Shown: positions 1-64,000 of the stretch, piece by piece | How the letters are laid out: each line of letters begins with the position of its first letter | Position numbering within the stretch: position 1 is the first letter of the stretch | From: an uncultured Gemmatimonadota bacterium | Lineage (GTDB): Bacteria; Gemmatimonadota; Gemmatimonadetes; Gemmatimonadales; Gemmatimonadaceae | Reading direction: 5' to 3' | Length of the DNA: 64,000 nucleotides | NCBI GenBank assembly: GCA_902826615.1 | Contig: CADEFN010000005.1 | Span: forward strand, 248,001 to 312,000 | The notes under the pieces: model-generated | The model's database searches: none | Told to the model about the DNA's origin: nothing | The model's input: only the letters and a program-made list of their open reading frames with translations | Program-made: the position numbers and the translations under genes

Positions 1-2
1 GC

Positions 3-368
3 CCGGATGGCAAACTCAGCGAAGCGTCTGGCGCCAACACCTTCCTGGTGAAGAACGGGGCGATCTACACCGCGCCCGTTGACGCCTCGATTCTGCCCGG
101 CATCACGCGCGACTGTGTGATGAAGATGGCCGCCGACCTCAAGATCCCCGTGTACGAGCGTGACCTGCTGCGTGAGTCGGTGTACCTCGCGGACGAGGCG
201 TTTTTCTGCGGCACGGCGGTGGAGCTGACGCCCATTCGCAGTGTCGATCGCATTCCGGTGGGGGCCGGCAAGCCGGGACCCATCACCCGCGCGCTGCAGG
301 AACGATTCAACGCCACCACGACAGGAAAGATCGACGACACCCACGGGTGGCTCACGCACGTCGGGTGA
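3..368 (+). CDS. ilvE: Branched-chain amino acid aminotransferase, 3' part only
   Basis: This is the C-terminal 121 residues of a fold-type IV PLP aminotransferase; the 5' end and the PLP lysine lie outside the window. The reading frame is open from base 3 and begins DGKLSEASGANTFLVKNG, matching the family segment around E-x-S-x-x-N-x-F. GTAVELTPIRSVD, near the end, matches the conserved GTAAEVTPI cofactor-phosphate region. The enzyme transfers the amino group between Leu/Ile/Val and 2-oxoglutarate in the cytoplasm. The close relative 4-amino-4-deoxychorismate lyase is less likely because the GTAxE-TPI and tail segments fit IlvE better. It converges on the next gene with a gap of only 9 bases. 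Confidence 0.85.
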   Translation, partial: PDGKLSEASGANTFLVKNGAIYTAPVDASILPGITRDCVMKMAADLKIPVYERDLLRESVYLADEAFFCGTAVELTPIRSVDRIPVGAGKPGPITRALQERFNATTTGKIDDTHGWLTHVG

Positions 369-377
369 GCACGACCC

Positions 378-2114
378 CTACCTGATCGCAGCGAGTATAT
401 ACTGCGGGAGGAACTCCTCCCGCAGCTTGCGCCAGGCACGGTAGCGGTTGTAACTCCCGGCCGTGAAGCCCACCACCAGGTCGAGCTCGGGAATGGCCAT
501 CACGAGCTGCCCGCCATTCCCATTGGCTTCAATCATCTGCCAGCTCTTCCCGCCGGCACGCACGGTGTGACGATGCCAGGCGAGTCCATCGGAGCCACCG
601 TCGGGCGTGGCGGCGACATGCGCGGTGGAACGCCTGATCCACTCGCTGCTCACCACTCGGCGACCATTCCACAAACCCTCGTCGACGACCAGCTGCCCGA
701 ATTTCAGGAGGTCCCGCGGCAGCAACCGGGTGCCGCCACCGCCATACCCCTGGCCATCGGGCGCGAGGTTCATGGCGTAGCGCGAGATGCCTAACGGTTG
801 CGCAAGTGCGGCATCGAACAGTGCCGGCAACCACTCGCCGGTCTGGCGCGAGACCAGTGCTCCCGCGAGATGGATGCCCCCCGAGCAATAGGCGTAGTGC
901 GTGCCGGGTGCGTGGCGAGTCGGCAGCTGGGCAACAAATCGGGCCCAGTCACGTTCGCCCCGCTGCGTCTGCATCTGTTCCTCTCCGCCGGGTGATTGCT
1001 CATCGTTGTCGTCGCAGGCCAGTCCAGTGGTGTGCGCCAGGAGATGTCGCAGCTGAATGCCGCGCCGAGTGCCGTTCCCGAGCAGGGAATCGACGTCGCT
1101 GTTCTCGCTCAGGCGGCCGCGGTCACTGGCCACACCAACCAGCAGCGACACCACACTCTTGAATGCCGAACGCGAGTCGTGCAGGACGGCGGGCCCATAC
1201 CCACGGAAGTACTCGTCGAGGACCAGGCGACCATGCCGGGCAATCTGGACGGAATGCACGAGTGGTTCGGTGGCGTCCTCGGCGCTGGCGGCACGAATGC
1301 GCCGAAGCATCACCTCCAGCAGCGCGGGATCGATGCCGGTCGTGCGAGCATCTGCCGTGCGCCAGCCGTCCGTTGATCGCACCGGCGCACGGTACGTGTA
1401 GGTCGGTGTGGCCACGACCGCCGAGGTGGACTCGCGACTGATGTTACGTTCGGTGGGTCGCAGGAGGAGTGGCACGCCGAAGTCGAAGGCAATCGTGCGT
1501 TGCACCGAGTCATACCCCTGCGTAAGCCGCACCCTGCCCGAAGCGCTGTCGGCGAAAAAGATTTCGTCCTTGTTGCGCGTGATGCGGAACACCTGCCCCT
1601 GATTCCAGCTGCGCTCCGGGTTGGTGAACCGCCCGTAGAATGCGCCATCGGCACCACGCTGCACAGCCAACTGCAGGGTGAAGGTCTCCTCGAGTGGTGC
1701 GATGGTGCCCCGCCAGGTATTGCCTTGCCTGACGAGTCGTAGGGGGGTGGCCACGGCCTCGAGCATGCCCGGTGGCTGGATCCAGAACGCATTCCAGTGT
1801 GAGCCTGCGCCGGGGAGTCGAGCGCGAAACGTTCCACTGGAGTCTGGAAGGGTGATGAACAGTGTGTCGCCCTCGGCGCGATGGCGCGCCACACGGTTGT
1901 CGACGCGCAGCTCCCAGCTGTCGCCACGACGTGCGAGAGTGACGGCGCCTTTAGCACTGACCGGAGAGGTCAGCCTGCCGAACCATCGACCCTGGAGTGA
2001 GAGGCCCGACGAATCTGCGGGCTGCGCCTGCACTTCTACGGCAAATGCGAGGGCAATGAGGACGAAGATCAGCACGGCGATGGACGGAGGTGAAGTGGCA
2101 AGATGCCCGGCCAT
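378..2114 (-). CDS. Secreted serine beta-lactamase-family hydrolase with long N-terminal extension
   Basis: 578 residues. Residues 10-30 form a signal peptide ending near VQA. The C-terminal part (about 250-570) is a class C beta-lactamase / DD-peptidase-like domain: the nucleophile motif S-x-x-K is seen as S316-A-F-K319, and a YCS motif follows in HYAYCSGG. Class C enzymes and esterases of this fold act on beta-lactams, D-peptides or esters; the substrate cannot be told here. The first 220 residues after the signal are beta-rich with no motif I recognise. It lies 30 bases downstream of the AraC-family gene on the same strand, so the two are probably cotranscribed. Confidence 0.82.
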   Translation of the reverse strand: MAGHLATSPPSIAVLIFVLIALAFAVEVQAQPADSSGLSLQGRWFGRLTSPVSAKGAVTLARRGDSWELRVDNRVARHRAEGDTLFITLPDSSGTFRARLPGAGSHWNAFWIQPPGMLEAVATPLRLVRQGNTWRGTIAPLEETFTLQLAVQRGADGAFYGRFTNPERSWNQGQVFRITRNKDEIFFADSASGRVRLTQGYDSVQRTIAFDFGVPLLLRPTERNISRESTSAVVATPTYTYRAPVRSTDGWRTADARTTGIDPALLEVMLRRIRAASAEDATEPLVHSVQIARHGRLVLDEYFRGYGPAVLHDSRSAFKSVVSLLVGVASDRGRLSENSDVDSLLGNGTRRGIQLRHLLAHTTGLACDDNDEQSPGGEEQMQTQRGERDWARFVAQLPTRHAPGTHYAYCSGGIHLAGALVSRQTGEWLPALFDAALAQPLGISRYAMNLAPDGQGYGGGGTRLLPRDLLKFGQLVVDEGLWNGRRVVSSEWIRRSTAHVAATPDGGSDGLAWHRHTVRAGGKSWQMIEANGNGGQLVMAIPELDLVVGFTAGSYNRYRAWRKLREEFLPQYILAAIR

Positions 2115-2144
2115 ACGCGTGGCGTCTTGTACCCGCGCAACCGT

Positions 2145-3014
2145 CTACGAACGAGCGGCGGCGAAGAGGGCGCGATAAGCGGCCGGCGTGATGCCAAGTT
2201 CGCGGTGCATGGTGTGCGTGAGATGACTCTGGTCCGCATATCCTGTCTGCGCGGCTACCATCGCTGGTGAGCGGCCCCGGGCGAGGTGTTCGGTCGCACG
2301 CTGCAACCGATGCATCCGGGCAAATTCGGCTGGTGTGCAGCCCTCCCACCGTCTGAACGTGCGCGCCATCGCCACCGGATGTACGCCGCAGACCTCTGCC
2401 ACCTGTCGGACCGTGACGGCCGCGTGTTCATCTCGCAGCATGTCACGGGCCCGCGAGAGCCACGCCGGTGCCTGACGTGAATGCCGCTCCACCGGATGAC
2501 GCTGGGCAAGCAGCTCCGTGCATAACGAGTCGAGCACCACCTCGGCGTCCTGGCCGGGAGAGAACCATTCCTGCAGGAGTCTCACCACCAGCTGGTGGGC
2601 GGCGAGCGTCGTCAGGCAGGTGGCATCACCGCCCGTGGAGGGAGCGAGAGACGCCTGCCAGGTGTCCAGCGGAATTCCAACATTGAGAAACCGCCCCTCG
2701 AGGTGCCCGCCCGTTCGCTCGTACCGATCACGGTGTGTGGTCCCCGGCGGGTTGCACACGATGAGTGGGCCGCGGGCGCGACTCGGTGCATGGGCAGCTG
2801 TGGACAGGTAGGTGCCGTGCAGGTGCACGATGAGGTGCGCCGACTCGTGTGTGTGGAGCCCGACCTCGAGATCCGGGTCGGGGCTCATGAGATCGAGGGT
2901 AAAACCGGGTGTGACCACACGTCGTCCGACGCTGCCGAAACAGACGCCACAGGGGAGCCGGGTGGCCCCGGTGCTGCCGCGATGAATGCGTGCGAGCGAG
3001 GTGATGACGTTCAT
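2145..3014 (-). CDS. AraC-family transcriptional regulator
   Basis: 289 residues from the ATG at 3014; a longer open frame (to 3152) would overlap the divergent hydrolase gene and has a low-complexity N-terminus. Residues 1-150 look like a cupin-type sensor (HTHESAHLIVHLHGTYL). The last 100 residues carry two helix-turn-helix motifs: VTVRQVAEVCGVHPVAMARTF, and the family signature region with AAQTGYADQSHLTHTMHRELG then TPAAYR. The usual phenylalanine before the signature end is replaced by a tyrosine/leucine-rich version. The protein probably regulates the beta-lactamase-like gene 30 bases downstream and perhaps the divergent DDAH-like gene 90 bases away; the ligand is unknown. Confidence 0.85.
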   Translation of the reverse strand: MNVITSLARIHRGSTGATRLPCGVCFGSVGRRVVTPGFTLDLMSPDPDLEVGLHTHESAHLIVHLHGTYLSTAAHAPSRARGPLIVCNPPGTTHRDRYERTGGHLEGRFLNVGIPLDTWQASLAPSTGGDATCLTTLAAHQLVVRLLQEWFSPGQDAEVVLDSLCTELLAQRHPVERHSRQAPAWLSRARDMLRDEHAAVTVRQVAEVCGVHPVAMARTFRRWEGCTPAEFARMHRLQRATEHLARGRSPAMVAAQTGYADQSHLTHTMHRELGITPAAYRALFAAARS

Positions 3015-3103
3015 GGCGGCAAGTGGGTGAGCTGAACGATACGTGGCTCCACACGCTCCGGTTTCCCGGTTTCCTCGCCGGGGTAACCCTTGAATGAAGC
3101 CGT

Positions 3104-3928
3104 GTGACAGGTCACTATCGCACGTCCCCTTTGCCCAGCGCCGTGACAACATCCCCGCGCCACGTCTCCATCGCCATCACTCGCGCTGTCTCGCGACGGA
3201 TCGCCGACTGTCAGCTGACGCACCTCGACCGGCTGCCCATCGATGTGGCGCGTGCCCGGTCGCAACATGCGGAGTATGAGCGGGCCCTCGAGCGCTGCGG
3301 CTGCACCGTCGAGCGTCTTCCCGAACTCGCAGACTATCCCGACTCGGTCTTTGTCGAAGATGCCGCGATTGTGCTGGACGACGTCGCCGTGCTCACCCGC
3401 CCCGGTGCCACATCACGACTGGGCGAAGTGGACGAGATTGCGCCTGCCCTTGCCAGGTATCGCACATTGGTGCGCCTCGATGCGCCCGCGACACTCGACG
3501 GAGGGGATGTGCTGCGTCTGGGGCACACGCTCTGGGTTGGCCGCTCGGGGCGCACCAACGCCGAAGGGGTGGCGCAACTCGAACGCTTGCTGCGGCCATT
3601 TGGCTTCGAGGTTCGTGCCGCCACGATGCGCGACGCGCTGCATCTCAAGACTGCGGTCACCCAGGTGGCCGGCGACACCCTGCTGGTCAACTCCCGGTGG
3701 GTGGACGCTGGGCAATTCGGCGGCTGGAACGTGCTGGAGGTCGACCCGTCAGAGCCATTCGCGGCCAACGCGGTGTGGGTGAATGGGCATGTGATCCACT
3801 CGTCCCAGTTCCCCCGCACCCAGGAGGTCATGCTGGCGGCCGGCGTGGATGTCGTGGCCGTCGACGCGTCGGAGCTGGCGCGGGCCGAAGGGGGAGTGAC
3901 CTGCTGCAGTCTCCTCGTCACCAGCTGA
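3104..3928 (+). CDS. Dimethylarginine dimethylaminohydrolase-like protein (amidinotransferase fold)
   Basis: 274 residues, the normal length for DDAH, which hydrolyses methylated arginines to citrulline and methylamines. Visible family segments are DYPDSVFVEDAAIV (substrate-binding FVED), LDGGDVLRLGHTLWVG, HLKTAVTQV (catalytic His) and the C-terminal EGGVTCCSLL with the nucleophilic Cys. The start is uncertain: GTG at 3104 gives a 13-residue non-conserved leader, and GTG at 3143 would begin closer to the conserved ITRAVSRRI segment. No clear Shine-Dalgarno sequence marks either. A related family, arginine deiminase, is longer. No signal peptide, so cytoplasmic. Confidence 0.83.
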   Translation: MTGHYRTSPLPSAVTTSPRHVSIAITRAVSRRIADCQLTHLDRLPIDVARARSQHAEYERALERCGCTVERLPELADYPDSVFVEDAAIVLDDVAVLTRPGATSRLGEVDEIAPALARYRTLVRLDAPATLDGGDVLRLGHTLWVGRSGRTNAEGVAQLERLLRPFGFEVRAATMRDALHLKTAVTQVAGDTLLVNSRWVDAGQFGGWNVLEVDPSEPFAANAVWVNGHVIHSSQFPRTQEVMLAAGVDVVAVDASELARAEGGVTCCSLLVTS

Positions 3929-3989
3929 AATAGCCCCGACCGGCTGTTGTTGCTTGCGCAAAGCGGGGGCTTCGCATCAACATGAGGCC

Positions 3990-4397
3990 ATGCGATCCAT
4001 CCTGGCCACTCTCATTCGCGCCTCGCTTGCCGCGAGTGCTCTCAGCGTCTGCGCCTGCTCCAGCGCCGGAACTCCCGGCGCTGCGAAAGCGCCCGGGACC
4101 GACCAGACACTCATCACCCGGGCAGATCTCGACAAGGTCAACGCCACCAACCTCTATGACGCTGTGCAGTCCCTGCGTGGAAACTGGTTGCGACCACGTG
4201 CGGCGGACAGCTTCGAAAAGCCTTCGGTCATCCAGGTGTACCAGGACAATGTGCGGATCGGTGGTGTAACCGAACTCCGCGCCATTCCCCCGCGGATCGT
4301 GGTCTCGGTGCGGTGGTACGATCCCATCCAGGCGACGGCCCGTTGGGGTGTCGACCACGGCGCGGGGGCAATTTTTGTGGTGACTGCCGGGCGGTAG
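3990..4397 (+). CDS. Small lipoprotein with TonB-plug-like domain
   Basis: 135 residues from the ATG at 3990; an in-frame upstream start at 3954 would put 12 extra residues before the signal. The N-terminus is a lipoprotein-type signal (SALSVCACSS) with the lipidated Cys probably one of the two cysteines. The body, ITRADLDKVNATNLYDAVQSL followed by IQVYQDNVRIGG and a terminal GAGAIFVVTAGR, resembles the plug domain of TonB-dependent receptors cut free of any barrel. Such short proteins may sit in the periplasm or outer membrane; function is unknown. It ends 2 bases before the convergent cupredoxin gene. Confidence 0.7.
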   Translation: MRSILATLIRASLAASALSVCACSSAGTPGAAKAPGTDQTLITRADLDKVNATNLYDAVQSLRGNWLRPRAADSFEKPSVIQVYQDNVRIGGVTELRAIPPRIVVSVRWYDPIQATARWGVDHGAGAIFVVTAGR

Positions 4398-4399
4398 TT

Positions 4400-4852
4400 T
4401 TACTTCACCGTCAGATGACCGATCATGCCTAACAAGGCATGCGGGTCACACTGGAAGTAGTAGCGCCCCGGCCCCCACGTGATCTTGACATCCTCGGTCT
4501 GTCCGGGCACCTGGAGCATTTGTGTCGCGGGAGGCAGGCCCTGCGCTCCAGGGTTGGAGTCCGGCAGGAAGTGCGCGTTATGCACTCCCACCCCCAGGGT
4601 GAAGCGGAGGACGTCGCCTTTTTTCGCCTCGAAATCGTTCGGGACAAACTTGTTGTTGCCTTGTTCGTCGGTGATCATCTCGACCTTGATGATCGTGCCA
4701 CCCTCGTCAGGCACCTGAACGCCCGGCGCAGCCGGCGGCGCCGAGGCCGGAGGCTCCGGCGTGGGGGCGGGTTTCTCGCCACCGCCGCAGGCGGCAAGGG
4801 CAGCAAGGGTGACGGCGATCGAGATCAGTGAGAGACGCTGAGCGGGAGACAT
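4400..4852 (-). CDS. Plastocyanin/azurin-like cupredoxin lipoprotein of the nos cluster
   Basis: 150 residues. The signal ends in a lipobox LAAC (C22), then a Gly/Pro/Ala linker, then a type 1 copper domain (about 50-150). Copper ligands can be read: His91 or His94 in VHNAHF, then Cys135, His138 and Met143 with the plastocyanin spacing C-x2-H-x4-M. It is the last gene of the nosZ-nosD-nosF-nosY run, 35 bases after nosY. From this position, and because NosZ needs a periplasmic electron donor, I infer that it carries electrons to NosZ; a copper delivery role is the alternative. No nosL is visible here. Confidence 0.85.
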   Translation of the reverse strand: MSPAQRLSLISIAVTLAALAACGGGEKPAPTPEPPASAPPAAPGVQVPDEGGTIIKVEMITDEQGNNKFVPNDFEAKKGDVLRFTLGVGVHNAHFLPDSNPGAQGLPPATQMLQVPGQTEDVKITWGPGRYYFQCDPHALLGMIGHLTVK

Positions 4853-4887
4853 GAGGCGAAAGGCTGAGGGGGAGTGGAGTTACACGA

Positions 4888-5754
4888 TCAGAAGTCACGC
4901 CGGTTGAAGGCGCGCAGGGCGAACAACACGGGTATAAGAACCCACACGCCGAGTGCGCCGAGTGCGGTGAGCACGCCTCGGCTGCCACCGAGGGTGGTGG
5001 AGAACACGGCGCCCGTGGCACCCATCAGGGCGGCAATGTCGAAGTGCAGCACCATCAACACGCGCGCCAGGTCAACAGGGTTGGCAAAGGTGAGTGTCAG
5101 GAGCGCCGGGCCGACGGTGCGGGCGGGGAAAGACATCGCCACCGAGAGCATGAGTGCGTCCCAGGCGATGGCGAGGATGAGCCAGACGCCCAGCGCGAGG
5201 GCCAGGCCCTTGAGTCGGTCCGTCACCTGTCCGGCAATCAGCACGGCCAGCGCACCAAACACGGCGGTCAGCATGACTCCAACCACCAGAAGCAGGCCCA
5301 GTGTTCCGCGTGACTCGGTGCCGATGACGCCGCGCGCAAGGAGTGGAACCGAGACGCCCAGCACAAAGGCGACCACAAGGGGCAACACCACCCCGCCGAA
5401 CAACCCGACGAACAGTGTCGTTCGTGTAATGGGCTGGCAGAGCAGGATTTCGTTGAACTCACGCTGACCGTGCCAGTAGAGCGTGACAAAAACAATCGTG
5501 ACCAGCGGAATGAGCAGCAGCACGAGGTTGAGCAGGCTGACCAGGGCGCGCGGTCCGGTTCCGCCAAAACGCAGCAACAGGTCGGTCGCCGCCATGAAGA
5601 ACACGGCGTAGGCAATCACCCAGCGATTGCGCAGCACGTCCAGCACAACGTACCGCTCCACTTTTGCCGCACGCCGGAGTTCCATCATGGACCGCTCAGA
5701 CTGTGTGGCGTTGTTGCCGGCCGCAAAGGAGTGCGCCAGGGTGGAGGAGGTCAT
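4888..5754 (-). CDS. nosY: NosY-type ABC transporter permease
   Basis: 288 residues from the ATG at 5754, which overlaps the nosF stop (ATGA), so the two are translationally coupled; the open frame runs further upstream but only as a shadow of nosF. Six hydrophobic segments are seen, preceded by a cytoplasmic N-terminus (VERYVVLDVLRNRW). The segment FNEILLCQPITRTTLFVGLF matches the family pattern for NosY permeases (E-x-L-L-x-x-P-I-x-R). NosY forms the membrane part of the NosDFY machine needed for assembly of the copper centres of nitrous oxide reductase. Confidence 0.88.
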   Translation of the reverse strand: MTSSTLAHSFAAGNNATQSERSMMELRRAAKVERYVVLDVLRNRWVIAYAVFFMAATDLLLRFGGTGPRALVSLLNLVLLLIPLVTIVFVTLYWHGQREFNEILLCQPITRTTLFVGLFGGVVLPLVVAFVLGVSVPLLARGVIGTESRGTLGLLLVVGVMLTAVFGALAVLIAGQVTDRLKGLALALGVWLILAIAWDALMLSVAMSFPARTVGPALLTLTFANPVDLARVLMVLHFDIAALMGATGAVFSTTLGGSRGVLTALGALGVWVLIPVLFALRAFNRRDF

Positions 5755-6485
5755 GAGAGTCCCTGCAACAGAGTGTCGCGCGCATGGTCCCGCATGAGCC
5801 GCGCGGCGGCGCGTTCGAGGGTCGGCTCTCCGGCCTCGGCCATCAATGACGATGGCGATCCGGCAAACCGCACGCCCCCATCGAGAAGAAAGACGACGTG
5901 ATCTGCCAGTTCCTCGAGTTCGCTGAGGACGTGGGAGGTGATGACGAACGTGGTGCCCTCCGCACGTGCCCTCCGGATCTTGTCTTTCAGGGTCAGCGAT
6001 GACACGGGATCGAGTGCGGCCGTGGGTTCGTCGAGCACCAGCAGGGCGGGTGAAAAGAGGAATGCCAGCGCGGCATTGATCTTCTGTCGTGTCCCGCCCG
6101 ACAACACGCGCACCGGGGTGGAGAGCACGGGACCCAGCCCGAGGGCATCGATGAGTTCGTCGTCGCGCTTCACGGCGGAGCCGCGCAGGTCGGCCATCAT
6201 GTCGAAGAGGTCGGCTGCGCACAGGTTGTCCGGGAAACGCGGAGCTTGCTGCATGTAGCCGATCTGCTCACGGTAGATGGCCGAGCCATTCACGGCCCGG
6301 TTGTTCACCAGGATCACCCCGGTGTCCGGACGCACGAGCCCCAGTACCATGCGGTTGAAGGTGGTCTTGCCGGCCGCGTTAGGCCCGATGATGGCGGTCA
6401 CACCGCCCGTGCGGATGTCGAGGTCAACATCGCGCAGTACCTGGAGCTTGCCGAAGGATTTCGAGATACCACGGGCGGTGATCAC
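5751..6485 (-). CDS. nosF: NosF-type ABC transporter ATPase
   Basis: 244 residues with a full ABC ATPase set: Walker A GPNAAGKTT (34-42), Q-loop YMQQAPRFP, signature LSGGTRQK, Walker B LLVLDEPTAALD and H-loop TSH. The GTG start overlaps the nosD stop by four bases (GTGA), and its own stop overlaps the nosY ATG. Together with NosY and NosD it powers the periplasmic maturation of NosZ. The gene order and the tight overlaps make the assignment to the nos system firm although the ATPase alone would not be diagnostic. Confidence 0.9.
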   Translation of the reverse strand: MITARGISKSFGKLQVLRDVDLDIRTGGVTAIIGPNAAGKTTFNRMVLGLVRPDTGVILVNNRAVNGSAIYREQIGYMQQAPRFPDNLCAADLFDMMADLRGSAVKRDDELIDALGLGPVLSTPVRVLSGGTRQKINAALAFLFSPALLVLDEPTAALDPVSSLTLKDKIRRARAEGTTFVITSHVLSELEELADHVVFLLDGGVRFAGSPSSLMAEAGEPTLERAAARLMRDHARDTLLQGLS

Positions 6486-8431
6486 GGAGTGCCTCCTGCC
6501 AGCGGGCGCATGCGAGGTGTGTTGTCCCGCAGGGAAGCCGGTGTCAGCGCAGGAATCACACGCTCGGTCAGGTCGAGCACATCCACCAGCAGGCTGCGCA
6601 GTACCACCATGGCGGGGGGAGATTGCTCGACCACCAGACTGAAGAGTCGCACCGGCAAATGCGGCACATCGCCGATTCCATTGCGATCCAGGTCGTATCC
6701 CCGATATCGGTCCCAGTAGTTGTCGCTGAAGGTCGAGCTGCTCCCGCGGCTGTTGGTGGAGACGTCGAAGGAGTTGCCGGTGAATGTGTTTCCGCTGAAG
6801 GTGTTGTCCTGCGCACTCGCCAGGAGTCGCACAGCCCAGCCATTCTCGCGAAAGGTGTTGTTGTGTACCCGGTTGCGGCTGGCATCCTCCAGGTAGAGCG
6901 CCGTGGAGTTGCCGACGAATCGGTTGTCTGCTATCTCCGAGTTGGTGATGTCCTTGAGCAGGAGCCCGTAGGCGGCACCACCCCAGTTGTGGGCAAAGCT
7001 GTTGTCGCGCATGATGACGTCGTGCGAATACATCACCGCCACGCCGTTCCCGTTCCTGGCAAAGGTGTTCCGCGTGTAGGTGCAGTTGTGCGAGAACATG
7101 AAGTGCAGGCCGTACCGGGCGCTGGCCGTCACGTTATTGCGGTCGATGATGCCACCGGTCACAAATTCGAAGTAGATCCCGTCGCGGTGACCACGCACCG
7201 TGTTGCCGGTAATGCGAACGCTGTCGCTGTTCCAGGCATGGATGGCATTCCCCGCTGCGGTCTGTCGCGCGCCCGCCCCTTCGATGACATTCTCGCGCAC
7301 TTCACAGTGCGGGGCCCGCTCCAGTTTCACCGCAAACTGCGCATCGCGAATGGTGTTGGCCACGATGTGGCAGCGGGCGTGTTCGCGCACCAGGATGGCC
7401 GCGCGTTCGTCGACCTGGCTGACTCCGGTGTGCTCGAATGTGAGGCCCGTGATGGTGACGTCGTGTGCCTCCACGAGCAGCAGCGTGCGGGCGCCCTCGC
7501 CATCGATGCGCGAGCCGGGGAGTCCCTGGAGTGTCAGGGGTCGCATGATGACGATCGTGGATTCCGCATACACGCCCGCGTGTACGCGAATGCGGGCGCC
7601 TGCGGGAGCGGCCGCCACGGCATCACGCAGACGAACGAACTGCTGTCCGGGCCCCGCCTCGATCACGTCCTGTGCGCGCGCGGGTGCGCCGAGAACCATC
7701 AGCAGGGTGAGTGCGACCGGTGCTCTGAGGGCGCGAACCCCCGGTATGGCGTCGGCCACCTGGGAAGAGCGACCGCGACCGCGCCAGAGACCGAGGAGGC
7801 CAGTGCCTAACGACAGAATGGCCAGTATCCCACCCGCCCCGGGGAGTGAGGTCGCCGTGAAGTTGAGCAACTGACGGCTCCCGATCAGCGGAGGCTGGTA
7901 CGACATGCCGGGCACCTTGATGATGGCATTCTCGAGATCGAGGTTGTGGCCGTAGTCGTACTCCCAGCGGTAGAAGTCGATCAAACCGGCGCCGGCCAGA
8001 ATGACAAACACCGCCACGAAGGCCACGCCCACCGCCCGTCGTCGGGTGAGGGCCGCAGCGCCGGCGAGCGCGATCAGTCCCAGGACCATCACCGGCATGA
8101 AGCGTAGCTCCGGGATCGACTCCGGGACGATCCGCTTCATGCCGATGTAGTGGTTGAGGTTGTTGATATTGTCGAGATCGTTAGGCTTGATCCCCGTGAT
8201 GGTGCTGAGCCAGATCTGCATGCCCAGCCCCTCGGGGTACTGCGGTGCCTCCAGCGTGACTCTCCACAGCGGCAGCACGAAGAGTGAGCCGAGGAGCAGC
8301 GCCGACAGGGCGAAGAGAAGGCGTGATCGGAGGGTGAGCATGGGCTGCGTGGGCGGGAACGAGGGCAACAAGGGCGACGACGGCAACAGAGGGTGAGACT
8401 GGGGTGGAGGGCAGCTCACCCTCGTTGCCAT
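6482..8431 (-). CDS. nosD: NosD copper-centre maturation protein with fused N-terminal membrane domain
   Basis: 649 residues from the ATG at 8431, much longer than usual NosD (about 400-450). Residues 38-216 contain four hydrophobic segments and the stretch YPEGLGMQIWLSTITG plus NNLNHYIGMKRI, which resembles a separate membrane protein found beside nosD in clade II clusters. Residues 236-254 (ALTLLMVLGAPARA then QD) look like a signal peptide in the middle of the protein. After that comes NosD proper: right-handed beta-helix repeats rich in N-x-F/N-x-V (about 255-590). A GTG at 7759 could restart NosD. An alternative first start at 8341 would remove a Pro/Ser-rich leader; the 8431 ATG follows the nosZ stop by 9 bases and has GGA upstream. 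Confidence 0.85.
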   Translation of the reverse strand: MATRVSCPPPQSHPLLPSSPLLPSFPPTQPMLTLRSRLLFALSALLLGSLFVLPLWRVTLEAPQYPEGLGMQIWLSTITGIKPNDLDNINNLNHYIGMKRIVPESIPELRFMPVMVLGLIALAGAAALTRRRAVGVAFVAVFVILAGAGLIDFYRWEYDYGHNLDLENAIIKVPGMSYQPPLIGSRQLLNFTATSLPGAGGILAILSLGTGLLGLWRGRGRSSQVADAIPGVRALRAPVALTLLMVLGAPARAQDVIEAGPGQQFVRLRDAVAAAPAGARIRVHAGVYAESTIVIMRPLTLQGLPGSRIDGEGARTLLLVEAHDVTITGLTFEHTGVSQVDERAAILVREHARCHIVANTIRDAQFAVKLERAPHCEVRENVIEGAGARQTAAGNAIHAWNSDSVRITGNTVRGHRDGIYFEFVTGGIIDRNNVTASARYGLHFMFSHNCTYTRNTFARNGNGVAVMYSHDVIMRDNSFAHNWGGAAYGLLLKDITNSEIADNRFVGNSTALYLEDASRNRVHNNTFRENGWAVRLLASAQDNTFSGNTFTGNSFDVSTNSRGSSSTFSDNYWDRYRGYDLDRNGIGDVPHLPVRLFSLVVEQSPPAMVVLRSLLVDVLDLTERVIPALTPASLRDNTPRMRPLAGGTP

Positions 8432-8440
8432 CGGTTGTTC

Positions 8441-10432
8441 CTACTGCTCGCCAGCGTTGGTGTGTGGCTTGGTGCTGGCCTGCAGGGCCACGGCGCGTCC
8501 CGAAGGAGCAACCCGCACGTACCCCTGCATCTCCTGGTGCAGCGCACTGCAGAAATCGGTGCAGTAGAACGGATAGACGCCGGGATACTTCGGCACCCAC
8601 TTCAGCGTCCGGGTCTGCCCCGGCATGATCAGCAACTCGGCGTCACTCCAGCTGCCCATGGCGGCGAAGCCGTGGGGTACGTCCCAGTCCTGCTCGAGGT
8701 TGGTGACGTGGAAGAGCACTGTGTCGCCCACCTGCACGCCGTCCACGTTGTCGGGGGCGAAGTGCGACCGGATGGCCGTCATCTTGATGTGCACCGTACG
8801 ACCGCTGCGTGACACACCCGTTTCCTTCTCGCTCCTGGTGACGTAGGGGTGTGTATTGTCGGCGAGTTTGTAGAACTTGAGCTGCTTGTCCTTGATGATC
8901 TTCGCGTCGATCGCCTGCGCATAGTGCGGCTCGCCGATCGTGGTGAAGTCGAGCAGGAGCTTCATCTTGTCGCCCGAGATGTCGTAGAGCTGCGCCGACT
9001 GCGAGAGCTCCGGACCCGTCGCCAGAAAACGGTCTTTCGTGATCTTGTTCATGGCGACGACGTATTTGCCATACGGCTTCTTGGTGTCGCCGCCGGGCAC
9101 CATGAGGTGACCAATGGAGTAGTACGTCGGCACGCGGTCTACCACCTTGAAGTCGCTGAAGCACCATTTCACGATTTCCGAGGTGATGAACACCGAGGTG
9201 TAGGCGCACCCCTTGTCGTCGAACTCGTTATGCAGGGGGCCAAGTCCCGGGTTCTGCACTTCACCCGCCATGACCTGGTCGTACTTGATGACCGGGATAC
9301 CGTCGACGTCCTTCTCGAAGGCCTTCGCCTCGATCGCCTTCATCATCTTCGAGAACGAGTGCACCGGGATCACGGTGGCCAGCTTGCCACCACCCACGAT
9401 GTATTCACCCGTCGGATCGATGTCGACCCCGTGCGGGGACTTGGGCGTCGGCAGGAAGTACACACTCCCCGGGCAATCCGTCGGCAGAATCACCGCGACC
9501 GACTTCTTCATTTCGGTGGTGGCCAGGTGCTTGTTGTCGTCGTAGACGTTGTGCGCGTAGTTGGCGGGCCACGTCTTCGACTTGCCACCGGCCTTGCACG
9601 CCTCGAGCGCTTTCCAGTTCACGGCGGCAATGAAGTCATAGTCATTCTTCGAGGCGTTCACTTCGAGTTTGGTGTACGCCTGCTCGGTGTTGTACGAGGT
9701 GAAGAACGCCCACCCGTGCGACGGGCCCTTGCCTGGCCGTCCCAGGTCGTAGTCGAACCCGGGCATCAGGAGCTGGAAGGCGATATCCATCTTCCCCGGC
9801 GCGTCGGCACGCACGAAGGAGATGGTGCCCTTGAACTCCTTTGCAAATTCCGAGATGGCTACATCCTTCTGGGGGATGGGCACCGAGAAGCGCGTGGCAC
9901 CGATCACGTACTCGGTGTTTTCGGTGACGAAGGGGGCGCCGTGATTGCCGCCGGTGTTCGGCACCTCGATCGTCTCGGTGGTTTCGAAACGCGTGAGGTC
10001 TACACGGGCAAAGCGAGGCGTGTTGTTGGCATTGATGAAGATCCAGCGCCCGTCGTGCATGCCGGCGGTCTGCGAGAGCGAGGGATGGTGGGTGTCGTCC
10101 CACGGGATCTCGCCAAACGAGGTGTTGAGCAGTGGCCGTGTTTCGGCGTTGTACCCATAACCGTTCTCCGCATTCTGCGAAAACACGGGGATCACCTTCA
10201 GGAGGCGCCCCGACGGGAGACCGTAGACGCCGATCTGGCCGGAAAAGCCGCCCGACATGAAGGCGTAGAACTCATCCTGGGTGCCAGGGGCAACGTAGAC
10301 GCGCGATGGGGCGTCGGTTGCGCCAATCATCGATGTGGCCTTGTTGGCCGGGCCACAGGCAAAGAGGTAGGCGGCCGTGGCGGCCAGGGCGATGCCCCCA
10401 GCCAGAAATCCGGAGCGACGTGGACGTGACAT
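8441..10432 (-). CDS. nosZ: Nitrous oxide reductase, clade II type
   Basis: 663 residues from the ATG at 10432, which has GAGGA 9 bases upstream. NosZ reduces N2O to N2 in the periplasm. The N-terminal beta-propeller carries the CuZ histidines (DDTHHPS near 115, NTGGNHGAPF near 163, GPLHNEFDDKG, GEPHYAQ). The C-terminal cupredoxin domain carries the CuA set: His587 in VPHGF and C624-x3-C628-x3-H632-x2-M635. The signal (SRPRRSGFLAGG) has paired arginines but the phenylalanine is one position off the Tat consensus, so Sec export, as in clade II enzymes, is likely. LFAC at 23-26 could be a lipobox. Cotranscribed with nosDFY and the cupredoxin. Confidence 0.95.
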   Translation of the reverse strand: MSRPRRSGFLAGGIALAATAAYLFACGPANKATSMIGATDAPSRVYVAPGTQDEFYAFMSGGFSGQIGVYGLPSGRLLKVIPVFSQNAENGYGYNAETRPLLNTSFGEIPWDDTHHPSLSQTAGMHDGRWIFINANNTPRFARVDLTRFETTETIEVPNTGGNHGAPFVTENTEYVIGATRFSVPIPQKDVAISEFAKEFKGTISFVRADAPGKMDIAFQLLMPGFDYDLGRPGKGPSHGWAFFTSYNTEQAYTKLEVNASKNDYDFIAAVNWKALEACKAGGKSKTWPANYAHNVYDDNKHLATTEMKKSVAVILPTDCPGSVYFLPTPKSPHGVDIDPTGEYIVGGGKLATVIPVHSFSKMMKAIEAKAFEKDVDGIPVIKYDQVMAGEVQNPGLGPLHNEFDDKGCAYTSVFITSEIVKWCFSDFKVVDRVPTYYSIGHLMVPGGDTKKPYGKYVVAMNKITKDRFLATGPELSQSAQLYDISGDKMKLLLDFTTIGEPHYAQAIDAKIIKDKQLKFYKLADNTHPYVTRSEKETGVSRSGRTVHIKMTAIRSHFAPDNVDGVQVGDTVLFHVTNLEQDWDVPHGFAAMGSWSDAELLIMPGQTRTLKWVPKYPGVYPFYCTDFCSALHQEMQGYVRVAPSGRAVALQASTKPHTNAGEQ

Positions 10433-10630
10433 GGATTTGATCCTCAGTGGAGCGGGCGTGACAGGGTGTCTGCACCAGCTACACAAAGGATCATTCCGCG
10501 TACCACTTTCGTCCGTGGGACATTTCCCGTATTACAGATACTCCATTCCGGAGCCCGTCAGTAAGGGAAGATCGGACGGCGATGACGGTACGGTCGGCTA
10601 CGTTGCGCCGAATCACTCACACGGCCCCCG
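10433..10630. promoter_or_regulatory. Divergent promoter region between nosZ and the Rrf2 regulator
   Basis: This 198-base gap must hold the promoters for both nosZ (minus) and the regulator gene (plus). It is more AT-rich than its surroundings around 10490-10550. I see no good match to an FNR box or to the long NsrR palindrome; the only symmetry noted is GGGA-N4-TCCC at about 10518. The inference that the Rrf2 protein binds here rests on the divergent layout, not on a recognised site. Confidence 0.5.
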
Positions 10631-11077
10631 ATGCACCTCACCCGCTTTACCGACAACGCGCTGCGATGCCTCATCTACCTGGGCTCCACGGAGGCCGGCA
10701 GCGCGACGGTCAGTGAGATCGCGTCCCGGATGGCGATGTCGGAGGATCATCTCACCAAGGTCGTGCAGCGCCTTGCCCAGCGCGGCTACCTGCAGACCAC
10801 CCGAGGTCGAAAAGGGGGCGTGCGCCTCGTCCGCCCGCCCGCAGAGGTCAATGTGGGAGCGGTCGTGCGCGACTGCGAAAGTGATATGGCCATTGTGCCC
10901 TGCTTCAGCGACGACGCGTCGTGTCCCATTTCGCCCGGGTGCGGACTCGCGAGCGCGCTAGACGACGCGTTAGGCGCGTTTCTCGCTGTACTCGACCGCC
11001 GGACCCTGGCAGACCTCCTCGTCAACCGCCACGAACTCTTCGCGCTCACCCGGGCACGCCAGCTGAGCGCGACATAG
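10631..11077 (+). CDS. nsrR: Rrf2-family regulator, NsrR-like
   Basis: 148 residues. The N-terminus MHLTRFTDNALRCLIYLG is the typical NsrR start, followed by a winged helix (VSEIASRMAMSEDHLTKVVQRL) and a wing with TRGRKGGVRL. Three cysteines, C91, C98 and C104, lie in the iron-sulfur loop region (PCFSDDASCPISPGCGL), as in NsrR, which binds an Fe-S cluster that reacts with NO. The tail (FLAVLDRRTLADLL) also fits. It is divergent from nosZ across 198 bases, so an NO-responsive control of the nos operon is the natural inference. IscR is a less likely alternative because cysteine spacing and tail fit NsrR. Confidence 0.82.
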   Translation: MHLTRFTDNALRCLIYLGSTEAGSATVSEIASRMAMSEDHLTKVVQRLAQRGYLQTTRGRKGGVRLVRPPAEVNVGAVVRDCESDMAIVPCFSDDASCPISPGCGLASALDDALGAFLAVLDRRTLADLLVNRHELFALTRARQLSAT

Positions 11078-11126
11078 GCCGTGGGTCCGCGCGGCGGGTT
11101 CTCTCCGCACGCCGTAGATTCCGCGC

Positions 11127-11648
11127 ATGACAACCCGACCCGGCTTGCCTTTCACCGGCCGTCTTCCGCGGCTGGCGCTGGCTCTCACGTTTGCCCTGCT
11201 ACCCGGCATCGCCACAGCGCAGGCCACCGTGTTGCGGATCGACACCGGACGCGGTCGCCCTGTTGAGCTTGCCGATCGCGACCTCCGCGCACTCGTGCAG
11301 GACACCGTGAGCATGGCGCACGCCGGCAAGCCTCCGGTCCGCTACCGCGCTGTGCTGCTCACTGACGTGCTGGCGCGAGCCGGCCGCCCCGTCGACTCGC
11401 TCAGAGCGGGCAAGATCGGCTGGGGTGTTCTGGCAACCGCGAGGGATGGCTACGTCGCGTTCTTTTCTGCCGCGGAACTCGACCCGAAGCTCGGACCCAC
11501 CCGTGTCTGGCTGGCCTTTGAGGCCGACGGCAAGGCGCTCCCCGCCGACGATGGGCCGTGGCGCCTTGTCGTACCTACCGACCAGAAGATGGCTCGCTCG
11601 GCCCGTCAGGTCGTGAGTATTCGCGTGGTCGCGATTCCCGGGAGCTGA
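11127..11648 (+). CDS. Secreted molybdopterin-oxidoreductase-domain-like small protein
   Basis: 173 residues with a signal peptide ending near IATAQA. The body resembles the non-catalytic part of the sulfite oxidase-type molybdopterin-binding fold: YRAVLLTDVLARAG, then GYVAFFSAAELDP, and PWRLVVPTDQKMARSARQVVSIRV near the end. Known small members of this group lack the cofactor-binding Cys; none is present here. The role is unknown. It is 49 bases downstream of the Rrf2 gene on the same strand, so joint transcription is possible, and it converges on the next gene with an 11-base gap. Confidence 0.68.
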   Translation: MTTRPGLPFTGRLPRLALALTFALLPGIATAQATVLRIDTGRGRPVELADRDLRALVQDTVSMAHAGKPPVRYRAVLLTDVLARAGRPVDSLRAGKIGWGVLATARDGYVAFFSAAELDPKLGPTRVWLAFEADGKALPADDGPWRLVVPTDQKMARSARQVVSIRVVAIPGS

Positions 11649-11658
11649 TCCGTCCAGG

Positions 11659-12666
11659 TTATTGATACTGGATGTAAACGGGCTTCGGTTCGAGGGCGAG
11701 CACATCGGCGGGCTGCATGAGACGCCAGCCGCTTTTCTTCGTGTCGTTCTTGTAGAAGATCTTGAACCCCGTGAACTGCACCGGCTCGCTATAGACGTAA
11801 TTCACGTAACTCCCCTTCTTGAGCTCCGGGTTGCCCCAGCCATCCATCTGGATCACGATCTGCACGCGCGGGTCAAGCTTGATGTTCTTGTAGTTGGTCA
11901 GCATCGGCCGCGTAAACCGGTGCACGACCAGCACCTTCGGCGGAATCTTGTATTTGTCAACGATCTCCTGCAGCCACTCGCTGGCGTAGTTGATATCCTT
12001 TGCGTCCATCGTCCCGATGCGTTTGCCAGGGGCATGGCCCGTCTTCATGGAGAACTCGGGGTCGATGCCGAGGTGTACGTTCGGCCGGCTGAGGAAGGGC
12101 TCGAGGCGCGGGAGTTCAGCTCTGAGGTTGCTCTTGCCCACCTGCACGTCGAGAAAGAGCAGCGCATTCCGGCGCTGTGCCCAGCCCGCGACTCTCTCGA
12201 CCAGTGAGTCTTTCATGCGGGCCCGCCACATGCCGTCCGGGCCGGCGGAACCCTGGGCCACCGTCACAATCAGGTGCAGCGCAGGAATGGCGGGAACGGC
12301 GCTGTCGGCCTTTGTCCACTTGTCCACCTCGCGATCGAGCCGCTTGAGCATCTCGTCAGGCGGAATTTCGCCGAGGATGCCCATGCGCTTGGACAGCGGA
12401 TTGCCGTAGTACGCGATAATCCGCTTGTTGGGGAGAACCGATCCGGGCAGCAGCTCCGGTCCCTTTACCGGCCACACCGGTTTGGGCGCACGAGGTCTGG
12501 CACTGTCAGTGCCCTGCTGAGGTTTCTTCGCGGCAGGTTTGGCGGTGGAACGTCGCGCCTTGGTCGCAGTGCGGGACTTGCTCTTGCTCGCCGGCTGCGC
12601 GTCGGCGGTGGAGAGCAGAAGGGCAGCGCCGAGGAGGAGGAGGGTTGGTCGAAAACGCACGAGCAC
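11659..12666 (-). CDS. Secreted protein of unknown function, TIM-barrel-like
   Basis: 335 residues from a GTG at 12666 (or the second GTG at 12660). The longer open frame upstream is antisense to the divergent hydrolase gene and is rejected. A signal peptide (LLLLGAALLLSTADA) is followed by a basic, Lys/Arg/Ala-rich linker of about 40 residues. The folded part has alternating beta strands such as RIIAYYGNP, LHLIVTVAQG, ALLFLDVQVG, VHLGIDPEFSM and VLVVHRF, a pattern suggesting a TIM barrel related to glycosidase-like domains. HLGIDPEF is the most conserved-looking motif. No catalytic assignment is justified. Confidence 0.65.
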   Translation of the reverse strand: MLVRFRPTLLLLGAALLLSTADAQPASKSKSRTATKARRSTAKPAAKKPQQGTDSARPRAPKPVWPVKGPELLPGSVLPNKRIIAYYGNPLSKRMGILGEIPPDEMLKRLDREVDKWTKADSAVPAIPALHLIVTVAQGSAGPDGMWRARMKDSLVERVAGWAQRRNALLFLDVQVGKSNLRAELPRLEPFLSRPNVHLGIDPEFSMKTGHAPGKRIGTMDAKDINYASEWLQEIVDKYKIPPKVLVVHRFTRPMLTNYKNIKLDPRVQIVIQMDGWGNPELKKGSYVNYVYSEPVQFTGFKIFYKNDTKKSGWRLMQPADVLALEPKPVYIQYQ

Positions 12667-12786
12667 GCCTGGGTCTCTGTTGATTTGATGAGTAGAAGGG
12701 CAACCTAACGGGTCGGGGTCCGCTGAAAGAGACTCTTGCGCCGGCCCCGTCCCACACAGAACCTCCCGCGTCCCCAAAATCCCCCA

Positions 12787-13830
12787 ATGCGCCTCAGCTT
12801 CGCCCTTCTCCTGCTCCCCGCTCTCGCCGGCGCCCAAGGGCGTCAGGGAGACTTCACGCTCCCGAGCTACACCTTTGCCGACGGCAAGGCGCTCCAGAAC
12901 GTGCGGCTTCATTTCACCACCCTTGGCACGCCGAGGAAGGACGCCAGCGGGCGCACGAGCAACGCTGTTCTGGTATTGCACGGCACCGGGGGAACGGGCT
13001 CGGGGTTTCTCGGGGCCGGCTTCGCCGGAGAGCTGTTCGGCCCCGGCAAGCTGCTCGATACGGCTCGCTACCTCATCGTGCTGCCGGACAACATCGGTCA
13101 TGGGAAGTCGAGCAAGCCCAGCGATGGACTGCGCCAACAGTTCCCCCGGTATGGCTACACCGACATGGTGAACCTGCAGCACGCCCTGCTCACGAAGGGT
13201 CTTGGTGTCGATCACCTGCGGCTGGTGATGGGCACCTCGATGGGGTGCATGCACGCCTGGGTGTGGGGCACAAACTACCCATCGTTTGCCGACGGTCTTG
13301 TCCCGCTGGCCTGTGCCCCGACGCAGATCGCCGGGCGCAACCGGATGCTGCGCACCATGATCCGCGATTTCGTCATCGAAGACCCCGAGTTCAGGAATGG
13401 CGAGTACACGGGACCCACCCGCGGGCTGCGAGCCGCACAGGGGATGCTCTTCATGATGACGTCAGCACCAATGGTGCAGCATCGTCAGGCGCCCACGCGT
13501 GATGCGGCCGATTCGGTGATCCGGGCATACATCGAGTCACGCACCCGCGCCACCGATGCCAACGACATGCTCTATCAGTTCGACTCCAGTCGGGACTACG
13601 ACCCCTCGCCGCATCTCGAGCGGGTGACGGCACCCGTCCTTGCCATCAACTCGGCGGACGATCTGGTCAATCCTCCCGAGCTGGGGCTCATGGAGCGCCT
13701 CATGCCCCGGGTGAAAAACGGGAAGTACATACTGATTCCCACGAGTGAACGGACGCGTGGGCATGGGACGCATTCACTGCCGGTGGTCTGGGGGACGTAC
13801 CTCGCCGAGTTCGTGAAATCTTTGCCGTAG
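12787..13830 (+). CDS. Secreted alpha/beta hydrolase of the homoserine acetyltransferase (MetX) family
   Basis: 347 residues from the ATG at 12787, chosen because it opens directly into a signal peptide (LSFALLLLPALAGA); an upstream in-frame ATG at 12736 adds 17 Pro-rich residues. The fold shows LVLHGTGGTGSGF (oxyanion region), the nucleophile elbow GTSMGCM, the Asp in NSADDLVNPPE and the His in GHGTHS. Sequence layout is that of MetX/homoserine O-acetyltransferase, but true MetX is cytoplasmic; export suggests another ester or acyl substrate. A hairpin at 13865-13894 probably ends the transcript. Confidence 0.8.
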   Translation: MRLSFALLLLPALAGAQGRQGDFTLPSYTFADGKALQNVRLHFTTLGTPRKDASGRTSNAVLVLHGTGGTGSGFLGAGFAGELFGPGKLLDTARYLIVLPDNIGHGKSSKPSDGLRQQFPRYGYTDMVNLQHALLTKGLGVDHLRLVMGTSMGCMHAWVWGTNYPSFADGLVPLACAPTQIAGRNRMLRTMIRDFVIEDPEFRNGEYTGPTRGLRAAQGMLFMMTSAPMVQHRQAPTRDAADSVIRAYIESRTRATDANDMLYQFDSSRDYDPSPHLERVTAPVLAINSADDLVNPPELGLMERLMPRVKNGKYILIPTSERTRGHGTHSLPVVWGTYLAEFVKSLP

Positions 13831-13864
13831 GAAATTCCGTCCCGGATCACGTCCTGCCGTACAT

Positions 13865-13894
13865 CATCCCTCGCCACCGGTGGGTGGGGGGATG
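13865..13894 (+). terminator. Stem-loop after the MetX-like gene
   Basis: CATCCC and GGGATG form the outer stem and CCACC/GGTGG the inner stem, 35 bases after the stop codon. There is no T-run after it, so it may be a stop for transcription only in the broad sense, or a 3' end stabiliser. Confidence 0.45.
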
Positions 13895-13934
13895 GTCGGT
13901 CGCACTCGACCTCACTACGCTTGATGCAACCAAT

Positions 13935-13958
13935 CCATGTGACTTCTGCGTTACATGG
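13935..13958. promoter_or_regulatory. Imperfect inverted repeat upstream of the SusC gene
   Basis: CCATGTGAC and GTTACATGG are 9-base arms (8 of 9 complementary) separated by 6 bases, ending 28 bases before the SusC start. Position and symmetry suggest an operator or a leader hairpin controlling the uptake operon. No regulator is next to it. Confidence 0.35.
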
Positions 13959-13986
13959 CTGACCCGTTTTTCGGAGCCACCTTCTG

Positions 13987-16900
13987 ATGATCCCACGATT
14001 CGTCATCTCGCGGATCCTCGGCCTGGCGCTGGCACTCCCTGCGCTCTCCACTGACGCCGTTGCACAGGGCGCCGTGGGGACAATTCAAGGTCGAGTGACC
14101 GACGCCGGCTCAGGCCGCCCCCTTCCCGACGTCACCATCCTGGTCGCCGATACGCGCCTTGGCGCGATCACGAATGCACAGGGCGAGTACAGCATTCCAC
14201 AGGTGCCGATTGGTTCTCGAACCGTCACGGCGCGCAGACTCGGCTTCCAGCCCGGGACGCGCACGGTGGTGGTCGCGCCCGCCGGTACGGTGCGCGCCGA
14301 GTTCGCGCTGGAAGTGAGTGCGCTCAACCTGAGTGAGGTGGTGGTCACCGGCTCGGCCGCACCGACCGAGAAGCGCAAAGTCGGGACGAGCGTTGCATCG
14401 CTCGACTCGACCATCATCGGACGTGCGCAGGCTGTAACGGTTGATCAGGCGTTGCAGGGCAAGGTGCCGGGCGCGCAGATCACGCAGAACTCCGGTGGTC
14501 CCGGTGGCGGTGGCATCTCGGTGCGTTTGCGCGGAACCAACTCCTTCATCTCCGGTTCCGACCCGCTCTACATCGTTGATGGTGTCATCATCGACAATGG
14601 TTCGGGGCAGCTCGCCGACCTGGGCGGGCGCTCCAATCCGCAGAATCGTCTGGCCGATCTCAACCCGGCCGATATCGACCGCGTCGAGATCATTCGTGGC
14701 GCTGCTGCGGCCGCCTTGTATGGCTCACGCGCCAACAATGGTGTGGTGCAGATCTTCACCAAGCGCGGCAACATCGGCAAGCCGCGTTTTTCGCTGAACG
14801 TCCGGGGTACGTCGAACGAGCTGCGTGAACAGCAGCCCTTCAATCTCTATCCCTTCGACGCCGCCGGACTTCCCATTCAGCGCTTCAACTACCAGGACGA
14901 CATCTTCCAGCGCGCCTTTGGCAGCGACGTCAACCTGACGGTGGAGGGCGGCAACGATCAGACCCGCTACTACATCAGCGGGAACAGCGCCATGGAAGAC
15001 GGCATTCTGCGCTCCACCTCGTCGCGCCGCGCCGGCGGACGGGTGAACCTGCAGCAGCAACTGAGCTCCAAGCTCATCGGCAACGTCACGGCCAACTTCG
15101 TCAACACGGCCAATGAGTTCCAGGCGTTTGGCGAACAGAACGACTACGGCATCATGGGGTCGCTCTTCTTCGCGCCGACGAATGTCGACTTCCGTCCCGT
15201 CAACGGCATCTATCCGTTGCCGCCTTCGTTAGGCACCAACCCGCTGCTGGCCATCGATCGGATCCGCAATCCGCAGAACATCGATCGCTTCATCGGCTCG
15301 ACCAAGCTGACGTTCACTCCGTTCAGCAACCTCCTGCTCGACTACACGCTGGGAATCGACAACACCGGATTCGAGCAGCGGCAGTTTGTGCCACGCAACG
15401 CGGTGCTGGGCACGGCGCCACTGTCCACGGGGCGTGCACAGTCGGTGTATCAGGGCACACGGGTGATCAACCAGGACGGCATTGCGGCCTACACCTGGAA
15501 GCCGGTCGGGCCGTTCCAGATGCGCACGACGGGCGGCTTCAACTTCACCTCGCAGAAGGTGAAGATCACCAACGCCGTCGCCAACGGCCTCGCGCCTGTG
15601 GGTGAGCTGGTGAGTGCGGGCTCCGTGTTTGCTGCCGGCCAGACCGAGGTAGAGCTGCGGACCCTGGGCTTCTACGGCCAGCAGGAACTGGAGTGGAACG
15701 ATCGCCTCTTCCTGAATGGCGCCGTGCGGTACGACGCCTCGTCGACGTTTGCGCCATCGGAACGGTGGCAGGCCTTCCCCAAACTTTCCGCCGCATTTGT
15801 GGTGATCCCCAATCAGTCCGGGACCCTCAACAATCTGCGGGTGCGCGCCGCGTTAGGCTGGGCGGGGTCGCAGCCCGGCGTGGTCAACGCCTATTCGCAA
15901 TACGTCACCTTTGCCCAGCTGCCCTTTGCGGGACGACCGGGCTTTGTGAACGATGTCACCTTCGGTAACCCCGACCTGCGCAACGAGCGCGCGCGGGAGT
16001 GGGAGCTGGGCGCCGAAATGGGTCTCCTCAACGGCCGGGTGGGCGCCGAGGTGACCTACTACGATCGTTTGGTCTCCGACCTGCTGTTCTTCCGTCCACT
16101 GGCCACCAGCACCGGATTCTCGCGCCAGTTCTTCCCGATCGGCACGATGTCCAACAAGGGCTTCGAGGTGATGCTGCGGACCACCAACGTCGACCGCCCG
16201 AATCTGCAATGGGCGTCGACCTTCACCTATGCCCGCAACCGCAACCTGGTCGAGAGCCTGGCCATCCAGGACTTCCAGTCGGCGGGTGGGTACCCCAACC
16301 GTATCCGCACCGGGGAACCGGCCGGTGTGTTCTACGGCTCGTACGCGGCGCGCAACTGTGTCACGGGGGCATTGCTGGTCGATTCGTTAGGCCGGTATCG
16401 CCGCAGCAACCAGACGGTGGATCTGGGCACGGCCGCGCAGCGCCGCGCGATCTCCGGCGGTACCTGCAACGATTCGCTCAACGCGGTGATCGGCGACCCG
16501 AATCCGGATTTCCTGGCGTCGATGCTCAACGAACTCACGATCTTCAAGAAGCTGCGCGTGCGGGCGCTCTTTGACGGCGTGTTCGGCAACGACATCATGA
16601 ACCTGTCGACCCGCGCGCAGAACGCCGGTATCGCCAGCAACTCCAAGGAGTTCGAGCGCGAGCTGCTGCCGTATGGCGACCCGCGCAAACTCCCGCCCGG
16701 CTTCAACGCACGTACGCAAGGCATTTTCCAGTACTGGATCGAGGACGGCACCTTCATCAAGCTGCGCGAGCTGTCGGCGAGCTACACCCTCGACTGGGCA
16801 CCGGTGAAGCGGTTCTTCCGTGATGGCGTTGATCTCACGCTGTCGGGTCGCAACCTGGTGGTCTGGACCGACTACTCGGGCTTCGATCCGGAAATCAATC

Positions 16901-17022
16901 TCTTCGGCACCAACTCCGGTGGTGTCGGTTCGGCGCAGACCACGGCAGCTGACCGTGGCTTTGACTTCGGTGGTTACCCCATTCCGCGCGTGTGGTCGAT
17001 CAGTGCGCGTATCTCGTATTGA
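13987..17022 (+). CDS. SusC/RagA-type TonB-linked outer membrane receptor
   Basis: 1011 residues. Signal peptide to about residue 27, then a carboxypeptidase-regulatory-like domain (VGTIQGRVTDAGSGRPLPDV, about 30-115), the plug (VTVDQALQGKVPGAQI, RLRGTNSFISGSDPLYIVDG, VEIIRGAAAAALYGSRANNGV, about 130-260) and a long beta-barrel to the C-terminal strand ending in Tyr (WSISARISY). SusC proteins bring bulky substrates through the outer membrane using TonB energy, with the SusD lipoprotein as lid. The substrate cannot be deduced because no degradative enzyme gene is linked. It is the first gene of a SusC-SusD-DUF4397 operon. Confidence 0.93.
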   Translation: MIPRFVISRILGLALALPALSTDAVAQGAVGTIQGRVTDAGSGRPLPDVTILVADTRLGAITNAQGEYSIPQVPIGSRTVTARRLGFQPGTRTVVVAPAGTVRAEFALEVSALNLSEVVVTGSAAPTEKRKVGTSVASLDSTIIGRAQAVTVDQALQGKVPGAQITQNSGGPGGGGISVRLRGTNSFISGSDPLYIVDGVIIDNGSGQLADLGGRSNPQNRLADLNPADIDRVEIIRGAAAAALYGSRANNGVVQIFTKRGNIGKPRFSLNVRGTSNELREQQPFNLYPFDAAGLPIQRFNYQDDIFQRAFGSDVNLTVEGGNDQTRYYISGNSAMEDGILRSTSSRRAGGRVNLQQQLSSKLIGNVTANFVNTANEFQAFGEQNDYGIMGSLFFAPTNVDFRPVNGIYPLPPSLGTNPLLAIDRIRNPQNIDRFIGSTKLTFTPFSNLLLDYTLGIDNTGFEQRQFVPRNAVLGTAPLSTGRAQSVYQGTRVINQDGIAAYTWKPVGPFQMRTTGGFNFTSQKVKITNAVANGLAPVGELVSAGSVFAAGQTEVELRTLGFYGQQELEWNDRLFLNGAVRYDASSTFAPSERWQAFPKLSAAFVVIPNQSGTLNNLRVRAALGWAGSQPGVVNAYSQYVTFAQLPFAGRPGFVNDVTFGNPDLRNERAREWELGAEMGLLNGRVGAEVTYYDRLVSDLLFFRPLATSTGFSRQFFPIGTMSNKGFEVMLRTTNVDRPNLQWASTFTYARNRNLVESLAIQDFQSAGGYPNRIRTGEPAGVFYGSYAARNCVTGALLVDSLGRYRRSNQTVDLGTAAQRRAISGGTCNDSLNAVIGDPNPDFLASMLNELTIFKKLRVRALFDGVFGNDIMNLSTRAQNAGIASNSKEFERELLPYGDPRKLPPGFNARTQGIFQYWIEDGTFIKLRELSASYTLDWAPVKRFFRDGVDLTLSGRNLVVWTDYSGFDPEINLFGTNSGGVGSAQTTAADRGFDFGGYPIPRVWSISARISY

Positions 17023-17040
17023 GCGCGGAGACCAACTGAC

Positions 17041-18402
17041 ATGAACATCACTCGATATTCCCGGCCCCTCGCGCTCGTCGCGCTGGCGGCGTGCAGTCTC
17101 GACTTGCAGAACCCCAACAATCCCACCGTCGATCAGGTCACCACGAGTGTCGACGGGGTGATCGCCCTTGCCACCGGCCTGCAGGGCCGCTTTGCGACGT
17201 CGTACGGGAGCTTTGCCTACACGGCGGGGCTCGTCACCGATGAATTCGCGGCCACCAGCGCGGCACTCATCTCCATCAGCGACGCCGAGCAGGGGGCCGT
17301 CCCCTCCGGCACCGGCATTGCCGACGCCGTCTTCAACTCGGTGTATCGCACGGTCCGAACGGCCGACGATCTCCTCACCGGGGCGAATGCGCTGGCGTCG
17401 CAGTTTGATGCCGGTACCCGGAGCGGACTGCGGGCGCTGGCCTTCACCCTCAAGGCAGAGGCGTTAGGCGAAGCGCTCATGGCGTATCAGCGGGTCCCGG
17501 TGGAAACGTTCGGCGTGGTCGCGCCCACCTATGTCCCACGGGCGCAGGCACTCCCGGTTGTGCGGAGCCTCCTCGACTCCGCGGCGGCCGTGATTGCCGC
17601 GACGCCACCCAGCACCTTCTTCACTGCCAGCATCCTCACGCCCGGCGTCAACCTGCCTAACGTGATCCAGATGTACCGGGCGCGGTACGCGCGCATGGCT
17701 GGCGATGATGCGACGGCGCTCGCGGCGGCCAATCTCGTTGCCCGGTCGGGCACCGGGGCGCTGTCGGTCCTGACCTTTCCGGCCCCGACGGTGAATCCGT
17801 ACGCCAACGTCACCGGCGGTCCCAACGGCATTGCGCCGCGTCGCCAATGGCGGCTCTCCATGCTGCCGCAGGATCAGCGCTTTGCCTACTTCGTCACACC
17901 GTCGACGACCCTGAGCGGGCGCGTGGGTGCACAGCTGGATTCCTGGAATCGTTATGCCAACGCGCAAGCGCCGCTTCCGCTCTACTTCCCTGACGAGGCG
18001 CTGCTCATCAAGGCCGAGGCACTGGCCAACCAGAACCAGCTCTCGGCCGCGCAGGCCGCGCTCGATTCGGTGCGGACGGATTGCACCGGCGGTCGTGGTC
18101 TCGATGACCCCAAGGCCTGTTTACCGGCCTTGAGTGGTGCGCTGACCCAGGCGCAGCTGCGCGACGAGATCTACGTCCAGCGGCGTTATGAGCTGTTTGG
18201 CACAGGGCTGCGGTGGGAGGACACTCGTCGCCGCAATGCGATTCGCGGCCCCGTTGCGGCGCCCGGTGTGCCCGCAGACGGGCAGCGTTGCTGGCTGCCG
18301 TACGCCGTGGGTGATCGCAACGCCAACCCCAACGCCACCTTCGCCGCGCTGCCCGACCCCGCCGAGCCGGGGAGCTTCCCGGCCAGCTGCCCGGCGCAGT
18401 GA
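17041..18402 (+). CDS. SusD/RagB-family outer membrane lipoprotein
   Basis: 453 residues. Short signal with lipobox ALAAC, then the SusD start LDLQNPNNPTVDQV. The C-terminal part has the family segments YFPDEALLIKAEALANQN, DEIYVQRRYELFGTGLRWEDTRR. It begins 18 bases after the SusC stop and is thus the partner lid/binding protein of that receptor. It is somewhat short for SusD but all expected parts are there. Confidence 0.88.
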   Translation: MNITRYSRPLALVALAACSLDLQNPNNPTVDQVTTSVDGVIALATGLQGRFATSYGSFAYTAGLVTDEFAATSAALISISDAEQGAVPSGTGIADAVFNSVYRTVRTADDLLTGANALASQFDAGTRSGLRALAFTLKAEALGEALMAYQRVPVETFGVVAPTYVPRAQALPVVRSLLDSAAAVIAATPPSTFFTASILTPGVNLPNVIQMYRARYARMAGDDATALAAANLVARSGTGALSVLTFPAPTVNPYANVTGGPNGIAPRRQWRLSMLPQDQRFAYFVTPSTTLSGRVGAQLDSWNRYANAQAPLPLYFPDEALLIKAEALANQNQLSAAQAALDSVRTDCTGGRGLDDPKACLPALSGALTQAQLRDEIYVQRRYELFGTGLRWEDTRRRNAIRGPVAAPGVPADGQRCWLPYAVGDRNANPNATFAALPDPAEPGSFPASCPAQ

Positions 18403-18413
18403 GAACCTCTGAC

Positions 18414-19187
18414 ATGACCAACTACATGATGCATTCATATCGAACGCTCGTGCCGGTGGCGGCGTGCCTCATGGCGCTCGCCTGCGGCACCACGGACGCC
18501 GCCGATCCCCTGGTGCCAGGTGCACAGGGCCGTGTGCGATTTGTGAACGTGATTACCGACACCACGCGCGGCCGCGTGAATGTCACGCTCGAAAGCGTGC
18601 CGTTTGGTGTGAACCTCACCTACACACAGACAACACCCGCCTCGCTTGCGGCACCCAATACCGCGCCGTACGCGGCCGTGCTGGCCGGCGCGCGAATCAT
18701 GCTGCTCAAGCGCACCGCCGACACCAACGCGACGGTCGCCAGTCTTGCGTTCACGCAGGGCGCCAACGAGGACCGAACGGTGTACGCCATCGGTGGGGCA
18801 GCCGCGACGGCCGTGACAGCGTTTCAGACGGTCGACACCAACGCCACCCCGGCTGCGGGGCAGGCGCGGGTGCGGGTGGTGCACCTCAGCCCAACCGCCG
18901 GCAACGTCGATGTCTTTGTCACCGCGCCCGGCGCCGATTTGGCGGCGGCAACACCCAGACTCACCGCGGTGCCGTATCGCGGAGTGTCGGGCTACCTCAC
19001 CGTGCCCGCTGGCACGTATCAGATCCGTGTGGTCCCGGCCGGCACAGCTCCCGCCAGCCGCGCAGGGGCAGTGGCGATCAACGTGGCGTCCCTGGCCATT
19101 CCAGCGTTAGGCAACCGCACGATCGTGGCAGCAGACAACAACGTCGGTGGCGCGCCTCTCCGGGCGTTTGTACTCACAGACCGGTAA
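18414..19187 (+). CDS. DUF4397 lipoprotein
   Basis: 257 residues from the ATG at 18414; a GTG at 18399 overlapping the SusD stop is possible but the sequence before 18414 resembles that before the SusD start. The signal has a lipobox LMALAC. Two similar halves follow, each with the DUF4397 pattern VRFVNVITD / VRVVHLSPTAGNVDVFVTAPG then VPAGTYQIRVVPAGT. DUF4397 domains are beta-sandwich modules common in cell-surface proteins. As third gene of the SusC-SusD operon it may help bind the substrate at the surface. Confidence 0.8.
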   Translation: MTNYMMHSYRTLVPVAACLMALACGTTDAADPLVPGAQGRVRFVNVITDTTRGRVNVTLESVPFGVNLTYTQTTPASLAAPNTAPYAAVLAGARIMLLKRTADTNATVASLAFTQGANEDRTVYAIGGAAATAVTAFQTVDTNATPAAGQARVRVVHLSPTAGNVDVFVTAPGADLAAATPRLTAVPYRGVSGYLTVPAGTYQIRVVPAGTAPASRAGAVAINVASLAIPALGNRTIVAADNNVGGAPLRAFVLTDR

Positions 19188-19200
19188 GGGCAGAAGCACG

Positions 19201-19349
19201 GGAGGCACGGGAAGTACGAGAGGCACGGGGAAGTACGAGAGGCACGGGGACCCTGTCATTGCGTGCTTCCCGTGCCTCCCATGCTTCCCGTGCTTCCGTT
19301 GTCCGTGCCTCTCGTACTTCTGTTTGTCGTCCGTGCCTCCCGGGCCCGC
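19201..19349. repeat. Tandem 19-base repeat with inverted copies
   Basis: A 19-base unit starting GAAGTACGAGAGGCACGG occurs twice in tandem (19211-19229 and 19230-19248), and its perfect 18-base inverse lies at 19303-19320. Partial copies of the same words (GGCACGGGA, CTTCCCGTGC, CCGTGCCTCCC) fill both sides. The whole tract can fold into a long hairpin between the DUF4397 gene and the glycosyltransferase. It may end the uptake operon transcript; it looks like an expanding short-repeat element. Confidence 0.75.
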
Positions 19350-19369
19350 TCAATCGTCCTCTCGTGACG

Positions 19370-20359
19370 ATGAAGCTGCTTGCTCTCAATTGCCACGAAG
19401 CATGGGTCCACCAGCTCGGCGTCCTTGGCGCCGAGCTTGACGTTGTGGTGGGTCTCCCCGGTCGCTACACACGCGACTGGGATGCTCGCATGCGCCCGCT
19501 CCCGGAGGGCGCGCGCACCTTGACGCTCGATGAAGCGCTGCGTGCGAGTGAGTCGTACGACTGTGTGATCAATCACAACATCACCGACCTCCTCGACACG
19601 CGAGGGATCGCCGGGCCCAAACTCCTCGTCCTCCATGAAACCCTCGAAGGGCGCATGGAGCAGCAGGAGGCCGAGTTCGATGCGCGCGAGATGCGGGCGA
19701 TGCTCAACACCTACCTTGCATCGGTGGGTGGGCATGCGATTGCGATCTCCCGCATGAAGGCGAAGTCGTGGGGCGTCACACACACCGTCGTGCAGAACTC
19801 GGCGGACCCCGATGCGTATCTGGAGCCGGTCGGTGACCTGGCGTGCGGCATTCGCGTGGCAAACCATGTGACGTCCAAACGCGTCTTCCTGGCCTGGGAT
19901 TTTCACGCCGAAGCGTTCGAGGGGCTGCCGCTGCGATTGGTGGGGCACAACCCCGACCGCGAGGGAGCTGCACCTGCTGAAGACTGGGGGCATCTCAAGC
20001 GCATGCTGGCCTCGCACCGCTTCATGGTGCACACGGCCGACAAACGTCTCGAGGACGGCTACAACATGGCGGTGCTCGAAGGGATGGCCGCCGGCCTCCC
20101 GATTCTGGTGAACGAACACCCGACGAACATCGTGCAGCACGGGGTGACGGGGTTTGTGGCCACCACTCCCGCGGACATGCGTCGGCACGCCGAGCAACTG
20201 CTGAAAGATCCCGAACTTGCCCGCCGGATGGGGGACGCGGCGCGCGCCTGGGTAGCCCGCCATTTCGGGCCCGATCGTTTTCGCGTGGAGTTCGGGCGGG
20301 CGATGCAGGAGGCGCGGAAGAAGTACGGCCGGGCGCAGGGGAGGCGGGTTGGGAGGTAG
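19370..20359 (+). CDS. Glycosyltransferase, GT4-like
   Basis: 329 residues from the ATG at 19370; the open frame continues 900 bases upstream only as a shadow of the DUF4397 gene. The C-terminal half carries the nucleotide-sugar motif EDGYNMAVLEGMAAGLPIL, with the two glutamates spaced E-x9-E, followed by GVTGFVATTPADM, as in GT4/GT-B enzymes. The N-terminal domain (KLLALNCHEAWVHQLGVLG, NHNITDLLDT, LLVLHETLEG) is unlike common GT4 acceptor domains. Acceptor and sugar are unknown. It stands alone downstream of a repeat tract. Confidence 0.78.
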   Translation: MKLLALNCHEAWVHQLGVLGAELDVVVGLPGRYTRDWDARMRPLPEGARTLTLDEALRASESYDCVINHNITDLLDTRGIAGPKLLVLHETLEGRMEQQEAEFDAREMRAMLNTYLASVGGHAIAISRMKAKSWGVTHTVVQNSADPDAYLEPVGDLACGIRVANHVTSKRVFLAWDFHAEAFEGLPLRLVGHNPDREGAAPAEDWGHLKRMLASHRFMVHTADKRLEDGYNMAVLEGMAAGLPILVNEHPTNIVQHGVTGFVATTPADMRRHAEQLLKDPELARRMGDAARAWVARHFGPDRFRVEFGRAMQEARKKYGRAQGRRVGR

Positions 20360-20483
20360 GGGGTCGGACCGCTACAAAGGCCTCGCGTGACGCGCGCGTG
20401 ACGGCGTCCTGTATTGTCGACTTGCGTGACATCGGACACATCGCCCGATAACCCATGCTACAGCTCGGTCGTCTTATGCGGTG

Positions 20484-21860
20484 ATGTCACGCCTGCTCCC
20501 CGCGATCCTTCTCCTCGCTGCCTGCGCTCGTCGGCAGCTGCCGCCCGCCCTCGTGGCGAGCGCGCCATACGATTCCGCGGCTGGTGTCGCCTCATTCGAC
20601 ACAGCATGGGCGCGAATCAACGCCACCTACTACGACACCACCTTCAAGGGCCACAACTGGCTCGAAACACGACGCGTGCTGCGCGCCGATGTCGAGCGGG
20701 CCAACTCAAACTCCCAAGTGCGCCAGGCCATTCACGAGATGGTTGGCAAGCTGGGCGATTCGCACTTCACCCTCATCCCGAGCGAGGTGTTTTCGGCCTT
20801 GCGCGATTCCTCGCCGAAATCGGGCGACGGGGTGGCGGGTACGCTCGGGCTGCACATCCGCTTCCTAGACGGACGTCTGGTTGTCACCGGCGTCGACGAG
20901 GGTTCTGCGGCGGCCGCGGCAGGCATTCACGGCGGCTGGGAAGTTGTGCGAATCGGTGACACAGAGAGCGCGCGGCTGCTCGCATCCACGCGCGGGCTCG
21001 CCGACGCCCGTGCCACACGCAGGGCTGAACTGCAGATGGCCGCGCGCATGGAAGCGTCCACCTTCGGGCCGGCAGGCAGCATCGAGACCCTCGAGCTGAA
21101 AGACGGCCGAGGTGATGTGGTTGTTTTGAAGGTCGCCCGTGCGCCGTTTTCGGGCGACGTGGTGAAGTACGGTCCGCTCCCTGCCCAGTACTTCGATCTC
21201 GCGCACCACAAGTACTCCGATTCCGACGGATGCGTGGGTGTCGTCAGCTTCACCGTCTGGATGACACCGCTCCTCCCCGCGCTCGAACGGGCGATGGAAC
21301 AGCTCAAGGGCTGCCGAGGCGTCGTGCTCGACCTGCGCGGCAACACCGGCGGCGTGATCGGGCTGCTGATGGGGACCGCCGGATTTTTTGTTGACACGGC
21401 AGTGTCGTTAGGTACGCTGAAGGCACGCACCACTGAGCTGCGGTATCTCGTGAATCCGCGCCGCTCCAACCGGCACGGAGAAGTGGTCAGGCCGTACAGC
21501 GGCACCGTTGCGATCCTGGTCGACAAACACTCTGCGAGCGCCACCGAGCTCTTCACGCAGGGCATGCGAGACATCGGTCGCGTGCGCGTTTTTGGCGACA
21601 CCACCGCCGGCGAGGCCCTGCCCGCCACCCTGGTCAAGCTCGCGAACGGGGATGTCTTCATGCATCCCATCGCCGACTTCCACGCGCCAAATGGACGCCG
21701 GGTCGAGGCGACGGGTGTCGTTCCGGACTACCTCGTCCCCGTCACGCGCCGCGATCTGCTTGCGGGCCGGGACGCCGCCCTGGACGCGGCACTGGCCTGG
21801 GTCGGGGGAACCGTCGTGCTGCCGGCCCCCGCTGTAACCCTGCGAGCGCCACTGCCGTAG
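20484..21860 (+). CDS. S41-family C-terminal processing peptidase-like lipoprotein
   Basis: 458 residues from the ATG at 20484 (GTG at 20481 is possible). Lipobox LAAC puts it on the membrane, facing the periplasm. Helical region 25-95, a PDZ-like segment around LVVTGVDEGSAAAAAGIHGGWEVVRIGD (about 125-160), then the protease core: CRGVVLDLRGNTGGVIG and the catalytic serine in VDKHSASATELFTQGMRDIG. The lysine partner would lie in the segment after it. S41 proteases cleave unfolded or tail-tagged envelope proteins; the target is unknown. Confidence 0.85.
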   Translation: MSRLLPAILLLAACARRQLPPALVASAPYDSAAGVASFDTAWARINATYYDTTFKGHNWLETRRVLRADVERANSNSQVRQAIHEMVGKLGDSHFTLIPSEVFSALRDSSPKSGDGVAGTLGLHIRFLDGRLVVTGVDEGSAAAAAGIHGGWEVVRIGDTESARLLASTRGLADARATRRAELQMAARMEASTFGPAGSIETLELKDGRGDVVVLKVARAPFSGDVVKYGPLPAQYFDLAHHKYSDSDGCVGVVSFTVWMTPLLPALERAMEQLKGCRGVVLDLRGNTGGVIGLLMGTAGFFVDTAVSLGTLKARTTELRYLVNPRRSNRHGEVVRPYSGTVAILVDKHSASATELFTQGMRDIGRVRVFGDTTAGEALPATLVKLANGDVFMHPIADFHAPNGRRVEATGVVPDYLVPVTRRDLLAGRDAALDAALAWVGGTVVLPAPAVTLRAPLP

Positions 21861-21958
21861 GGCTCACCGCGGAACCTCCTCCGTCCCGCGGCGTTAGTTT
21901 GACAACGCCACGAGGACACCGTGACCGGTTCCTCTACTCTCTCGGAGAATTCTCAGCA

Positions 21959-22705
21959 ATGAACGCTCGTAGATGGTCGCTTGTTGCCGCACTGGCTGCC
22001 GCCACCCCTGCCATGGCCAGCGCTCAGGGCCTGCCGTCGGCGAAAGACCTCATCCAGAAGTGGGCAACCGCGGTAAACGCCAGCGGCTGGAAGGGACACA
22101 AGTCGGCTCGGACAACTGCCGCCTTTGACCTCCCCGCCATGGGCATGAGCGCCAAAATGGAGGCGGTCCAGACGTTTGCGCCCGCGATGTCGGCGTCCAA
22201 GATCGACATTCCGGGAATGGGAGAGATGCGTCAGGGATTCGACGGCAATGTGTCCTGGTCGATGAACCCCATGCAGGGCGCCTCGCTGACTCCCAAAGAG
22301 GCCCTGGCCGCTCAGAAGGAAGATGCGGATCCGGACAACTACTCGCGTTTGTCGTCTGCCATTGTGAGCTCCGAGACGGTGGAGAAGGCCAACCTGAATG
22401 GCCAGGACTGTTACAAGGTGAAACACACCTGGAAGAGCGGCCGAACCACCTTCGACTGCTTCGCTATTGCCGATGGCATGGTCGTTTGGACGCAGGCCAA
22501 GGTCCCAACGCCGATGGGTGAGCTCGACGTCGTCACCACCTTCTCCGCGTACAAGGACTGGGGCGGAATGAAGCGTGCGACGACCACCACGGTCGATCAG
22601 GGTGGGCAGCAGTTCATCATCACCCTGCAGAGCTGGGAATGGGACACTGTGGACCCGAAGGAATTCGAGCTCCCGGCTGAAGTGAAGGCGCTCGTCAAGC
22701 CGTAA
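21959..22705 (+). CDS. Secreted protein, possibly LolA-like fold
   Basis: 248 residues from the ATG at 21959; the open frame begins 60 bases earlier but that part is not signal-like. A signal peptide ends near MASAQG. The mature protein opens with an amphipathic helix (AKDLIQKWATAVNASGWK) followed by alternating beta strands (ARTTAAFDLPAMGMSAKMEAV, GFDGNVSWSMNP, CYKVKHTWKSGRTTFDCF, FIITLQSWEWDTVDPKEFELP). This resembles the half-open barrel of LolA/LolB lipoprotein carriers and related DUFs that report oxidised or lipid substrates. No exact family is claimed. Two cysteines could pair. Confidence 0.62.
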   Translation: MNARRWSLVAALAAATPAMASAQGLPSAKDLIQKWATAVNASGWKGHKSARTTAAFDLPAMGMSAKMEAVQTFAPAMSASKIDIPGMGEMRQGFDGNVSWSMNPMQGASLTPKEALAAQKEDADPDNYSRLSSAIVSSETVEKANLNGQDCYKVKHTWKSGRTTFDCFAIADGMVVWTQAKVPTPMGELDVVTTFSAYKDWGGMKRATTTTVDQGGQQFIITLQSWEWDTVDPKEFELPAEVKALVKP

Positions 22706-22721
22706 CAGGCGACGATGCTAT

Positions 22722-22772
22722 CCCGAACACGCTTCCCGACCTGCGTCGGGGAACCACACTGGGCGGTTCGGG
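22722..22772 (+). other. Nested stem-loop in the gap before lspA
   Basis: CCCGAAC (22722-22728) pairs with GTTCGGG (22766-22772), enclosing an inner stem TTCCCGAC / GTCGGGGAA with a four-base loop. It lies 17 bases after the stop of the LolA-like gene. Confidence 0.45.
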
Positions 22773-22780
22773 TGTCTCAC

Positions 22781-22814
22781 GGGGGCGATGAGCGAGCACG
22801 GCTCATTCGCCCCC
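22781..22814 (+). terminator. Strong stem-loop between the LolA-like gene and lspA
   Basis: GGGGGCGATGAGC and GCTCATTCGCCCCC pair over 13 bases with one bulged base and a seven-base loop. It is too strong to be chance in a 137-base gap. No T-tract follows, so rho-independent ending is not certain; it may instead affect lspA expression, whose GTG start is only 28 bases away. Confidence 0.55.
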
Positions 22815-22842
22815 TCGTCGTTCACCCTGACCCGCCGATCCC

Positions 22843-23358
22843 GTGACTGCGCCCAAGGCTCGCTGGTTCTATCCGCTCGCTGCGCTCCTCCTGCTCACCG
22901 ACTGCGGGACCAAGCAGTTCGCTGTTCAGGAACTGGGGATCGAACATGTGCCACATTCCATCGTTGGCGACATGCTGCGTTTCACCCTGGTCTACAATCG
23001 CGGCGCGGCCTTCTCGTTCCACCTCGGCGACTATTCGCGCGTGATCTTCTCTGTGGTCGCCATGGTGATGATTGCCGTGTTGTGGCGGCTGTACCGTGAG
23101 GCCGACGCCCATGACCGGGTGATGGGAGCATCGCTGGGGCTGATTGTTGGTGGTGCCATGGGGAACCTGGCTGACCGCTTGCGCTCACCGCGTGGGGTGG
23201 TCGACTTTATCGACGTCGGGCTCGGCGATCATCGCTTCTGGGTGTTCAATGTGGCCGACGCCGGCGTGAGTATCGGGGCGGTCATCCTGCTTTTTCTGAT
23301 GATGAAACGTCCCGAGCCGGAAGCCACCCCCGCCCCAACCCCCACCGAGACCACCTGA
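22843..23358 (+). CDS. lspA: Lipoprotein signal peptidase (signal peptidase II)
   Basis: 171 residues, normal length, GTG start. Four hydrophobic segments are visible. Family boxes: DCGTKQFAVQ, VYNRGAAFS, GGAMGNLADRL with the first catalytic Asp nearby, VVDFIDV and FNVADAGVSIGA with the second. LspA cleaves the signal of prolipoproteins after diacylglyceryl transfer in the inner membrane, which fits the many lipoproteins coded in this window. The stop overlaps the next ATG (TGATG), so the thioredoxin-like protein is translationally coupled to it. Confidence 0.95.
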   Translation: MTAPKARWFYPLAALLLLTDCGTKQFAVQELGIEHVPHSIVGDMLRFTLVYNRGAAFSFHLGDYSRVIFSVVAMVMIAVLWRLYREADAHDRVMGASLGLIVGGAMGNLADRLRSPRGVVDFIDVGLGDHRFWVFNVADAGVSIGAVILLFLMMKRPEPEATPAPTPTETT

Positions 23359-23975
23359 TGTCGCTCCTCTCCGTAGTTGCCGGCGCCGCGCTGGTGTGCG
23401 AAGCACTTGCTCCATCACCGGCGGTGACGACGGACTCGAGTTACCGCACGCTGTTCGAGGGGGGGAAAACCTTCTCGGAGTTTGTCAGCAAGGCGGAACG
23501 TCGCAAGGAGCAGTGGGAGAAGAATTACTCGTGGGCCACACCACCCGATGCGCTCGTGGCCCGTGCCCGGGCAGCGGCTGGTCCGTGGAAGGTCCTCGTA
23601 GTGGCGGTCGACGGCTGCTCCGACTCGGTCAACACCATCCCCTACCTGGCCAAACTCATCGAGCAGGTGATGGGTGTTGAGCTGCGGATCATCGGGAGTG
23701 ATGTGGGGCGCGCCATCATGGACGCGCACAAAACACCCGATGGTCGTGGCGCCACACCCACGGTGCTCCTGCTCGACGCCGCCTTTGCCGAACGGGGCGC
23801 GTGGGTGGAGCGGCCCTCCGAACTTCAGGGCTGGATCGCCGCCCAGAAGGGGAAGATGAGCGACAACGACATCTTCGAGAAGAAGATGAAGTGGTACGAC
23901 GACGACAAGGGACTCAAGACCGTCGAAGAAGTGGTGGCCCTCATGGAGCGCGCGGCGAAGACTACATCGCCTTGA
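23358..23975 (+). CDS. Thioredoxin-fold protein coupled to lspA
   Basis: 205 residues with a short hydrophobic N-terminus (SLLSVVAGAALVCEALA) that is probably a signal. The region 75-175 has the thioredoxin-like order WKVLVVAVDGCSDSVNTIPYLAKLIEQ, ELRIIGSDVG, and RGATPTVLLLDAAF with the cis-proline. The active site is C-S-D-S, with only the first Cys, so it is not a classical disulfide oxidoreductase; monothiol chemistry or a structural role is possible. ATG overlaps the lspA stop. Its end overlaps the convergent M20 gene by 14 bases. Confidence 0.75.
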   Translation: MSLLSVVAGAALVCEALAPSPAVTTDSSYRTLFEGGKTFSEFVSKAERRKEQWEKNYSWATPPDALVARARAAAGPWKVLVVAVDGCSDSVNTIPYLAKLIEQVMGVELRIIGSDVGRAIMDAHKTPDGRGATPTVLLLDAAFAERGAWVERPSELQGWIAAQKGKMSDNDIFEKKMKWYDDDKGLKTVEEVVALMERAAKTTSP

Positions 23976-25275
23976 CGCCCAGCAGGTACTCCACCGTCAT
24001 CGTGCCTAACGCACGCATCCCCGGCACCAGCGCCTTTTCGTCGGCAAAAAACTTCGGAGAGTGATTCGGGGCGACCTTCGAGGGGTCGGTTCCCGGCGGC
24101 GTCACACCGAGGAACAGAAACACACCCGGCGCGGCTTTCTGGAAGTATGAGAAGTCCTCGGCCGTTGTGGTCGGGCGGCCCTCTATCACGTTGGCGGTGC
24201 CAACGGCGCGCTGCAATGATGGCAGTACACGACTCATCAGCGCCGGATCGTTGGAGGTCACCGGGTAGCCGCGCTGGATCCTTACCACCGCCTCAGCACC
24301 CGCTGCTGTCGCGAGGGCTTTTGCCAGCCGCGTGAACTTGGCGTGGATCGAGTCGCGCACCCCTTCGTCGAAGGTGCGGATGGTCCCGCCCATTTCCACC
24401 GAGTCGGGAATGATGTTCTCGCGCACGCCACCCCGAATGAAACCGGTGGTCAGGATCGCCGGCGTGAGGGTGAGGTCGGTCTGGCGACTGATGATCGACT
24501 GCATGTTGGTGATGAGCTGCCCGGCGACGGTGATGGGGTCAACACCATTCCAGGGCAACGCGCCATGCGTCTGACGTCCCTTGATCGTGATGCGCCAGCT
24601 GTCTGCGCTCGCCATCAGTCCGCCGGAGCGGTACACAATTTTCCCGGTCTCGAAGGGGAAGACGTGGAGACCGAAGACTGCGTCGACGTTCGGGTTCTTG
24701 AAGGCGCCCTCTTCGAGCATCACCTCGGCGCCACCGCGCTCGCCGAGTGGGAGCCCCTCCTCGGCAGGCTGGAAGATGAACTTCACGCTGCCGGGGAGCT
24801 GCGCTTTCATCCCGGCGAGCACTTCGGCGAGCCCCATCAGGATGGCGACATGATTGTCATGACCGCAGGCGTGCATCACACCGACTGATTGCCCGTCGAA
24901 GGTCGCGCGTACGGTCGACTTGAAGGGGAGGTCCACCTCCTCGGCCACCGGCAGGGCGTCCATGTCGGCTCGCAGGGCGACCACCGGTCCCGGTTTGCCA
25001 CCTTTGAGGAGCCCAACTACCCCGGTCTTGGCGACTCCGGTGGTCACCTCGATGCCGAGTGCGCGAAGGTGGTCAGCCACCAGCTTGGCGGTCCGGACTT
25101 CCTGGTTGCCGAGCTCCGGGTGCTGGTGGATATCGCGCCGCCAGGCCACGACCTTCGGTTCGACCGCCGCAATCCGGCGGTTCAGGTCGGTGACCAGGGG
25201 GGCAGGGGCCTGGGCCATTGCGGTGACGGGGAGCGCGATGGCAAGCGAGGCGAGGGCAGCGTGGCGAAGCAGCAC
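23962..25275 (-). CDS. Secreted M20-family amidohydrolase
   Basis: 437 residues from a GTG at 25275, chosen because it starts the signal peptide (LLRHAALASLAIALPVTAMA); the open frame extends upstream over a divergent gene. Metal-binding motifs of M20D amidohydrolases are clear: HQHPELGNQEVRTA, MHACGHDNHV with metal Cys/His, and FIFQPAEEGLPLGERGG with the catalytic Glu. Relatives hydrolyse N-acyl amino acids (hippurate, N-acetyl or IAA conjugates). Export to the periplasm suggests scavenging of acylated amino acids. Dimerisation segment GRQTHGALPWNGVDP is also present. Confidence 0.87.
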   Translation of the reverse strand: MLLRHAALASLAIALPVTAMAQAPAPLVTDLNRRIAAVEPKVVAWRRDIHQHPELGNQEVRTAKLVADHLRALGIEVTTGVAKTGVVGLLKGGKPGPVVALRADMDALPVAEEVDLPFKSTVRATFDGQSVGVMHACGHDNHVAILMGLAEVLAGMKAQLPGSVKFIFQPAEEGLPLGERGGAEVMLEEGAFKNPNVDAVFGLHVFPFETGKIVYRSGGLMASADSWRITIKGRQTHGALPWNGVDPITVAGQLITNMQSIISRQTDLTLTPAILTTGFIRGGVRENIIPDSVEMGGTIRTFDEGVRDSIHAKFTRLAKALATAAGAEAVVRIQRGYPVTSNDPALMSRVLPSLQRAVGTANVIEGRPTTTAEDFSYFQKAAPGVFLFLGVTPPGTDPSKVAPNHSPKFFADEKALVPGMRALGTMTVEYLLGVKAM

Positions 25276-25380
25276 GGAGATTCGGGGGCAAGAGGACGGG
25301 CGTAGTCTGGGCACGGGGAGGGGGAAGGGCAATCGCCCCGTCAACGGTTGCCGCCGGATGCCGATACTCAGGGGGATACC

Positions 25381-26601
25381 ATGCCCGAACTGGCCTCCCT
25401 CCCGACGTCGGTCCTTGCCGCGGTCGCCTTCCACACCGGCGACGCGGTGATTGTCACAGACGCCAATGGGCAGGTGGTCTGGTTCAACGAGGCCTTTACG
25501 GCGCTCTCTGGCTATCACGACGCCGATGTGGCCGGGGCACAACCCGAACGGTTGCTGCAAGGTGAGGAAACCGATCGCCTTCAGACCATGCGCGTGCGCG
25601 CCGCGCTGCTCTCTGGTGATGCCTGGCGCGGAGAGTTGCGGCACTATCGTCGCGACGGGACGTCGTTCTGGCACGAGGTGCAGGTCTCCTCGGTGCCGGG
25701 GATGCAGGAGAGCTGGCGTCTCTGGATGGGTCGCGACGTATCGGAACGTCGCACGGTGGCGCGGCGCTTTCTGGAGTTGTCTGCGGTGGTGGAGCTCTCA
25801 CTCGACGGCGTGGTGGTGCTCGACGAGGCGCACCAGATCCGCATCGCCAACGCGGCCTTTGCGCGGATGCACGGCGCCAGCACGGGTGCGGCCCTGCAGG
25901 GGCGCAGCTGGCGTGAGTTCTACACCGCCGAGTCGCTGGAACAACTCGATGGCGAGATCCGACATCAGTTGATGCTCGAATCCACCTGGCATGGCGAGGT
26001 CACCGGCCTGCGTGCCGATGGTTCGACCTTTCCGCAGGAGCTGACCCTGTCGCTGCTCTCGGGAGGGATGGCGATGGTGGTGCGAGACATCACCGAACGG
26101 GTGGAGTACGAAGATGCGCTGCGGCGCATGTCATTGTCCGATCCACTCACGGGTTTGTACAACCGGCGCGGGTTCCTGTTGCTGGCGCAGCAACTGCTCA
26201 ACGTTGCGTCGCGACAGAGCGGCCACACACTCCTTCTCTACTTTGATCTCAACCGCTTCAAGCAGATCAATGACACCCATGGCCACGCCGTTGGCGATCA
26301 GGCCCTGGTGGAAGTGGCCGACATCATGCGCGAGACGTTCCGCGAGAGCGATGTCATTGCGCGGTTAGGTGGCGACGAGTTCGTGGTGCTGGCGGTGAAC
26401 TCCCTCGATCCCTCTGGGGATGTGCTCCTCGCGCGACTGGACTACCATCTCAATGGGCGCAACACCATTCCCGAACGGGCTTATCGGCTGTCGATCGGTC
26501 GTGGCGTGGCAGTCTATGATCCGCAGCGTCCGCAGAGCATAGAAGAACTGCTACAGAGCGCTGACGAGGTGCTGATGGCGTCGAAGGCGGAGCGCAGGTA
26601 G
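25381..26601 (+). CDS. PAS-PAS-GGDEF diguanylate cyclase
   Basis: 406 residues from the ATG at 25381, preceded by GGGGA. Two PAS domains (about 15-125 and 135-245; DAVIVTDANGQVVWFNEAF and DGVVVLDEAHQIRIANAAF) followed by a GGDEF domain (about 250-406) with DPLTGLYNRRGF, the intact active site GGDEF, and an RESD inhibition site five residues before it. It should make cyclic di-GMP in response to a signal sensed by the PAS domains and be subject to product feedback. No transmembrane segment, so cytoplasmic. The second PAS may bind a cofactor; no ligand can be read. Confidence 0.92.
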   Translation: MPELASLPTSVLAAVAFHTGDAVIVTDANGQVVWFNEAFTALSGYHDADVAGAQPERLLQGEETDRLQTMRVRAALLSGDAWRGELRHYRRDGTSFWHEVQVSSVPGMQESWRLWMGRDVSERRTVARRFLELSAVVELSLDGVVVLDEAHQIRIANAAFARMHGASTGAALQGRSWREFYTAESLEQLDGEIRHQLMLESTWHGEVTGLRADGSTFPQELTLSLLSGGMAMVVRDITERVEYEDALRRMSLSDPLTGLYNRRGFLLLAQQLLNVASRQSGHTLLLYFDLNRFKQINDTHGHAVGDQALVEVADIMRETFRESDVIARLGGDEFVVLAVNSLDPSGDVLLARLDYHLNGRNTIPERAYRLSIGRGVAVYDPQRPQSIEELLQSADEVLMASKAERR

Positions 26602-26664
26602 GCGTCGCTCCGCTTGCGCGGGAAAGACGTTTCGCATTGTGTGACCCGAAGGTAGACTGTGCTC

Positions 26665-28314
26665 ATGCGGAACACACGCCTGCACGTCGCCATTGCGCTC
26701 TTGTGTCTGACACGTGACGTTGGAGCGCAGATCGTGCGTGGTGTGGTGATGCTGCAAGACTCGGTGACGCCAGCAAGTGGCGTGATCGTTGAGCTTCGGC
26801 TGGATGGCGCGGCCGCACCGCAGCGTGTACTGACCAGTCGCACGGGTCGCTTCAACGCTTCTGTGGCCGCCTCTGCGCGCGTCGACATGCAGGTGCTCCG
26901 TCTGGGATTCCGCCCGACCCAGCTCGCACCTTTTGTCATGACTGCTGCGGACACCTCGCTTCGAGTGATTCTGACAAGTGAGCCGGTGCTGCTCAGTCAG
27001 GTGCGAATCATGGCTGATGGGAGCTGCCGCCAACAAGGGGCGAATGCCGTGGGGATCGCCGAAGTGTGGGAGGAAGCCCGCAAGTCACTACTGGCAACGT
27101 CGCTGGCCCGCGATGAGCACCGCGAGGCGAGTGTGGTGTCGTGGAACCGGGATGTCACCGCCGACTCGACGGTGAGTTATCAGGACGAGTCACGGGCACG
27201 AACCAGGCAACCGCGAGTGTCGCGGGCGATCAGCGCCGACTCCCTCGAGCAGTTCGGCTACCTCATCCCGGAGGGTGAGACGCTGCACGTGTTTGGTCCC
27301 GATCCTGACGTGCTGCTCTCCGAGCGTTTTCTGGCGACCCATTGTTTCTCGCTGCGGGCCGGGCGCGCGCAAGACACCACGCGTGTGGGGCTCGCCTTTG
27401 CACCGGCGCGCCGTCCGCGCGTCACCGACATTGCCGGAACGCTCTGGCTCGACCGCCGATCCGGCGCGTTGCAGTCGGCGGAGTTCCGTTACATCGCCCT
27501 GCCTGACGGCCTGAGCGAACGCGACAGCGCGGGCGGGCGCCTCGAGTTCGTCCGGACGCCGGATCAGGACTGGTTCATCTCTCGCTGGATGATGTGGGTG
27601 CCGCTCGCCCGTGATCGGAATGCCACCGCCGCGTCGCCAGTGCAGCACTTCATGGTTGGGGACGTCCGTACGTTCGTCGTCGCAGGTGACACCGTCTATC
27701 GAGGCCCGATCTCCGGGGTCACGGGACGTGTGCGCTTTCAGGACGACGGCGCTCCGGTGCCCGGAGCACGGGTTTTTCTGGCCGGCACTGGGGTGGCACT
27801 CCGTACCAATGACAGCGGCGAGTTCGTGATGCCCGAGGTGATCCCCGGTCGGTACGTCATCGGGGCTGCCTCACGAGATCTCGACTCGCTCGGACTCGCA
27901 CGCGCGACGCAAGTGGTTCAGGTCGAGGCCGGCCGCCGCGCCGAGGTCACGGTGACGATCGCGCGAACAGAACTGCTGATCAACGAGCTCTGTGACCGCG
28001 TTGGACAGGCCACCGGCATGTTACGCGGCTTTGTGCGCGATGCCACGACAGGCGCACCCGCGCCCGGTGTTCGGGTGACGGTGGAATGGCTTGATCCGAG
28101 TGACGGCAAACCCCGGCGGGTGCGTCAAACCACACATCGCACCGATGGCACCGGCGCATTCGGCGTCTGCGATGTGCCGCGCGGCTGGAAATTTCGAGTG
28201 GTAGCCCATCGAGGTGACACGGCGGGCGAACCAGCCGAGGTGACGCTTCCCCTGACCAATCTCTATGCCGTGATCAGGCTATCGGTTCCGGGAGCGGAGG
28301 AAGAGGCCCGGTAG
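26665..28314 (+). CDS. Secreted protein with carboxypeptidase-regulatory-like repeats
   Basis: 549 residues from the ATG at 26665 (GTG at 26659 possible). Signal peptide to GAQ. Residues 20-110 form a carboxypeptidase-regulatory-like beta domain (IVRGVVMLQDSVTPASGVIVELR), a unique central region follows (110-350), then two further such domains (GVTGRVRFQDDGAPVPGARVFLAG and MLRGFVRDATTGAPAPGVRVTVEW). These modules often form the N-terminus of TonB receptors; here no barrel follows. Function unknown. The 3' end overlaps the convergent RND gene by 41 bases. Confidence 0.72.
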   Translation: MRNTRLHVAIALLCLTRDVGAQIVRGVVMLQDSVTPASGVIVELRLDGAAAPQRVLTSRTGRFNASVAASARVDMQVLRLGFRPTQLAPFVMTAADTSLRVILTSEPVLLSQVRIMADGSCRQQGANAVGIAEVWEEARKSLLATSLARDEHREASVVSWNRDVTADSTVSYQDESRARTRQPRVSRAISADSLEQFGYLIPEGETLHVFGPDPDVLLSERFLATHCFSLRAGRAQDTTRVGLAFAPARRPRVTDIAGTLWLDRRSGALQSAEFRYIALPDGLSERDSAGGRLEFVRTPDQDWFISRWMMWVPLARDRNATAASPVQHFMVGDVRTFVVAGDTVYRGPISGVTGRVRFQDDGAPVPGARVFLAGTGVALRTNDSGEFVMPEVIPGRYVIGAASRDLDSLGLARATQVVQVEAGRRAEVTVTIARTELLINELCDRVGQATGMLRGFVRDATTGAPAPGVRVTVEWLDPSDGKPRRVRQTTHRTDGTGAFGVCDVPRGWKFRVVAHRGDTAGEPAEVTLPLTNLYAVIRLSVPGAEEEAR

Positions 28315-31300
28315 TGGGCCGGTCAGGGGGACGGCGTTTGGTGCGACCCACCACCATCACCGGCACCACCCACATCGCCGCAATCGTGCCGAACAGTGTG
28401 CCCCCTGCTGTAGCGAGGGCAATCGCTCCGAACAATGACGTGGTCGGCACTCCAACTGCCAATGGCAGCAGCGACGCCAGCGAGGTGAGGGTCACGAGCA
28501 CGACCATGCCCGAACGATCAAGCGCTGCTCGAAGCACCATCCCCTTGTCGAGACCCGACGTGTGGCCCGCCGCCACGCGGCGCCGGCGTCGCTCGAGGGC
28601 GGCGTCCACCACCAGGATCGACTGGTTCACCGCCAGCCCGATCACCAGGATCACCCCCACGGCCGCCTCGCGAGTGAACGCCGCATCAAAGACCCAGAAG
28701 GCCGCCATCACACCACCTAACGCGACCGGCAGCGAGAGAAAGACCATCGCTGCTCCCCACGCCGAATCGAAGACAATCGCGACGCTGAGAATGACCAGCG
28801 CGATACCGATGCCGAACACCAGCCAGAGTCCCTTCTCCGAGTCGTCAGGCAGGAACGAGCCGAAGCCGGCATCGGCAGCCGAGTACCCCGCCGGCAGGGA
28901 GATCGATTTCATGAAGGCGTCATGTGTGCGCTGCGCCAGTTTGGCCGGCCCGCGAAACTCGTAGGCGACAAAACGCACATACTGCTGATCTTCACGCGAG
29001 ATGGCACTCAATCCCTCGCGCTCACTCACTTCGGCGAGCGCGTTCAGGCGCACGGGGGTGCCCGACGGGGTGGGCACAAGCGCGGCATTCAAGTCATCGA
29101 GAGTGCGGTCGAGCGCCCCTTCCACCTGCACCGACACGGGGTACTCCTCGTCGCCGATCTCGAGACGTTGTGAGCCACTGCGGCTGCGCATCTCGCGCGC
29201 TGCGGTCAGGCCGAAGTCGGTTGCCGTGACACCAAAGCGCGCCAGCGCATCTCGATTAGGCGAGATAGTCACCGCATTGCTCTTCTCTCGGCCGAAAAAC
29301 GACGATGAGTTGATGTCCACGTCGCGCACACGGGGAATGCCTTCGAGACGTTCTTTCAGATCGACGGCGAGACGTTCCACACCAGCGAAGGAGTATCCGA
29401 GGAGCCGTATCCGGAAGGTTGCGATACTTGCGCCTCCCATGCCTGACGAGAAGCCAGGTCCCTGACCTCGCACAAAAACGGAGGCTCCCCCGATGTAGAC
29501 CGCACGTTGGGTGAGCGCCTCTTCCATCTGCAGAGGCAGGGCGGTGAGTTCATCTTCCTTGCGAAAGAGGACCTGGAATGAGGCGCCGAACACGCCATTG
29601 CTCTGCGCGACCACACGCTCCACGCCGGGCTGGCCAACCGCCACGCGCTCCATCTCCCGCATGGCAGCGTCGAGTGAAGCCGGATCGGAGCCCTTGGGAA
29701 AGGAGATGCTCCCGGTGATGTAGGTGCGTTCGCGCCCGCCAAAACCGCCAAAGGCAAAACGCGGCACCTTCTTCACGAAAATCCAGGAGAGCGCGCCTAA
29801 CGCCACCACCGTAAAGAAGAGCGTCGTCCAGCGAAAGCGCAGCAGGGGTCGCAATGAGCGCACATAGGCTCGCCGCGCGCGAGGCCACGAGGCTTCGTGG
29901 ACCTTGTGGCCGCTGGCGAGGGCCGGAATCATCACCACGGCCGTCACCACCGACCAGGCCAGCCCCAGCACAAACGCCGAGGCAAATGGCATGAAGGCGG
30001 CCCGCGCGTTTCCCTGGAGATAGAGGAAGGGGAAGAGCACCACCGCTGTGGTGAGGGTCGCTCCTACCACGGCAGGGGCAATGCGGCGGGCGGCGTCCGC
30101 GCGCCCCTCTGGAGTATCGGCGGTTGTGCCCAAACGTTCGGCAACTACCAGACCGTTCTGCACCAGGATCCCGATCCCCATCGCCAGTCCCGCCAGTGTC
30201 AGCAGGTTGGCGGGGATCTTGAAGAGAAAGAGGCCCAGTGCGGTGCCGGCCACAGCCAGTGCCACCGAAAGCATCACAAGCCCCGTGGCCCTGATGTCCC
30301 GAAGGAAGAACAAGAGCACAAGGATGACAGCGACACAGGCGATTCCCCCGCGCAGAAAGAGGTCCTGCAACTGGTCGCGGAGCGACTCCGATTCGTCGGC
30401 GAGGGCGGTGGCCGTGATGCCGACGGGGAGGTTCGGGCGCATCTCGTCGAGTGCCGCGCGTACCGCTGCCGCGGTCTTGATGGCGTCGGCGGTGGGCAGG
30501 CGAGTCACCGACAGCGCGATGGCCGGCTGCCCATTGATGCGGAAGAAGCGTCCACGCTGGTCTTCCTGTGGACGCACCGACGCCAGTTCGCCGACGGAGA
30601 AAATGCGTCCTGCCGGCCCCCGCACCGGGAGCGCCGAGAGGTGTTCAATGATCGCGGGTTGATCGCGCAGCGAGACGGGCCGCTCGGTGGCGCCTCGTTC
30701 TTCGGCGCCTACGGCGCGCACCACCCGTGCCTGCGCGATGGCCTGGCCTAACGCCGCCGCATCCACACCGAGCTGGCGCAGTAGCGCCGGGTTGTAGGCC
30801 ACCGACACGCCGAACTCCGAACCGCCCTGCACATTCAGCCCTGCCACCCCCGGCACCGCCGACAGGCGCGGCTCGATGACGTCATTGGCAAGCCTCTGAA
30901 GTGCTCCCGGAGTGTAGGGCCCGCCGAGTGTGATCATGATGAGGGGTTCTTCGGATAACTCCTCGGGGACGAAGTTGGAGACGCTCGGTGAACCAACACC
31001 CGGAGGAAACTCCCGGCGCAGGAGTTCGAGTCGTTCGAGGATGGAGAGGCGGGCGAGCTGGACGTCGGCGTCGGGTTGCAGCTCGACGGTGAGGTTCACC
31101 CCTTCGTCGTCGGAGTTGGAGCTGGTCTTGCGGATGCCGCGCACCCCCTGAATGGCCGACTCGATCGGCGACGCGACATACATCTCCGTCAGCTCGGCGC
31201 TGGAGCCGGGCCATGCCACGCGGATGTTGAGCCGGGGGATCTCCACTTCCGTGCGTGTGGCAAGGGCCAGCCGCGAGAACGCCATCCCACCGGAGAGGAG

Positions 31301-31357
31301 GAGGGCGGCGCTGGAGGCCCAGACAACAGCGGGACGGCGGACGAACCAGGAGATCAT
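28274..31357 (-). CDS. RND-family efflux permease (second of two)
   Basis: 1027 residues, full length for an AcrB/MdtC-like transporter. N-terminal transmembrane segment (MISWFVRRPAVVWASSAALLLSGG), two large periplasmic loops, and two groups of transmembrane helices. Typical motifs: ELTEMYVASPIESAIQGVRGI, GMGIGILVQNGLVVAERL where D is replaced by Q at the usual GLLVDNAIVV position, and VILVIGLAVNQSILVVDAALERR in the second half where D is again replaced by N. It is the last gene of the adaptor-permease-permease run. The altered charged residues in both proton-relay-type helices suggest that it may not by itself carry protons. Confidence 0.87.
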   Translation of the reverse strand: MISWFVRRPAVVWASSAALLLSGGMAFSRLALATRTEVEIPRLNIRVAWPGSSAELTEMYVASPIESAIQGVRGIRKTSSNSDDEGVNLTVELQPDADVQLARLSILERLELLRREFPPGVGSPSVSNFVPEELSEEPLIMITLGGPYTPGALQRLANDVIEPRLSAVPGVAGLNVQGGSEFGVSVAYNPALLRQLGVDAAALGQAIAQARVVRAVGAEERGATERPVSLRDQPAIIEHLSALPVRGPAGRIFSVGELASVRPQEDQRGRFFRINGQPAIALSVTRLPTADAIKTAAAVRAALDEMRPNLPVGITATALADESESLRDQLQDLFLRGGIACVAVILVLLFFLRDIRATGLVMLSVALAVAGTALGLFLFKIPANLLTLAGLAMGIGILVQNGLVVAERLGTTADTPEGRADAARRIAPAVVGATLTTAVVLFPFLYLQGNARAAFMPFASAFVLGLAWSVVTAVVMIPALASGHKVHEASWPRARRAYVRSLRPLLRFRWTTLFFTVVALGALSWIFVKKVPRFAFGGFGGRERTYITGSISFPKGSDPASLDAAMREMERVAVGQPGVERVVAQSNGVFGASFQVLFRKEDELTALPLQMEEALTQRAVYIGGASVFVRGQGPGFSSGMGGASIATFRIRLLGYSFAGVERLAVDLKERLEGIPRVRDVDINSSSFFGREKSNAVTISPNRDALARFGVTATDFGLTAAREMRSRSGSQRLEIGDEEYPVSVQVEGALDRTLDDLNAALVPTPSGTPVRLNALAEVSEREGLSAISREDQQYVRFVAYEFRGPAKLAQRTHDAFMKSISLPAGYSAADAGFGSFLPDDSEKGLWLVFGIGIALVILSVAIVFDSAWGAAMVFLSLPVALGGVMAAFWVFDAAFTREAAVGVILVIGLAVNQSILVVDAALERRRRRVAAGHTSGLDKGMVLRAALDRSGMVVLVTLTSLASLLPLAVGVPTTSLFGAIALATAGGTLFGTIAAMWVVPVMVVGRTKRRPPDRPTTGPLPPLPEPIA

Positions 31358-31365
31358 GGTGTGTT

Positions 31366-31391
31366 AGACGGCAAACGGCAGACGGCAGACG
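31366..31391. repeat. Heptamer tandem repeat (AGACGGC)
   Basis: Three to three and a half copies of AGACGGC (31366-31391, one base changed in the second copy) lie in the 63-base gap between the two RND genes. The same heptamer, on the other strand, is inside the upstream RND gene at 33012-33054. Confidence 0.75.
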
Positions 31392-31408
31392 CGGAGCGAA
31401 GCGACGCG

Positions 31409-31426
31409 CCCTGACGACAGTCAGGG
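31409..31426 (-). other. Perfect hairpin over the first RND gene's stop codon
   Basis: CCCTGAC and GTCAGGG pair perfectly with a four-base loop; the TGA stop of the first RND permease (31421-31423) lies inside it. It could reduce read-through into the second permease or mark an mRNA processing point. Confidence 0.5.
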
Positions 31427-34400
31427 TCCAGTGTCTTTCTGGAAGGTAGAACTCCTCCTTTCCAGCACAGCGTACGCGGTTGGCAGGAGAAAGAAGGTGA
31501 CTAGCAAGGCTGAAAACGAACCGCCGATCACGCCTGCTGCCAGCGGTTTGTACAACTCACCACCACTCCCCCACCCGAACAACATCGGCAGGACGCCCGT
31601 GATGGTCGTGAGATTGCTCATGGCGATCGCGCGCAGGCGTTGGTGTCCGCCAAGGACAATCGCCTCATCAATTCCGTGCCCCTGTTCGCGGAAGCGGCGG
31701 ATCGCGTCGAGTTTGACCACGGCTTCGTTGTCGGCCATGCCGATCATCACCACAATGCCGATGAGCGAGACCGCATTGATGCTTTGACCCGTCATCCACA
31801 GGAAAAGGATGCCGCCCGCAGCCGCTAGGGGTACCGTGAGCATCACCACCAGCGGGATGCGGAACGATCCGAACTCGCCCGCCAGTACCAGAAAGACCAG
31901 CGCGACCGAGAGCAGTGCCACCAGGCTGAGTTCGCTCGTGGTGCGGCGCTGTTCGGCGTCGGCGCCGGTGACCACCCAGCTCACACCGCCCGGAAATCGC
32001 AACGTTTCCATGAGGTGTTGTGTGTCTTCGGTTGCGCCACTGGTTCCGCCACCGCCCTCGGCTACCAGCCCTTCGATCGCCACGACCGGGCGTTGCCCCA
32101 CCCGAACCACCTCGACAGGCGCGCGTGTCTCTCGCGGATCGACAAACTCCCGCACCGGTGTGCCTTTCACAATCGTGCCTAACGCAACAGCAAGATCTTC
32201 GTTGGCGGTGCCGGAGTAGCGCACGGAGATCTTCGTGCGCCGGTCGGTTTCGCGCAGCTCACTGGCTTCCACGCCGCCAAGGCCGCCGGCCAGCGCGTTG
32301 GCCACCGCGTCCACACTCACACCTCGTTCCGCCATGCGCTCCCGATTCAGTCCGACTTCCACCACCGGTTGCGCTCCCTGTTGCGATGAACGCACGTCAG
32401 TGAGGGCGACTGAGGTGGACAACTTCTTGCGCACCGTGTCGGCCCAGCGGGCAGCTTCATCGAGTGTGCGCGCCGATACTTCCACACGCACCGTGCGCCC
32501 CTCACGACCGATGAGGGAGCCAAACTCTGACTGGCCGGCGAGGTCAATCGCCAAAGAGCCCTTTGCCAGGTCGGGCACTCCCGCTCGCAGCTGCTCGGCG
32601 AACCGCGCCGCGCTGGCGCCTTCAGGGACAGGAATCAGGAGCTGCGCCGTCGCAGAGGAGCCGGGTTCGGCGCCGGCGAGCACCTCCTCGTCGGTGGCAA
32701 TACCTACACGGCCATAGATATCCGTGGAGCCGAGTGCGCGCGCCGTCTCTTCGAGCCGCGCCACCTGGCGGACCGTTTCCTCGATGGCGGTCCCCTCGGC
32801 GAGCTGCAGCTGAGCCACCGCCACCCGTTCGTTCACCGCCGGGAGAATTTCGCGCGGCAGTTGCAGCCCGATGAAGACGGTACCGACGGTGGCGACGATC
32901 GCGATGCCAAAGACGGTGATGGGATGCCGCAGCGACCACCGCATCCCACTCTCGTACCACGAGGTGAGCAGCGTACCCAGCCTGCCAAGAACGCCACCGT
33001 CTCCATCCCCTGCCGTCTGCCGTCTGCTGTCTGGGGCGTCTGCCGTCCGGCGTCTCCCCGCGATGAGCACCGGCATCAGCGTGAGCGCGAGAATCAGCGA
33101 CGCACCCACCGACGTCACCACCGAAAGCGAAAGGTCGCGGAAGAGCGCCGCCGCGAGCCCCTGCACGAAGATGATCGGCCCGAACACCAGCAGGGTGGTG
33201 AGGGTGCCCGCAAAGAGTGGCCCCGACACCTCCTCGGCCGCTTCAATCGTGGCGCGGCCTAACGGGACTCCTTCCTCGCGTTTGCGCGCCGTGGCCTCGG
33301 TCACCACGATGGCGTTGTCGACCAGGAGGCCAACGCCTAACGCCAGCCCGCCGAGCGAGAGCACGTTGACCGACACGTCCAGCAACTGCAGGAGTACGAG
33401 TGCGACCAGGATCGAGAGCGGGACCATGATCCCGATCGCCGCCGACATCCGCCAGTCGCGAAGAAAGATCAGGATCAGCAGCAGGGAGATCAGGCCACCG
33501 ATCACAATCTCCTGCCCCAGGTTGGAGAGCGCGTCGACCACAAAGTCGGCCTGGGCGGCGACAATCGTGAGTGTGATCCCGGGGAACTCCTTCGTCAGGT
33601 TGCTGACCGTGTTCTGCAGTTCCTTCGTTACCGCGACGGTGTTCGAGCCGGCGTCCTTGTACACCACCAGGCCTACCGCGCGTTTGCCATCGAGGCGTGT
33701 GAGCGTCTTGGGGTCGGCGGTGGTCACCTTCACCGTCGCCACATCGCGCACACGTAGCCCGCTCCCCGCAGTTCCAATCGGTACGTCCAGCACCTCGGAC
33801 GGATCGCGGAACTCCGTGAGTGTGCGCACGGCAAACCGGAACTGGCCACGACGGACGGTGCCACTCGCCCCTGTGGGGTTGGCGTTCTTGATGGCGGTCG
33901 CGAGATCGTCGGGGGTGAGACCTAACGCGCGCAGTCGCGCGGGGTCCACCTCCACCTGTATTTCGTCTTCAGGGGCACCCACCACTGCCACACTGGCCAC
34001 GCCGGTGATTTGCTCGAGGCGCCGAGCGTACACTTCTTCGGCGGTGCGGGCGAGAGAGCGGAGATCACTACCGGTGCTGAGCGCCAGCACCGCAATCGGT
34101 CGCTCGCCGGGGTCACTCGTCAGGAGCGTCGGTCGTTCGGCGCGTTCAGGCAAACGGCCGCGCGCATTGTCGAGCCGTTCACGCACATTGAGCACCGTGG
34201 TCTGCATATCGGTGCCCCAGGCAAAGCGGGCGATGGTGGTGGCTTCACCCGTGCGGCTGATCGATCGCAGCTCCACCAGCCCCGGTGTGGCAGCGATGGC
34301 TTCTTCGATCGGCTCGGCGATGAAACGCGAAACTTCGGTGGCCGCCGAACCCGGGTACAGCGTGCGGATGGTGAGTACCGGGAGGGTGACATCCGGAAGG

Positions 34401-34507
34401 AGCGACACCGGGAGCCGCGTGAGCGAGACCGAGCCCAGGAGCACCAGCGCGATGACCGCCGCGATGGTGGAGACTGGTCGTTTGACGGCAGCGGAGACGA
34501 GCGACAC
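31421..34507 (-). CDS. RND-family efflux permease (first of two)
   Basis: 1028 residues, AcrB/MdtB-like. Motifs: SVNVLSLGGLALGVGLLVDNAIVVTEATARKREEG in the fourth transmembrane helix region with the proton-relay Asp, and SLIGIVVMIGMADNEAVVKLDAIRRFREQG in the second half. N-terminal segment VSTIAAVIALVLLGSVSL, large periplasmic loops. It is 30 bases after the adaptor gene and 63 before the second permease. The cytoplasmic loop between the two halves contains an Arg/Asp-rich insert (RRRTADAPDSRRQTAGDGDGG) coded by the heptamer repeat. It should act with the adaptor and probably with the second permease as a mixed trimer. Confidence 0.9.
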   Translation of the reverse strand: MSLVSAAVKRPVSTIAAVIALVLLGSVSLTRLPVSLLPDVTLPVLTIRTLYPGSAATEVSRFIAEPIEEAIAATPGLVELRSISRTGEATTIARFAWGTDMQTTVLNVRERLDNARGRLPERAERPTLLTSDPGERPIAVLALSTGSDLRSLARTAEEVYARRLEQITGVASVAVVGAPEDEIQVEVDPARLRALGLTPDDLATAIKNANPTGASGTVRRGQFRFAVRTLTEFRDPSEVLDVPIGTAGSGLRVRDVATVKVTTADPKTLTRLDGKRAVGLVVYKDAGSNTVAVTKELQNTVSNLTKEFPGITLTIVAAQADFVVDALSNLGQEIVIGGLISLLLILIFLRDWRMSAAIGIMVPLSILVALVLLQLLDVSVNVLSLGGLALGVGLLVDNAIVVTEATARKREEGVPLGRATIEAAEEVSGPLFAGTLTTLLVFGPIIFVQGLAAALFRDLSLSVVTSVGASLILALTLMPVLIAGRRRTADAPDSRRQTAGDGDGGVLGRLGTLLTSWYESGMRWSLRHPITVFGIAIVATVGTVFIGLQLPREILPAVNERVAVAQLQLAEGTAIEETVRQVARLEETARALGSTDIYGRVGIATDEEVLAGAEPGSSATAQLLIPVPEGASAARFAEQLRAGVPDLAKGSLAIDLAGQSEFGSLIGREGRTVRVEVSARTLDEAARWADTVRKKLSTSVALTDVRSSQQGAQPVVEVGLNRERMAERGVSVDAVANALAGGLGGVEASELRETDRRTKISVRYSGTANEDLAVALGTIVKGTPVREFVDPRETRAPVEVVRVGQRPVVAIEGLVAEGGGGTSGATEDTQHLMETLRFPGGVSWVVTGADAEQRRTTSELSLVALLSVALVFLVLAGEFGSFRIPLVVMLTVPLAAAGGILFLWMTGQSINAVSLIGIVVMIGMADNEAVVKLDAIRRFREQGHGIDEAIVLGGHQRLRAIAMSNLTTITGVLPMLFGWGSGGELYKPLAAGVIGGSFSALLVTFFLLPTAYAVLERRSSTFQKDTGP
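33012..33054 (-). repeat. Heptamer tandem repeat inside an RND permease gene
   Basis: Three consecutive copies of GCCGTCT-type heptamers (33012-33032, the third with one change) and further degenerate copies to 33054. 21 bases keep the frame. It codes for a charged loop insert between the two halves of the permease. Confidence 0.75.
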
Positions 34508-34537
34508 GCGTCGTTAGGTGGCGGTGACGGTCGTGCC

Positions 34538-35737
34538 TTACGAGCGGCCCGCGACGCGCGGGGTGCCGCTGGCCGTGTCGGCCAAGACTTCACGTACCGG
34601 GGCATCGTGGGTGAGCGTAAGGTGCCCGGCCACAATTACTCGATCACCCACCTCCACCGGGATAAGTCCACTCCCCGAGTCGGGGAGAATCTCGGTGTCG
34701 GTGCCATTCGAGCGACCGACGTTGACATACACCCACTGCGCCCGGCCGTCCTTCACGACAAACACCAGGGGGCGTCCATCGCGTTCGATGACGGCACGTG
34801 AGGGCACCAGCCGTCGTTTGGTGAGTCGCTGTGACTCCAGCCGCACATCGGCGTACATCCCCGGGCGAAGTGGTCCGGGATTGCCAATGCGCACGTACAC
34901 ACGACCGGCGCGCGTGGCGCTGTCGATCATTGGCAACACTGCCGAGACACGCCCGAGCACCGCGCGATCCGGTACGGAGGCGCTGGTGATGGAGACTGTG
35001 CCTCCTTCCTTGATGAGCGGAAGATCGTGTTCGAGGACCGATGCTTCGATCCGAAGCGCCGTGAGGTTCACTACGCGCGTGAGGGTTTCGCCCGCCTGCA
35101 CCCGTTCACCGGCGCTCCGATCGACGCGATCGACCATGCCATCGAAGGGTGCCGTGATCGTGGCCCGCTCACGATCCAGCTTGGCCTTGTCCAGCCGTAC
35201 GCGCGCTGCCTGCAGCCCGGAGCGTGTGAGGGCAATGCGCCGCTGTTCCGGTGTAGGGGGTTTGCCGAGCACAATGGAGTCGGGTGCCACGGCATCCTGG
35301 TATCGCACATCCGCCTCGGCTACCGAGGCCTCGGCTTCGGCCACTGCGAGGTCAAAGGAGCGAGGGTCGAGGCGGAGGAGGGGCTGTCCCTTGCGGACGC
35401 GGTCGCCGGGCCGGACGAGGACGGCATCTATAGTACCGGTCACTTCGGCTTTGAGGGTGGCCTCGCCATCGGAGCGCACCTGGCCGGTGGTGGTGACGCT
35501 GAGGACGAGGTCGCCGTTGCGGACTTCGGTGACAGAGACCGGGAGTGAGACGGCGCGGGCGGGGGCGGGGGCGTCGGTGGGGCTACCGGCAGAGTCGGTG
35601 GTCGATGCGGACGCTGCGGTCGAGTCGGAGTTGGCGGCTTCCCCGGTCTTCTTGCAGGCGGACCCGGCGAGAATCAACGCCAGCAGGGCGCCCTGAAGGG
35701 AGTAGGACCTCCGTACCCGTGACCTCGCTTCGAACAT
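34538..35737 (-). CDS. RND efflux periplasmic adaptor lipoprotein
   Basis: 399 residues. Signal with lipobox AGSAC, then the membrane fusion protein order: barrel-sandwich half (ATLKAEVTGTIDAVLVRPGDRVRKGQPLLRLD), alpha-hairpin (about 150-215), second lipoyl half (ATITAPFDGMVDRVDRSAGERVQAGETL), beta-barrel and membrane-proximal domain (VPSRAVIERDGRPLVFVVKDGRAQWVYV). It is the first gene of a three-gene operon with two RND permeases. It connects the pump to an outer membrane channel of the TolC type, which is not coded nearby. Substrates cannot be read. Confidence 0.9.
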   Translation of the reverse strand: MFEARSRVRRSYSLQGALLALILAGSACKKTGEAANSDSTAASASTTDSAGSPTDAPAPARAVSLPVSVTEVRNGDLVLSVTTTGQVRSDGEATLKAEVTGTIDAVLVRPGDRVRKGQPLLRLDPRSFDLAVAEAEASVAEADVRYQDAVAPDSIVLGKPPTPEQRRIALTRSGLQAARVRLDKAKLDRERATITAPFDGMVDRVDRSAGERVQAGETLTRVVNLTALRIEASVLEHDLPLIKEGGTVSITSASVPDRAVLGRVSAVLPMIDSATRAGRVYVRIGNPGPLRPGMYADVRLESQRLTKRRLVPSRAVIERDGRPLVFVVKDGRAQWVYVNVGRSNGTDTEILPDSGSGLIPVEVGDRVIVAGHLTLTHDAPVREVLADTASGTPRVAGRS

Positions 35738-36058
35738 GCAGGCGCCCCAATCTGATGGTAGTGGAGAAGTTACGCCCCCTCCCGAAGGTCCGCAGCGGGC
35801 GCGGAGATTAAGACTCCGTGACTACCGTGGTGAGGCTGCTGGCTTAGTCCGCGAGGCCGCCAAAAGGGTTTCTCGCCTCTTGGACAGAAGTGCGGTACTC
35901 TCAAGGGGCTCGACCAATCCCTGAACGACCCAAATGCGCGAAGAACCAAAGCCGCTCGTCAAAGAGGTCCCCCAAAACCACCTCGAGTGTGGACGTCACG
36001 TGCCGATGCCGAAACAGCCGAACGGCACCACCGGGATTCTGACCAAATAGGCCGCAGC

Positions 36059-36979
36059 GTGACGCTTGTCGACATCACCGCGCGCGCGCTGGCGACGCTG
36101 ACGATCCCCGGCTACGCCGATTTCCTCGCGGCCGATGGGCGTGATGTCTGGATGACCAACGAAGGGCGCGTCGAGAAGCTCTCCGTCGGTAGTGCGATGC
36201 CGGTGGCGACGGTCGCCGTCCCCGCGCCTTGTGGTGGGATGGTGGTGGCCTTCGGCGCACTCTGGGTCGCCAACCTCACCGATTGTTCCGTGTATCGCAT
36301 CGATCTCGAGTCGCTGGCTGTTACGGCGCGGATCGCGTCGGGGCTCGCCGATCCGGAAGGAGAGTTGAGCCTGGCCGCAGGGGCAGGCTCGATCTGGGTG
36401 CTTTCCGACGCCAGAGGCATTCTCTCGCGCATTGACCCCGCGACCAACACGGTCGTCGCACGCATAGCAGTGCGGCCTCACTCGTATGCTGCCGACTTCG
36501 CCTTTGACGCCGTGTGGATCACCAACAGTGGATCGGGCGACACGGAAGGGTCGGTGCAGCGCATCGATCCTCAGACGAACCGTGTGACGGCGACCATACC
36601 TATTGGCCCCACGCCGCGTTTTCTCGCGGCCGGTGAGGGGGGCGTGTGGACCCTCAATCAGGGTGATGGATCCGTGACGCGGATTGATCCGGACACGAAC
36701 AGGGTGGTATCGTCCATCCAGGTCGGGATGGCAGGCGGCGGAGGTGACATCGCGGTCGGAGGGGGGAGGGTGTGGGTGCGAGGGAAGAACGTGTTGCTCG
36801 CCGCCGTCAACGCTCGCACCAATCAGGTGGAAACGACCTACGGGCCGCCTGCAGGGAGCGGGGCGGTACGTGTTGCCAAAGATCTGGTGTGGGTGACGGC
36901 ACATGATACGAAGACCGTCTGGGTCCTGCGCCCGGGTGACAGCGATCGCGATGGTGGATGGGAGCGACGGGTCGGATAG
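36059..36979 (+). CDS. Beta-propeller repeat protein (YncE/Vgb-like), 5' end unclear
   Basis: 306 residues from a GTG at 36059; an earlier GTG at 35987 is in frame but adds 24 residues with no propeller pattern. Blades repeat a W-V/T-x-N/S ... V-x-R-I-D-x-x-T-N-x-V-x-x-x-I pattern (IDPATNTVVARIAV, IDPQTNRVTATIPIG, IDPDTNRVVSSIQVG), about 45 residues each, as in YncE and virginiamycin B lyase-type propellers. Relatives are exported but no signal peptide is present here, and the sequence just upstream (35934-36050) is open in another frame for 39 codons. Either the gene lost its 5' end or the protein stays inside. Confidence 0.68.
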   Translation: MTLVDITARALATLTIPGYADFLAADGRDVWMTNEGRVEKLSVGSAMPVATVAVPAPCGGMVVAFGALWVANLTDCSVYRIDLESLAVTARIASGLADPEGELSLAAGAGSIWVLSDARGILSRIDPATNTVVARIAVRPHSYAADFAFDAVWITNSGSGDTEGSVQRIDPQTNRVTATIPIGPTPRFLAAGEGGVWTLNQGDGSVTRIDPDTNRVVSSIQVGMAGGGGDIAVGGGRVWVRGKNVLLAAVNARTNQVETTYGPPAGSGAVRVAKDLVWVTAHDTKTVWVLRPGDSDRDGGWERRVG

Positions 36980-36985
36980 ACACGC

Positions 36986-37013
36986 TTGACATAATAACGC
37001 CACGCGTTACTAT
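36986..37013 (+). promoter_or_regulatory. Sigma-70-type promoter of higBA
   Basis: TTGACA at 36986-36991, a 16-base spacer, and TACTAT at 37008-37013. With a start point about 7 bases after the -10 element, transcription would begin at about 37020, on the higB ATG (37019), so the mRNA is probably leaderless; no Shine-Dalgarno sequence is possible. Confidence 0.65.
36995..37009. promoter_or_regulatory. HigA-type operator palindrome
   Basis: TAACGC and GCGTTA form a perfect palindrome with 3-base spacer between the -35 and -10 elements of the higBA promoter. It resembles the TAACG-N-CGTTA type sites bound by HigA/GraA antitoxins, as I remember them. A dimer bound here would block RNA polymerase. 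Confidence 0.6.
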
Positions 37014-37018
37014 ATCGG

Positions 37019-37297
37019 ATGATCATCTCGTTCCGCGATGACGACACCGAGGCGCTGGCACATGGTCGCAGCACGAGACGTTTCACCAACATCGCTGCGG
37101 TGGCTAGACGGAAGCTCCGCCAGTTGGAGATCGCCGGGCGCCTTGAAGACCTGCGCGTACCGCCAGGGAATCGTCTGGAGGCACTGAAGGGTGACCGCGC
37201 TGGTCAGCACAGCATCCGGATCAACGATCAGTATCGTATTTGCTTTCGGTGGACATCGGCCGGCCCCACCGACGTCGAGATCGTGGACTACCATTGA
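37019..37297 (+). CDS. higB: HigB-type toxin (RelE/ParE superfamily)
   Basis: 92 residues. The sequence fits HigB: FRDDDTEALAHGRSTRRF at the start, ARRKLRQLEIAGRLEDLRVPPGNRLEAL in the middle and the conserved end HSIRINDQYRICFRWTSAGPTDVEIVDYH. HigB toxins are ribosome-dependent mRNA endonucleases. The antitoxin gene follows after 13 bases, in the toxin-first order usual for higBA. The ATG lies about on the predicted transcription start. Confidence 0.92.
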   Translation: MIISFRDDDTEALAHGRSTRRFTNIAAVARRKLRQLEIAGRLEDLRVPPGNRLEALKGDRAGQHSIRINDQYRICFRWTSAGPTDVEIVDYH

Positions 37298-37310
37298 CCC
37301 GAGGCTTCAC

Positions 37311-37610
37311 ATGCCCCCGCTCAAACCCGTCACACCCGGCGAGCTGCTGCTCGAAGAGTTTCTGGTCCCCATGCAGCTCTCCCAGTACCGCCTCGCCAAG
37401 GAGATCGATGTGCCGGCACAGCGAATCGGAGAGATCATCGCCGGCCGTCGGGCAATTACGGCCGATACAGACCTGCGGCTCTGCCGTTTCTTCGGGCTCT
37501 CGAATGGCTACTGGCTCCGTGCCCAGGCGGCGCATGACACCGAAGTCGCGGCCAAGGCGCTCGCGCCAGTGCTGCGCCGCATCAAGCCCTGGACCGGGCA
37601 CGCGGCGTAG
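37311..37610 (+). CDS. higA: HigA-type antitoxin (XRE-family helix-turn-helix)
   Basis: 99 residues from the ATG at 37311. The helix-turn-helix is in LSQYRLAKEIDVPAQRIGEIIAGRRAITADTDLRL, with the HigA family start PVTPGELLLEEFLVPMQLSQ and the end FFGLSNGYWLRAQAAHDTEVA. HigA binds and inactivates HigB and represses the operon, probably through the palindrome at 36995-37009. Confidence 0.92.
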   Translation: MPPLKPVTPGELLLEEFLVPMQLSQYRLAKEIDVPAQRIGEIIAGRRAITADTDLRLCRFFGLSNGYWLRAQAAHDTEVAAKALAPVLRRIKPWTGHAA

Positions 37611-37712
37611 CTCGCATTCGTGCGACGGGTGCCCGGACTAACCGCCGAGTCCCGGGAGTCCCCGGAGCGCGCAGGGGACCTGTACTCCACGTCTCTACAC
37701 AGAACGCCCATC

Positions 37713-38258
37713 ATGAAAGCACAGGACAAGAAGAAGTTGCTGGAGACGCTCGAGGCACGCTTCAGCAAGAACATGCAGCGGCACAAGGGAGTGACCTGGG
37801 CGAAGGTGCAAGCGCGCCTCGATGCCAACGCCGATGCACTCGAGACACTGTGGGCCATGGAGGAGTCGGGTGGCGAACCCGACGTGATCGGTCCGGCGGC
37901 GAAGTCGGGCGCTATCACCTTTTGTGATTGCTCCGCCGAAAGCCCCGCTGGGAGGCGCAGTCTCTGTTTTGACCGCAAGGCACTGGACTCGCGCAAGGAG
38001 AACAAGCCAAAGGGGAGTGCCGCCGAGATGGCCGGCAAGATGGGGATCGAGCTGCTGACGGAGGATCAGTATCGGGAGCTGCAGACCCTTGGAGAGTTTG
38101 ATCTCAAGACATCGAGCTGGATTGCGACGCCGTCCGAGGTGCGGTCCCTTGGCGGGGCGCTGTTCTGTGACCGGCGTTTCGGGAAGGTCTTTCTGTACCA
38201 CAACGGGGCGGAGTCGTATTACGCGGCACGGGGTTTTCGCGGGTTGTTGGTCGTGTAA
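37713..38258 (+). CDS. DUF4256 protein
   Basis: 181 residues from the ATG at 37713; the open frame starts at 37620 but the first 31 codons do not look like the family. Recognisable DUF4256 segments are LLETLEARFSKNMQRHKGVTW, LWAMEESGGEPDVIG, CDCSAESPAGRRSLCFDRKALDSRKENKP, and the terminal FYHNGAESYYAARGFRG-type end (FLYHNGAESYYAARGFRG). The function of the family is unknown; it is found in many bacteria as a single gene. It lies 51 bases before the acetyltransferase gene on the same strand. Confidence 0.82.
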   Translation: MKAQDKKKLLETLEARFSKNMQRHKGVTWAKVQARLDANADALETLWAMEESGGEPDVIGPAAKSGAITFCDCSAESPAGRRSLCFDRKALDSRKENKPKGSAAEMAGKMGIELLTEDQYRELQTLGEFDLKTSSWIATPSEVRSLGGALFCDRRFGKVFLYHNGAESYYAARGFRGLLVV

Positions 38259-38309
38259 GTGAGGGTCGCGCCGGAACGTCCGAACCATCTCACCTCAATC
38301 CGTCGGCAG

Positions 38310-38939
38310 ATGTCATCCCACGGCCCGTCACCAGATACTCGTCACCCCATCGCCGGGATCGAGCGCACCGGCTTTCTCAAGAACTTCATTACGCGCCCCA
38401 ACATCATTGTTGGCGACTACACGTACTACGATGACCCGCGCGGCCCGGCGCACTTCGAGTCAAACGTGTTGTACCATTTCGAGTTCACGGGTGACCGGCT
38501 GATCATCGGCAAGTACTGCTCCATCGCCACCGACGTGAAGTTCATCATGAACGGGGGCAACCATCCCACCACCTGGCTCACCACCTTTCCGTTTCCCGTC
38601 TTTGGTCAGGGGTGGGAGGTTGCGATGCCTTCGTCGTGGCCTAACAAGGGCGACACGGTGGTCGGTCACGACGTGTGGATGGGGTACGCCGCGATGGTCA
38701 TGCCGGGCGTAACCATAAACAACGGGGCCATTGTCGCCACGGGGTCGGTGGTGACGCGGGACGTGCCGAGTTACACCATTGTCGCCGGTAACCCCGCCCA
38801 GCCGGTGCGAAAGCGGTTCGACGATGCGACGATCGCTCGGCTCGAAGCGCTGCAGTGGTGGGATTGGGACATGGAGAAGGTGACGCGCAACGTAAAGGCG
38901 TTATGCAGCGGAGACGTCGCGGCGCTCGAGACCGCCTGA
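38310..38939 (+). CDS. Vat-type xenobiotic O-acetyltransferase
   Basis: 209 residues from the ATG at 38310. Left-handed beta-helix (hexapeptide) acetyltransferase of the Vat/CatB group: IIVGDYTYYDDPRGPAHFE, YHFEFTGDRLIIGKYCSIATDVKFIMNGGNH with the catalytic His in GGNH, PNKGDTVVGHDVWMGYAAMVMPGV and VVTRDVPSYTIVAGNPA. Known members acetylate streptogramin A or chloramphenicol using acetyl-CoA; many chromosomal relatives have not been tested. It could thus be a cryptic resistance gene. No mobile element is near, though it follows the higBA and DUF4256 genes. Confidence 0.85.
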   Translation: MSSHGPSPDTRHPIAGIERTGFLKNFITRPNIIVGDYTYYDDPRGPAHFESNVLYHFEFTGDRLIIGKYCSIATDVKFIMNGGNHPTTWLTTFPFPVFGQGWEVAMPSSWPNKGDTVVGHDVWMGYAAMVMPGVTINNGAIVATGSVVTRDVPSYTIVAGNPAQPVRKRFDDATIARLEALQWWDWDMEKVTRNVKALCSGDVAALETA

Positions 38940-39188
38940 GGGTCGTGGAGCTGCGTCACCTTGTCTGCTGCGCTGACCATCGCCCCACCGGTATGCGCGG
39001 TCGGCCTGAAAGGCAGAATTCGGAGTTGTGCAAGGGCCGCACTTGATACGCCGGGTATGGCGCAGGTATGTATAGCCCAAGTCCATGATCGACGTGTCCT
39101 CGTAGCGTGTTATGTCGTTCAGGTGTGGGGTTCGCGGCCAGCGAAGGCGGTCGGCTCCCACGCACCTGGAGTTCCCAATGGAGGGAAA

Positions 39189-39557
39189 ATGGTCATCGTT
39201 TCGGTCGAGGGAGATACCCTGGTGCTCGACGTGCAGGGGATGCACAAGCTGTGGGCGCTCAAGTCGAGCCTGCGGATCCCACTCGCAGACATCGTGAGTG
39301 TTCGCATCGATCCGGAGCGGGCGCGCGGTCCACATGGGCTGCGCTTTCCGGGAACTCACGTGCCGCTGGTCTACTTTGCCGGGACCGCATATCAGTCCGA
39401 TCTCCGGCCCGATTTCTGGACAGTGCACGATCCCGACAAGGCGATTGTTCTGCAGTGCCGGGACACGGCGGCGTACGACGAGATCATTGTTGAGGTGGCA
39501 GATCCACAGCACGATGTCTCGCTCATCACCAGAGCACTCGCCGAAGTGGCGAGGTAG
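39189..39557 (+). CDS. Small PH-domain-like protein of unknown function
   Basis: 122 residues from the ATG at 39189, preceded by GGAGGGA; the open frame goes further 5' but with no protein-like sequence. Strand-rich start (VIVSVEGDTLVLDVQG), then LWALKSSLRIPLADIVSVRIDPE, RFPGTHVPLVYFAGTAY and FWTVHDPDKAIVLQC, ending in a helix. This pattern occurs in bacterial PH-like domain proteins of about 120 residues, without known role. No signal peptide or membrane segment. The 250 bases before it (38940-39188) hold nothing I recognise. Confidence 0.7.
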   Translation: MVIVSVEGDTLVLDVQGMHKLWALKSSLRIPLADIVSVRIDPERARGPHGLRFPGTHVPLVYFAGTAYQSDLRPDFWTVHDPDKAIVLQCRDTAAYDEIIVEVADPQHDVSLITRALAEVAR

Positions 39558-39606
39558 TCCCTCTCGTCGTCGGATGGGACGTGGGCTGGTCTCAGCTCAA
39601 ACCGCG

Positions 39607-39702
39607 ATGGCGTGTGAACCTCTGCACTTCGCGCGTCATCCGGCCTGGTCGCCCGATGGCCGCTGGATCGCGTTCGACGGCAATCGAGACGGGATCGGCA
39701 CC
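39607..39702 (+). pseudogene. PD40/TolB propeller remnant, antisense to the regulator gene's 3' end
   Basis: On the plus strand the bases from 39637 read HPAWSPDGRWIAFDGNRDG, a near-perfect PD40 (WD40-like) propeller blade of TolB type, with no propeller gene around it. The blade sits over the last 20 codons of the minus-strand regulator gene. It is either the left-over of a deleted propeller gene or a chance result; the match to x-P-x-W-S-P-D-G-x-x-I-A-F is long enough to make chance unlikely. Confidence 0.5.
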
Positions 39703-41372
39703 GCAAACACCCGCCATCGCTCCTCGCGAGCGCCTAACGATCGCACTCCCCGGTCGGAAAAGGTGAGACCGGAGCCTGCGACAAGATCCTTCACCGTGCG
39801 TGACACCAGCACCTCCCCCGCCGTCGACGTCTCGGCCAGCGCGCGTGCCACGTCAAGCGCCGGGCCGGTGAGCTGAGCCCCGGTGGTGGCGCACTCACCA
39901 GTGTGCAGCCCCACCCGCACCTCGCACCCGAATTGCGACGCCACGGCGGCAAGCGCCGATGCACAACGGATCGCTCGCGCGGGGCCGTCGAATGCCGCGG
40001 TGAGGGCATGGACATCGCCGGACATCACACGCCCCCGGAACCGCTGGATATCGCGCCGCATGTGCGCCTCGAATGGCGCACTCTCCACTTCGCTGGAAGA
40101 TCCAACGACCACATGCATCAGGGTGGCCAGTACGCGCCCATCATCCACATCACTGGTCGCCTGACCGAGAAACCGCTCCACCTCATCGAGGAGTGCATCC
40201 TGATCGCCGACAAAGGGGAGATGATCGGCGCCGGGAAGCTCGGCAAAGGTCGCACCGGGAATCTGGGATGCGATATAGCGACCCTCCTCCACGCTGAAGC
40301 AGCGATCCTCAGTGCGATGCAACACCAGGGTGGGCACCCGCACCGCTGGCAGCACGTGACGCACATCGATCTCGGCGTTCATCTGTGTGAGCGTGAGTGC
40401 GGCGCCGGGGCTGGCGCCCATCCTCAGGTAGGTCGCCCACCACTGGCGAAAGACCGGATCGGATGCGCGCGACGGCGCACGGACTTCGAGCCCCACGGCA
40501 CCACCCCAGTGCTGCCGGATCTCCTCGAGGAAGGCGCTCTGCTCCGTCCGTCTTTGCGCCCACGGATAGTCCGGGGCCCAGAGTCGCCTGGCGTAGGTCC
40601 CGATCATCACCAGGGCCGACGTACGCGAGGGATAGGTGGTCGCAAAGAGTGTGCACAGCGGTCCGCCCTCCGACACGCCTAACAATGCAGCACGAGTCGA
40701 GCCGACGGCTTCGAGCACGGCACGCACATCATCCATGCGTTGCTCGAGGGTCGGCATATCAGACACCCGATCGGAAAGTCCTGTCCCGCGTTTGTCAAAG
40801 AGGATAAGCCGGGTGAACGACGCCAGCCGCCGGAGAAAACGCTCGAAGGACGGCTCACGCCAGAAGTAGTCGAGGTGCGACACCCACCCCATGACAAAGA
40901 CGAGGTCGATGGGGCCGTTGCCAAGGACCTGATACGCAATACTGACGTCGCCACTCCTGGCGTATCGCGTCACCGGGGGCGACATGTCCTCCGTGTTGTC
41001 ATCGATTGGCGCCGCGGTCGCCGATGGCCGCACCGCACTCGTCACCGTACCGATGAAGCGATATCCGCGGCGATGTACGGTCTGGATGTAGGCGGGGATC
41101 TGCGGAGTGTCGCCGAGTGTCTTGCGGATATCGCGAATGCAGACCTTGAGGGCGGCGTCACCGACGTAGGCACCCGGCCACACCGCGTCCAGGAAGGCTT
41201 CCCTGGTGACCAGCACACCCGCATGCCGGACCAGATGCAGCAACACGCTGAAAGCCTTTGGCGCGAGAGCCAGCGGTCGACCGTCTTGCTCGAGGGTCGC
41301 ATTGCGAACGTCGAGCCGGAACGGGCCGAAGTCGAAGAGTTCGGAGGGCTGACTGGTCATCGATGACAACAC
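39636..41372 (-). CDS. Fusion of winged-helix DNA-binding domain, alpha/beta hydrolase and degenerate class III cyclase
   Basis: 578 residues in three parts. Residues 10-110: OmpR/PhoB-type winged helix (LAPKAFSVLLHLVRHAGVLVTR, KVCIRDIRKTLGDTPQIPAYIQTVHRRGYRF). Residues 140-400: alpha/beta hydrolase with nucleophile in GVSEGG (S234), D356 and H384, intact triad. Residues 410-557: class III nucleotide cyclase-like; DGPARAIRCASALA, VGLHTGECATTG and GEVLVSRTVKDLVAGSGL match well, but the metal-binding FTDIVGST segment is MHVVVGSSSE, so the first Asp is lost and catalysis is doubtful. The last 20 residues are antisense to a PD40 remnant. Divergent from the multicopper oxidase gene, which it may control. 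Confidence 0.85.
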   Translation of the reverse strand: MLSSMTSQPSELFDFGPFRLDVRNATLEQDGRPLALAPKAFSVLLHLVRHAGVLVTREAFLDAVWPGAYVGDAALKVCIRDIRKTLGDTPQIPAYIQTVHRRGYRFIGTVTSAVRPSATAAPIDDNTEDMSPPVTRYARSGDVSIAYQVLGNGPIDLVFVMGWVSHLDYFWREPSFERFLRRLASFTRLILFDKRGTGLSDRVSDMPTLEQRMDDVRAVLEAVGSTRAALLGVSEGGPLCTLFATTYPSRTSALVMIGTYARRLWAPDYPWAQRRTEQSAFLEEIRQHWGGAVGLEVRAPSRASDPVFRQWWATYLRMGASPGAALTLTQMNAEIDVRHVLPAVRVPTLVLHRTEDRCFSVEEGRYIASQIPGATFAELPGADHLPFVGDQDALLDEVERFLGQATSDVDDGRVLATLMHVVVGSSSEVESAPFEAHMRRDIQRFRGRVMSGDVHALTAAFDGPARAIRCASALAAVASQFGCEVRVGLHTGECATTGAQLTGPALDVARALAETSTAGEVLVSRTVKDLVAGSGLTFSDRGVRSLGAREERWRVFAVPIPSRLPSNAIQRPSGDQAG

Positions 41373-41554
41373 ACAGCTCGAGCGCTGACAGGGGTCGGGA
41401 GATGGCGCATGGCCACGGGCGGCACGTGGGCACCGGCCCTTACGGAAGCATCACCTGACACATACTCCGCGCTCAGGATTGGGAGCCCCGTCAAAGCTAC
41501 ACTCTCCCCGGCAAAGGGAAGGTCAACCGGGACGGGAGAATGGGGGGTGTAACG

Positions 41555-43543
41555 ATGGAACGACACGTAACGCGCGGGCTGGGATCCTGGGGTCCTGGCT
41601 GCGCCAATGCACTGACAGCCGCGCCGACGCTGGTCGGGCGCTTGATACTGCTGTGCTCGTTGGGTTGTGGTCTGGCGTTTGCGGCCGAGCCGGCGAAGAA
41701 GGCGCCAGAGACGGTGCAGTCGAATGACAACCGACGCACTGCCGGCCAGGTCGAACGCGGTGTGGCGACCATCAGGCTGCGGGCCGCGAGCGGTCGGTGG
41801 CGGCCGGAGGGAGCGAAGGGGCCGACGCTGACCGTTGAGGCGTTTGGCGAAGTTGATGGGAGTCTGATGGTGCCGGCACCGCTGATTCGTGTGACGGAGG
41901 GCACAATCATCGCGCTGACCATTACCAATACCCTCGACGCACCGCTGAGTGTGCATGGCTTGTGCACGCGTGATGGGCGGCCCTGCCCCACCATCGACGT
42001 GGCGCCGCACCACACGCGGGAGTTGCGCTTCGAGAGTGGGCGTGCCGGCACGTACCACTACTGGGGATCGATCATCGGTGCGCCGGTGCCGTTTCGGGAG
42101 CTGGCCGGGGCTCTGGTCATTGACCCGCGCACAGGGCAGGAGGCCCCCGACCGCGTGTTCGTGATCACCGAATGGTCAGATCTCACAATGCAGCAACTCC
42201 TCGGCATTTTCGCCGCCGATGATGCGAATGAAGCGTTTGTCGCCGCAAAGCCGCATTTCACATTTGTCGTGAATGGTCTTTCCTGGCCCGCCACTGAGCG
42301 GCTGGAGGCAAAACGCGGAGAGAACGAGCGGTGGCGCGTGGTGAATCTCAGTTCACAGACCCATCCCATGCATTTGCATGGCTTCTACTTCCGGGTCAAG
42401 CGCACTGGTGATGGCGTGCGCAACCAGGTGGTCGATGGAGACATGGGACGCAGCGTGGTGACCGAGAGTGTGCCGGCCGGCGGCACGATCGACATCGAGT
42501 GGACTCCGGAACGCGAGGGCAACTGGCTCTTCCATTGTCACGTGATGAGTCACGTGGCACCGACACGACGCCTCCCCGTGGAGCCGACGAAGAAGGGTGC
42601 ACATACCATGTCGCATGGGCACGGGCATGACGACCCATCACTCGGCATGGCCGGGATGGTGCTTGGGATCACTGTGCTGCCGAGCGGTGGCGTGAAGCCG
42701 ACCAGCACGCCGATGCACTCTCCCGCACGCAAGATACGGTTTGCCATCGGAGCCAATCCTGGTAAGGGGGGAGCGATTGGTGTCTCGATCCGCGACGGCG
42801 CACAGCACGATGACACACCCACGCTCGTGTCGCCGGGTCCGCCCGTCGTGCTCCAGCGGGGCGAGTCGGTCGAGGTCACCGTCGAGAACCATCTCACCGT
42901 CGCCACCTCTATTCACTGGCATGGTCTGGAGATCGAGAGCTACTACGATGGCGTGCATGGATGGAGTGGAAAGGGAGGGCGGACGGCGCCAATGATTCCC
43001 CCCGGTGGATCGTTTGTCGTGCGGATGACGCCGCCGCGCTCGGGTACGTTCATCTACCACACACACCTGCACGACTTCACCCAACTCACGTCGGGTCTGT
43101 ATGGTGCGTTCATCGTCACGGAACCGGGCGAGACGTATGACCCCAGGAGCGATCATGTCCTGGTCATCGGCAGGAACGACTCTTCCGAGGTAGCGGGTAT
43201 TCTCGAGAGAAGCACTTCGGTGGTCGTGAATGGCAGCAATACACCGAAGCTTGTCCTGCAGGCAGGTCGCAAACATCGGCTTCGGCTGGTGAACATCACG
43301 CCTGACGATCTGCTGCGTATCTCACTCACACGACGCGACAAGGCCGTGACCTGGCGTCCCCTGGCAAAGGATGGAGCGACGCTCCCTGCGGAGGCAGCTT
43401 CATCTGCTCCGGCCACGGCCGTGCTGGCGGTCGGCGAAACGCTCGATGTCGAGTACGAAGCCACCGCTCCCATGTTGCTCTGGCTCGACATCAAAACGCT
43501 GAGTGGAAAGTGGCAGGCGCAGGGCCGCGTGAATGTGAAATGA
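41555..43543 (+). CDS. Multicopper oxidase with reversed order of copper motifs
   Basis: 662 residues from the ATG at 41555 with GGGGGG upstream; signal peptide ends near AFAA. Usual multicopper oxidases have HWHG and HxH first and HPxHLHG plus HCHxxxH last. Here HPMHLHG (270-276) and FHCHVMSH (326-333) come in the middle, then a His-rich stretch (HTMSHGHGHDD) and GMAGM, and only after this SIHWHGL (453-458) and YHTHLHD (501-507). The first domain has only relics (VHG at 134, YHYWGS at 167). All four histidine motifs for a trinuclear centre and the type 1 Cys are present. The product is probably an exported oxidase of unknown substrate. Confidence 0.82.
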   Translation: MERHVTRGLGSWGPGCANALTAAPTLVGRLILLCSLGCGLAFAAEPAKKAPETVQSNDNRRTAGQVERGVATIRLRAASGRWRPEGAKGPTLTVEAFGEVDGSLMVPAPLIRVTEGTIIALTITNTLDAPLSVHGLCTRDGRPCPTIDVAPHHTRELRFESGRAGTYHYWGSIIGAPVPFRELAGALVIDPRTGQEAPDRVFVITEWSDLTMQQLLGIFAADDANEAFVAAKPHFTFVVNGLSWPATERLEAKRGENERWRVVNLSSQTHPMHLHGFYFRVKRTGDGVRNQVVDGDMGRSVVTESVPAGGTIDIEWTPEREGNWLFHCHVMSHVAPTRRLPVEPTKKGAHTMSHGHGHDDPSLGMAGMVLGITVLPSGGVKPTSTPMHSPARKIRFAIGANPGKGGAIGVSIRDGAQHDDTPTLVSPGPPVVLQRGESVEVTVENHLTVATSIHWHGLEIESYYDGVHGWSGKGGRTAPMIPPGGSFVVRMTPPRSGTFIYHTHLHDFTQLTSGLYGAFIVTEPGETYDPRSDHVLVIGRNDSSEVAGILERSTSVVVNGSNTPKLVLQAGRKHRLRLVNITPDDLLRISLTRRDKAVTWRPLAKDGATLPAEAASSAPATAVLAVGETLDVEYEATAPMLLWLDIKTLSGKWQAQGRVNVK

Positions 43544-44013
43544 GCGGCTCGATACACACGCGGCAGCCGTCGCCAGGCAGAGTGATGCTGCTCTGCCTGA
43601 CGACGGCGCTGCTCGGCATCGGTATGGGGAGATGGTCGCCACGGTTAGTGTCGGCGGCCGGTGCCGCACCGGTGAGCAGTCACCCCGGTTGTGCACACTC
43701 CGCGCAGTTCCGGCTCTTCTTCGGCATGGTGACGCCACAGGGCAGGGTGTCTGAACAGGAGTGGACGGAGTTTCTCGCCCAGGTTGTCACGCCCAGATTT
43801 CCGGATGGTCTGACGGTGGTGCGGGCCGACGGCCAGTGGCGGGGTGCAGGTACTGACAGTGTCACCCGGGAGCCTTCGCAGGTGGTGGAGATCCTTGCCG
43901 ATGACACAACCGGAGTTGAGCGCCGCATCCGGGAGATTGTCGCGAGTTATCGACTGCGCTTTCAGCAGGAGTCTGTATTGATCACCCGCGACAACGTCGA
44001 GGCCTGCTTCTAA
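43540..44013 (+). CDS. DUF3574 protein, coupled to the multicopper oxidase
   Basis: 157 residues from the ATG at 43540, which overlaps the oxidase stop (ATGA), so translation is coupled. A signal-type hydrophobic segment (RVMLLCLTTALLGIGMG) is followed by the DUF3574 body: QFRLFFGMVTPQGRVSEQEW, FLAQVVTPRFPDGLTVVRADGQWRG, REPSQVVEILADD. The domain is small, often exported, and of unknown function. The coupling suggests that it works with the oxidase, for example as an assembly or electron partner. Confidence 0.85.
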   Translation: MSGSIHTRQPSPGRVMLLCLTTALLGIGMGRWSPRLVSAAGAAPVSSHPGCAHSAQFRLFFGMVTPQGRVSEQEWTEFLAQVVTPRFPDGLTVVRADGQWRGAGTDSVTREPSQVVEILADDTTGVERRIREIVASYRLRFQQESVLITRDNVEACF

Positions 44014-44235
44014 CGAGCGTGGGAAGGTGCCTCGGGGAGGCTTGTCGATCTGCTCGGCGGAAGCGATCTTCGCGTGGTCCCCCGTTTCGGCGGGCCTACC
44101 TCCAACTGTGGTGAGAGGTTCATGCAAATCTCACACTGCCTCGCGGTGCTGCAGCTGCCGGCGACGCTGCGTCGCATAGACACGACTGTGGACCAGAAGT
44201 CACTGGTGGCGCGCACCATCAGACGGTACCAGTTG

Positions 44236-45375
44236 ATGTTCGCACAGCTGTGCAGAACCCTCTTTCTCCTTGTTCTTGGAGTGCCAGCACTGGCACAGGC
44301 TCCGCGAACGTGGCCCCTCAGCGCGCAGCCGACCCTGGTCCTCGGCGGGGAGAAGGAAACGTCGGGTTTCCTCTCGAACGTCACGGGTGCGACCCGTATG
44401 TCCGACGGGTCCGTCATGGTGGGCGACCTCGGGGATCACGCACTGCGGCTCTACAGCGCCAAAGGAGTACTGCAGCGTGCCTTTGGCCGAAAGGGTGCCG
44501 GTCCCGGGGAGATCGGGTACCTGGCGCGCATGTTCCGGTGTGGAGACTCCGTCTACACGTTTGACATAGAACACGGGAGCCGGGTGTCGGTGTTTACACT
44601 CGATGGGCGTTACGTGAGGGTGTTTCGATTCGCGGCGCCACTCGGTGAATCCGGACCGTATGCGTCGGCCTGCAATGGCGCGGGGGTTTTTGTACATCAT
44701 GGCTGGGGCAACCGCACCGGCATGCGGCCCGGGCTCCACCGATTGGTGGTGCCGCTGTGGCTCACTGGGGCCGATTCCGTCCTGCGGCGCGTGGTGGACT
44801 CCATCCCCGGGTCGGAACGGTGGGGGCAGACTCGGGGGGGAAAACTCGTAGGTACACGGCCACTGCCCCTCGGCAGGCAGCCGGTAATTGGTATAGGGCG
44901 CAACCGCGTGTATGCCGGGACTGCGGACCAGTACGTCATTTCCGTGTTCGACTTGCAAGGCCGCTCCTTGCCGCCGTTGCAGAGGGCGGTGGCGCCACGG
45001 CCGGTGGTCAAGGCGGACGTGGATGCCGTCATCGACGAGCAGGTGGCCGGCCGCTCTGACGAGGTGCGCAAACGGGTGGCGGAGAGCATTGAGCAGATCA
45101 CCCTCCCCCAGACGTTGCCCCCGTATTCACACCTGGTGATAGACCGGGACGACCATGTGTGGGTGCGGGCCTATGCGAGTGGGGGTGCCGTCCAGGTGAT
45201 CTGGAGTGTGTTCTCGCCGACCGGTCAGCTGGTGGCCGAGGTGAAGGCGCCAGCACCGCTCGAGATCTATGAGATTGGGCGTGACTACGTGCTTGGACGG
45301 TTTGTCGATGCTGATGTGGGGACCCCCGAGGTGCGACTCTACACGTTGACACGCTCGCCAGGGGCTGCGAGATAA
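44236..45375 (+). CDS. Secreted 6-bladed beta-propeller protein
   Basis: 379 residues from the ATG at 44236, chosen since it starts the signal (LFLLVLGVPALAQA). Early strands DGSVMVGDLGDHALRLYSAKGVLQRAFGRKGAGPGEIGYL are the typical NHL/6-blade propeller pattern of such Gemmatimonadota and Bacteroidota proteins (F-G-x-x-G-x-G-P-G-E). Later blades: VYTFDIEHGSRVSVFTLDGRYVRVF and YVISVFDLQGRSL. Ligand unknown. The 222 bases before it hold no recognised element. Confidence 0.75.
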   Translation: MFAQLCRTLFLLVLGVPALAQAPRTWPLSAQPTLVLGGEKETSGFLSNVTGATRMSDGSVMVGDLGDHALRLYSAKGVLQRAFGRKGAGPGEIGYLARMFRCGDSVYTFDIEHGSRVSVFTLDGRYVRVFRFAAPLGESGPYASACNGAGVFVHHGWGNRTGMRPGLHRLVVPLWLTGADSVLRRVVDSIPGSERWGQTRGGKLVGTRPLPLGRQPVIGIGRNRVYAGTADQYVISVFDLQGRSLPPLQRAVAPRPVVKADVDAVIDEQVAGRSDEVRKRVAESIEQITLPQTLPPYSHLVIDRDDHVWVRAYASGGAVQVIWSVFSPTGQLVAEVKAPAPLEIYEIGRDYVLGRFVDADVGTPEVRLYTLTRSPGAAR

Positions 45376-45434
45376 GTCAGCATGCCGGTGTCGTGAGCAT
45401 GGTGTCTTGCCCGATCCCGGCGTGTTAGGCATGC

Positions 45435-45941
45435 CTATACGGGCGGAACAACCCGGCCGAGATCGGTCATGTATTGCTGCATGGTGCGTTCGTGCCCGAA
45501 CACGTAGCGCGACACGAAGCGGAACAGTGGGCTGTACACCTCACCGTCCTCGCGAATGGTGAGTGCGGCTTCGCCGTTCGTCGATGGCACGATGTCGTAG
45601 GTCCACGTGCCTCCGAACGGCAGCGACTTATCGTCGATGCGCGTGACGTACCGGTGTGGCGCTTCGCTCACTTCGACGAGGTAGGTGATTGTGCCATCGG
45701 ACGACACCTCCTGGAAACGCAGACGCCCATCAGTCGACGGCACGGATTGCACAGACGTCAGACCCGTCCGCCAGCTGGAGCGGCCCTCCAGGTTGGTGAT
45801 GGTCGCGAAGAGGCTCTCCGCAGAAGTGCGAAAGCGTGCGGAGACCGTGGCTGTGTGTTTCACGGGAAGGCGATACCCTATGCCGATCACAACAAGAACG
45901 GCCAGCACGAGAACGCCAAGGGCATATAACGCGATCTTCAT
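45435..45941 (-). CDS. SRPBCC-family protein with N-terminal membrane anchor
   Basis: 168 residues. One transmembrane segment (LYALGVLVLAVLVVIGIGY) then a START/SRPBCC-like fold (HTATVSARFRTSAESLFATITNLEGRSSW, TWTYDIVPSTNGEAALTIREDG, FVSRYVFGHERTMQQYMTDL). Such proteins bind hydrophobic ligands; this one should face outwards from the membrane. The start overlaps the stop of the MarR gene by four bases, so it is coupled to that regulator and its ligand may be related to the regulator's. Confidence 0.8.
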   Translation of the reverse strand: MKIALYALGVLVLAVLVVIGIGYRLPVKHTATVSARFRTSAESLFATITNLEGRSSWRTGLTSVQSVPSTDGRLRFQEVSSDGTITYLVEVSEAPHRYVTRIDDKSLPFGGTWTYDIVPSTNGEAALTIREDGEVYSPLFRFVSRYVFGHERTMQQYMTDLGRVVPPV

Positions 45942-46393
45942 TCGTCGGTGTCGTCAGGGGACTGGGGCTGACAGAGGGCGGCGAGACGCGCGATGCCCTC
46001 GCCGATGATCTTGCGATCTTTGGCGCTGGCGGTCGCGAGCACTGCTTCGAGGCGGCTGGTCTCCAGCACGGAGGTATCTCGCACCGCGCGCACACCCCTC
46101 GGCGTAAGCTGCGCACCGGTCATGCGACCAGGACGTGATGTCCTAGCCACCACAAAGCCGAGTTGCTCCAGACGTTTGAGGCATTCCGAGACGGTCGATC
46201 GCGTGACGCGCAAATGCGCAGCGAGCGAGGAAGGCTGGGTCCATCGGCTATCGCTCAAGTGTGCCAGCACGGTGCTGTCGCGCTGCGAGAGGTGATGTTC
46301 GGTCGAACGTTTGCGCTGGTGGCGGGTGTGGCAGGTGAGGTAGATCTGCGGGTAACACACCTGCACGATCCGGACAACCTGGTCGAGTGTCAT
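45938..46393 (-). CDS. MarR-family transcriptional regulator
   Basis: 151 residues. Winged helix: LSQRDSTVLAHLSDSRWTQPSSLAAHLRVTRSTVSECLKRLEQLGFV, followed by the wing (ARTSRPGRMTGAQLTPRGVRAV). Three cysteines in the first half (CYPQIYLTCHT) are unusual and could sense redox state. It lies upstream of and overlaps the SRPBCC gene; it probably regulates its own operon. 122 bases separate it from the divergent membrane protein gene. Confidence 0.82.
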   Translation of the reverse strand: MTLDQVVRIVQVCYPQIYLTCHTRHQRKRSTEHHLSQRDSTVLAHLSDSRWTQPSSLAAHLRVTRSTVSECLKRLEQLGFVVARTSRPGRMTGAQLTPRGVRAVRDTSVLETSRLEAVLATASAKDRKIIGEGIARLAALCQPQSPDDTDE

Positions 46394-46515
46394 GCCACAG
46401 AAGCTAGGACGACCCCGCCCAGTTCGTCAAAACGAACAGCTGGCTGCGTGCCACCGTGCACCTTACCAACGGAGCGTCGCGCCCCATTTTTACGCATTCT
46501 GATGCCGGAGGGCAC

Positions 46516-47547
46516 ATGTTGCGCAGGGTTACTCTTGCTTCACTGACGGCGGGAGAACGACAAGTCGTGGAGTTCGTCCGCCGAGGCGTCGAGCTGGCTA
46601 TGGAGAAGGCGTGGTTGCACTACGAACAGCCGGCAACCTACCCGATCGGCAACAACACATCGTTTGAAGCTGTCCTCTCGCGGCGTATCGGAGAAATGAA
46701 AGCGGCGTCGCGCGCGCTGCTCAAGCCGCGCGTCCTCAAGTGGCACGGTGAAGGTACTGCCGCGCGGCGGGCGCACTTTGGTGAACTCTCGGTGATCGAT
46801 CAGCGGTCCGCACTAGCCATTGAAGACCAGGTGCGAGCGGAAGCTGCCAAGCAGGGCCACACGCTTCCAGCAGCGCCCTCGCCGCGTGTGCCCGCAATTG
46901 GCGCGCTCGCAGTGTCGAAACTTGCGCCTCGGCAGGCCGCAGGTCAGGTGACCGCGACGATGATCGCCGAGAGCGTCACCTGTATCAAGACCAGCGATTT
47001 GCGCACCGACGAATTGACACTCACCGGTAGCTTCTTTGCTCTGATCGGAGGCAACGCCACCGGGTCGGTGGAGCTGCTGGACGACAAAGTGCGGCGTGGC
47101 GACGTGGTTCCCCTCAACCGTGCCGTGGGGTCGGTGGTGCTTCCTGCCAGCCCGGCCGCGTACCCGGGGGTTCTGTTCGCTGAATTCGCGGCCGTGGAAC
47201 GTGATCTGAGGAAGGACGACCGCGAGCTGTATCTTGATGTTCGTGAAGCCTTGCTGGCGTTCACCGCGGTCGTCGCAACGTGGATCCTGTTTCTCCTCCC
47301 GGGCCTTCCCGTCACGTTGCCCATCATCATTGTCAGCGCCGCCATCCTGCTCGGGATATGGCTGATCGGCGACTTGTACGCAGTCTTCTTCGCTGATGAG
47401 ATTCTTGAAGGTGCGGCCGACCAGATCAATCTCGGGCAGCCCCCATCTGCAGGAGCAGCACCACTACGAGGTACAGTCGACATCAGTCAGCTGATTCTCA
47501 GGAACCGGGGACACTACCGCGTTGCGTATCGATGGGAGTTTTCGTGA
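46516..47547 (+). CDS. Membrane protein of unknown function
   Basis: 343 residues from the ATG at 46516, with GGAGG 5 bases before it. No family recognised. Residues 1-130 are helical and charged; a beta-type domain follows (MIAESVTCIKTSDLRTDELTLTGSFFALIGG, VVPLNRAVGSVVLPASPAAYPGVLFAEFAAVERD), and two neighbouring transmembrane segments (ALLAFTAVVATWILFLL and TLPIIIVSAAILLGIWLIG, about 248-295) precede the end. The beta domain has the look of a secreted-calcium or lipid-binding sandwich, but this is not proven. No partner genes. Confidence 0.6.
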   Translation: MLRRVTLASLTAGERQVVEFVRRGVELAMEKAWLHYEQPATYPIGNNTSFEAVLSRRIGEMKAASRALLKPRVLKWHGEGTAARRAHFGELSVIDQRSALAIEDQVRAEAAKQGHTLPAAPSPRVPAIGALAVSKLAPRQAAGQVTATMIAESVTCIKTSDLRTDELTLTGSFFALIGGNATGSVELLDDKVRRGDVVPLNRAVGSVVLPASPAAYPGVLFAEFAAVERDLRKDDRELYLDVREALLAFTAVVATWILFLLPGLPVTLPIIIVSAAILLGIWLIGDLYAVFFADEILEGAADQINLGQPPSAGAAPLRGTVDISQLILRNRGHYRVAYRWEFS

Positions 47548-47580
47548 GCTGCGCCGCAGCGAGCGAACGTGGGGACTCAC

Positions 47581-48489
47581 TCAGGTGCGTGCGTCGACCA
47601 CGCTGCGAACCCTGCGGATATCGGCGGGCGTCGTCCGGCAGCACCCGCCAAGCCACGACGCGCCAGCATCGATCCATTCGTCGAGGTAAGAGGTGAAGCG
47701 AGCCGCTATGCCTTCCCAGCAGCGCGCCTCGGCGTTCCACAGTTCGCCGGAGTTAGGGTAGACGACGATCGGCTTGTCCGTCGCTGAGGCGATTGTGCGC
47801 ACGAGGGATGTGACGAGGGCAGGGTCGACGCAATTGACGCCGACAGCCACCACCTGTGGCTCCGCGTGAAGCACTCGCGCACACTCGGCGATGTCATCGC
47901 CGGCCGATGTGTGGCTCCCGTCGCGACAGGTGAAGGTGATCCAGGCGCGCGCCGAAGGGTGTTCATGCAACACCCGCACAATGGCCCTGGCCTCGAGCAG
48001 CGAGGGAATCGTCTCACAGGCGAGCAGGTCAGGGGCAGCGCCGAGGAGTGTGGCCAGGCGCGGACGGTGGAAGGCGACGAGGGCGTCCTCATCCAGCGTG
48101 TAGTCGCCCCGGTATTCGGAGCCGTCGTGGAGGATGGCTCCGTATGCTCCCACAGATGCCGCAACTTGCAGGGTGCGACCGGATGCCGGATGCCGAGTGT
48201 GGAAATGATCGCGCGCTGAGCGTGCGAGGGTTACGGAGCGCTGCAGGAAAAGGTTAGTCTGGTCGCGTGAGTACCCGCGGGCCGCGAACCCTTCATAACT
48301 CACCTGGTAGCTGGCGGTGATGGCGATATCAGCACCAGCCACGAAGTAGTCGAGATGGACCGCCTCGATGGCGTCCGGAGCATCGGCAAGGAGCCGCGCG
48401 GACCAGAGGGCATCCGAGAGGTCGAAACCGCGGGCGGCGAGCTCGGTCGCGAGCCCGCCGTCGAGAACTGTCAGGGGTTTGTGGGACAT
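47581..48489 (-). CDS. mmuM: Homocysteine S-methyltransferase
   Basis: 302 residues from the ATG at 48489 (a TTG at 48510 is in frame). The zinc-binding cysteines are in VGVNC (first Cys) and GGCCR near the end (two Cys). Start LTVLDGGLATELAARGFDLSDALWSARLL, then TASYQVSYEGFAARG and ETIPSLLEARAIV fit MmuM, which makes methionine from homocysteine using S-methylmethionine or S-adenosylmethionine. Cytoplasmic. Its cofactor partner, the S-methylmethionine permease, is not nearby. Confidence 0.9.
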   Translation of the reverse strand: MSHKPLTVLDGGLATELAARGFDLSDALWSARLLADAPDAIEAVHLDYFVAGADIAITASYQVSYEGFAARGYSRDQTNLFLQRSVTLARSARDHFHTRHPASGRTLQVAASVGAYGAILHDGSEYRGDYTLDEDALVAFHRPRLATLLGAAPDLLACETIPSLLEARAIVRVLHEHPSARAWITFTCRDGSHTSAGDDIAECARVLHAEPQVVAVGVNCVDPALVTSLVRTIASATDKPIVVYPNSGELWNAEARCWEGIAARFTSYLDEWIDAGASWLGGCCRTTPADIRRVRSVVDART

Positions 48490-48556
48490 GAACGCCGCGA
48501 TGCTCGACAAGTCGTAACTGGTATCTTGTTCGAAATCTCGCGACTCGACGCACGCA

Positions 48557-49555
48557 CTAACACCCCGGATTCCAGGCTATCGCTTCGCCGCTGAACACGT
48601 TGCCGAGGAACCCGACCACGAGACCGCAGTTGTTGATCCCTCGGGCGCTTGCCTGGTTGTAGGTGGAGCCGGAAGGGAAGGGAAGGTAGGTAAACCCTCC
48701 AGCGCGGTCGCCGACCCACGGCAACATCTGGCCGGTGGACGTGTTCCAGTCCTCGCCGACCGCGTCTCCGAGGCCGTTCACAGCCCATGCCGTTCCCGTC
48801 CAGGTGGTGCCGAAGTAGCCCGCCAGGCTGGGCCTACCGAAGGTCGCGTGCCCGCTGCCATCGGAGCCGACGGTGCCATTGCCTGCGTCGATGTCATAGG
48901 GGAACATCCCCTGAAGCAGTGAGACCGTCCAGACACCATTGATCTGGCGCCACATCACAGGGTAGCCGGCCGACGTGCCCACGACGATGCGGTCGTTGTT
49001 GATGGCCCACGCGTAATCATCGTTGCCGGTCGAGTACCTCGGCAGATGCACGCGAGTGTTAGTCGCTGTCTCCCAGTAGAAGGCACGAACAATTCCCTTG
49101 ACGTTGATCCATCCCACGACCTCGCTGCGATCATTCAGATCAAGGGAACTGCCATTCCCCTTCAGCTGCAGTGGGGCAGCACCTGGGTTGCGCCAGTAGG
49201 CCGGCACGTACAGACCATTGGTGATGACAGCGCCGGCAATGGCGCTCTTGCCATTGATCGCGCCCGCGTTGGCGCCGGTGGATCCTGGATGCGCGAGCAG
49301 CAGGTGCGAGCCACCGAACGGCATCCAGAACGCTTCTCCATTTGTGTACCCGACGATCTCATTCAGATCGTTCACGTCACTGGCCAGTGATTGCGGCCCC
49401 GGGAGCAGGACCACCGGCTTGTATTGCCAGGCGGGATAGACGTTGCCGTCCGGTTTGTCGGGCACGACCCTGAGCGGGGAGGACAGCGTATCGGCGCCAC
49501 AACCGATAAGGGAAGCGAGGAAGAGAAACGCGACGGCCTTGTGCAATGAACTCAT
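48557..49555 (-). CDS. HAF-repeat-type secreted lipoprotein
   Basis: 332 residues, ATG with GGAG 8 bases before. Lipobox SLIGC. Repeated segments of the HAF type: ASDVNDLNEIVGYTNGEAFWMPFGG, LDLNDRSEVVGWINVKGIVRAFYWE, AWAINNDRIVVGTSAGYPVMW, GLGDAVGEDWNTSTGQMLPWV, GINNCGLVVGFLGNVFSGEAIAW. Each has D/N-N-x-x-x-V-V-G and an aromatic end, like a propeller blade. Role unknown, presumably at the cell surface. Confidence 0.75.
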   Translation of the reverse strand: MSSLHKAVAFLFLASLIGCGADTLSSPLRVVPDKPDGNVYPAWQYKPVVLLPGPQSLASDVNDLNEIVGYTNGEAFWMPFGGSHLLLAHPGSTGANAGAINGKSAIAGAVITNGLYVPAYWRNPGAAPLQLKGNGSSLDLNDRSEVVGWINVKGIVRAFYWETATNTRVHLPRYSTGNDDYAWAINNDRIVVGTSAGYPVMWRQINGVWTVSLLQGMFPYDIDAGNGTVGSDGSGHATFGRPSLAGYFGTTWTGTAWAVNGLGDAVGEDWNTSTGQMLPWVGDRAGGFTYLPFPSGSTYNQASARGINNCGLVVGFLGNVFSGEAIAWNPGC

Positions 49556-49755
49556 GAACCACTCCAGGGAACGGGCTGCTGGAGTAACGGAGCGAGGTCG
49601 TCGCGTTTCTCACGAGCAAGATCACCGCTCGGTCCAGCTCCTCGAGTCTGCCCGGCACTTCGCGTGATCTCGCGGTGTCGGCAGGCGATGCACGCGTCGG
49701 ATGATCGAGTTGAAGATGGTAGCGCACGTGGAGAACTCCCCATAGTCTTTGCGGC

Positions 49756-50898
49756 ATGCAACCCACCGATCGGCGCGCGGTTATCCGAACTCTGGTAGGC
49801 GGCGCCATTGGCCTGGCGCTGCCCGGATGCCGCTCGGTGCTTCGTCTGCCGCCCGATGCTGACGGCGAGTATCCCGTCTCGCTACCGCCGGTGTGGGTGC
49901 GACCGGAGCGCATCATACGAACGGTTGTTGGCCATCGCCCCTACAGGCCGAGTGGTTACGTAGTCAGAGTCGAACGCATGGGCGACAAGACCATCGTACA
50001 CAACTACGGGCACGGCGGCGGTGGTGTCTCACTGTCGTGGGGGAGCGCCTGGCAGGCGGCGCAGCTCGCAAAGCCGACCGGGGCCAGACGCTTTGCTGTG
50101 CTTGGTGCCGGCGTGATGGGTCTGTCGACGGCGCGACTGCTGCAGGAGGATGGCCACGAGGTCACGATCTACACCAAGGATCTCCCCCTCGACACCACGT
50201 CTGCGGTGGCTGGGGCCCAGTGGTCTCCAACGACCGTTGCAGACCGGTCACGCGTCACACCGGCCTTCGCTGCACAGTTCAGTGAAGCCGCACACTATGC
50301 CTATCGCCGCTTTCAGCGGCTTGCCGGCGAGCGCTACGGCATTCGCTGGATGCCTAACTACTTCCTGAGTCAGCGTCCCCCCAGCACCGGTGGAGCAAGC
50401 GACACGAGTGTCCTGGCGACTCCCTTGCGCATGGGTCCCACGCGTGCCCCCGGGGAGAATCCCTTCCCCGGGATGTACGCGCAGCGGATGTTCACCATGA
50501 TGATCGAGCCCTCGCGCTATCTCCCGGCGTTGCTCGAGGACTTTCATCGCGACGGCGGGCGTCTGGTTCTGCGGGAGTTTGCGGACGCCAGCGCTCTCCA
50601 GTCACTCGATGAGCCCGTCTTGATCAACTGCACTGGGCTCGGGGCACGGCGGCTGGTGAATGACCCTGAACTCATGCCGATCAAAGGGCAGCTGGTGTTT
50701 GTCGTCCCGCAGGCCGAGGTGCAGTACGCCACATTGGGGAACGATCTCTACATGTTTCCTCGCCGCGATGGCATTCTGCTCGGCGGCACATTCGAACGCG
50801 GAGTGGAGTCGAGTGACCCGGATCCGGCGCAGACTGAACGGATTCTCAGTGGGCACCGTCAGCTCTTTGATGCGATGGCACACGTGGCCAAGGGGTAG
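49756..50898 (+). CDS. D-amino-acid-oxidase-like FAD oxidoreductase with permuted FAD segment
   Basis: 380 residues. In D-amino acid oxidases the segment G-H-R-P-x-R-P ... VHNYGHGGxG lies at the C-terminus. Here it is at 59-105 (VGHRPYRPSGY, IVHNYGHGGGGVSLSWGSA), before the Rossmann start FAVLGAGVMGLSTARLL (113-129), and the C-terminus lacks it. The N-terminus (TDRRAVIRTLVGGAIGLALPGC) is a Tat-like signal with lipobox. It should oxidise an amino-group substrate outside the cytoplasm or at the membrane. It precedes the amidohydrolase gene by 35 bases on the same strand. Confidence 0.82.
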   Translation: MQPTDRRAVIRTLVGGAIGLALPGCRSVLRLPPDADGEYPVSLPPVWVRPERIIRTVVGHRPYRPSGYVVRVERMGDKTIVHNYGHGGGGVSLSWGSAWQAAQLAKPTGARRFAVLGAGVMGLSTARLLQEDGHEVTIYTKDLPLDTTSAVAGAQWSPTTVADRSRVTPAFAAQFSEAAHYAYRRFQRLAGERYGIRWMPNYFLSQRPPSTGGASDTSVLATPLRMGPTRAPGENPFPGMYAQRMFTMMIEPSRYLPALLEDFHRDGGRLVLREFADASALQSLDEPVLINCTGLGARRLVNDPELMPIKGQLVFVVPQAEVQYATLGNDLYMFPRRDGILLGGTFERGVESSDPDPAQTERILSGHRQLFDAMAHVAKG

Positions 50899-50933
50899 AG
50901 GCTGCGATTCTTCTATTCGAGGTACCCCAGCCG

Positions 50934-53900
50934 ATGACGCTTTACACCTTCGTTCTCTCCGTCGCGCTCGCCCTCCCTGCGGCCTCCGCGATCGCACAGC
51001 GCACCGACTCCCTCCCGCTCGAAGCCGGCCGGCGGCTCCATTTCACCGCCACGGAAGGCACGTGGATGTCGCTCGACGTCTCGCCCGATGGGCGCACCGT
51101 GGTCTTCGAGTTACTCGGCGATCTCTACACCATGCCCATTGCCGGGGGAACGGCCACGCGCATCACGTCCGGAATGGCCTTCGATGCACAACCACGTTGG
51201 TCACCTGACGGGCGCTCTCTCACCTTTGTCTCCGATCGCACGGGGGGGGACAACGTCTGGATTGCCAATGCCGATGGCACGGGCGCCCGCGCCATCACAC
51301 GCGACGAACGCACGATGTTCATCTCTCCCGAGTGGACCCCTGATGGGTCCTACGTCGTGGTGTCGAAGAGTACGGAAATCGTCAACAGACCCAGTGCATT
51401 CGCCCTCATGATGTACCATCGCTCGGGTGGCGGTGGTGGTATTCCACTCACGGGGAGCGCTGTGGCGACGAGCGCCGCGAGTGACAGCGCCGCACCGCGG
51501 CCGCGTTCAGTGATCGGTGCTGCCTTCGGCAATGATCCTCGTTATGCGTGGGTGGCGATGGGTGCCGGCGCTCGCGGGTATGGGGACGCCCAGATCGGCC
51601 TTCTCGAGCGTGCGAGTGGGCGACTCTATCGCCGTACCGACGCGATCGGCGGGGCATTTCGGCCGGTCCTCAGTCCCGACGGCAAGTGGCTGGTGTATGG
51701 CACCCGCCGCGATGGCGTGACGGCGCTCAAGCTTGTCGAGCTGTCCTCCGGTGACGAACGCATTCTCGTCAACGCGGTCGATCGGGACAACATGGAGGGC
51801 GCGCCAACGCGGGACTACCTGCCAGGTGCATCGTTCACACCCGATAGCCGAGCGCTGATTGCCGCCTATCACGGAAAGTTCTGGCGTATCGACGTGCCGG
51901 ATGGTCGCGCGACGCCCATCCCGTTCTCGGCGGAGGTGGATCTGGGCCTCGGGGCGCTGGCACGATTCGACTACGCCGCCCCCGAGTCCCTCGTCACGGC
52001 GCGACGAATCGAGCACCCGCGCCGATCCCCGGATGGCCGCACCCTGGCTTTCTCTGCACTTGCTCGTTTGTGGGTGCAACCCATCACGGGGACGGGCGCG
52101 CCGCGCATGCTGGATGACACCCATGACGCGTTCTTCCCGGCCTGGTCGCCAGATGGACAGTGGATCGCGTATGTCACGTGGGACGACGCCGCCGGTGGCG
52201 AGGTGTATCGTGTGCGGGCCGACGGAAGCGGCCAACCCGAGCGTCTGTCGCGGCAGTCGGCCTTCTACGAGCGTCTGGCCTACACTCCCGATGGATCCCG
52301 TCTTGTCGTGGCGCGCGGACCGAAGCAGCAGCGTATGGAGTTCTTTGACGAACTGCGGACGGGGCGTCCCCAAGCCCGGGAGTTTGTCTGGATCCCGGCA
52401 ACAGGTGGCGATGCGACGATGATCACGCCGATCAACACGGCGGCTCGTTATGCGTCGCAGCACTATGGCGTGCCGCACTTCACGAAAGACTCGACCCGCA
52501 TCTGGTACACCGACGCACTCGATGGACTCGTCTCGGTGCGCTGGGACGGCAGCGATCGTCAGGCACATCTGCGGGTGAACGGGTGGGAATGGAGCCGCAA
52601 TCCACCGGGGCTGGCCGACGAGATACTCATCTCCCCCGATGGTGCACATGCCCTGGCGTTGCTGAACGCACAGGTGTGGCTCATCGACATTCCCCCCACA
52701 GGCCAGCGGCTCCCCACCCTCTTTCTCCCCGCCTCCGGTCCGTCGCCAGCGCCGGCAAAACGCCTGACGACGGTGGGGGCTGACTTCATTGAATGGAGCG
52801 CCGACGGCAAGACCGTGCACTGGGCGATCGGGGGCAGCTACCATGGCTGGGATGTGGCCACCGGGACTGCCAGCGAAACCCGTCAGGTGGCGGTGCGTGT
52901 TCCGCGGGATGTGCCACAGGGGACCGTGGTACTTCGTGGCGCACGAGTGGTGACGATGAAGGGCAACGAGGTCATTGAAAATGCCGACCTGGTGGTGGTG
53001 AACGACCGGATTGCGGCGTTAGGCGCACGGGGGTCGGTGCGTGTCCCGGCGGGGGCGCGGGTGATCAACGTCGCCGGCAAGACCATCATCCCGGGATACG
53101 TCGACATCCATGCCCACATGTGGACCCCATGGGGCGTGCATCGCAAGCAGGTGTGGGAGTATCTGGCCAACCTGGCGTACGGTGTCACCACCACCCGCGA
53201 CCCGCAGACCATGACGCCGGATGTCATCACCTACGCCGATGAGGTGTCGGCCGGGTCGATTATCGGACCGCGGATTTTCTCCACCGCCCGGGGCATCTTT
53301 GCCGGCGAGGATGTGCGGAGTCTGCAGGACGCCCGCGATATTGCCGCTCGTTACGCGGACTTCTACAAGACGCAGACCATCAAGAACTACCTCATCGGCG
53401 ACCGGCTGCAGCGGCAATGGCTGGTGATGGCCGCGCGCGAGAAGCAGCTCACGCCGACGGCCGAAGGGACCTCGGATTTCAAGATGAACCTGACCCTGGC
53501 GATGGACGGTTTTGCCGGGGTGGAGCATGAACTGTCGCTGACGACGATCTATGGCGACGTGGCGCGGTTGTTTGCCGAAAGCGGGATCACCTACACACCA
53601 ACACTGATCGTGACGGGCGCGGGGCTGGCGGGTGAGAACCTGTTCTATCGGGAGGTGGACGTACACGCCGACCCGAAACTCGGCCGGTTCCTGCCGCACG
53701 AGGAGCTGGACCGCCGGACGCTGCGCCGTAACGTGCTGGCTCACCCCAATCAGTTTGCGGTGAAGGACGTGGCAAGGGCCGCCAAGCAGATCATCGACCT
53801 GGGTGGCAAGGTTGGCTTAGGTGCTCATGGTCAGCTGCAGGGACTCGGCGCGCACTGGGAACTCCGGATGCTGCAGTCGGGGGGCCTCACCAATCACGAG

Positions 53901-54143
53901 GCCCTGCGGGTCGCCACGATGTACGGGGCCGAAGCGATCGGGCAGGGGAGGCACGTGGGGTCGCTCGAGGCTGGAAAGTTGGCCGACCTGCAGGTGCTCG
54001 ACCGCAATCCGCTTGTCGATATTCGCCACTCCACGTCGATCCGCTATGTGATGATCAATGGACGGCTATATGAAGCGGACTCGATGAACGAGATCTGGCC
54101 GCGTCAGCGGGTGTTACCTGCCATGTGGTGGCGCGGGGGCTGA
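50934..54143 (+). CDS. Secreted TolB-propeller amidohydrolase fusion
   Basis: 1069 residues. Signal peptide to IAQ. Residues 30-640 contain PD40 blades (DVSPDGRTVVFELLGDLY, RWSPDGRSLTFVSDRTGGDNVW, VLSPDGKWLVYGTR, AWSPDGQWIAYVTWD) that make a propeller. Residues 660-1060 form an amidohydrolase of the imidazolonepropionase/prolidase type: IIPGYVDIHAHMW with the HxH metal motif, and a typical end GSLEAGKLADLQVLDRNPL. The propeller may feed peptides or cyclic amides to the hydrolase site. It probably forms an operon with the oxidase gene before it. Confidence 0.87.
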   Translation: MTLYTFVLSVALALPAASAIAQRTDSLPLEAGRRLHFTATEGTWMSLDVSPDGRTVVFELLGDLYTMPIAGGTATRITSGMAFDAQPRWSPDGRSLTFVSDRTGGDNVWIANADGTGARAITRDERTMFISPEWTPDGSYVVVSKSTEIVNRPSAFALMMYHRSGGGGGIPLTGSAVATSAASDSAAPRPRSVIGAAFGNDPRYAWVAMGAGARGYGDAQIGLLERASGRLYRRTDAIGGAFRPVLSPDGKWLVYGTRRDGVTALKLVELSSGDERILVNAVDRDNMEGAPTRDYLPGASFTPDSRALIAAYHGKFWRIDVPDGRATPIPFSAEVDLGLGALARFDYAAPESLVTARRIEHPRRSPDGRTLAFSALARLWVQPITGTGAPRMLDDTHDAFFPAWSPDGQWIAYVTWDDAAGGEVYRVRADGSGQPERLSRQSAFYERLAYTPDGSRLVVARGPKQQRMEFFDELRTGRPQAREFVWIPATGGDATMITPINTAARYASQHYGVPHFTKDSTRIWYTDALDGLVSVRWDGSDRQAHLRVNGWEWSRNPPGLADEILISPDGAHALALLNAQVWLIDIPPTGQRLPTLFLPASGPSPAPAKRLTTVGADFIEWSADGKTVHWAIGGSYHGWDVATGTASETRQVAVRVPRDVPQGTVVLRGARVVTMKGNEVIENADLVVVNDRIAALGARGSVRVPAGARVINVAGKTIIPGYVDIHAHMWTPWGVHRKQVWEYLANLAYGVTTTRDPQTMTPDVITYADEVSAGSIIGPRIFSTARGIFAGEDVRSLQDARDIAARYADFYKTQTIKNYLIGDRLQRQWLVMAAREKQLTPTAEGTSDFKMNLTLAMDGFAGVEHELSLTTIYGDVARLFAESGITYTPTLIVTGAGLAGENLFYREVDVHADPKLGRFLPHEELDRRTLRRNVLAHPNQFAVKDVARAAKQIIDLGGKVGLGAHGQLQGLGAHWELRMLQSGGLTNHEALRVATMYGAEAIGQGRHVGSLEAGKLADLQVLDRNPLVDIRHSTSIRYVMINGRLYEADSMNEIWPRQRVLPAMWWRGG

Positions 54144-54165
54144 TCGCAGCGCCTCGCGCCCGTCA

Positions 54166-54402
54166 TCACGCTACCTGGCCACTGCTAGCCCTCGGGGCAC
54201 CACGGGGTTCCGAGTTCGGAACTCCTGCTGCAGTCACAGCTTTGGCCGCGTGGACGTAGGTGCGCTGCCGAACGACGTTCGCTGCGTCGTTCAGGGTCCA
54301 CAGGTGCAGCGCTTCATCCCGAAAGCGCCCGCCGCCGGGTACGCTGACATCCAGGGACACCTCAACCCCTTGCCAGCCAGGGAACGCAGCGGCCTGGAGA
54401 TT
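54166..54402 (-). pseudogene. SnoaL/NTF2-like fold remnant
   Basis: The 333-base gap 54144-54476 holds on the minus strand a fragment of about 78 codons ending in ALHLWTLNDAANVVRQRTYVHAAKAVTAAG, which resembles the C-terminal strand and helix of SnoaL-like (NTF2-like) proteins. An in-frame stop lies just upstream of the fragment, and no start or N-terminal half is seen. I take it as a decayed gene end; it is not convincing as a working protein. Confidence 0.45.
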
Positions 54403-54476
54403 GACCCGCCGGCGTGAGCCCTACCGCCGGCATACCGGCTCTATGCAGAGCGCGCATGGCTGGGTAGATATCGTTC

Positions 54477-55952
54477 ATGTTGTCCTGGACTCGTTTGCTG
54501 AGCACCACCCCTGGGCTGCTCGCTTGTCTCGCCCTCGCGTGTAGTGGCGATCCCCTGGTCGAGCCTGTGGACACGCCGGTGCTCACGGTTTCGCCACGCA
54601 ACATTCCGCCTGATAGCTCCTTTGGCAGCAGGATCGATGTCGTGGCGCGTGTCAGCGGGCTCAAGCGTTTGAGCGGGCATCTGGTCGAGTTCCGCGAAGA
54701 CACGGGTCTGCGGGCCCCCGCCTTGTTGTTGAATAGCTTTAGCGCGCCGGTGGATGGCTACCGTCGCGACACAACCGACGCCTTCGGTGGCGTGACGGTG
54801 ACGGCCTTCCGTAATGGTGTTGCGGGGAGCGGTGCGCTGTACATCCGGGTCAAGGCGCTGCAACTCGCGGACTCGATATTGTTCACCACCCTGCCGCGAC
54901 GAGCGCGTTTCCTGTCGATCGATCCTCGCGACACCACCATCCTTGTTGGCCGGTCGGCCGTGGTCCGCGTCGGTGCCGCAGACCAGTACTCGCAACCGCT
55001 GGCACCGCCATCCCTCAGTGCCGACTCCGGCAATGTGCGTGTGACCGGAAATCGGGTCGATGGGCTCTCCATCGGCCGTGCACGTGTCACCGCGAGCAAA
55101 GATGGACTGCAGGAGGCCATGTGGGTGACCGTCGCTCCTGCGGTGCCGTTGACGCTTCATCTGAGCACCTTCAGTACGGCGCCCGTCAGTGGGATCTATC
55201 TTCAGTCGCCTGACGGGTCGGATCGACGCCTTCTGCTGCCGGATTCGGTGGCCCGGAGCGAGGCTCGCCCGATAGCCTGGTCGTCGGATGGAAAGGTCCT
55301 CTGGCACAATGCGTTTGGTGTGATTCGCAGCGTCCGGACCGACGGCAGCAGCCGCGCCTGGCCCTCGTCGATCTTCAATGACGCGAAGGGAGTGAGTCCC
55401 AGTCGGGACGGCCGATTTGTGTACTACTCCGGAGTCGCGCTCCATCCGTTTCAGGGACGTGTGATCTGGCGAGTGGATACGTCCACGGGAGACCACGAGC
55501 AGGTGGGTCCACCGTCGGCTTCGGTCTACATCAGCGACGAGGAGCCCTCGATATCACCTGACGGGCGCACGATCGCGTTCGTGACCAACCGAAGGAGTGT
55601 GAACGGTCAGACCTTCGAGCTGGCCACGTTCGACCTTCCGTCGGGGCGACTGACCTACCCTGGAACTGCAGGGCGAATGCCCCGGTGGTCGCCGGATGGG
55701 CAGTGGATCGCCTATACGGCCAGCGCACGATTGTGGATCACGCGTGCCGATGGATCCGGTGCGCGGATGGTCTCGGCGCCGGGGCTGTATGTGTTTGACG
55801 GGGCTGACTGGTCACCAGACTCCAGATGGCTTGTGGGAGCGACCGCCTACGGCACCTCGTCGTCAGCCGTCACGCTCTTTGAGCTGGCCACTGGAAAGGT
55901 GTTGCCGCTTTCAGGCACGTCAGGGGCGTCGGGATGGGCATGGCAGCCATGA
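54477..55952 (+). CDS. PD40-propeller lipoprotein, first of a tandem pair
   Basis: 491 residues. Lipobox CLALAC. Residues 40-225 look like Ig-type sandwich modules (VLTVSPRNIPPDSSFGSRIDVV, RFLSIDPRDTTILVGRSAVVRVGA), then a six-blade propeller (240-490) with SPDGSDRRLLLPD, SPDGRTIAFVTNRRS, RWSPDGQWIAYTASARLWITRADGSGARM, DWSPDSRWLVGA. TolB-like blades but no TolB N-terminal domain. Stop overlaps the start of the next, related gene (ATGA). Confidence 0.8.
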   Translation: MLSWTRLLSTTPGLLACLALACSGDPLVEPVDTPVLTVSPRNIPPDSSFGSRIDVVARVSGLKRLSGHLVEFREDTGLRAPALLLNSFSAPVDGYRRDTTDAFGGVTVTAFRNGVAGSGALYIRVKALQLADSILFTTLPRRARFLSIDPRDTTILVGRSAVVRVGAADQYSQPLAPPSLSADSGNVRVTGNRVDGLSIGRARVTASKDGLQEAMWVTVAPAVPLTLHLSTFSTAPVSGIYLQSPDGSDRRLLLPDSVARSEARPIAWSSDGKVLWHNAFGVIRSVRTDGSSRAWPSSIFNDAKGVSPSRDGRFVYYSGVALHPFQGRVIWRVDTSTGDHEQVGPPSASVYISDEEPSISPDGRTIAFVTNRRSVNGQTFELATFDLPSGRLTYPGTAGRMPRWSPDGQWIAYTASARLWITRADGSGARMVSAPGLYVFDGADWSPDSRWLVGATAYGTSSSAVTLFELATGKVLPLSGTSGASGWAWQP

Positions 55953-57430
55953 GACCTCGCCGCGTTCCCGCCGTGCTCTGGCTGGCGCTTGCAACATCTT
56001 GTGCCACGGGACCAGAGGAGACGCCTCCGCCGGCTGGGCCGCTCCTGGTGGTTATCTCCGGCAGTGGCCAGTCGGACTCGATCCTTGGGCGCTTTGCCCG
56101 GCCTATCGAAGTCATGCTGCTTGGCACAAACGGCACCCGACCACGCGGAGTACCCATCATCTTCTCCGCGCCGGTCGTAGCATCCAGCAGTCCGTTCGGA
56201 GGTCGCTTCCCGATCGCGGGATTCAGCACTGACAGCAACGCCCAGCGGGGACCGAGCTTCGACTTGCCAGCTGACCTCACCACGAAGACAGACAGCACCG
56301 GGCGGGTCATGGTGTGGATCGTCGCAAGCTTCACGTCAGGCACCGGCCAGATCCGAATCGAAGCACCGACCGCCGATGTGCGAGTGGAGGTGCCGATTAC
56401 GGTACGTCCAGGAAACGCCGCCGAGCTCTGGCTGGAGCCGCGTGATACTGCCATCACTGTTGGGACAAGTTATCCGCTGCGTGCCTTGGTGCTTGACGGC
56501 TTCCGCAACGCGTTGTCAACGGTTCCGGTGCTCACGATTGCCCCAACGGGTGTCAGCCTCCAGGGGACCACGGTATCGGGTAGTGCGCCCACCCGGGCCC
56601 AGATTCGCGCATCGGCCGGTGGTCTGTCGGCAACCGCGACCGTGTCTGTTGTGCCCTCCGGAACGTTGTTCGCCTCCCGATCCCCGCGGTTTTCCGGTGA
56701 CAATTCGGTGCTCGTGTCGCTGCGCACGGACGGGAGCGGGGCTCGTGTAATTGCTGCGGGCCCCGGGTTCGACGTTGCGAATCCGCGTGCCAACGCCGCC
56801 CGTGATCGCATCATCTTCGGCTCCGGGTTTCGTGACAGCTACCTGCTGGTCGCCGACACGCTGGGACGCGTCCAGCGCTTTCTGCAGGGTGGGCCTGCGG
56901 GGAACGAGGAGACCTCCCCGCGTTATTCACCTGATGGACGGTTTGTGTTCTTCACAGCGGACGGCGCACTCTGGCGTGCCGACACGGACGGCACTAATGC
57001 ACGACGTCTGGGCGCTCCTTCGGCCGGAAGTGACAACGATTCGCAGGTGTCGGCGTCGCCAGACGGGCGCACGCTGGCCTACACCGGCTCGGGGCCGGTA
57101 GGTCAGTTCATCCGTTTGATGGATCTGGCGAGTGGCGCCGTGACGGAAACACTCGTGCGCGGTTCTCACCCAGAGTATTCCCCAGACGGTACTCGTCTGG
57201 CCTTTCGTGTCGGCCAGTCCGTAGGCGAGATGAAGCCCGACGGGACGGGGGTGCGGATCCTGAGTGCGCCGTCGTCACTGATCGACTTCGGCACGGGGCT
57301 GACGTGGTCCCCTGATGGGCAGTGGCTCGCCACCGGTGGGATCACCGGTCTGGTGCTGGTGAACGCCACCGATGGACGTGTCATACCGATTCCCGGTACC
57401 GAGCGCCTGGTGGATCCTGTCTGGCGTTAG
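55949..57430 (+). CDS. PD40-propeller lipoprotein, second of a tandem pair
   Basis: 493 residues from the ATG at 55949, which overlaps the stop of the gene before (ATGA); an ATG at 55934 is also in frame. Lipobox LATSC. Same order as the upstream paralogue: a sandwich part (LEPRDTAITVGTSYPLRALVLDG) then propeller blades (RYSPDGRFVFFTADGALWRADTDG, SASPDGRTLAYTG, EYSPDGTRLAFRVGQ, TWSPDGQWLATGG). Gene duplication followed by divergence is evident. Function is unknown; probably surface exposed and involved in binding. Confidence 0.8.
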   Translation: MRPRRVPAVLWLALATSCATGPEETPPPAGPLLVVISGSGQSDSILGRFARPIEVMLLGTNGTRPRGVPIIFSAPVVASSSPFGGRFPIAGFSTDSNAQRGPSFDLPADLTTKTDSTGRVMVWIVASFTSGTGQIRIEAPTADVRVEVPITVRPGNAAELWLEPRDTAITVGTSYPLRALVLDGFRNALSTVPVLTIAPTGVSLQGTTVSGSAPTRAQIRASAGGLSATATVSVVPSGTLFASRSPRFSGDNSVLVSLRTDGSGARVIAAGPGFDVANPRANAARDRIIFGSGFRDSYLLVADTLGRVQRFLQGGPAGNEETSPRYSPDGRFVFFTADGALWRADTDGTNARRLGAPSAGSDNDSQVSASPDGRTLAYTGSGPVGQFIRLMDLASGAVTETLVRGSHPEYSPDGTRLAFRVGQSVGEMKPDGTGVRILSAPSSLIDFGTGLTWSPDGQWLATGGITGLVLVNATDGRVIPIPGTERLVDPVWR

Positions 57431-57459
57431 GTGCCCCGGACGGCGCAGTGTCGCCGTGC

Positions 57460-60000
57460 CTAACGGCGGTCGACGACCGGGGGCGCGGCCCGGCCCCGCG
57501 TGCCCCGTACGGCCGCAGGCCGTTTCAGCGCTCGGGAAGCCGGTTCGCCGGGCAGCAGCGTCATCACCGGGCTTTCGTGGATCACACGTCCTGACTGCCC
57601 GACGACGCGTCTGAACTCCAGCTGCACCACGCCACTCTCATATCGCTGCGCCACGGTGCGCGGGTCCTCGACCCGGATGAACACCGTGTCGCGGCCCGCG
57701 GCGGAGTCTCGGGCCACATAGCGCACGATCGCCTCCGTGAGCGTCTGCTGCCCGTTGAGATCCAGTGTGAGCGTGGACGGCTCTACCACGACGCGAGCGG
57801 TGTCCGACGACGACACCTGCACCGTGAGCGGTTCTCCCGCCCTCCTCGGATTGCCGAGGAAATCACGGACCGACACCGCGATGGCCCATCGCATCTCCGG
57901 GGCGCCGACGAATCGCACGACGGGTACGAGACGTGGTTTGCCTACACGGACCTCTACCGAGTCTGCCAACAACCCGGGACGCTCGGCCACAATCCAGGCA
58001 CTGCCCACTTTGTCCCCGGCAAGAATGTCGAGTGGCGCCTGCTGCGTGGAAGGAGGGAGGGCGGCGATGTGCGCTCGTGCCACCGAGCTGTCCGTACTGC
58101 GGAGACGAATCGGCACGGTGGGCGAAGCCACCGTGACAAACACCGTTGTGGCATTCAGGATATTCTGCCGCTGGCCCAGGGTAATGCGACGCCGCTCGAT
58201 GAACCGAATGGGGTTGGGCAGCACGACGATCGGGTCGCCGCCCGTGGTTGCGGCCCCGGGATCGAGCGCTGTGACCACCACACGCGCCGAGCCCGGTTTG
58301 AGTGGACGAACCGTGATGTCGGGCACCTGAACCGACTGACTGGTGATCACGATATCCGGGGTGAGCACTTCGAGTACCGACGGGTCGGACGAGCGGACGG
58401 TGGCAGGGATGCGACCAGTGAAGGGAGCGCCCGCCAAGGGTACCACGTAGACCCTTGTTTCGATCCCGACAAAGACATTGGGTCCCCCCGTCGTGGTCAG
58501 AAATCCGAGCGGCGTGACGGTGAAGATGAGCGTATCGCCGCGCAAACCCGGCCCGGTCGCGACGACGGTGTCGACGCCGGGTGCGTTCAACTGGTAGAAG
58601 AGTGGTCTTGGCACCTGCAAATCGCTCACCTGGAATACGACGGAGTCCGGGAGAGAAACGACTGCCGGATTGCTGTGCCTGAAGCGCACCACTCCGGCGG
58701 TCGCGGGAAAGCGGTCGGGGATCATCAGCACCTGATAGGCGCCACCCTGCGCGCCCGTGACATGCCGAACTTCATTCCGGAGGCTGAAATCGATGAATTG
58801 CACACTACCACTGGAAAGCGAGATCCGGGTGGTATCGGGCGGCAGTCCCTCAAGGCGGGTGACCAGGGTGGTACTGGCGCCCGGGTTTCCGGTGACCCCG
58901 CAAATGCCCCAGGAGTACGAACCCGGCACGATCGTCCCCACCTCAGTGCCGGCGTCGATGAGTACGACCCTGTTGTCGGCAACGACGGCCTCGTACCGGA
59001 GTGTGCGCAGGGTTCGCAGTAACGCTCCGTCGTCCGACGTCAGAAAGGCGCTTCGGCAGTAACGACGGTTGCTTACCGGGGTGTCAACGCGCTTTTCAAA
59101 GCCCGCCCATCGCTGCCCACCAACGATCAGCGGGATGGTTTTCGGCGTGTAGCCCGGGGAGAGCGCTCGAATGGTCGTCCGGCCAGCGCGAAGCCCCCGG
59201 ACATTGGGCCGCTCGGGGCCGGGCACCAGCGTGGCGATCGACGTATCCGCAATAGACAGCGTGTAGGTCAGGAAGGGTGGGGGGCCGTCCAGCGACGTGA
59301 TCACGGGAGGGTCGAGCAGCGTGGTCTCCACGCCTAACAACAGGGAGTCGAAGGGAAAGGCGAGGCTTGGTGGAGGAGGGGTTACGAGTGGTGCAGTGGC
59401 GCCTATGGCATCGAGCGCTACGGTGACGCTGTCGGTGCCTGGTGTCACACCCGTGAATGTTGCCTCGGATCCGCCTTGATAGTGCTGCACTCTGGTGGGC
59501 CGCAGCCCTGCGCGTGAGGACCAGGTGATCCTTGTGGTGTCCACCGACATCACCGCTTCCCCGGCGTCGCGGAAAATGGCTCTGTAGACCCAGGTGTTGG
59601 GATCTCCGGTTGGACTGCCCGCCGCGAGCTCGATGCGCGCGAGCACCTGCTCGATCCGTACCGTCATCGAATCCCGGGGGCCGGTCGACGAGAACGCGAC
59701 GACCACAGTGGTGCCGCCCCCGGTCGCGCGCACGAGTCCCTGCTGACTGACCCGGGCGACCAGGGTGTCACGCACGATCCAGGTGAACAGCGGGGCGGGC
59801 GAGGGAGCAGGCTCAACTGTTGCCGTGAGCTGCACCGTGTCCCCAACTGCAGAAAGGCGTGCCGTGGACGGCGAGACGCGGGCCACCCTGACCGTCGGTA
59901 CCGGTTCCGGTTCAGGTTCGGGCTCCGAGGTGTCGGCGCATCCCACGGTACAGGCGAACATCGCCAGGACACCGCGTCGGATCAGGCTCCATGTTGGCAT
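57460..60000 (-). CDS. Large Ig-like (Big_2-type) lipoprotein
   Basis: 846 residues. Lipobox CTVGC followed by an EPEPEPEP linker. Ig-like Big_2-type modules repeat a pattern V-x-x-L-x-A-V-G-D-T-V-Q-L-T-A ... V-A-R-V-S-x-x-G-L-V-x-A (30-115 and again with changes), and later segments carry strands such as RITLGQRQNILNATTVF. The exact module number is unclear since later units have diverged. It is a surface or matrix protein. The stop codon TAG is part of a GTTAGGC heptamer. Confidence 0.75.
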   Translation of the reverse strand: MPTWSLIRRGVLAMFACTVGCADTSEPEPEPEPVPTVRVARVSPSTARLSAVGDTVQLTATVEPAPSPAPLFTWIVRDTLVARVSQQGLVRATGGGTTVVVAFSSTGPRDSMTVRIEQVLARIELAAGSPTGDPNTWVYRAIFRDAGEAVMSVDTTRITWSSRAGLRPTRVQHYQGGSEATFTGVTPGTDSVTVALDAIGATAPLVTPPPPSLAFPFDSLLLGVETTLLDPPVITSLDGPPPFLTYTLSIADTSIATLVPGPERPNVRGLRAGRTTIRALSPGYTPKTIPLIVGGQRWAGFEKRVDTPVSNRRYCRSAFLTSDDGALLRTLRTLRYEAVVADNRVVLIDAGTEVGTIVPGSYSWGICGVTGNPGASTTLVTRLEGLPPDTTRISLSSGSVQFIDFSLRNEVRHVTGAQGGAYQVLMIPDRFPATAGVVRFRHSNPAVVSLPDSVVFQVSDLQVPRPLFYQLNAPGVDTVVATGPGLRGDTLIFTVTPLGFLTTTGGPNVFVGIETRVYVVPLAGAPFTGRIPATVRSSDPSVLEVLTPDIVITSQSVQVPDITVRPLKPGSARVVVTALDPGAATTGGDPIVVLPNPIRFIERRRITLGQRQNILNATTVFVTVASPTVPIRLRSTDSSVARAHIAALPPSTQQAPLDILAGDKVGSAWIVAERPGLLADSVEVRVGKPRLVPVVRFVGAPEMRWAIAVSVRDFLGNPRRAGEPLTVQVSSSDTARVVVEPSTLTLDLNGQQTLTEAIVRYVARDSAAGRDTVFIRVEDPRTVAQRYESGVVQLEFRRVVGQSGRVIHESPVMTLLPGEPASRALKRPAAVRGTRGRAAPPVVDRR

Positions 60001-60043
60001 CGCTCTCCACTACCCATCAAGTGTGATCCGAAGGATAAGCGAT

Positions 60044-60089
60044 GGTGGCGCGCCACCGCAGGTGGCCATTGAGACGGCAGGCTTCCTGC
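60044..60089. other. Palindromes in the gap between two Ig-like genes
   Basis: GGTGGCGCGCCACC (60044-60057) is a perfect 14-base palindrome, and GCAGG-CTT-CCTGC (60077-60089) a small hairpin. They lie in the 264-base gap between two same-strand genes, and could end the transcript of the 60265-62475 gene or regulate the 57460-60000 gene. Nothing else is seen in the gap. Confidence 0.4.
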
Positions 60090-60264
60090 TGTGCCCGTTA
60101 GGGGAGGGGCTCGTGCCACGGATCACACAAACCCTCGGCCCCCTGGCACTCAACAAAGCTGTGTGTGCAACGCATGATCCTGATGGGCTCGCGAGGGTGA
60201 CGGCGTGGGGATGCGAGACAAGCGGAATGGCGAGTGTCCTCCTGGCACTTCGGCATGCGGCACC

Positions 60265-62475
60265 TCAGGGAATCACGGTGATGAGGGCTACGCCGTTGCC
60301 CACACCAGTCGTCGCCGAGCCGGCTACAAGGTACACCCCCACGGTTGACGGTACGAATGTGATGTGGGTATTCACGTGTGGCAGCACGGTGCCAGGGCCC
60401 GCGACGCTCCATACGGCGGCGGCCCCCTGACCCCCAGCGCGCGCGCTCACGGTGACCGGTTGCCCGACCCTCACGGTCAAACTCGCCGATGCACCACAGG
60501 CAGCACCCACGGTGACACAGAACCCGGATGGCGCGGTCGCGAGCACGCGAATGTTGAGCTGCGCTGCCTGACCCTCACCCATCGCTCCGACGGTGAGACC
60601 GCCCGGCGTTGCCGCAGCAATCTGGAGAGAAGTCGCGCTCGCGCTGAGAGTGGCAACCGGTGAGGGCGGCGGCAGTTGCCACGTGACATCGGCAGGCGAG
60701 CCCGCGACGACCGGGAAGACGCTCAGCACCTGGCCGGCGAGCAGGTCAACCTGCTGCGCAAAGGAACAAGTGAGGGACAGCTGCATTGCCCCGGCGCGTG
60801 ATGTAGTCGTCGGCGCGATGCGCTGGTTCCCGGGGTCCGGAACGGAGAAGCAGAGGTCCGTAAAGGGCGGGGGCGGGGGAGCGGACACATTGATTGTTGC
60901 GCTGCCGCTTCGGCTGACATCGGCCACCGATGTTGCCGTGATGGTCACCGATCCAGCACCTGTGGCAATCACCTGCCCAGCTGCACTCACCGAGGCCACC
61001 GAAGGGTTGGCGCTTGACCAGGTCACGCCACTCGGCGCGCCGGGGTCGCCCGTGACCGTTGCGACCAAGGTGATGCTGCCATTCACCAGCAAGTTTGTCG
61101 TGGCAGGGCTGACACTCACCCCGGTCACGCGAGGCACAACACTCACCAACGCGCTGGCGGCACGTGTGGTGTCCGCCGCGGAGCGTGCGGTGATGGTGGC
61201 TGATCCCACCGCGATGCCCGTGACCACACCAGCTTCCGACACACTCACTTTGGAGACATCGGTGCTGCTCCATGTCACCCCCCTCGCGATTCCCGAGTCA
61301 CCCGCGACCGTCGCGTTGAGCTGCACGGTGCCGCCGACCACCAGCGTCGCCGGCGATGGGGCAACAGCAATCCCCGTTACACGAGGGCGTACCGTGACGG
61401 TCGCCGTCGCACCCTTCGACGGGTCCGCTACGGAGCGCGCCGTGATGATGGTTGTGCCCATCGCAACACCAGTGACTGCCCCCGTTGCCGAAACCGTCGC
61501 ACGACCTGGCGCCGACGAACTCCACACGACCGCAGTCGACGCCCCGAGGTCGCCAGTGACCGTCGCCACCAGCGGGATGGTGGCCGTCACATCAATGGTC
61601 GCCACGCCCGGCGCGACGGCCACGGACAGCACCCGTGGCAGCACCACAATGCGAGCCCCCGCTCGCTGCGTGGAATCGCCTAACGACTCGGCGATTACCT
61701 CGGTTGCGCCCATCCCCAGCGCCGTCACCAGTCCCTGCTCGGATACACTGGCCACGCCCGGGTTGACGCTACGCCATCGCACACGTGTCACGACACCGGA
61801 GTCGCCCTGAACCGTCGCGTTGAGCTGCGTTGTCGCCGTCACAAACAACGTTTCGGCGCGGGGCGAGATCGAGATGCCGAGGACACGCGGTCGCACGGTG
61901 ACCTGTGATGCAGCACGCCGCGTGGTGTCCGCGGTGGAAACAGCCGTGATGTTCGCGACACCGGCCGCAATCGCGGTGACGAGACCCGTCGGGCTCACGG
62001 TCGCCCGCGTCGCATCCGAGGTTCGCCACGTGACCGCGGTGGGTGTACCTCGATCGGCCGTCACCAGTGCGTCGAGTTGTTGCGTGCCGTTTACCGGCAG
62101 CTCCGCGCTCGATGGCGAGACGGTCAGGCCAAGCACGCGCCCGGCCACCGTGACGCTCACGACAACCTGTTCGCTGCGTCCTTCAATGCGTGCGGTCACC
62201 TCGGCGTTGCCGACGCCGACGGCGGTGATCACTCCACCCCGCTCCGCCGTCACGACGGCGGGATCGTTGCTGCTCCAGGTGAGCTCGGGTAGTGCGGGAC
62301 ATCCTGACTGTTCAATGGTCGCCGAGACATTGACGACCTGAGTCACGACCATGGCATAACTCGTTTGGCCGGCCGTCACGCCGCGCACCACGCACTCGAT
62401 CTTCGGGCCCGAGCTCTTCTCGCCAGAACACGCCGCGATTACACCCAACATCAACGCCACCAGACACGCACGCAT
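60265..62475 (-). CDS. Ig-like (Big_2) repeat lipoprotein
   Basis: 736 residues. Lipobox IAAC. After a first, more diverged Ig-like module (about 25-112), five modules follow, starting V114, V198, V282, V366 and V450, exactly 84 residues apart; each has x-V-x-x-x-P-x-x-A/T-x-x-x-V ... VTWSSx(D/N)xSxASVS ... GLVTAxAxGxxxITA. A Pro-rich hinge (APPPPPF) and a C-terminal domain (540-736) with four cysteines (DLCFSV, LTCSF, GFCVTVGAACG) follow. Such proteins bind surfaces or sugars; the binding part may be the C-terminal domain. Confidence 0.8.
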   Translation of the reverse strand: MRACLVALMLGVIAACSGEKSSGPKIECVVRGVTAGQTSYAMVVTQVVNVSATIEQSGCPALPELTWSSNDPAVVTAERGGVITAVGVGNAEVTARIEGRSEQVVVSVTVAGRVLGLTVSPSSAELPVNGTQQLDALVTADRGTPTAVTWRTSDATRATVSPTGLVTAIAAGVANITAVSTADTTRRAASQVTVRPRVLGISISPRAETLFVTATTQLNATVQGDSGVVTRVRWRSVNPGVASVSEQGLVTALGMGATEVIAESLGDSTQRAGARIVVLPRVLSVAVAPGVATIDVTATIPLVATVTGDLGASTAVVWSSSAPGRATVSATGAVTGVAMGTTIITARSVADPSKGATATVTVRPRVTGIAVAPSPATLVVGGTVQLNATVAGDSGIARGVTWSSTDVSKVSVSEAGVVTGIAVGSATITARSAADTTRAASALVSVVPRVTGVSVSPATTNLLVNGSITLVATVTGDPGAPSGVTWSSANPSVASVSAAGQVIATGAGSVTITATSVADVSRSGSATINVSAPPPPPFTDLCFSVPDPGNQRIAPTTTSRAGAMQLSLTCSFAQQVDLLAGQVLSVFPVVAGSPADVTWQLPPPSPVATLSASATSLQIAAATPGGLTVGAMGEGQAAQLNIRVLATAPSGFCVTVGAACGASASLTVRVGQPVTVSARAGGQGAAAVWSVAGPGTVLPHVNTHITFVPSTVGVYLVAGSATTGVGNGVALITVIP
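60877..62136 (-). repeat. Five 252-base coding repeats (84-residue Ig-like modules)
   Basis: The five modules have equal length of 84 residues with no insertions or deletions, while their sequences differ at many positions. This suggests old duplication followed by selection for fixed length, or concerted change. Confidence 0.75.
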
Positions 62476-62625
62476 TGCCCGACTCCTGTGAAGGGGCTCC
62501 AGTTTGATTGGCGTGCGAGGCGGTCAGGATGGGACACCGTGGCGCGTTGTCCCATTGTGCCGGGAATCTCGCCAAACCCTGTAGCGCTCGGAGTTGGGAG
62601 CGTTTCTGACAGGAGGAGGTGAGTT

Positions 62626-63417
62626 ATGGTGAACGCGCAAAACTCATTGCAACCGCGCTACGGAGGCGGGGCACGTCTTGTGGGTCTGGCTCTCGCTGCG
62701 ATCCTGACGTCGCTCGAGGCGCGCGCGCAGGTGCTGCATGCCTGCTATGTCCCGGTATCCGGGTCCATCTATCGCATTCAGGTACCAAACGGACCACAGC
62801 AGTGCCGGCAGGCGAGTCATGTGCCGTTCAGCTGGGACGCAGCCGGAGTGGCGGGACCGACAGGCGCGTTGGGACCGCAAGGTGCGGCAGGTCCACAGGG
62901 GCCGATGGGGCCGCCGGGTGATCCCGGGGGCCCTCCGGGGCCGGTGGGCCCCGCCGGGCCACAGGGGCCGCAAGGTCCGGTTGGCAAACCGGGAGTTGCC
63001 GGTGCACAGGGCACAGACGGACCGGTTGGCCCTCCGGGGCCGGTTGGTCCCAAGGGACCGGCTGGCTCCATGGGCCCGATTGGCCCGATGGGACCACAAG
63101 GGCTCCCGGGCGACGCGGGCGGTCTGCAAATCGGACAGGTGCGACGTGTCTACAAGGCCGTCACCATTCCGCCCATGACCTTTCAGCGAGTGAGCGTAGC
63201 CTGTGCCTTTGGCGAGCGAGTGCTGGGGGGCGGCTATGCCATGCCAACAACCATCACCTTCCTGGGAGTGGTGATCCCGATTGTCGGCGCTGTTGCGAGC
63301 CATTCATTCAGTGACGCGGTCGGGATCGCCCAGGGATGGACGGTGGACTTCAGCAATGGCGAACAGAGTCAATCGATGAGCGTGAGGGTGGGTGTTGTGT
63401 GCCTCGATCCCCGATGA
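62626..63417 (+). CDS. Secreted collagen-like protein, first of two
   Basis: 263 residues with a strong ribosome site (AGGAGGAGGT, 5 bases before ATG). Signal ends near RAQ. A short N-terminal domain with paired cysteines ([27 protein letters not shown]) leads into a Gly-x-y run from about 74 to 165 with one phase break (GDPGGPPGP). The C-terminal domain (170-263) is beta-rich with two cysteines ([23 protein letters not shown]). This is the layout of bacterial collagen-like trimeric surface proteins. Stop overlaps the next ATG. Confidence 0.82.
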
Positions 63418-64000
63418 CCATGAGCAACTCGCGAAGGATCACAGTGGGCATCGCGTTGGCGCTGGGTTGTGCGCCCCTCGTCGCGCTGAAGGCCCAGCAG
63501 GTGCACGCCTGCTATCGACCGGAGACCGGCACGGTGTATCGCATCAAGGCTGCCGGATTTCCCGCCGTTTGCAAACAATCGAGTCACGTGGAGTTCAGCT
63601 GGTCTCTTACGGGGCCGACTGGCCCAGCGGGGCCCGCCGGCGCGCCGGGAATCGCCGGTCCGCCGGGACCCCCGGGCCCGCAGGGACAAAGTGCGCAAAG
63701 CGGGCCAGCTGGGCCCAATGGCCCACCGGGCGTTGCCGGGTCAGAGGGGCCGACGGGACCGGCTGGCGCGGCTGGAGCAGCGGGACCACAAGGCCCCGCT
63801 GGCACCATCGGACCACCGGGCGCACTTGGACGCCCCGGCCCGCAAGGTCTTACCGGGGCTCGCGGTCCGTCGGGGCCACCTGGCCCGTTAGGCACCAGCC
63901 GAGCGCGCCTCTCGACCGTCGCGGGCTTTGCCGCCACGCTCGCGGGGAGTGTGGTGACCGCGTGGTGTTTGCCGAACGAGATCGCGGTGAGCGGGGGGGT
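63414..64000 (+). CDS. Secreted collagen-like protein, second of two, cut by the window end
   Basis: At least 195 residues; the ATG at 63414 overlaps the stop of the first gene (ATGA); an ATG at 63420 is also in frame. Signal peptide ([16 protein letters not shown]), the same N-terminal domain as its neighbour ([27 protein letters not shown]), then a Gly-x-y run from [13 protein letters not shown] on to about PPGPLGTS, after which a different domain ([28 protein letters not shown]) begins and leaves the window. It is a paralogue of the upstream gene with a different C-terminal domain. Confidence 0.8.

Follow-up and report, generated by a model that had tools for sequence, protein, structure and literature searches.

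The locus and its genes

The window, as the whole 64,000-nucleotide stretch of DNA analysed here is called, carries on its reverse strand an intact open reading frame of 578 codons, open from a GTG, whose product (P0001) joins a winged helix, an alpha/beta hydrolase and a class III cyclase-homology domain (CHD) in a single chain. A multicopper oxidase gene is divergent from it, and a 47-bp element lies in the gap between the two genes. The features are collected in Table 1, in which the domain boundaries are approximate.

Table 1. Features of the regulator gene and of the divergent oxidase gene, in positions of the window.
Feature	Position	Strand	Basis
P0001, single-chain regulator: winged helix, alpha/beta hydrolase, pseudo-cyclase	39636..41372	-	Open reading frame, Pfam, NCBIfam, AlphaFold2 model
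OmpR/PhoB-type winged helix (Trans_reg_C), residues about 11-113, without receiver domain	41034..41342	-	PF00486, 67.8 bits; strands and helices of the model
Alpha/beta hydrolase domain, residues about 134-405, triad intact	40158..40973	-	PF00561, alignments, PDB fold matches
Triad codon S234	40671-40673	-
Triad codon D356	40305-40307	-
Triad codon H384	40221-40223	-
Degenerate class III CHD, residues about 411-560	39693..40142	-	Sequence match to the Rv1900c CHD, fold (TM 0.86), residue table
Divergent multicopper oxidase, probable target gene	41540..43543 (start 41540 or 41555)	+	Pfam Cu-oxidase_2 and Cu-oxidase_3
47-bp element, candidate operator, also present in the promoter of the G434 oxidase homologue	41436..41482	.	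33/47 identical

An alternative start of the regulator, an ATG at residue 5 (41358-41360), would give a protein of 574 amino acids and is equally plausible; no obvious Shine-Dalgarno sequence was seen at either start. The ATG gives an N-terminus about as long as the one in L060, the closest orthologue, and the exact start is therefore left as GTG or ATG. A search of 39500-41700 for Sigma-70 promoters or terminators gave none. Elsewhere in the window, an open reading frame at 37191-37610 resembles a HigA-type antitoxin by eye (VTPGELLLEEFLVPMQLSQYRLAKEI), and a hexapeptide-repeat acyltransferase (PF00132) at 38259-38939 looks, again by eye, like the CatB/Vat-type xenobiotic acetyltransferases.

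Domain structure and predicted fold

A first-pass annotation, made from the letters of the DNA alone, had placed three domains in one chain, and this layout is borne out by the intact reading frame, by Pfam, by a match to the LipJ family and by the fold of the CHD. In Pfam, Trans_reg_C matches residues 31-106 with 67.8 bits against a curated cut-off of 26.2, as expected of an OmpR/PhoB-type winged helix, and Abhydrolase_1 matches residues 157-388 with 62 bits against a cut-off of 25.8. Response_reg gives no Pfam match in the protein, and the winged helix begins after only about 10 residues; the receiver domain with a phospho-acceptor Asp that defines a two-component response regulator is absent. 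The NCBIfam model of LipJ (lipase/adenylate cyclase, NF058673) matches residues 132-557 with 334.7 bits, which is under the family cut-off of 800 bits, so the protein falls outside the family proper.

The C-terminal domain escapes Pfam, in which Guanylate_cyc does not reach an E value of 0.05. The AlphaFold2 model of the full protein has a mean pLDDT of 91.5, with low confidence confined to the two termini and the linker 115-126. The structure comparison with this full model reached the hydrolase only, and the CHD was for that reason modelled separately (pLDDT 92.8). The best PDB match of the separate model is the CHD of Rv1900c (1ybu; TM 0.86, 31% identity), and phmmer pairs the same domain with the Rv1900c CHD 1ybt at an E value of 1.4e-16. 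The model confirms the cyclase fold, and on sequence match and predicted structure taken together the CHD is real, invisible as it is to Pfam.

The active sites of the two enzyme-like domains have fared very differently in the alignments. The hydrolase, whose predicted fold resembles esterases, RsbQ and D14/KAI2 in the PDB at Z scores of about 29-32, has both the fold and the Ser-Asp-His triad by which an alpha/beta hydrolase is recognised: S234, D356 and H384 align with the triad of the family, and the triad is as intact as had been claimed. The CHD had been described as catalytically degenerate, having lost the metal Asp of the FTDIVGST motif. This loss is confirmed (V422 at the first metal position), and the damage is larger than had been noticed, because the second metal position holds H455, the position of the catalytic Arg holds A511 and the Asn/His position holds D507. 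V422 and H455 rule out an intact metal site by alignment. Of the attributes of an active class III nucleotide cyclase, the protein thus has the CHD fold and lacks the two metal Asp residues and the catalytic Arg. It is worth pointing out that the Asn position carries His in most of the unfused relatives, and that Rv1900c likewise has a His where the catalytic Asn is expected (PMC4886424), so this position alone is no sign of inactivity. The other three changes, at V422, H455 and A511, do, as far as alignment can tell, indicate an inactive cyclase.

Fusion to an output and decay of the cyclase

Relatives were gathered by one scan of genome contigs, which gave 32 loci, and by whole-genome and plasmid searches, which added more. 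The comparison set holds 73 relatives, 34 of them fused to an output and 39 unfused hydrolase-CHD proteins. Most of the loci are from draft or metagenome-assembled genomes (MAGs), and organisms are named as in their records. Domains were assigned with Pfam for 29 proteins, including that of the window; the architectures of the others follow from alignment with, and resemblance to, these 29.

The hydrolase is found in a wide range of company. Among proteins that have a CHD, there are winged helix-hydrolase-CHD, winged helix-kinase-hydrolase-CHD and kinase-hydrolase-CHD forms, and also SARP(BTAD)-hydrolase-CHD, LuxR-hydrolase-CHD, hydrolase-CHD-LuxR and the unfused hydrolase-CHD. Winged helix-hydrolase, SARP-hydrolase and kinase-hydrolase proteins without a CHD are also present. 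A search for the three-domain order of the window protein met it as one open reading frame in many genomes, and a frameshift or split-gene artefact is ruled out. In an Anaerolineae MAG (L063, 4701-6659), an OmpR-type response regulator is encoded by a gene of its own, immediately upstream of a hydrolase-cyclase gene that is unfused and intact. This pair is possibly the unfused counterpart of the fusion; its arrangement differs from that in the window and does not amount to a frameshift of the regulator gene. The window's own genome has a second, distant relative (L002, contig C3, 306008-307276), with an N-terminal LuxR domain, a hydrolase and a dead CHD.

The state of the cyclase site follows the architecture closely. 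Metal pair and Arg are present in all 39 unfused proteins, whereas of the 34 proteins fused to a winged helix, SARP, LuxR or Ser/Thr kinase only one still has the metal pair. This rule was first read off an initial sample, in which every unfused protein had both metal Asp residues, whereas at least one was missing from nearly every fused protein. A second sample was then taken, of 396 genomes from the phylum to which G434 (the genome of L060) belongs; it yielded 17 more fused proteins (14 with a winged helix, two with a winged helix and a kinase, one with a kinase), all 17 without the metal pair, and two unfused proteins, both with the pair intact. To judge by these sequences, fusion of a LipJ-type hydrolase to another output goes with decay of the cyclase, the one exception being L075, of the SARP type, which is fused yet keeps both metal Asp residues.

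The hydrolase behaves in the opposite way: 33 of 34 fused proteins have the triad, as against 24 of 39 unfused ones. The 15 losses among unfused proteins are largely from actinobacterial records, and a few may be effects of alignment or of fragmentary sequences. Two loci in actinobacterial MAGs (L068 and L082) are tandem arrays of unfused hydrolase-cyclase genes, several of which have lost the triad and have intact cyclase sites.

Origins of the fused forms

In trees built from the hydrolase only, the fused proteins lie in four groups. The first holds the winged-helix and kinase forms (23 sequences; 100/99); the second, the SARP forms, adjoins unfused proteins of Rhizobium and Sinorhizobium (100/99); the third consists of the proteins with a C-terminal LuxR domain (100/100), and the fourth of those with an N-terminal LuxR domain, including one with the domain at the C-terminus. 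A single clade of the winged-helix/kinase and SARP groups is rejected by the AU test (p-AU 0.0003), as is one of the winged-helix/kinase and C-terminal LuxR groups (p-AU 0.0028), the groups in these tests having been named after inspection of the tree. Fusion accompanied by cyclase loss would, on these trees, have occurred independently three to four times. A winged helix-hydrolase protein without a CHD (L076) sits among the unfused proteins and is possibly a fifth fusion event. Every switch on the tree runs in the same direction, and with three to four events a sign test cannot reach significance. Because the fused groups nest among unfused proteins, the decay can be placed with or after fusion; the argument does not extend to the basal N-terminal LuxR group.

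The window protein pairs with L060 (100/99) inside the 23-member family, which is otherwise drawn from genomes labelled Acidobacteria or as that phylum. Among 395 sampled genomes of the window's own phylum, the winged helix-hydrolase-CHD form was found in the window's genome only. The nested position suggests that the gene was probably acquired from elsewhere, and horizontal transfer is the simplest account of its presence.

The divergent oxidase and a shared element

The first-pass annotation had proposed that the winged helix switches the divergent oxidase operon. Part of the evidence for this comes from G434, where a full-length homologue of the oxidase (53%) and the regulator orthologue L060 (70%) lie on one contig. 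The two genes are again divergent, about 4.7 kb apart, with at least one clear gene between them (a TPR plus alpha/beta hydrolase protein). The oxidase family is common in the window's phylum, being present in 111 of 395 sampled genomes, but the match in G434 scores 675.8 bits against a best of 462.5 among the other sampled genomes of that phylum. When the window's neighbouring genes were searched against the orthologue loci, the oxidase alone emerged as a neighbour that the closest orthologue shares. The second part of the evidence is the 47-bp element. The number of identities between its two copies was reached by none of 300 dinucleotide shuffles, and its conserved core of 41 bases, allowing up to three mismatches, occurs once in the 5.9 Mb of the window's genome; the consensus was derived from two sequences only, those of the window and of G434.

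Two observations, the linkage of the oxidase's closest homologue to the nearest regulator orthologue in a different phylum and the element that the two loci have in common, make the oxidase a likely target, with moderate support and as a candidate only. The proposal is weakened by the other orthologues: in the surroundings read for 17 further fused orthologues the oxidase was nowhere present, and its control would therefore be an arrangement local to two genomes.

The same facts could be read in another way, in which regulator and oxidase were simply acquired together and the 47-bp match is a remnant of homology in the DNA that was transferred. The nesting of the regulator in a family otherwise from the phylum of G434 fits such a joint transfer, and so does the finding of the best oxidase match in that same foreign genome. 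We consider it rather unlikely as the whole explanation, since the element is inverted relative to the oxidase between the two loci, which collinear homology would not give, and since other gene content separates regulator and oxidase in G434. The inversion argues against plain inherited homology; at the same time it fits a simple operator model less neatly.

The oxidase has a peculiarity of its own. Its Cu-oxidase_2 domain (236-339, with copper motifs of the C-terminal type) comes before Cu-oxidase_3 (432-529, of the N-terminal type), the reverse of the usual order, so by its domain matches it looks like a permuted multicopper oxidase. A literature search on permuted oxidases found nothing relevant.

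Apart from the regulator/oxidase pair in G434, there is in general no conserved neighbourhood across the orthologues. A beta-lactamase-fold gene lies 3' of the regulator in seven orthologous loci (L173, L175, L176, L178, L181, L184 and L187), PF00144 being confirmed for the protein downstream of L173; it lies in a longer conserved gene order and may be inherited context only. Genes of the carboxymuconolactone-decarboxylase family are found downstream of two hydrolase-CHD-LuxR genes, and in the same set of loci (L098, L099 and L100) a 'peroxidase-related enzyme' adjoins a winged helix-hydrolase gene. These neighbours are a possible lead to the class of ligand.

Proposed mode of action

We take the window protein, with somewhat more confidence than doubt, to be a one-component regulator that senses through its hydrolase, has the winged helix as its output and a pseudo-cyclase as its scaffold, and has the oxidase as its likely target. 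It would be a soluble transcriptional regulator built on a hydrolase-cyclase module of the LipJ/Rv1900c type that has exchanged its output for another. The alpha/beta hydrolase would bind, and probably cleave, a small ester or lactone-like signal; the N-terminal winged helix would bind DNA in the gap shared with the oxidase; the C-terminal cyclase fold, with its catalytic site lost, would serve as a structural and most likely dimerising domain that transmits the signal.

The hydrolase is assigned the role of sensor because it and its triad are common to the fused forms, the cyclase site is dispensable, and the CHD is sometimes gone altogether. The earlier suggestion of a one-protein sensor-regulator is supported in this respect, as near-universal retention of the triad and loss of the metal pair in fused proteins would be expected if the hydrolase senses and its output has been replaced. 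The hydrolase is possibly a receptor that also cleaves its ligand. The intact triad could equally be cited for a protein that is mainly an enzyme, its winged helix tethering the hydrolase or autoregulating its own gene and the oxidase being a passenger, and the absence of the oxidase near the 17 other orthologues would suit this. We find it improbable, though, since the hydrolase has repeatedly been joined to three kinds of DNA-binding domain as well as to kinases, a pattern that a sensor fits better than a free enzyme.

As for the CHD, the active form of class III cyclases is a dimer (PMC4886424), and a dimerising scaffold is for that reason the most economical guess. The first reading of the sequence had also suggested that the dead cyclase may bind a nucleotide. 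In the canonical way this is unlikely, with both metal ligands and the catalytic Arg lost. A wider version, in which the CHD binds ATP, cAMP or a similar nucleotide non-catalytically as a second input, would take its support from the retention of the domain in all 23 members of the winged-helix/kinase family and of the motifs FDGPxRAIRCA, GLHTGEC and SxTVKDLVAGSG in most of them, which speaks for some function under selection. However, these motifs are about as conserved in the unfused relatives and look structural, and the metal, Asn/His and Arg positions, all replaced in the window protein, vary across the fused family, so a nucleotide input has little to recommend it beside the scaffold that we propose.

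Comparison with known systems

The nearest known system is Rv1900c/LipJ of Mycobacterium, a hydrolase with a class III adenylyl cyclase (1ybt, 1ybu), which has the same order of hydrolase and CHD. The window protein differs from it in lacking the metal pair and the Arg and in having an added N-terminal DNA-binding domain. To our knowledge, no input signal has been found for hydrolase-cyclase fusions such as Rv1900c. One-component regulators like CadC and HilA resemble the window protein in their N-terminal Trans_reg_C without a receiver domain; their sensor is a periplasmic or TPR domain, in place of which the window protein has an alpha/beta hydrolase and a pseudo-cyclase.

RsbQ and the plant proteins D14 and KAI2 are alpha/beta hydrolases that act as signal receptors and have the fold and an intact triad in common with the window protein (Z 29.8 for RsbQ, 1wom, and about 30 for D14), at only 18-23% identity and with ordinary esterases scoring equally. 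They offer an analogy in working, their partner proteins being different and the likeness being one of fold only. Aspartate-less receiver domains (PMC4395418) parallel the CHD of the window protein in having lost a catalytic residue and yet being retained in a regulator; their fold and chemistry are unrelated to those of the CHD. Literature searches in open-licence papers found no description of the architecture of the window protein.

What the family may mean

A more general picture can be put forward tentatively, as an idea that we think somewhat less likely to be right than wrong. The LipJ-type hydrolase would be a general, transferable bacterial receptor module that binds and cleaves its ligand as D14/KAI2 do and connects to five outputs or more (cyclase, OmpR-type winged helix, SARP, LuxR and Ser/Thr kinase); after fusion, the cyclase would become a non-catalytic dimer transducer and then disappear. 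If the hydrolase is indeed the constant sensor and the cyclase one interchangeable output, the DNA-binding versions would give an easy reporter-gene readout with which ligands could be found. The cyclase, having decayed after fusion several times independently, would in turn be a clear case of an enzyme turning into a scaffold, with the intact and the decayed versions available side by side.
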